Positions 1 through 7,656 of a DNA stretch of 7,656 nucleotides are shown piece by piece. Source of the stretch: Spirochaetia bacterium. Its GTDB lineage: Bacteria; Spirochaetota; Spirochaetia; Treponematales; Breznakiellaceae. The position numbers and the translations under genes were made by a program. Position 1 is the stretch's first letter. Every line of letters begins with the position of its first letter. The stretch is from assembly GCA_025997755.1 (NCBI GenBank), contig BNVA01000094.1, positions 1 to 7,656 of the forward strand. Direction: 5' to 3'. The notes under the pieces are model-generated. The model worked only from the letters and a program-made list of their open reading frames with translations. It was not told the origin of the DNA and did not search any database.

Positions 1-2
1 TT

Positions 3-410
3 GAACTAGGAAAGTTAGAAAAAATTATCGGTAACAAATCCGTTGAGCAAATGACCGCAGCCGAGCACTGGGCATACTTTTTACGCTACACAACAGATGT
101 AACCAAACGTCAAACAATAAACAAAATTCTACAAATTGAGGAAGGTATAGAAATGGCAAGTGAAGTTTTAATATCCATCAGCAAAGACGAAGAAGAACGC
201 GCATGGCTGCGCAGCAGGGAAAAATACATACTGGACACACAGAGCCAACTCGTAACAGCAAAACGAGAAGGAAAACTTGAAGGAAAACGAGAGGGAAAAC
301 GTGAGGGTATCGCAAGTGTTGTGAAAAATTTAAAGAGCAGCGGGCTTTTAACACCAATGCAGATACAAGAGATCACAGGATTTTCGCTTGATGATATTGC
401 AAAATCATAA
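3..410 (+). CDS. Rpn-family recombination-promoting nuclease/putative transposase, C-terminal part
   Basis: The frame is open to the left edge: in-frame codons before the first ATG (51) read ELGKLEKIIGNKSVEQ, so the gene is cut by the window and ATG 51 is probably internal. The visible 135 residues resemble the C-terminal half of the Rpn/TIGR01784 PD-(D/E)XK nuclease family: an AEHWAYFLRY-like helix, a stretch of the type 'EEGIEMASEVLISISKDEEERAW', a charged linker with repeated (R/L)EGK units, and a short tail (LTPMQIQEITGFSLDDIAK) typical of these proteins. Family members are DNA endonucleases linked to RecA-independent recombination and are often multicopy in treponemes. The catalytic PD-(D/E)XK core would lie upstream, outside the window, so activity cannot be judged. 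The gene converges on the minus-strand GHMP kinase, 32 bp away. Family call fairly sure; function inferred. Confidence 0.75.
   Translation, partial: ELGKLEKIIGNKSVEQMTAAEHWAYFLRYTTDVTKRQTINKILQIEEGIEMASEVLISISKDEEERAWLRSREKYILDTQSQLVTAKREGKLEGKREGKREGIASVVKNLKSSGLLTPMQIQEITGFSLDDIAKS
264..311 (+). repeat. Four tandem 12-bp units coding (R/L)EGK repeats
   Basis: Units at 264-275, 276-287, 288-299 and 300-311 share the pattern cgagaaggaaaa, with a few substitutions and a diverged last unit. They encode REGK, LEGK, REGK and REGI in the linker of the Rpn-family protein. The 12-bp period keeps the frame if copies are gained or lost, so only linker length would vary. Such repeats are common in this family. 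Confidence 0.7.
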
Positions 411-435
411 GGTAATTACTTAATTTTTTTGCAAT
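396..435. terminator. Possible bidirectional terminator between convergent genes
   Basis: A perfect 9-bp inverted repeat, ATTGCAAAA (396-404) and TTTTGCAAT (427-435), encloses a 22-nt loop and spans the end of the Rpn-family gene and the short gap before the convergent GHMP kinase. A run of T precedes the right arm and another (440-444) follows it. The stem is AT-rich and the loop long, so it would be weak. The position between two converging stop codons is the main argument for a terminator role. Confidence 0.3.
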
Positions 436-442
436 GGTGTTT

Positions 443-1438
443 TTATAACCTATCTTCCTGATAATAAATTGTCTGGCTGCCGGTGCTGTCGAAAGCGAAC
501 GGCACGGAAATAAATTCAGGCAGGCTTTTTAGCATACGCTCCCTGTCCTGCGGGCGGACAAAGAACAGCATGAAGCCGCCGCCGCCTGTGCCTAATAACT
601 TACCGCCTATTGCGCCGTTTTTGCGTCCTGTTTCGTACATCGTGTCTAATTTGATGTTTGTTACTTCGGCGGATAGTTTGCGTTTGCGCTGCCATGTTTC
701 GTTTAACAGAGAGCCGAATTCTTCGATGGGGGTATCGCCGTTTAAAATGTTAATCGCATCGTCAACATAACGGCGTATATCGTGTAGCTCACCGGTGTGA
801 GAACTCATCACTTTGATCTTTTCGGCTTCTATCTTGGAGGCTATGCGTTGAACACCGGTATAGACCAGAATTAGGTGATCGTTTAACTCTTGAAAACGCT
901 GTTTTGTAAGCGTCATCGGGTTTACCTCAAAATTGCCGTCCTTGTGAAATTGTATGTGGTTTAGCCCGCCGAAAGCCGCCGCTATCTGATCCTGACAGCC
1001 TACGGCTTCTCCTATCAAGTCCTGCTCAATATGAATGGCTTCCTGCGCAAGGGAACGGTCGGAAATTATCTTGCCCAACATTCCGTATAGGGCGCGTAAC
1101 AGCCCGACGGTAAACGCGGAACTTGAACCCATGCCGCTGCGCGACGGAATATCGGCGTTGTAGTACATATCAATTCCGTAGGGTATTTTCATAAAACGTA
1201 ATACCTCGCGTATTGCGGGGTGTTCTATCTCGTCTATGCCGGACACCGCCTCCGTTCTGCCGCCGTAAACAAAGCGGTTTTTGAATTCAAAAAACGGCGG
1301 CAAATCGCGGCAGGTTATGAACAAGTATTTGTTTATTGTTGTTGAAAGTACCGCTCCGCCGTGTTTTTGAAACCAGTCGGGAAGGTCTGTTCCCCCTCCG
1401 AAAAATGAAATTCGTAAGGGGGTGCGTGTTATGATCAT
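443..1438 (-). CDS. GHMP-family sugar kinase, HddA-like (D-glycero-alpha-D-manno-heptose-7-phosphate kinase type)
   Basis: This 331-residue cytoplasmic protein is full length for the family. It has the N-terminal motif TPLRISFFGGGTDLP (residues 6-20), the ATP-binding glycine/serine loop PSRSGMGSSSAF (98-109), a GCQDQIAAAFGG segment (148-158) carrying the likely catalytic Asp150, and the C-terminal motif GGKLLGTGGGGFMLFF (278-293). The N-terminal RISFFGGGTD pattern is characteristic of the branch containing HddA, which phosphorylates heptose 7-phosphate at C1 on the way to GDP-heptose. Related kinases act on other sugars such as fucose, so the substrate is not proven. No gmhA, gmhB or hddC partner is in the window. 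The start has no good Shine-Dalgarno and lies 8 bp after the stop of the PfkB-family gene, which suggests translational coupling. Family sure; substrate uncertain. Confidence 0.85.
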   Translation of the reverse strand: MIITRTPLRISFFGGGTDLPDWFQKHGGAVLSTTINKYLFITCRDLPPFFEFKNRFVYGGRTEAVSGIDEIEHPAIREVLRFMKIPYGIDMYYNADIPSRSGMGSSSAFTVGLLRALYGMLGKIISDRSLAQEAIHIEQDLIGEAVGCQDQIAAAFGGLNHIQFHKDGNFEVNPMTLTKQRFQELNDHLILVYTGVQRIASKIEAEKIKVMSSHTGELHDIRRYVDDAINILNGDTPIEEFGSLLNETWQRKRKLSAEVTNIKLDTMYETGRKNGAIGGKLLGTGGGGFMLFFVRPQDRERMLKSLPEFISVPFAFDSTGSQTIYYQEDRL

Positions 1439-1446
1439 GCGGCTGG

Positions 1447-2571
1447 TTACCGCTGAATCCTTGCCGAGCCGCCTTTAGCAAATGCCTCGACCTGATCTAA
1501 GCCGACCATAGTTGTATCGCCGGGTGTCGTGGTAAGAAGCGCACCGTGGGACCAGCCTAGCCTGAGGGCTTCTTCGGGTGTTTTGCCGGAAAGCAGCCCG
1601 TAGAAAAGTCCCCCCGCAAAACCATCGCCGCCGCCCACACGGTCGTAAACATCAAGTTCGCAAACCGGCGACATATAGGTTTTGCCGTCCAGCCAGAGTA
1701 CCGCGCCCCAAGAGTGGCGGTTTGTCGAGTGAACCTCGCGCAAGGTGGTAGCCACCGCTTTTATGTTCGGAAAATCTTTTACAACAATATCGATCATGCT
1801 AAAGAAGGTTGAGGGATCGAGCTTGCCCTTTGATACGACATCAGGACCCTTTAGTCCAAGCCCCTTTTGCAAATCTTCTTCGTTGCCTACAAGGACATCG
1901 ACATAGCTTGCTATCTCACGCAGGGTCTTGGCGGCTTTCTCCTCGGCTTGAGCAGCCGTTAGCCCTGCCTCCGCCGCGGCTACCGCCCAAAGTTTTGCCC
2001 TGTAGTTTAGGTCGAAAGACACAACGGCACCCGCTTTCTTTGCCGCTTTTGCCGCTTCTATAATGAGCTGAGAGGTGCCGTCCGAAAGCGCCGCAAAAAT
2101 CCCGCCTGAGTGGAACCAGCGTACTCTGGGCGCGGAGCTTGTGCCGAAAATTTCGCTCCAGTTAAAACTGCCCGGTTTAAGCCTTGCCGCCGCTTCGTTG
2201 GATCGGTTGTAGAATACAACAGGAGCGCGGACACCGTGTCCCATATCGCTCCAGACTATAGCCATATTGGGACCGCGTACGCCATCGAATTCAAAGTGTT
2301 CGTAGTAAGGGGTAACGCCCATCCAGCGTACAGCTTTTTCTATACGTTTTCCTATCGGGTTATTTACCATTGCGCTGGCAACGGCGGTTTTTAATCCGAA
2401 ACAGCTTGAAAGATTAGCCGCCACGTTAAACTCACCGCCCGAAACGATAAGATCATATTTACTTGCCTCGGCAAACGGGATTACACCGGGGTTAAGACGG
2501 GTAACTAAAGCGCCCAACGCCAAAAAATCATGCGCCGCGCCTTGTGCGGAAGGTATTGTTAAATTTGCCAT
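1447..2571 (-). CDS. PfkB-family carbohydrate kinase, 2-keto-3-deoxygluconate kinase (KdgK)-like
   Basis: The 374-residue protein has the ribokinase/PfkB fold markers in order: substrate-side GGEFNVA (45-51), FDLNYRAKLW (186-195), the NEED motif (230-233) for Mg/phosphate binding, and the second PfkB signature DRVGGGDGFAGG (310-321), with Asp316 as the expected catalytic base. The FDLNYR and DRVGGGDGFAGG forms are those of KdgK-like sugar kinases, which phosphorylate 2-keto-3-deoxygluconate to feed the lower Entner-Doudoroff route; other ketose or sugar-acid substrates are possible. It is somewhat longer than typical KdgK (about 310-340 residues), with an alanine-rich insert at about 195-220. 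The start is supported by AAGGAGA at 2576-2582, a few bases before the ATG. The gene sits between truA (49 bp upstream) and the GHMP kinase (8 bp downstream). No aldolase or sugar-acid gene is adjacent. Confidence 0.82.
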   Translation of the reverse strand: MANLTIPSAQGAAHDFLALGALVTRLNPGVIPFAEASKYDLIVSGGEFNVAANLSSCFGLKTAVASAMVNNPIGKRIEKAVRWMGVTPYYEHFEFDGVRGPNMAIVWSDMGHGVRAPVVFYNRSNEAAARLKPGSFNWSEIFGTSSAPRVRWFHSGGIFAALSDGTSQLIIEAAKAAKKAGAVVSFDLNYRAKLWAVAAAEAGLTAAQAEEKAAKTLREIASYVDVLVGNEEDLQKGLGLKGPDVVSKGKLDPSTFFSMIDIVVKDFPNIKAVATTLREVHSTNRHSWGAVLWLDGKTYMSPVCELDVYDRVGGGDGFAGGLFYGLLSGKTPEEALRLGWSHGALLTTTPGDTTMVGLDQVEAFAKGGSARIQR

Positions 2572-2575
2572 AAAG

Positions 2576-2582
2576 TCTCCTT
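2576..2582 (-). promoter_or_regulatory. Ribosome binding site of the PfkB-family kinase
   Basis: The minus strand reads AAGGAGA followed by four bases and the ATG at 2571. It is the only strong Shine-Dalgarno in the minus-strand cluster and fixes this start. The downstream GHMP kinase has none, which fits coupling. Confidence 0.7.
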
Positions 2583-2620
2583 GTATCTATAAATAAAGTT
2601 TAAACATTATTGGCTGTTAG

Positions 2621-3394
2621 TCAATGACAGAATTGTTGTTTGCCGTACTCCACCTGCCATAAGAATAAACCGTTTGGCGGAATGGTGGGACCGGCGGCGC
2701 TGTGATCGCCTTCTTTTAAAAGTTTTTTAAATTCGCCTAACGGTACACTTTTTTCTTCGCAGCGCAGCAGGGTGCCGGTAACGCAGCGTACCATTTTCCA
2801 AAAAAAGGCGTTTGCGCTTATTTCAAAAACAAGTTTTTCGCCTTCAATAAAAAAATAGGCGTTCCGTATATAGCGGTGTGCCGAGCCTGAACCACGTGTA
2901 AATACGCTGTCGGCGGGCGAGGCAAAAAGCGAGCAGTCAAACTCGCCGTGTAAAAGACGTGCGTAATAGTTTAATGTCTGCACAGACGGACGCCGCCAAA
3001 TTTGATGCGCATAACGGTTTTCGTGAGGCAGCGCCTGTCTGCCGCAGATTATATAATAACGGTAACTTCGCATAACGGCGCTGAAGCGCGCATGAAAATT
3101 CTCCTCCACCTCGCGGGCGCTTGTTATGCGTACATCCTTGGGGAGCAGATTGTTAAGGGCGGGAACAAAGCGTCCGGTATCCATACTGTCAATATCGGTG
3201 TAAAAATTTGCCGCCTGAGAAACGGCATGTACCCCGGCATCGGTGCGTCCCGCGCCTGTAAGCGGCACCCGTTTTTTGTGAATCTTTTCAAGGGCGCTCT
3301 CAATTTCGCCCTGAACCGTGCGGTTCTCCGCCTGTCTCTGCCAGCCCGAAAAATCCGTGCCGTCGTAAGCTGCTGTAATCAGTATGTTACGCAT
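2621..3394 (-). CDS. truA: tRNA pseudouridine(38-40) synthase TruA
   Basis: TruA converts uridines 38, 39 and 40 of the tRNA anticodon stem-loop to pseudouridine. The 257-residue protein begins with the typical ITAAYDGTDFSGWQRQ segment (6-21) and has the catalytic motif GAGRTDAGVHA (48-57), with the nucleophile at Asp52. FHARFSA and YRYYI strands follow in the middle. A segment resembling F.W.MVRC.TGTLL (in the last quarter) and a tail ending in GPTIPPNGLFLWQVEY complete the family pattern. Length is normal (about 245-270). It is the first gene of the minus-strand cluster and diverges from pgk. The ATG has no obvious Shine-Dalgarno. The protein is complete and no key residue is missing. Confidence 0.95.
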   Translation of the reverse strand: MRNILITAAYDGTDFSGWQRQAENRTVQGEIESALEKIHKKRVPLTGAGRTDAGVHAVSQAANFYTDIDSMDTGRFVPALNNLLPKDVRITSAREVEENFHARFSAVMRSYRYYIICGRQALPHENRYAHQIWRRPSVQTLNYYARLLHGEFDCSLFASPADSVFTRGSGSAHRYIRNAYFFIEGEKLVFEISANAFFWKMVRCVTGTLLRCEEKSVPLGEFKKLLKEGDHSAAGPTIPPNGLFLWQVEYGKQQFCH

Positions 3395-3487
3395 ATAGTT
3401 TGATCGGCAAAATTACTGCCATGCTTAATTTGCACTTTACCGGTACCCTTTAAAAATGTTTTAATGGATACAGCATTAGATGGGGGT

Positions 3488-3529
3488 GCGGCGCAACCGT
3501 GTGCGCCGCAGGGGGAAGGCTTTCCCCCT
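3488..3529 (+). other. Two tandem GC-rich stem-loops in the pgk leader
   Basis: Stem 1 pairs GCGGCGCA (3488-3495) with TGCGCCGC (3502-3509) around a 6-nt loop. Stem 2 pairs AGGGGGAA (3510-3517) with TTCCCCCT (3522-3529) around a 4-nt loop. They abut with no gap and end 10 bases before the pgk Shine-Dalgarno. Neither is followed by a T-run on the plus strand, so a simple terminator is unlikely. They may stabilise the mRNA, act as an attenuator, or be a dispersed GC-rich repeat. Confidence 0.55.
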
Positions 3530-3538
3530 TAAAAAGCG

Positions 3539-3545
3539 TAAGGAG
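3539..3545 (+). promoter_or_regulatory. Ribosome binding site fixing the pgk start
   Basis: TAAGGAG lies 7 bases before ATG 3553. The frame extends further up to a GTG at 3499, but that codon lies inside the first stem-loop, lacks a Shine-Dalgarno and would add 18 residues not expected in Pgk. Confidence 0.8.
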
Positions 3546-3552
3546 TAATCAA

Positions 3553-4812
3553 ATGATTAAAACTGTAAAATCGGTTGAGCTAAAGGGTAAGCGCGTGATT
3601 ATGCGAGTGGATTTTAATGTGCCCATGAAAGACGGCGTTGTACAGGACGATACACGTATTGTCGCCGCCATACCTACAATAACATATATTTTGGAGCAAG
3701 GGGCAAAGACTATAACTCTTATGAGTCACCTTGGAGACCCCGCTAAGGATATGGAAAAAGCAAAAGAGAAGGCGGAAAAGAGCGGTAAGCCTTTTGACGA
3801 AGCCTCGTATATTAAGGGGAAACACCGTATGGTGCCTGTTGCCGAATACCTTGCAAAAAAACTGGGTAAGCCGGTGGTGTTCGCGGGAGAAGACGGCTGT
3901 TACGGCAAGAAGGCGTTTATCGACGGACAAAAAGACGGCACAATCATAATGCTGGAAAACACCCGCTTTCACAAAGAAGAAACGGCTAAGGATGCCGCCT
4001 CGCGCGATAAGTTGGCAAAAGAGCTTGCCTCTTACGGCGATGTTTTTGTAAACGATGCCTTCGGGACGGCGCACCGCGATCATGCCTCCACCGCAAGCAT
4101 AGCCAAGTTTGTACCGGCGGTTGCGGGCTTCCTGATGGAAAAAGAAGTTGCATACCTTGAACCCATTGTAACCTCACCCAAAAAGCCGCTTGCCGCGATT
4201 ATAGGCGGCGCTAAGGTATCATCAAAAATAGCCGTTTTGGAAAGCCTTTTAAAAAATGCCGGAGCGCTTGTCATAGGCGGAGGCATGGCTTACACGTTCC
4301 TGAAAGCGCAGGGACACAAGACGGGTAAATCCCTTGTTGAGGATGATCAGGTTGAGACCGCTAAAAAAATAATTGAAGCGGCGAAAAAAGCCGGTGCGGA
4401 AATCGTCCTACCCGTTGACCATATTGCGGCGGAAGCCTTTGACGCTAATGCAAAGCCTATCTATGTTGACGGGCTTGATCTTGCCGACAATCTTATGGGT
4501 TTGGATGTGGGACAAAAGACCATTGCCAAATACAAAGAAGTGCTTGCAAAAGCAAAGACCATCGTGTGGAACGGGCCTGTCGGGGTCTTTGAATTTGATG
4601 CCTTTGCAAAGGGCACGGAGGAACTTGCAAAAATTGTCGCGGCGGCAACATCGGCGGGAACTATCACTGTGGTGGGCGGCGGAGATTCTGTGGCGGCGGT
4701 AAACAAGTTTCATCTTGCCGATAAGATGAGCCATGTTTCCACAGGCGGCGGCGCATCGCTTGAGCTTCTTGAAGGCAAAAAATTACCCGGTATCGAAGTT
4801 TGCAGAGGATAA
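3553..4812 (+). CDS. pgk: Phosphoglycerate kinase
   Basis: Pgk transfers phosphate between 1,3-bisphosphoglycerate and ADP, the first ATP-yielding step of lower glycolysis, in the cytosol. The 419-residue protein has RVDFNVP (18-24), the MLENTRFHKEE region (133-143), NDAFGTAHRDHAS (167-179), GFLMEKE (192-198), AIIGGAKVSSKI (215-226), VIGGGMAYTF (240-249), GPVGVFEFDAFAKGT (341-355), VVGGGDSVAAV (373-383) and the end motif HVSTGGGASLELL (394-406). Near the substrate site it reads MSHLGDPAKD (57-66) where most Pgk have SHLGRP, followed by a lysine-rich insert (about 66-90). I recall similar SHLGDP forms in treponemes, so this is probably lineage-typical. The start follows TAAGGAG. The radical SAM gene begins 37 bp downstream with no terminator between. 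Confidence 0.97.
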   Translation: MIKTVKSVELKGKRVIMRVDFNVPMKDGVVQDDTRIVAAIPTITYILEQGAKTITLMSHLGDPAKDMEKAKEKAEKSGKPFDEASYIKGKHRMVPVAEYLAKKLGKPVVFAGEDGCYGKKAFIDGQKDGTIIMLENTRFHKEETAKDAASRDKLAKELASYGDVFVNDAFGTAHRDHASTASIAKFVPAVAGFLMEKEVAYLEPIVTSPKKPLAAIIGGAKVSSKIAVLESLLKNAGALVIGGGMAYTFLKAQGHKTGKSLVEDDQVETAKKIIEAAKKAGAEIVLPVDHIAAEAFDANAKPIYVDGLDLADNLMGLDVGQKTIAKYKEVLAKAKTIVWNGPVGVFEFDAFAKGTEELAKIVAAATSAGTITVVGGGDSVAAVNKFHLADKMSHVSTGGGASLELLEGKKLPGIEVCRG

Positions 4813-4849
4813 CCGATTCGGGAATGTTCGAGATTGATAAGGGTGATAG

Positions 4850-5746
4850 ATGAAATTTACAGATGAAATTAGGAGGCGTGCAAAAGCAATCATAAAAAAC
4901 TGTTTTCCCGCGCCTCTTAAACGGTACATCTGGATAAACTATTACAAAAAATCATCGTCACGGCGGCTTACAAAAAGAAGCCTTATAAGTTTTGAAGTAA
5001 ATGTTACCGATCATTGTAATTTGAATTGCAGAAGCTGTGAACATTTTTCTCCCATTGCAGACGAAAAGTTTTTGGATATTGACACATACACAAAAGATGT
5101 AGAGCGGCTCTCTTTTTTGTTTGACAAAAAGATTGAGTACATTCACCTTATGGGCGGCGAGCCTTTGCTGCACCCGCGCTTAGACGAAATAATTGAAGTT
5201 AGCCGAAAATATTTTCCCGAGGGCGTTATAGAGATCGTTACAAATGGTCTTCTTGTTTTACGAGAGGACGGCCATTTTTGGGATGTATGCTGCAAAAATA
5301 ATATTACAATAGCAATAACCCAGTATCCGATAAAACTTGATTATAAAAGGATCGAAGAAAAAGCCAATGCAAAAAATGTCCGGCTGCGTTATTATTTTTT
5401 GGGAAAGAAGACGATGCACAAACGTCCATTCGATCTGCGCGGCACACAAAACATCGAAGAAAATTTTGCGGTATGCCACATGGCAAATACCTGTATGCAG
5501 TTATTCGACGGCAAACTTTCAACCTGCGTAATAATTCCATACATACACATTTTTAACAAATTCTTTAATCAAACAATGCAGGTCTGCGAAAAAGATTACA
5601 TTGATATTTATAAAGCAAAGGACAAACAAGAGATATTTGATTTTCTCTGCCGTCCCATTCCATTCTGTAGGTACTGCAACATCAAAAAAACAAAACTTGG
5701 ACTGAACTGGGCTGTATCCAAACAACAGATCGGCGAGTGGACTTGA
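4850..5746 (+). CDS. Radical SAM protein with additional C-terminal cysteine cluster
   Basis: The 298-residue protein has the radical SAM motif CNLNCRSC (Cys56, Cys60, Cys63), which binds the [4Fe-4S] cluster that cleaves S-adenosylmethionine, preceded by TDH and followed by EHFSP. GGEP (102-105) is the usual SAM-contacting segment and IVTNG (129-133) the next conserved strand. More cysteines at 209, 215, 226 and at 267, 273, 276 (CRPIPFCRYC) could bind an auxiliary cluster as in SPASM/twitch proteins. A C-terminal W..SK....EW pattern follows. Homologues of this type are often seen in surface-polysaccharide loci, but the substrate is unknown and nothing here identifies it. The N-terminus is basic, with no signal peptide. 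It lies 37 bp behind pgk and probably shares its transcript; a modest AAGGGTG precedes the ATG. Superfamily sure, reaction unknown. Confidence 0.85.
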   Translation: MKFTDEIRRRAKAIIKNCFPAPLKRYIWINYYKKSSSRRLTKRSLISFEVNVTDHCNLNCRSCEHFSPIADEKFLDIDTYTKDVERLSFLFDKKIEYIHLMGGEPLLHPRLDEIIEVSRKYFPEGVIEIVTNGLLVLREDGHFWDVCCKNNITIAITQYPIKLDYKRIEEKANAKNVRLRYYFLGKKTMHKRPFDLRGTQNIEENFAVCHMANTCMQLFDGKLSTCVIIPYIHIFNKFFNQTMQVCEKDYIDIYKAKDKQEIFDFLCRPIPFCRYCNIKKTKLGLNWAVSKQQIGEWT

Positions 5747-5770
5747 AACTAAAGCCCTTTTCGTTATAAT
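5743..5770 (+). promoter_or_regulatory. Strong sigma70-type promoter at the end of the radical SAM gene
   Basis: TTGAAA (5743-5748), 16-bp spacer, and a perfect TATAAT (5765-5770). The -35 box overlaps the stop codon of the radical SAM gene. Transcription would begin near 5777, only about 5 bases before ATG 5782. It marks the left border of the AT-rich accessory part and could also serve the exported-protein gene at 6128. Confidence 0.7.
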
Positions 5771-5781
5771 GTCTGAAAGTC

Positions 5782-6111
5782 ATGGTTGATATGGAAATTT
5801 TGCAAAATACATCTAAATTTCTACCCCCCCCCCCCACACACGCGTTTTCGCTAAGTCTAAACAATAGAACAATTTACATAGAAATAATCATCGGTTTTCT
5901 CAATATTATTTTACCAATTTTAGTTATCTCAACTATTTATTCGCGTTTACGAACATCCAAAACGATGTTCTTTATGATATGGAGCTATGTTCGTATACAA
6001 GAAGTTATGTGCCAAAAAAGCGCAGAACTAGTTCGAAGAAGACGGCGCGTCATTGCGCGGCTAAGAGAAGAACGGTTTTGTGTTTTAGGCAAAATCAAAC
6101 TTAACTCCTAA
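5782..6111 (+). CDS. Doubtful 109-residue ORF with one hydrophobic segment and a C12 run
   Basis: I do not recognise this protein. If translated it has a short N-terminus, a Pro4 stretch (residues 15-18) coded by 12 consecutive C, one hydrophobic segment at about 31-53 (IYIEIIIGF onward) that could cross the membrane, and an arginine-rich tail (85-97). It starts a few bases after a strong promoter but has no clear Shine-Dalgarno. Against it: odd composition, no known domain, and a tail that could be non-coding sequence. If the ORF is not real, 5747-6127 is a roughly 380-base leader or spacer holding the promoter, a palindrome, the C-run and an inverted repeat at 5951-5970. The frame is open only with a C count of 12 (or 12 plus or minus 3). 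Confidence 0.3.
   Translation: MVDMEILQNTSKFLPPPPTHAFSLSLNNRTIYIEIIIGFLNIILPILVISTIYSRLRTSKTMFFMIWSYVRIQEVMCQKSAELVRRRRRVIARLREERFCVLGKIKLNS
5797..5808. promoter_or_regulatory. 12-bp perfect palindrome downstream of promoter
   Basis: ATTTTGCAAAAT is a perfect palindrome centred about 25 bases after the expected transcription start. It could be an operator, but in AT-rich DNA it may be chance. Confidence 0.25.
5824..5835 (+). repeat. Homopolymer run of 12 C
   Basis: Twelve consecutive C sit 53 bases after the TATAAT box, inside the ORF beginning at 5782. With 11 C the frame meets TAA shortly after the run, and with 13 C it meets TAG, so slippage would switch the ORF off. Poly-G/C runs are known phase-variation sites in Treponema pallidum. 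The count may also suffer sequencing error. Confidence 0.9.
5951..5970. repeat. 7-bp inverted repeat, possible operator
   Basis: GAACATC (5951-5957) and GATGTTC (5964-5970) are perfect inverted copies separated by 6 bases. It resembles a dimeric regulator site, but no promoter is visible beside it. Confidence 0.25.
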
Positions 6112-6114
6112 AAT

Positions 6115-6120
6115 AGGAGA
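6115..6120 (+). promoter_or_regulatory. Ribosome binding site for the GTG-start exported protein
   Basis: AGGAGA lies 7 bases before GTG 6128. It is the strongest Shine-Dalgarno in the right half and supports the non-ATG start. Confidence 0.7.
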
Positions 6121-6127
6121 GTAGTTT

Positions 6128-6601
6128 GTGCTAAAAACTACGGAAACTCTCACGACCAAGAGAAAGCTTGTTTTTCTTGTATTTTTGGTGTTTTTCAGTT
6201 TTTCAAATGTTTTTGCAAAGGAGTCAGATCTTTTGGCACCATGGCTCGAAGTTTTGGGAAAACCTTTACCAAAGGATTTTATACGACTGGATCGAACTCT
6301 GTTTATTAAAAAAGATAAATCAGGGCTTGATGTTTTAGTTACTATAAAAGATGGTGTAGTAATACATAGCGTGCTAGGCGCGGCATTTAGTTCAACAGAT
6401 GAAGCTGTGGTATGGGCAGCACCGTTCTACATCGTATTTGAGGGTATAGGAACTTATTATGGTCAGTCAAAGTCAGGTGGTGATATTTATAAAATTAATA
6501 ATGCTTTTGCACTGATTGATTGGTTGAGACTAAGAGCAGATGGTTTAATTGCTCGTGCAGTTATGTTTTCATTAGATTTAGAATATCTAAAAGTGCAGTA
6601 A
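6128..6601 (+). CDS. Small exported protein of unknown function
   Basis: Not assigned to a known family. The 157-residue product has a clear Sec signal peptide: basic TTKRK (9-13), hydrophobic core LVFLVFLVFFSFSNVFA (14-30) and a likely signal peptidase I site after VFA (30/31). No lipobox cysteine is present, so a periplasmic or secreted location is expected. The mature part (about 127 residues) is soluble-looking, with a strand-like stretch LDVLVTIKDGVVIHSVLG (67-84), an aromatic segment around 95-111, and a C-terminal helix. The start is GTG 6128, preceded by AGGAGA (6115-6120) at 7 bases, which decides it over later codons. The gene is AT-rich compared with the housekeeping part to the left, and no promoter lies immediately upstream, so transcription may come from the promoter at 5743. 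The next gene begins 25 bp after the stop. Confidence 0.75.
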   Translation: MLKTTETLTTKRKLVFLVFLVFFSFSNVFAKESDLLAPWLEVLGKPLPKDFIRLDRTLFIKKDKSGLDVLVTIKDGVVIHSVLGAAFSSTDEAVVWAAPFYIVFEGIGTYYGQSKSGGDIYKINNAFALIDWLRLRADGLIARAVMFSLDLEYLKVQ

Positions 6602-6626
6602 TAGTTAAAAATTGGAAATGTACAAG

Positions 6627-6878
6627 ATGAATAAAGCAGATAATGTTCGAGAATATTGCATAGATAATTATATAAATCCAGCACGTAAAAGAAAAGAGAA
6701 AGGGGTGTTTATTAGTTCTGGCGATGTTCATAAAGCTTTGAGGTTAAGTAAAAGTTATCCCGCAGTATGCGCTGCGCTTGGTTCTGAGATGTTTGAAACT
6801 GATGCAAACGTGCAACGTGTACATATTTGCGGTCCATTAAATAGTGCGAGTACTACATTTGTGTTTATTTTTAGATAG
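6627..6878 (+). CDS. Small hypothetical protein, 83 residues
   Basis: I cannot name its family with certainty. From ATG 6627 the product is MNKADN onward; GGAA at 6614-6617 sits 9 bases before this ATG and favours it over ATG 6618 and TTG 6612. The sequence looks like a compact, conserved fold: a helix with REYC (9-12), a basic PARKRKEKG turn, then ISSGDVHKAL (about 30-39), PAVCAALGSEMF (about 46-57), and a terminal ICGPLNSASTTFVF strand (about 68-81). The ordered 'SGDVHKAL...PAVCAAL' pattern is like small winged-helix-type proteins found as orphan genes in several bacteria, but a DNA-binding role is only a guess. It follows the exported-protein gene by 25 bp and precedes the structured attC-like region. 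Confidence 0.6.
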   Translation: MNKADNVREYCIDNYINPARKRKEKGVFISSGDVHKALRLSKSYPAVCAALGSEMFETDANVQRVHICGPLNSASTTFVFIFR

Positions 6879-6897
6879 AAAAAAGATTAATTTTTCG

Positions 6898-6956
6898 GCT
6901 GTAGTGGCGCACGGCAAACGTCCGTGTTTGCCGCTTCGTAGCTGGGTTTCTACAGC
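6898..6956. other. Long imperfect stem-loop just after the 83-residue ORF
   Basis: Outer arms GCTGTAG (6898-6904) and CTACAGC (6950-6956) are perfect inverted copies. Inside them CGGCAAAC (6912-6919) pairs with GTTTGCCG (6926-6933) around a 6-nt loop. The segment is much richer in GC than its flanks. It may be a terminator-like structure for the upstream genes or the left part of a longer cassette boundary with the attC-like site that follows at once. Confidence 0.5.
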
Positions 6957-7021
6957 ACATAACACAACGGTTTCTGCTTCGCCGCAGTAGCGGCTTGGTC
7001 GTAAACTTTTCACGTTATGCG
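6957..7021. other. Putative integron attC-like recombination site
   Basis: The outer pair is ACATAAC (6957-6963) and GTTATGC (7014-7020), matching the R''/R' simple sites (RYYYAAC and GTTRRRY) except for one position each. Moving inward, GTTT (6970-6973) pairs with AAAC (7003-7006) where the L''/L' boxes belong, and GCCGC (6981-6985) pairs with GCGGC (6990-6994) around AGTA at the tip. Unpaired internal loops are nearly symmetrical (6/7 and 7/8 bases). Length, about 65 bp, lies in the attC range. The site separates two short-gene units, as expected for gene cassettes. Treponema denticola has a chromosomal integron. No integrase or second convincing attC is in the window, so this is unproven. 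Confidence 0.5.
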
Positions 7022-7039
7022 AAATTTGTGTCTTGAAGA

Positions 7040-7057
7040 TGCATGAAAAATCATACA
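7040..7057. promoter_or_regulatory. Possible operator upstream of the toxin-antitoxin promoter
   Basis: TGCATGA (7040-7046) and TCATACA (7051-7057) form an inverted repeat with one mismatch and a 4-base spacer, 10 bases before the -35 box. Antitoxins commonly autoregulate their operons, so this is a candidate site for the DUF433 protein. Confidence 0.25.
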
Positions 7058-7067
7058 CATAAAATAG

Positions 7068-7096
7068 TTGACAAAAAAACATAGACGTTATATAAT
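7068..7096 (+). promoter_or_regulatory. Perfect-consensus sigma70 promoter of the toxin-antitoxin operon
   Basis: TTGACA (7068-7073), a 17-bp spacer and TATAAT (7091-7096) match the sigma70 consensus at all positions. The start point should fall around 7102-7104, at the antitoxin ATG (7104), which predicts a leaderless or nearly leaderless mRNA. Confidence 0.88.
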
Positions 7097-7103
7097 AAAC
7101 ATT

Positions 7104-7340
7104 ATGGGAAATGATGAATTATCTGCATATATCACTATAGATCAAGGCATTCGTTTTGGGAAACCTTGTATAAAAGGGACTCGTATTACCGTAAGTGATA
7201 TACTTCAATGGTTATCAGAGGGTATACCGGTGGAAGAAATATTGGATGATTATCCTTTATTAAAGGAACAACATATTCGTGCTGCATTAGCTTTTGCCGC
7301 AAGGCGTGAGGAAGTTGTTAAAATTGTTGCAATAGCATAA
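7104..7340 (+). CDS. DUF433 family antitoxin
   Basis: DUF433 proteins are small DNA-binding antitoxins, usually paired with a DUF5615 PIN-like toxin that they neutralise and co-regulate. The 78-residue product shows the family core: ITIDQGIRFGKPCIKGTRIT (10-29), the helix-turn-helix region VSDILQWLSEGIPVEEILDDYP (30-51), and the C-terminal helix KEQHIRAALAFAARREE (54-70). ATG 7104 is chosen because in-frame codons upstream lie inside the promoter, with TTG 7068 in the -35 box itself. No Shine-Dalgarno is present, which fits leaderless translation. The toxin ORF starts 8 bp after the stop. The gene lies directly behind the attC-like site and has its own promoter, as is common for toxin-antitoxin modules in cassette arrays. 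The antitoxin looks intact. Confidence 0.88.
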   Translation: MGNDELSAYITIDQGIRFGKPCIKGTRITVSDILQWLSEGIPVEEILDDYPLLKEQHIRAALAFAARREEVVKIVAIA

Positions 7341-7348
7341 ATTTAACA

Positions 7349-7510
7349 ATGAAAATATTACTTGATGCCAATATATCTTGGAAATTAACAAAAGCACTAT
7401 CACCAATTTTTGGGGAATGCTTACACGTTGATAATATAGGTATTACCGTACCGGTGCAGGATGTGGATATTGGGAAAAATTCTAAAATCTTGCACGCATA
7501 TTTTTTGTGA
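7349..7510 (+). pseudogene. DUF5615 (PIN-like) toxin, truncated by a palindromic insertion
   Basis: From ATG 7349 the frame reads MKILLDANISWKLTKAL, the standard N-terminus of DUF5615 PIN-like toxins (Asp6 is the first acidic active-site residue), then FGECLHVDNIG and VPVQDVDI. Intact members continue with a W..A.....IVT.D.DF-type segment carrying further acidic residues. Here the match ends at about residue 41 (coding to about 7471), and 12 foreign residues follow to TGA 7508-7510. The frame ends inside a long palindrome (7473-7548), so an insertion has removed the C-terminal half, including the remaining active-site acids. The product, 53 residues against about 110-120 for the family, should not be an active nuclease. 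It starts 8 bp after the antitoxin stop with no Shine-Dalgarno, so it would be translationally coupled. Confidence 0.78.
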
Positions 7511-7548
7511 CCATTACCGGAAAATCCAGGATTTTAGAATTTTTTTCC
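7473..7548. repeat. Palindromic element interrupting the toxin gene
   Basis: The arms AAAAATTCTAAAATC (7475-7489) and GATTTTAGAATTTTT (7530-7544) are perfect 15-bp inverted copies. Pairing extends inward through one wobble to TTG/CAG (7490-7492 with 7527-7529) and outward to GG/CC with a two-T bulge, around a 34-nt loop. The right arm also forms its own small palindrome, AAAATCC-A-GGATTTT (7521-7535). It starts exactly where similarity to the toxin stops. It could be a MITE-like or REP-like dispersed repeat, or the terminal part of an insertion sequence that continues past the right edge. Confidence 0.7.
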
Positions 7549-7656
7549 TTAATTTGTGGTTATTGGCGGCAATTCCTGTCTGCACTGCCAAAACCATACC
7601 ACTATGCCAATAAATGTTGAAGCCGTGGAAAAAGCCGCGCCCTGCGAACACATACG
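7549..7656 (-). other. Right-edge segment beyond the palindrome, possibly 3' end of a repeat-borne ORF
   Basis: The GC content rises again and the toxin sequence does not resume. On the minus strand a frame is open from the right edge to TAA at 7549-7551, 35 residues ending in WQCRQELPPITTN, and the stop abuts the palindrome, which would then act as its terminator. A plus-strand frame from GTG 7556 is open to the edge as well, so coding strand, or coding at all, is uncertain. I do not recognise either product. Confidence 0.25.

What the first reader, a model, noticed from the sequence alone, without database searches (positions are those of the whole stretch)
6957..7021. attC-like site next to a self-promoted toxin-antitoxin module: possible gene-cassette region
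The sequence folds as R''/R' (ACATAAC with GTTATGC), an inner GTTT/AAAC pair and a GCCGC/GCGGC tip, with near-symmetrical internal loops. It divides two units of short AT-rich genes. Integron cassettes with their own toxin-antitoxin promoter, and a chromosomal integron in Treponema denticola, are established knowledge. If true, 6128-6878 and 7104 onward are separate cassettes in a spirochaete integron or an integrase-less cluster of attC sites.
Basis: partly seen in the sequence, partly recalled or inferred. Interest (0 to 1): 0.75.

Follow-up and report, generated by a model that had tools for sequence, protein, structure and literature searches.

The report
Integron cassettes with a stripped-down integrase
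The flagged hairpin looks like a genuine gene-cassette recombination site, and its relatives form integron-like arrays in spirochaetes whose accompanying recombinase lacks the protein domain thought to be essential for capturing cassettes.

Summary
The site (6954-7026) is an attC. It closes a cassette, 6005-7014, inserted at an attI-like site whose crossover GTT is at 6004. A second cassette with a self-promoted DUF433/DUF5615 pair (DUF5615 truncated) starts at 7015.

Relatives of the site occur in 169 of 195 genomes of the Treponema primitia family and form same-strand arrays in the genomes I looked into. There each R'' pairs with the start of its own cassette: 36 of 54 pairs perfect, against 4 of 54 with its own R', permutation 0 of 5000; in single-contig genome G054 32 of 40 against 2 of 40. 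This is the G^TT integron crossover.

The twist is the recombinase. Arrays in G054 and T. primitia begin with an IntI/XerA-like tyrosine recombinase lacking the ~41-residue IntI-specific (I2) insert. In the tree such enzymes lie outside IntI. Their attC sites lack the canonical protruding-G bulge, though another bulge is not excluded.

A 2013 survey reported no integrons in termite-gut Treponema. No recombination was measured, and the window's own genome is not held.

The parts
5743..5770 (+). promoter-like TTGAAA-16-TATAAT, possible cassette promoter about 230 bp before the attI-like site
   Evidence: 11 of 12 consensus match; the number of promoter-like sites in the region (8) is close to the shuffled mean of 6.7, so weak evidence
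5990..6012 (+). attI-like insertion site TTCGTATAC-AAGAA-GTTATGTGC; crossover inferred between 6004 and 6005
   Evidence: Only GTT of 156 in the window that pairs in 6 of 7 positions with R'' of the attC; two others pair in 5. attI matrix score 14.2, next best of 63 GTTA sites in the window 1.2. Matches L193 (39 nt, 76.9%) and L131 (26 nt, 92.3%)
6005..7014 (+). first gene cassette
   Evidence: Bounded by the inferred G^TT points of the attI-like site and of the attC
6128..6601 (+). cassette ORF, 157 aa, hydrophobic N-terminus, no Pfam match
   Evidence: only the window's own entry found in a search of about 5.77 billion proteins
6612..6878 (+). cassette ORF, 88 aa, no Pfam match
   Evidence: besides the window's own entry one protein (65%) in the database and matches in 3 of 195 family genomes
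6910..6946 (+). hairpin-bearing stretch just before the attC, shared with a cassette end in another array
   Evidence: 91.9% over 37 nt to L153 at 3032-2996, directly before an attC at 2990
6954..7026 (+). attC site, short form (R'' ..AAC 6961-6963, L'' GTTT 6970-6973, tip hairpin 6981-6994, L' AAAC 7003-7006, R' GTTATGC 7014-7020)
7015..7656 (+). start of second cassette (its own attC not found in the window)
   Evidence: begins at the inferred G^TT point of the attC; no model match above 7.2 bits after 7026
7068..7096 (+). consensus promoter TTGACA-17-TATAAT of the DUF433 gene; start codon 8 bases further, so probably leaderless
   Evidence: 12 of 12 match
7104..7340 (+). DUF433 gene (antitoxin-like)
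   Evidence: PF04255 86.9 bits
7349..7510 (+). 5' part of a DUF5615 (PIN-like toxin) gene; homology stops at about residue 41
   Evidence: PF18480 25.2 bits, profile positions 1-40 of 110

Best explanation
Window 5990-7656 is a small integrase-less cassette cluster of a non-canonical spirochaete integron. A circular cassette (two short genes of unknown function plus an attC) was inserted at a double-strand attI-like site beside a radical SAM gene, by strand exchange between G and TT of GTTA. A second cassette with a self-promoted DUF433/DUF5615 pair follows. The recombinase would be supplied in trans by a tyrosine recombinase related to IntI and XerA that lacks the IntI-specific I2 insert. It would recognise a folded attC by its R and L arms, and perhaps by the asymmetric unpaired spacer (4 against 6-7 nt) instead of the canonical protruding G. 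Shown by sequence: the attC family, the arrays, the G^TT boundaries, the attI-like point between recombinase gene and first cassette in relatives, and the missing insert. Inferred: that this enzyme does the recombination, that attC reacts as a folded single strand, how the strand is chosen, and that the window's own genome carries the enzyme.
For: Same-strand arrays in G007, G048, G050, G160 and G054. R'' of a site pairs with the start of its own cassette rather than with its own R': 36 of 54 perfect against 4 of 54, permutation 0 of 5000; G054 32 of 40 against 2 of 40 (four of these pairs are also among the 54), and the longest ORF lies on the array strand in 34 of the 35 cassettes that have one of 40 aa or more, 41 cassettes in all. 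A recombinase gene precedes the array on the same strand in single-contig genomes G159 (T. primitia ZAS-2, named through P0004) and G054. In 10 loci with a recombinase gene and an attC downstream, the best GTT between them pairs with that attC's R'' 7 of 7 in six (L182, L188, L190, L192, L193, L194; reached by 0.05-1.05% of shuffled R''), 6 of 7 in three (L097, L183, L200; 1-5%) and 4 of 7 in one (L191; 82%). Box II to box III spacing is 107-108 aa in all 35 IntI rows parsed, 65-72 in the I2-less rows parsed, 70-77 in Xer; 14 rows were not parsed. The five family genomes with IntI over the cut-off have no hit of the attC model, while 169 of 195 genomes do. attI-like sites away from a recombinase gene with 7 of 7 pairing: L218 (T. 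primitia, second locus), L141, L216. In the window: attI-like score 14.2 and 6 of 7 pairing, attC E=5e-10.
Against: The fold of the window's site is not significant and its L box has only 4 bp, so it may be worn out. Pairing at the window's 5' junction is 6, not 7, of 7. Other attI-like points pair less well: L160 6 of 7, L156 5 of 7, L212 0 of 7. The 88-aa ORF's relatives in three genomes are not flanked by detectable attC sites. The window holds one attC only. Recombinase loci L185-L187, L189 and L195-L197 show no attC by the profile; several of these contigs end soon after the gene, but L185 (G007, which has large arrays elsewhere) shows none in 14 kb. T. denticola, the known-integron control, shows the pairing trend (4.79 against 3.50 of 7) but no perfect heptamer. 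A one-base bulge could lengthen the L helix by 2-3 bp in 15 of 72 sites, and in 32 of 41 in G054, so an extrahelical base is not excluded. T. primitia's enzyme scores slightly higher on the archaeal XerA profile (215.1) than on the IntI profile (203.8). No recombination data exist. The predicted structure has a low pTM, 0.46.
Confidence: 0.82

Rival explanations
1. The arrays are remnants (CALIN) of an ordinary IntI integron that was lost; the I2-less recombinase beside some of them is a different enzyme that happens to sit there.
For: The window locus and several other loci lack an integrase; G157 has attC sites and a broken recombinase (L212); G007's recombinase has no attC in 14 kb (L185).
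Against: Cassette borders are still sharp; the recombinase gene precedes the array and an attI-like point in G054, T. primitia and several MAGs; G054 and T. primitia have no IntI over the cut-off; the five IntI genomes of the family have no such attC.
Confidence: 0.12
2. The window cassette was inserted by a canonical IntI into a non-classical genomic (attG-like) site.
For: Cassette insertion at genomic attG sites by IntI is published (passages of PMC12901181; Loot 2024 seen only as a reference there). The window shows no integrase.
Against: The 5' junction resembles the attI-like points of I2-less platforms, and the attC model has no hit in the five family genomes with IntI.
Confidence: 0.06
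3. The hairpin is an ordinary dispersed repeat (REP or MITE type) between unrelated genes.
For: It is multi-copy, with hairpins, and many copies lie near contig ends.
Against: Same-strand arrays with short ORFs between, and R'' varying with the preceding R' rather than with its own partner.
Confidence: 0.02
4. A sub-question of the best explanation: the I2-less integrases descend from IntI by loss of I2 rather than from before its gain.
For: They share a C-terminal SPLD/SPLS end with IntI and their best PDB sequence match is IntI 2a3v; rooting rests on four or five Xer rows.
Against: With columns filled in under 65% of rows (among them the insert) dropped, the 27 IntI rows form one clade (100/99) that excludes the 48 I2-less rows.
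Confidence: 0.4

Closest known systems
Chromosomal integron of Treponema denticola / T. succinifaciens (canonical IntI)
   Same: Integrase in the same direction as cassettes (Wu 2013; here G054 and T. primitia), attI, attC array, G^TT boundaries, spirochaete host; an N-terminal extension of the integrase in several spirochaete IntI
   Different: IntI there keeps the additional domain (107-aa spacing). One bulged base lengthens the L helix by 4 bp or more in 19 of 28 T. denticola sites, in 0 of 72 and 0 of 41 sites here
CALIN (cluster of attC sites lacking an integron integrase)
   Same: The window locus has cassettes and no integrase
   Different: An attI-like site is present at the head; IntegronFinder 2 asks for at least two attC sites by default (passage), the window has one
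attG genomic insertion sites
   Same: Cassette inserted away from an integrase gene
   Different: The site here looks like the system's own attI (TTCGTATAC-5nt-GTTA), not a divergent site
Xer recombinases and archaeal XerA
   Different: An extra N-terminal domain, and a place at the head of cassette arrays; the treponeme XerC/D-like rows are separate in the tree; no archaeal XerA row was in the tree

Membership tests
Integron | attC sites with R''/R' and L''/L' boxes between cassettes | tested here: met
   the window's own L box is weak (4 bp)
Integron | Site-specific crossover between G and TT of R', so that R'' matches the start of its own cassette | tested here: met
   36 of 54 against 4 of 54; 32 of 40 against 2 of 40 in G054; control T. 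denticola 4.79 against 3.50 of 7; window 6 of 7
Integron | IntI integrase with the additional (I2) domain | tested here: not met
   In relatives: over the TIGR02249 cut-off in 5 of 195 family genomes, none of them with a hit of this attC model; spacing 65-72 against 107-108 aa. Window genome itself not held
Integron | Extrahelical base (protruding G) in the L box of attC | tested here: inconclusive
   Unbulged L helix of 8-10 bp in 53 of 72 sites and no bulge that adds 4 bp or more (0 of 72; G054 0 of 41; T. denticola 19 of 28), but a bulge adding 2-3 bp is possible in 15 of 72 and in 32 of 41 in G054
Integron | attI next to the integrase gene | tested here: met
   In relatives: 7 of 7 pairing in 6 of 10 loci, 6 of 7 in 3, 4 of 7 in 1. 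In the window: attI-like site, no integrase beside it
Integron | Cassette genes in one orientation | tested here: met
   34 of 35 G054 cassettes with an ORF of 40 aa or more; 6 of 41 cassettes have none
Integron | Recombination of folded single-stranded attC shown by experiment | not testable with these tools
   no assay
CALIN | At least two attC sites without integrase | tested here: not met
   one attC in the window
DUF433/DUF5615 toxin-antitoxin pair | Intact antitoxin and toxin genes | tested here: not met
   DUF433 matches over the whole profile; DUF5615 matches only profile positions 1-40 of 110

The most novel reading that the evidence does not exclude
Treponemes of the T. primitia family, and some other spirochaetes, carry working integrons run by an IntI-like recombinase that never had the I2 domain. 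Its attC sites lack the canonical protruding G and set strand choice in another way, perhaps by spacer asymmetry. It would be a surviving intermediate between Xer-type double-strand recombinases and integron integrases, and one enzyme would serve several attI-like sites around the chromosome.
Probability: 0.4. Interest if true: 0.92.

Novelty: new variant of a known kind. Interest (0 to 1): 0.85.

Why it matters
The I2 domain is described as necessary for cassette capture, as conferring single-strand recombination and as not found in any other protein, and the lack of intermediates is named as a limit to reconstructing its origin (eLife 2020 PMC7790495, passages). Surveys use the extra domain to recognise integron integrases (PMC8352920 and PMC9024848, passages), so an I2-less system could be missed or counted as CALIN. 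A natural system with arrays of 40 cassettes and no I2 would make the question of what I2 is for directly testable. It would also revise the published statement that termite-gut Treponema have no integrons (PMC3607928).

Tried and rejected
Fold energy as a test of the attC: not significant against shuffles, so dropped as evidence. A first version of the R'' test took the first AAC in reach and gave prev better in 29, own better in 9, tie 16 of 54 (means 4.0 and 3.13); I then placed the AAC by its profile position (the version reported: 43, 4 and 7). Sites without a recognisable AAC or GTT, or without a neighbour 150-2500 bases before, were left out: 54 of 111 sites were testable.

No bulge as a clean difference: one search suggested it, but a check that also lengthens the helix past a bulge showed that 2-3 bp can be gained in 15 of 72 sites and in 32 of 41 in G054, so only the stronger statement about 4 bp or more is kept.

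ORF relatives as a cassette test: the 88-aa ORF has relatives in 3 of 195 genomes, none with a detectable attC nearby; the 157-aa ORF has none: no support either way. Empty-site comparison: no hit at 1e-20 for PGK, TruA, GHMP kinase or radical SAM in the 269 loci on hand (an earlier run, printed nothing), so no unoccupied orthologue was found. Remnants of an integrase just upstream of the window's attI-like site: none seen by ORF or Pfam.

Contig-end position of the recombinase: 15 of 24 genes lie under 2 kb from a contig end downstream, 9 of 24 upstream (coordinates typed in, four gene ends approximated); not used as proof. The structure comparison spans residues 113-381 only; the N-terminal domain is barely tested. 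Other-spirochaete I2-less enzymes: attC-like repeats seen beside L254 and L255, weak profile matches in L257 and L258, the rest inconclusive. Tree rows dropped: five whose boxes were not found, ten more thinned out.

In one search I searched 50 of the 62 loci first asked for, and 47 genomes were held.

Literature: eight answered searches listed no report of integrons in termite-gut treponemes other than PMC3607928, which denies them, and none whose title or abstract start tells of an I2-less integron. Most subscription papers and all preprints are not held.

Full report
What is in the window. The best matches of the window's pfkB kinase, 78-86% identical for most of the top 40 rows, lie in records titled Treponema sp., Spirochaetaceae or Spirochaetia bacterium. 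That many of these MAGs are from termite and cockroach guts I infer from recalled isolate names; the titles do not say so. T. primitia and T. azotonutricium are named as termite-gut species in PMC3607928. No genome is held for the window. From left to right it has the 3' end of a PDDEXK transposase gene, GHMP kinase, pfkB kinase, TruA, PGK and a radical SAM gene, then the AT-rich part that holds the finding.

The site. The described boxes are present. Folding energy does not set the site apart. Homology does: 71 of 195 family genomes match at E<=0.1, and a covariance model of 28 array sites that did not include the window gives 40.1 bits, E=5e-10. In relatives the array site is about 160-190 nt, with further hairpins between the L boxes; the window has a short form, as do copies in G013, G015, G048, G050 and G160.

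Arrays. In G007, G048, G050 and G160 the sites repeat on one strand about every 0.5-2.1 kb. In G054, whose single contig is as long as the genome, there are 42 sites from 3521953 to 3560492, all on one strand; 34 of the 35 cassettes with an ORF of 40 aa or more have the longest one on that strand, and 6 of 41 have no such ORF. T. primitia ZAS-2 (G159, identified by its own integrase record P0004 on a 4,059,867-base contig) has sites at 2033214-2035949 and 2054888-2061618 and a second locus at about 484300-487700. G157, whose length is the one I recall for T. azotonutricium ZAS-9, has sites too, and a recombinase gene in broken pieces.

The crossover test. In an integron the part of R' after G belongs to the next cassette, so R'' should match the start of its own cassette. 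Of 111 sites found in L141-L202, 54 could be tested: the seven bases before AAC pair perfectly with the seven after the preceding GTT in 36 and with the site's own R' in 4; means 6.41 and 4.91; 0 of 5000 permutations of the preceding R' reach the observed sum, against 185 of 5000 for the own R'. G054 alone: 32 of 40 against 2 of 40 (four of these pairs are among the 54). The canonical array of a T. denticola-length genome, as control, gives means of 4.79 (24 pairs) against 3.50 (28 sites), without perfect heptamers. In the window the only GTT of 156 that pairs in six or more positions with R'' is at 6004. Hence the cassette 6005-7014.

attI. Ten loci had a recombinase gene and an attC downstream on the same strand. 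The best GTT between them pairs 7 of 7 with that attC in six, 6 of 7 in three (T. primitia among them) and 4 of 7 in one. Nine of these points share a left arm, about ATTCGTATACAGGGA, before GTTA. A matrix of the nine, window not included, gives the window's 6004 site 14.2; the next of 63 GTTA sites in the window scores 1.2. The site reads as an imperfect inverted repeat, TTCGTATAC-5 nt-GTTATGCGAA in type form, like a double-strand Xer-type core (read by eye). I then looked at eight high-scoring points. Three pair 7 of 7 and have no recombinase gene in the sequence seen upstream: T. primitia L218 (1,457 bases seen), G160 L141 (1,570) and G086 L216 (384). L201 pairs 7 of 7 and has a divergent recombinase gene. 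L160 pairs 6, L156 5 and L212 0 of 7. The window pairs 6 of 7. The window belongs to the class without a recombinase gene beside the site.

The recombinase. The array-head proteins read are 380-430 aa: an N-terminal stretch of about 110 aa, then a tyrosine recombinase ending in SPLD (one sequence is cut by its contig end). Three of them score 200-210 bits on the integron integrase profile, under its cut-off of 265, and 205-215 bits on the archaeal XerA profile, under its cut-off of 220. On the IntI profile there is a gap at positions about 177-233. Against IntI 2a3v, 59 residues are replaced by 17. The distance from GKGxKDR to HxxRH is 107 or 108 aa in all 35 IntI rows parsed and 65-72 in the I2-less rows parsed; 14 rows, one of them IntI, were not parsed by that pattern. 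Five of 195 family genomes have IntI over the cut-off; none of these has a hit of the attC model at E<=0.001, while 169 of 195 genomes do (at most 13 candidates per genome were scored). Of the other listed negatives three (G085, G111, G134) have an I2-less hit, and six negatives were not listed. In trees with and without the insert columns IntI is one clade and the I2-less rows lie outside it; rooting relies on Xer rows, and IntI from outside spirochaetes is represented by two rows. Across the phylum IntI over the cut-off is found in 52 of 392 genomes, so canonical integrons are common in other spirochaetes.

attC structure. In 53 of 72 sites with both ends the L helix is 8-10 bp without a bulge, and in 58 of the 61 sites with at least 6 bp the spacers are 4 and 6 or 7 nt; in 28 T. 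denticola sites the unbulged helix is 5-6 bp. One bulged base lengthens the helix by 4 bp or more in 19 of 28 T. denticola sites, and in 0 of 72 and, for G054, 0 of 41 sites here; it lengthens it by 2-3 bp in 15 of 72 and 32 of 41. So the canonical protruding-G bulge is missing, but a bulge nearer the end of the L helix is possible, most of all in G054 and T. primitia. PLoS Genet 2009 (PMC2727003, passages) reports that the extrahelical G sets strand choice and that the unpaired spacer can still do so without it. The proposed polarity from spacer asymmetry is inference.

Second cassette. After 7014 a perfect promoter precedes DUF433, followed by a DUF5615 gene that loses homology near 7470, where an 18-bp inverted repeat lies.

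Known or new. Wu et al. 2013 (PMC3607928; parts 1-3 of 4 read) state that T. primitia and T. azotonutricium lack integrons, having searched with T. [quoted passage not shown] Such searches could miss this system (inference). The searches listed under Tried and rejected showed no later report.

Noticed in passing
window 7475-7544: 18-bp inverted repeat (94%, 34 nt apart) where the DUF5615 gene loses homology; possible insertion end.
   Followed up: no
window 51-410: C-terminal part of a PDDEXK_2 family transposase gene (Pfam score just under cut-off) with 12-nt-spaced repeats at 257-304.
   Followed up: no
window 6007-6111: The ATG inside R' (GTTATG) could start a 34-aa cassette ORF; the start of a G048 cassette is similar (L143 4336-4441, 66%).
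   Followed up: partly
window 3064-3132 (-): Second-best attC model match (17.9 bits), inside truA; palindromic coding sequence, probably chance.
   Followed up: partly
L201: I2-less integrase divergent from its attI-like site and attC, unlike the co-directional T. primitia and G054 loci.
   Followed up: partly
L255 (G366), L254 (G326): I2-less integrases in other spirochaetes with attC-like repeats downstream; G326 also has a canonical IntI.
   Followed up: partly
L183, L198 integrase N-termini: An N-terminal beta-alpha-beta domain precedes the recombinase in the T. primitia enzyme, and a similar stretch is seen in several spirochaete IntI.
   Followed up: partly
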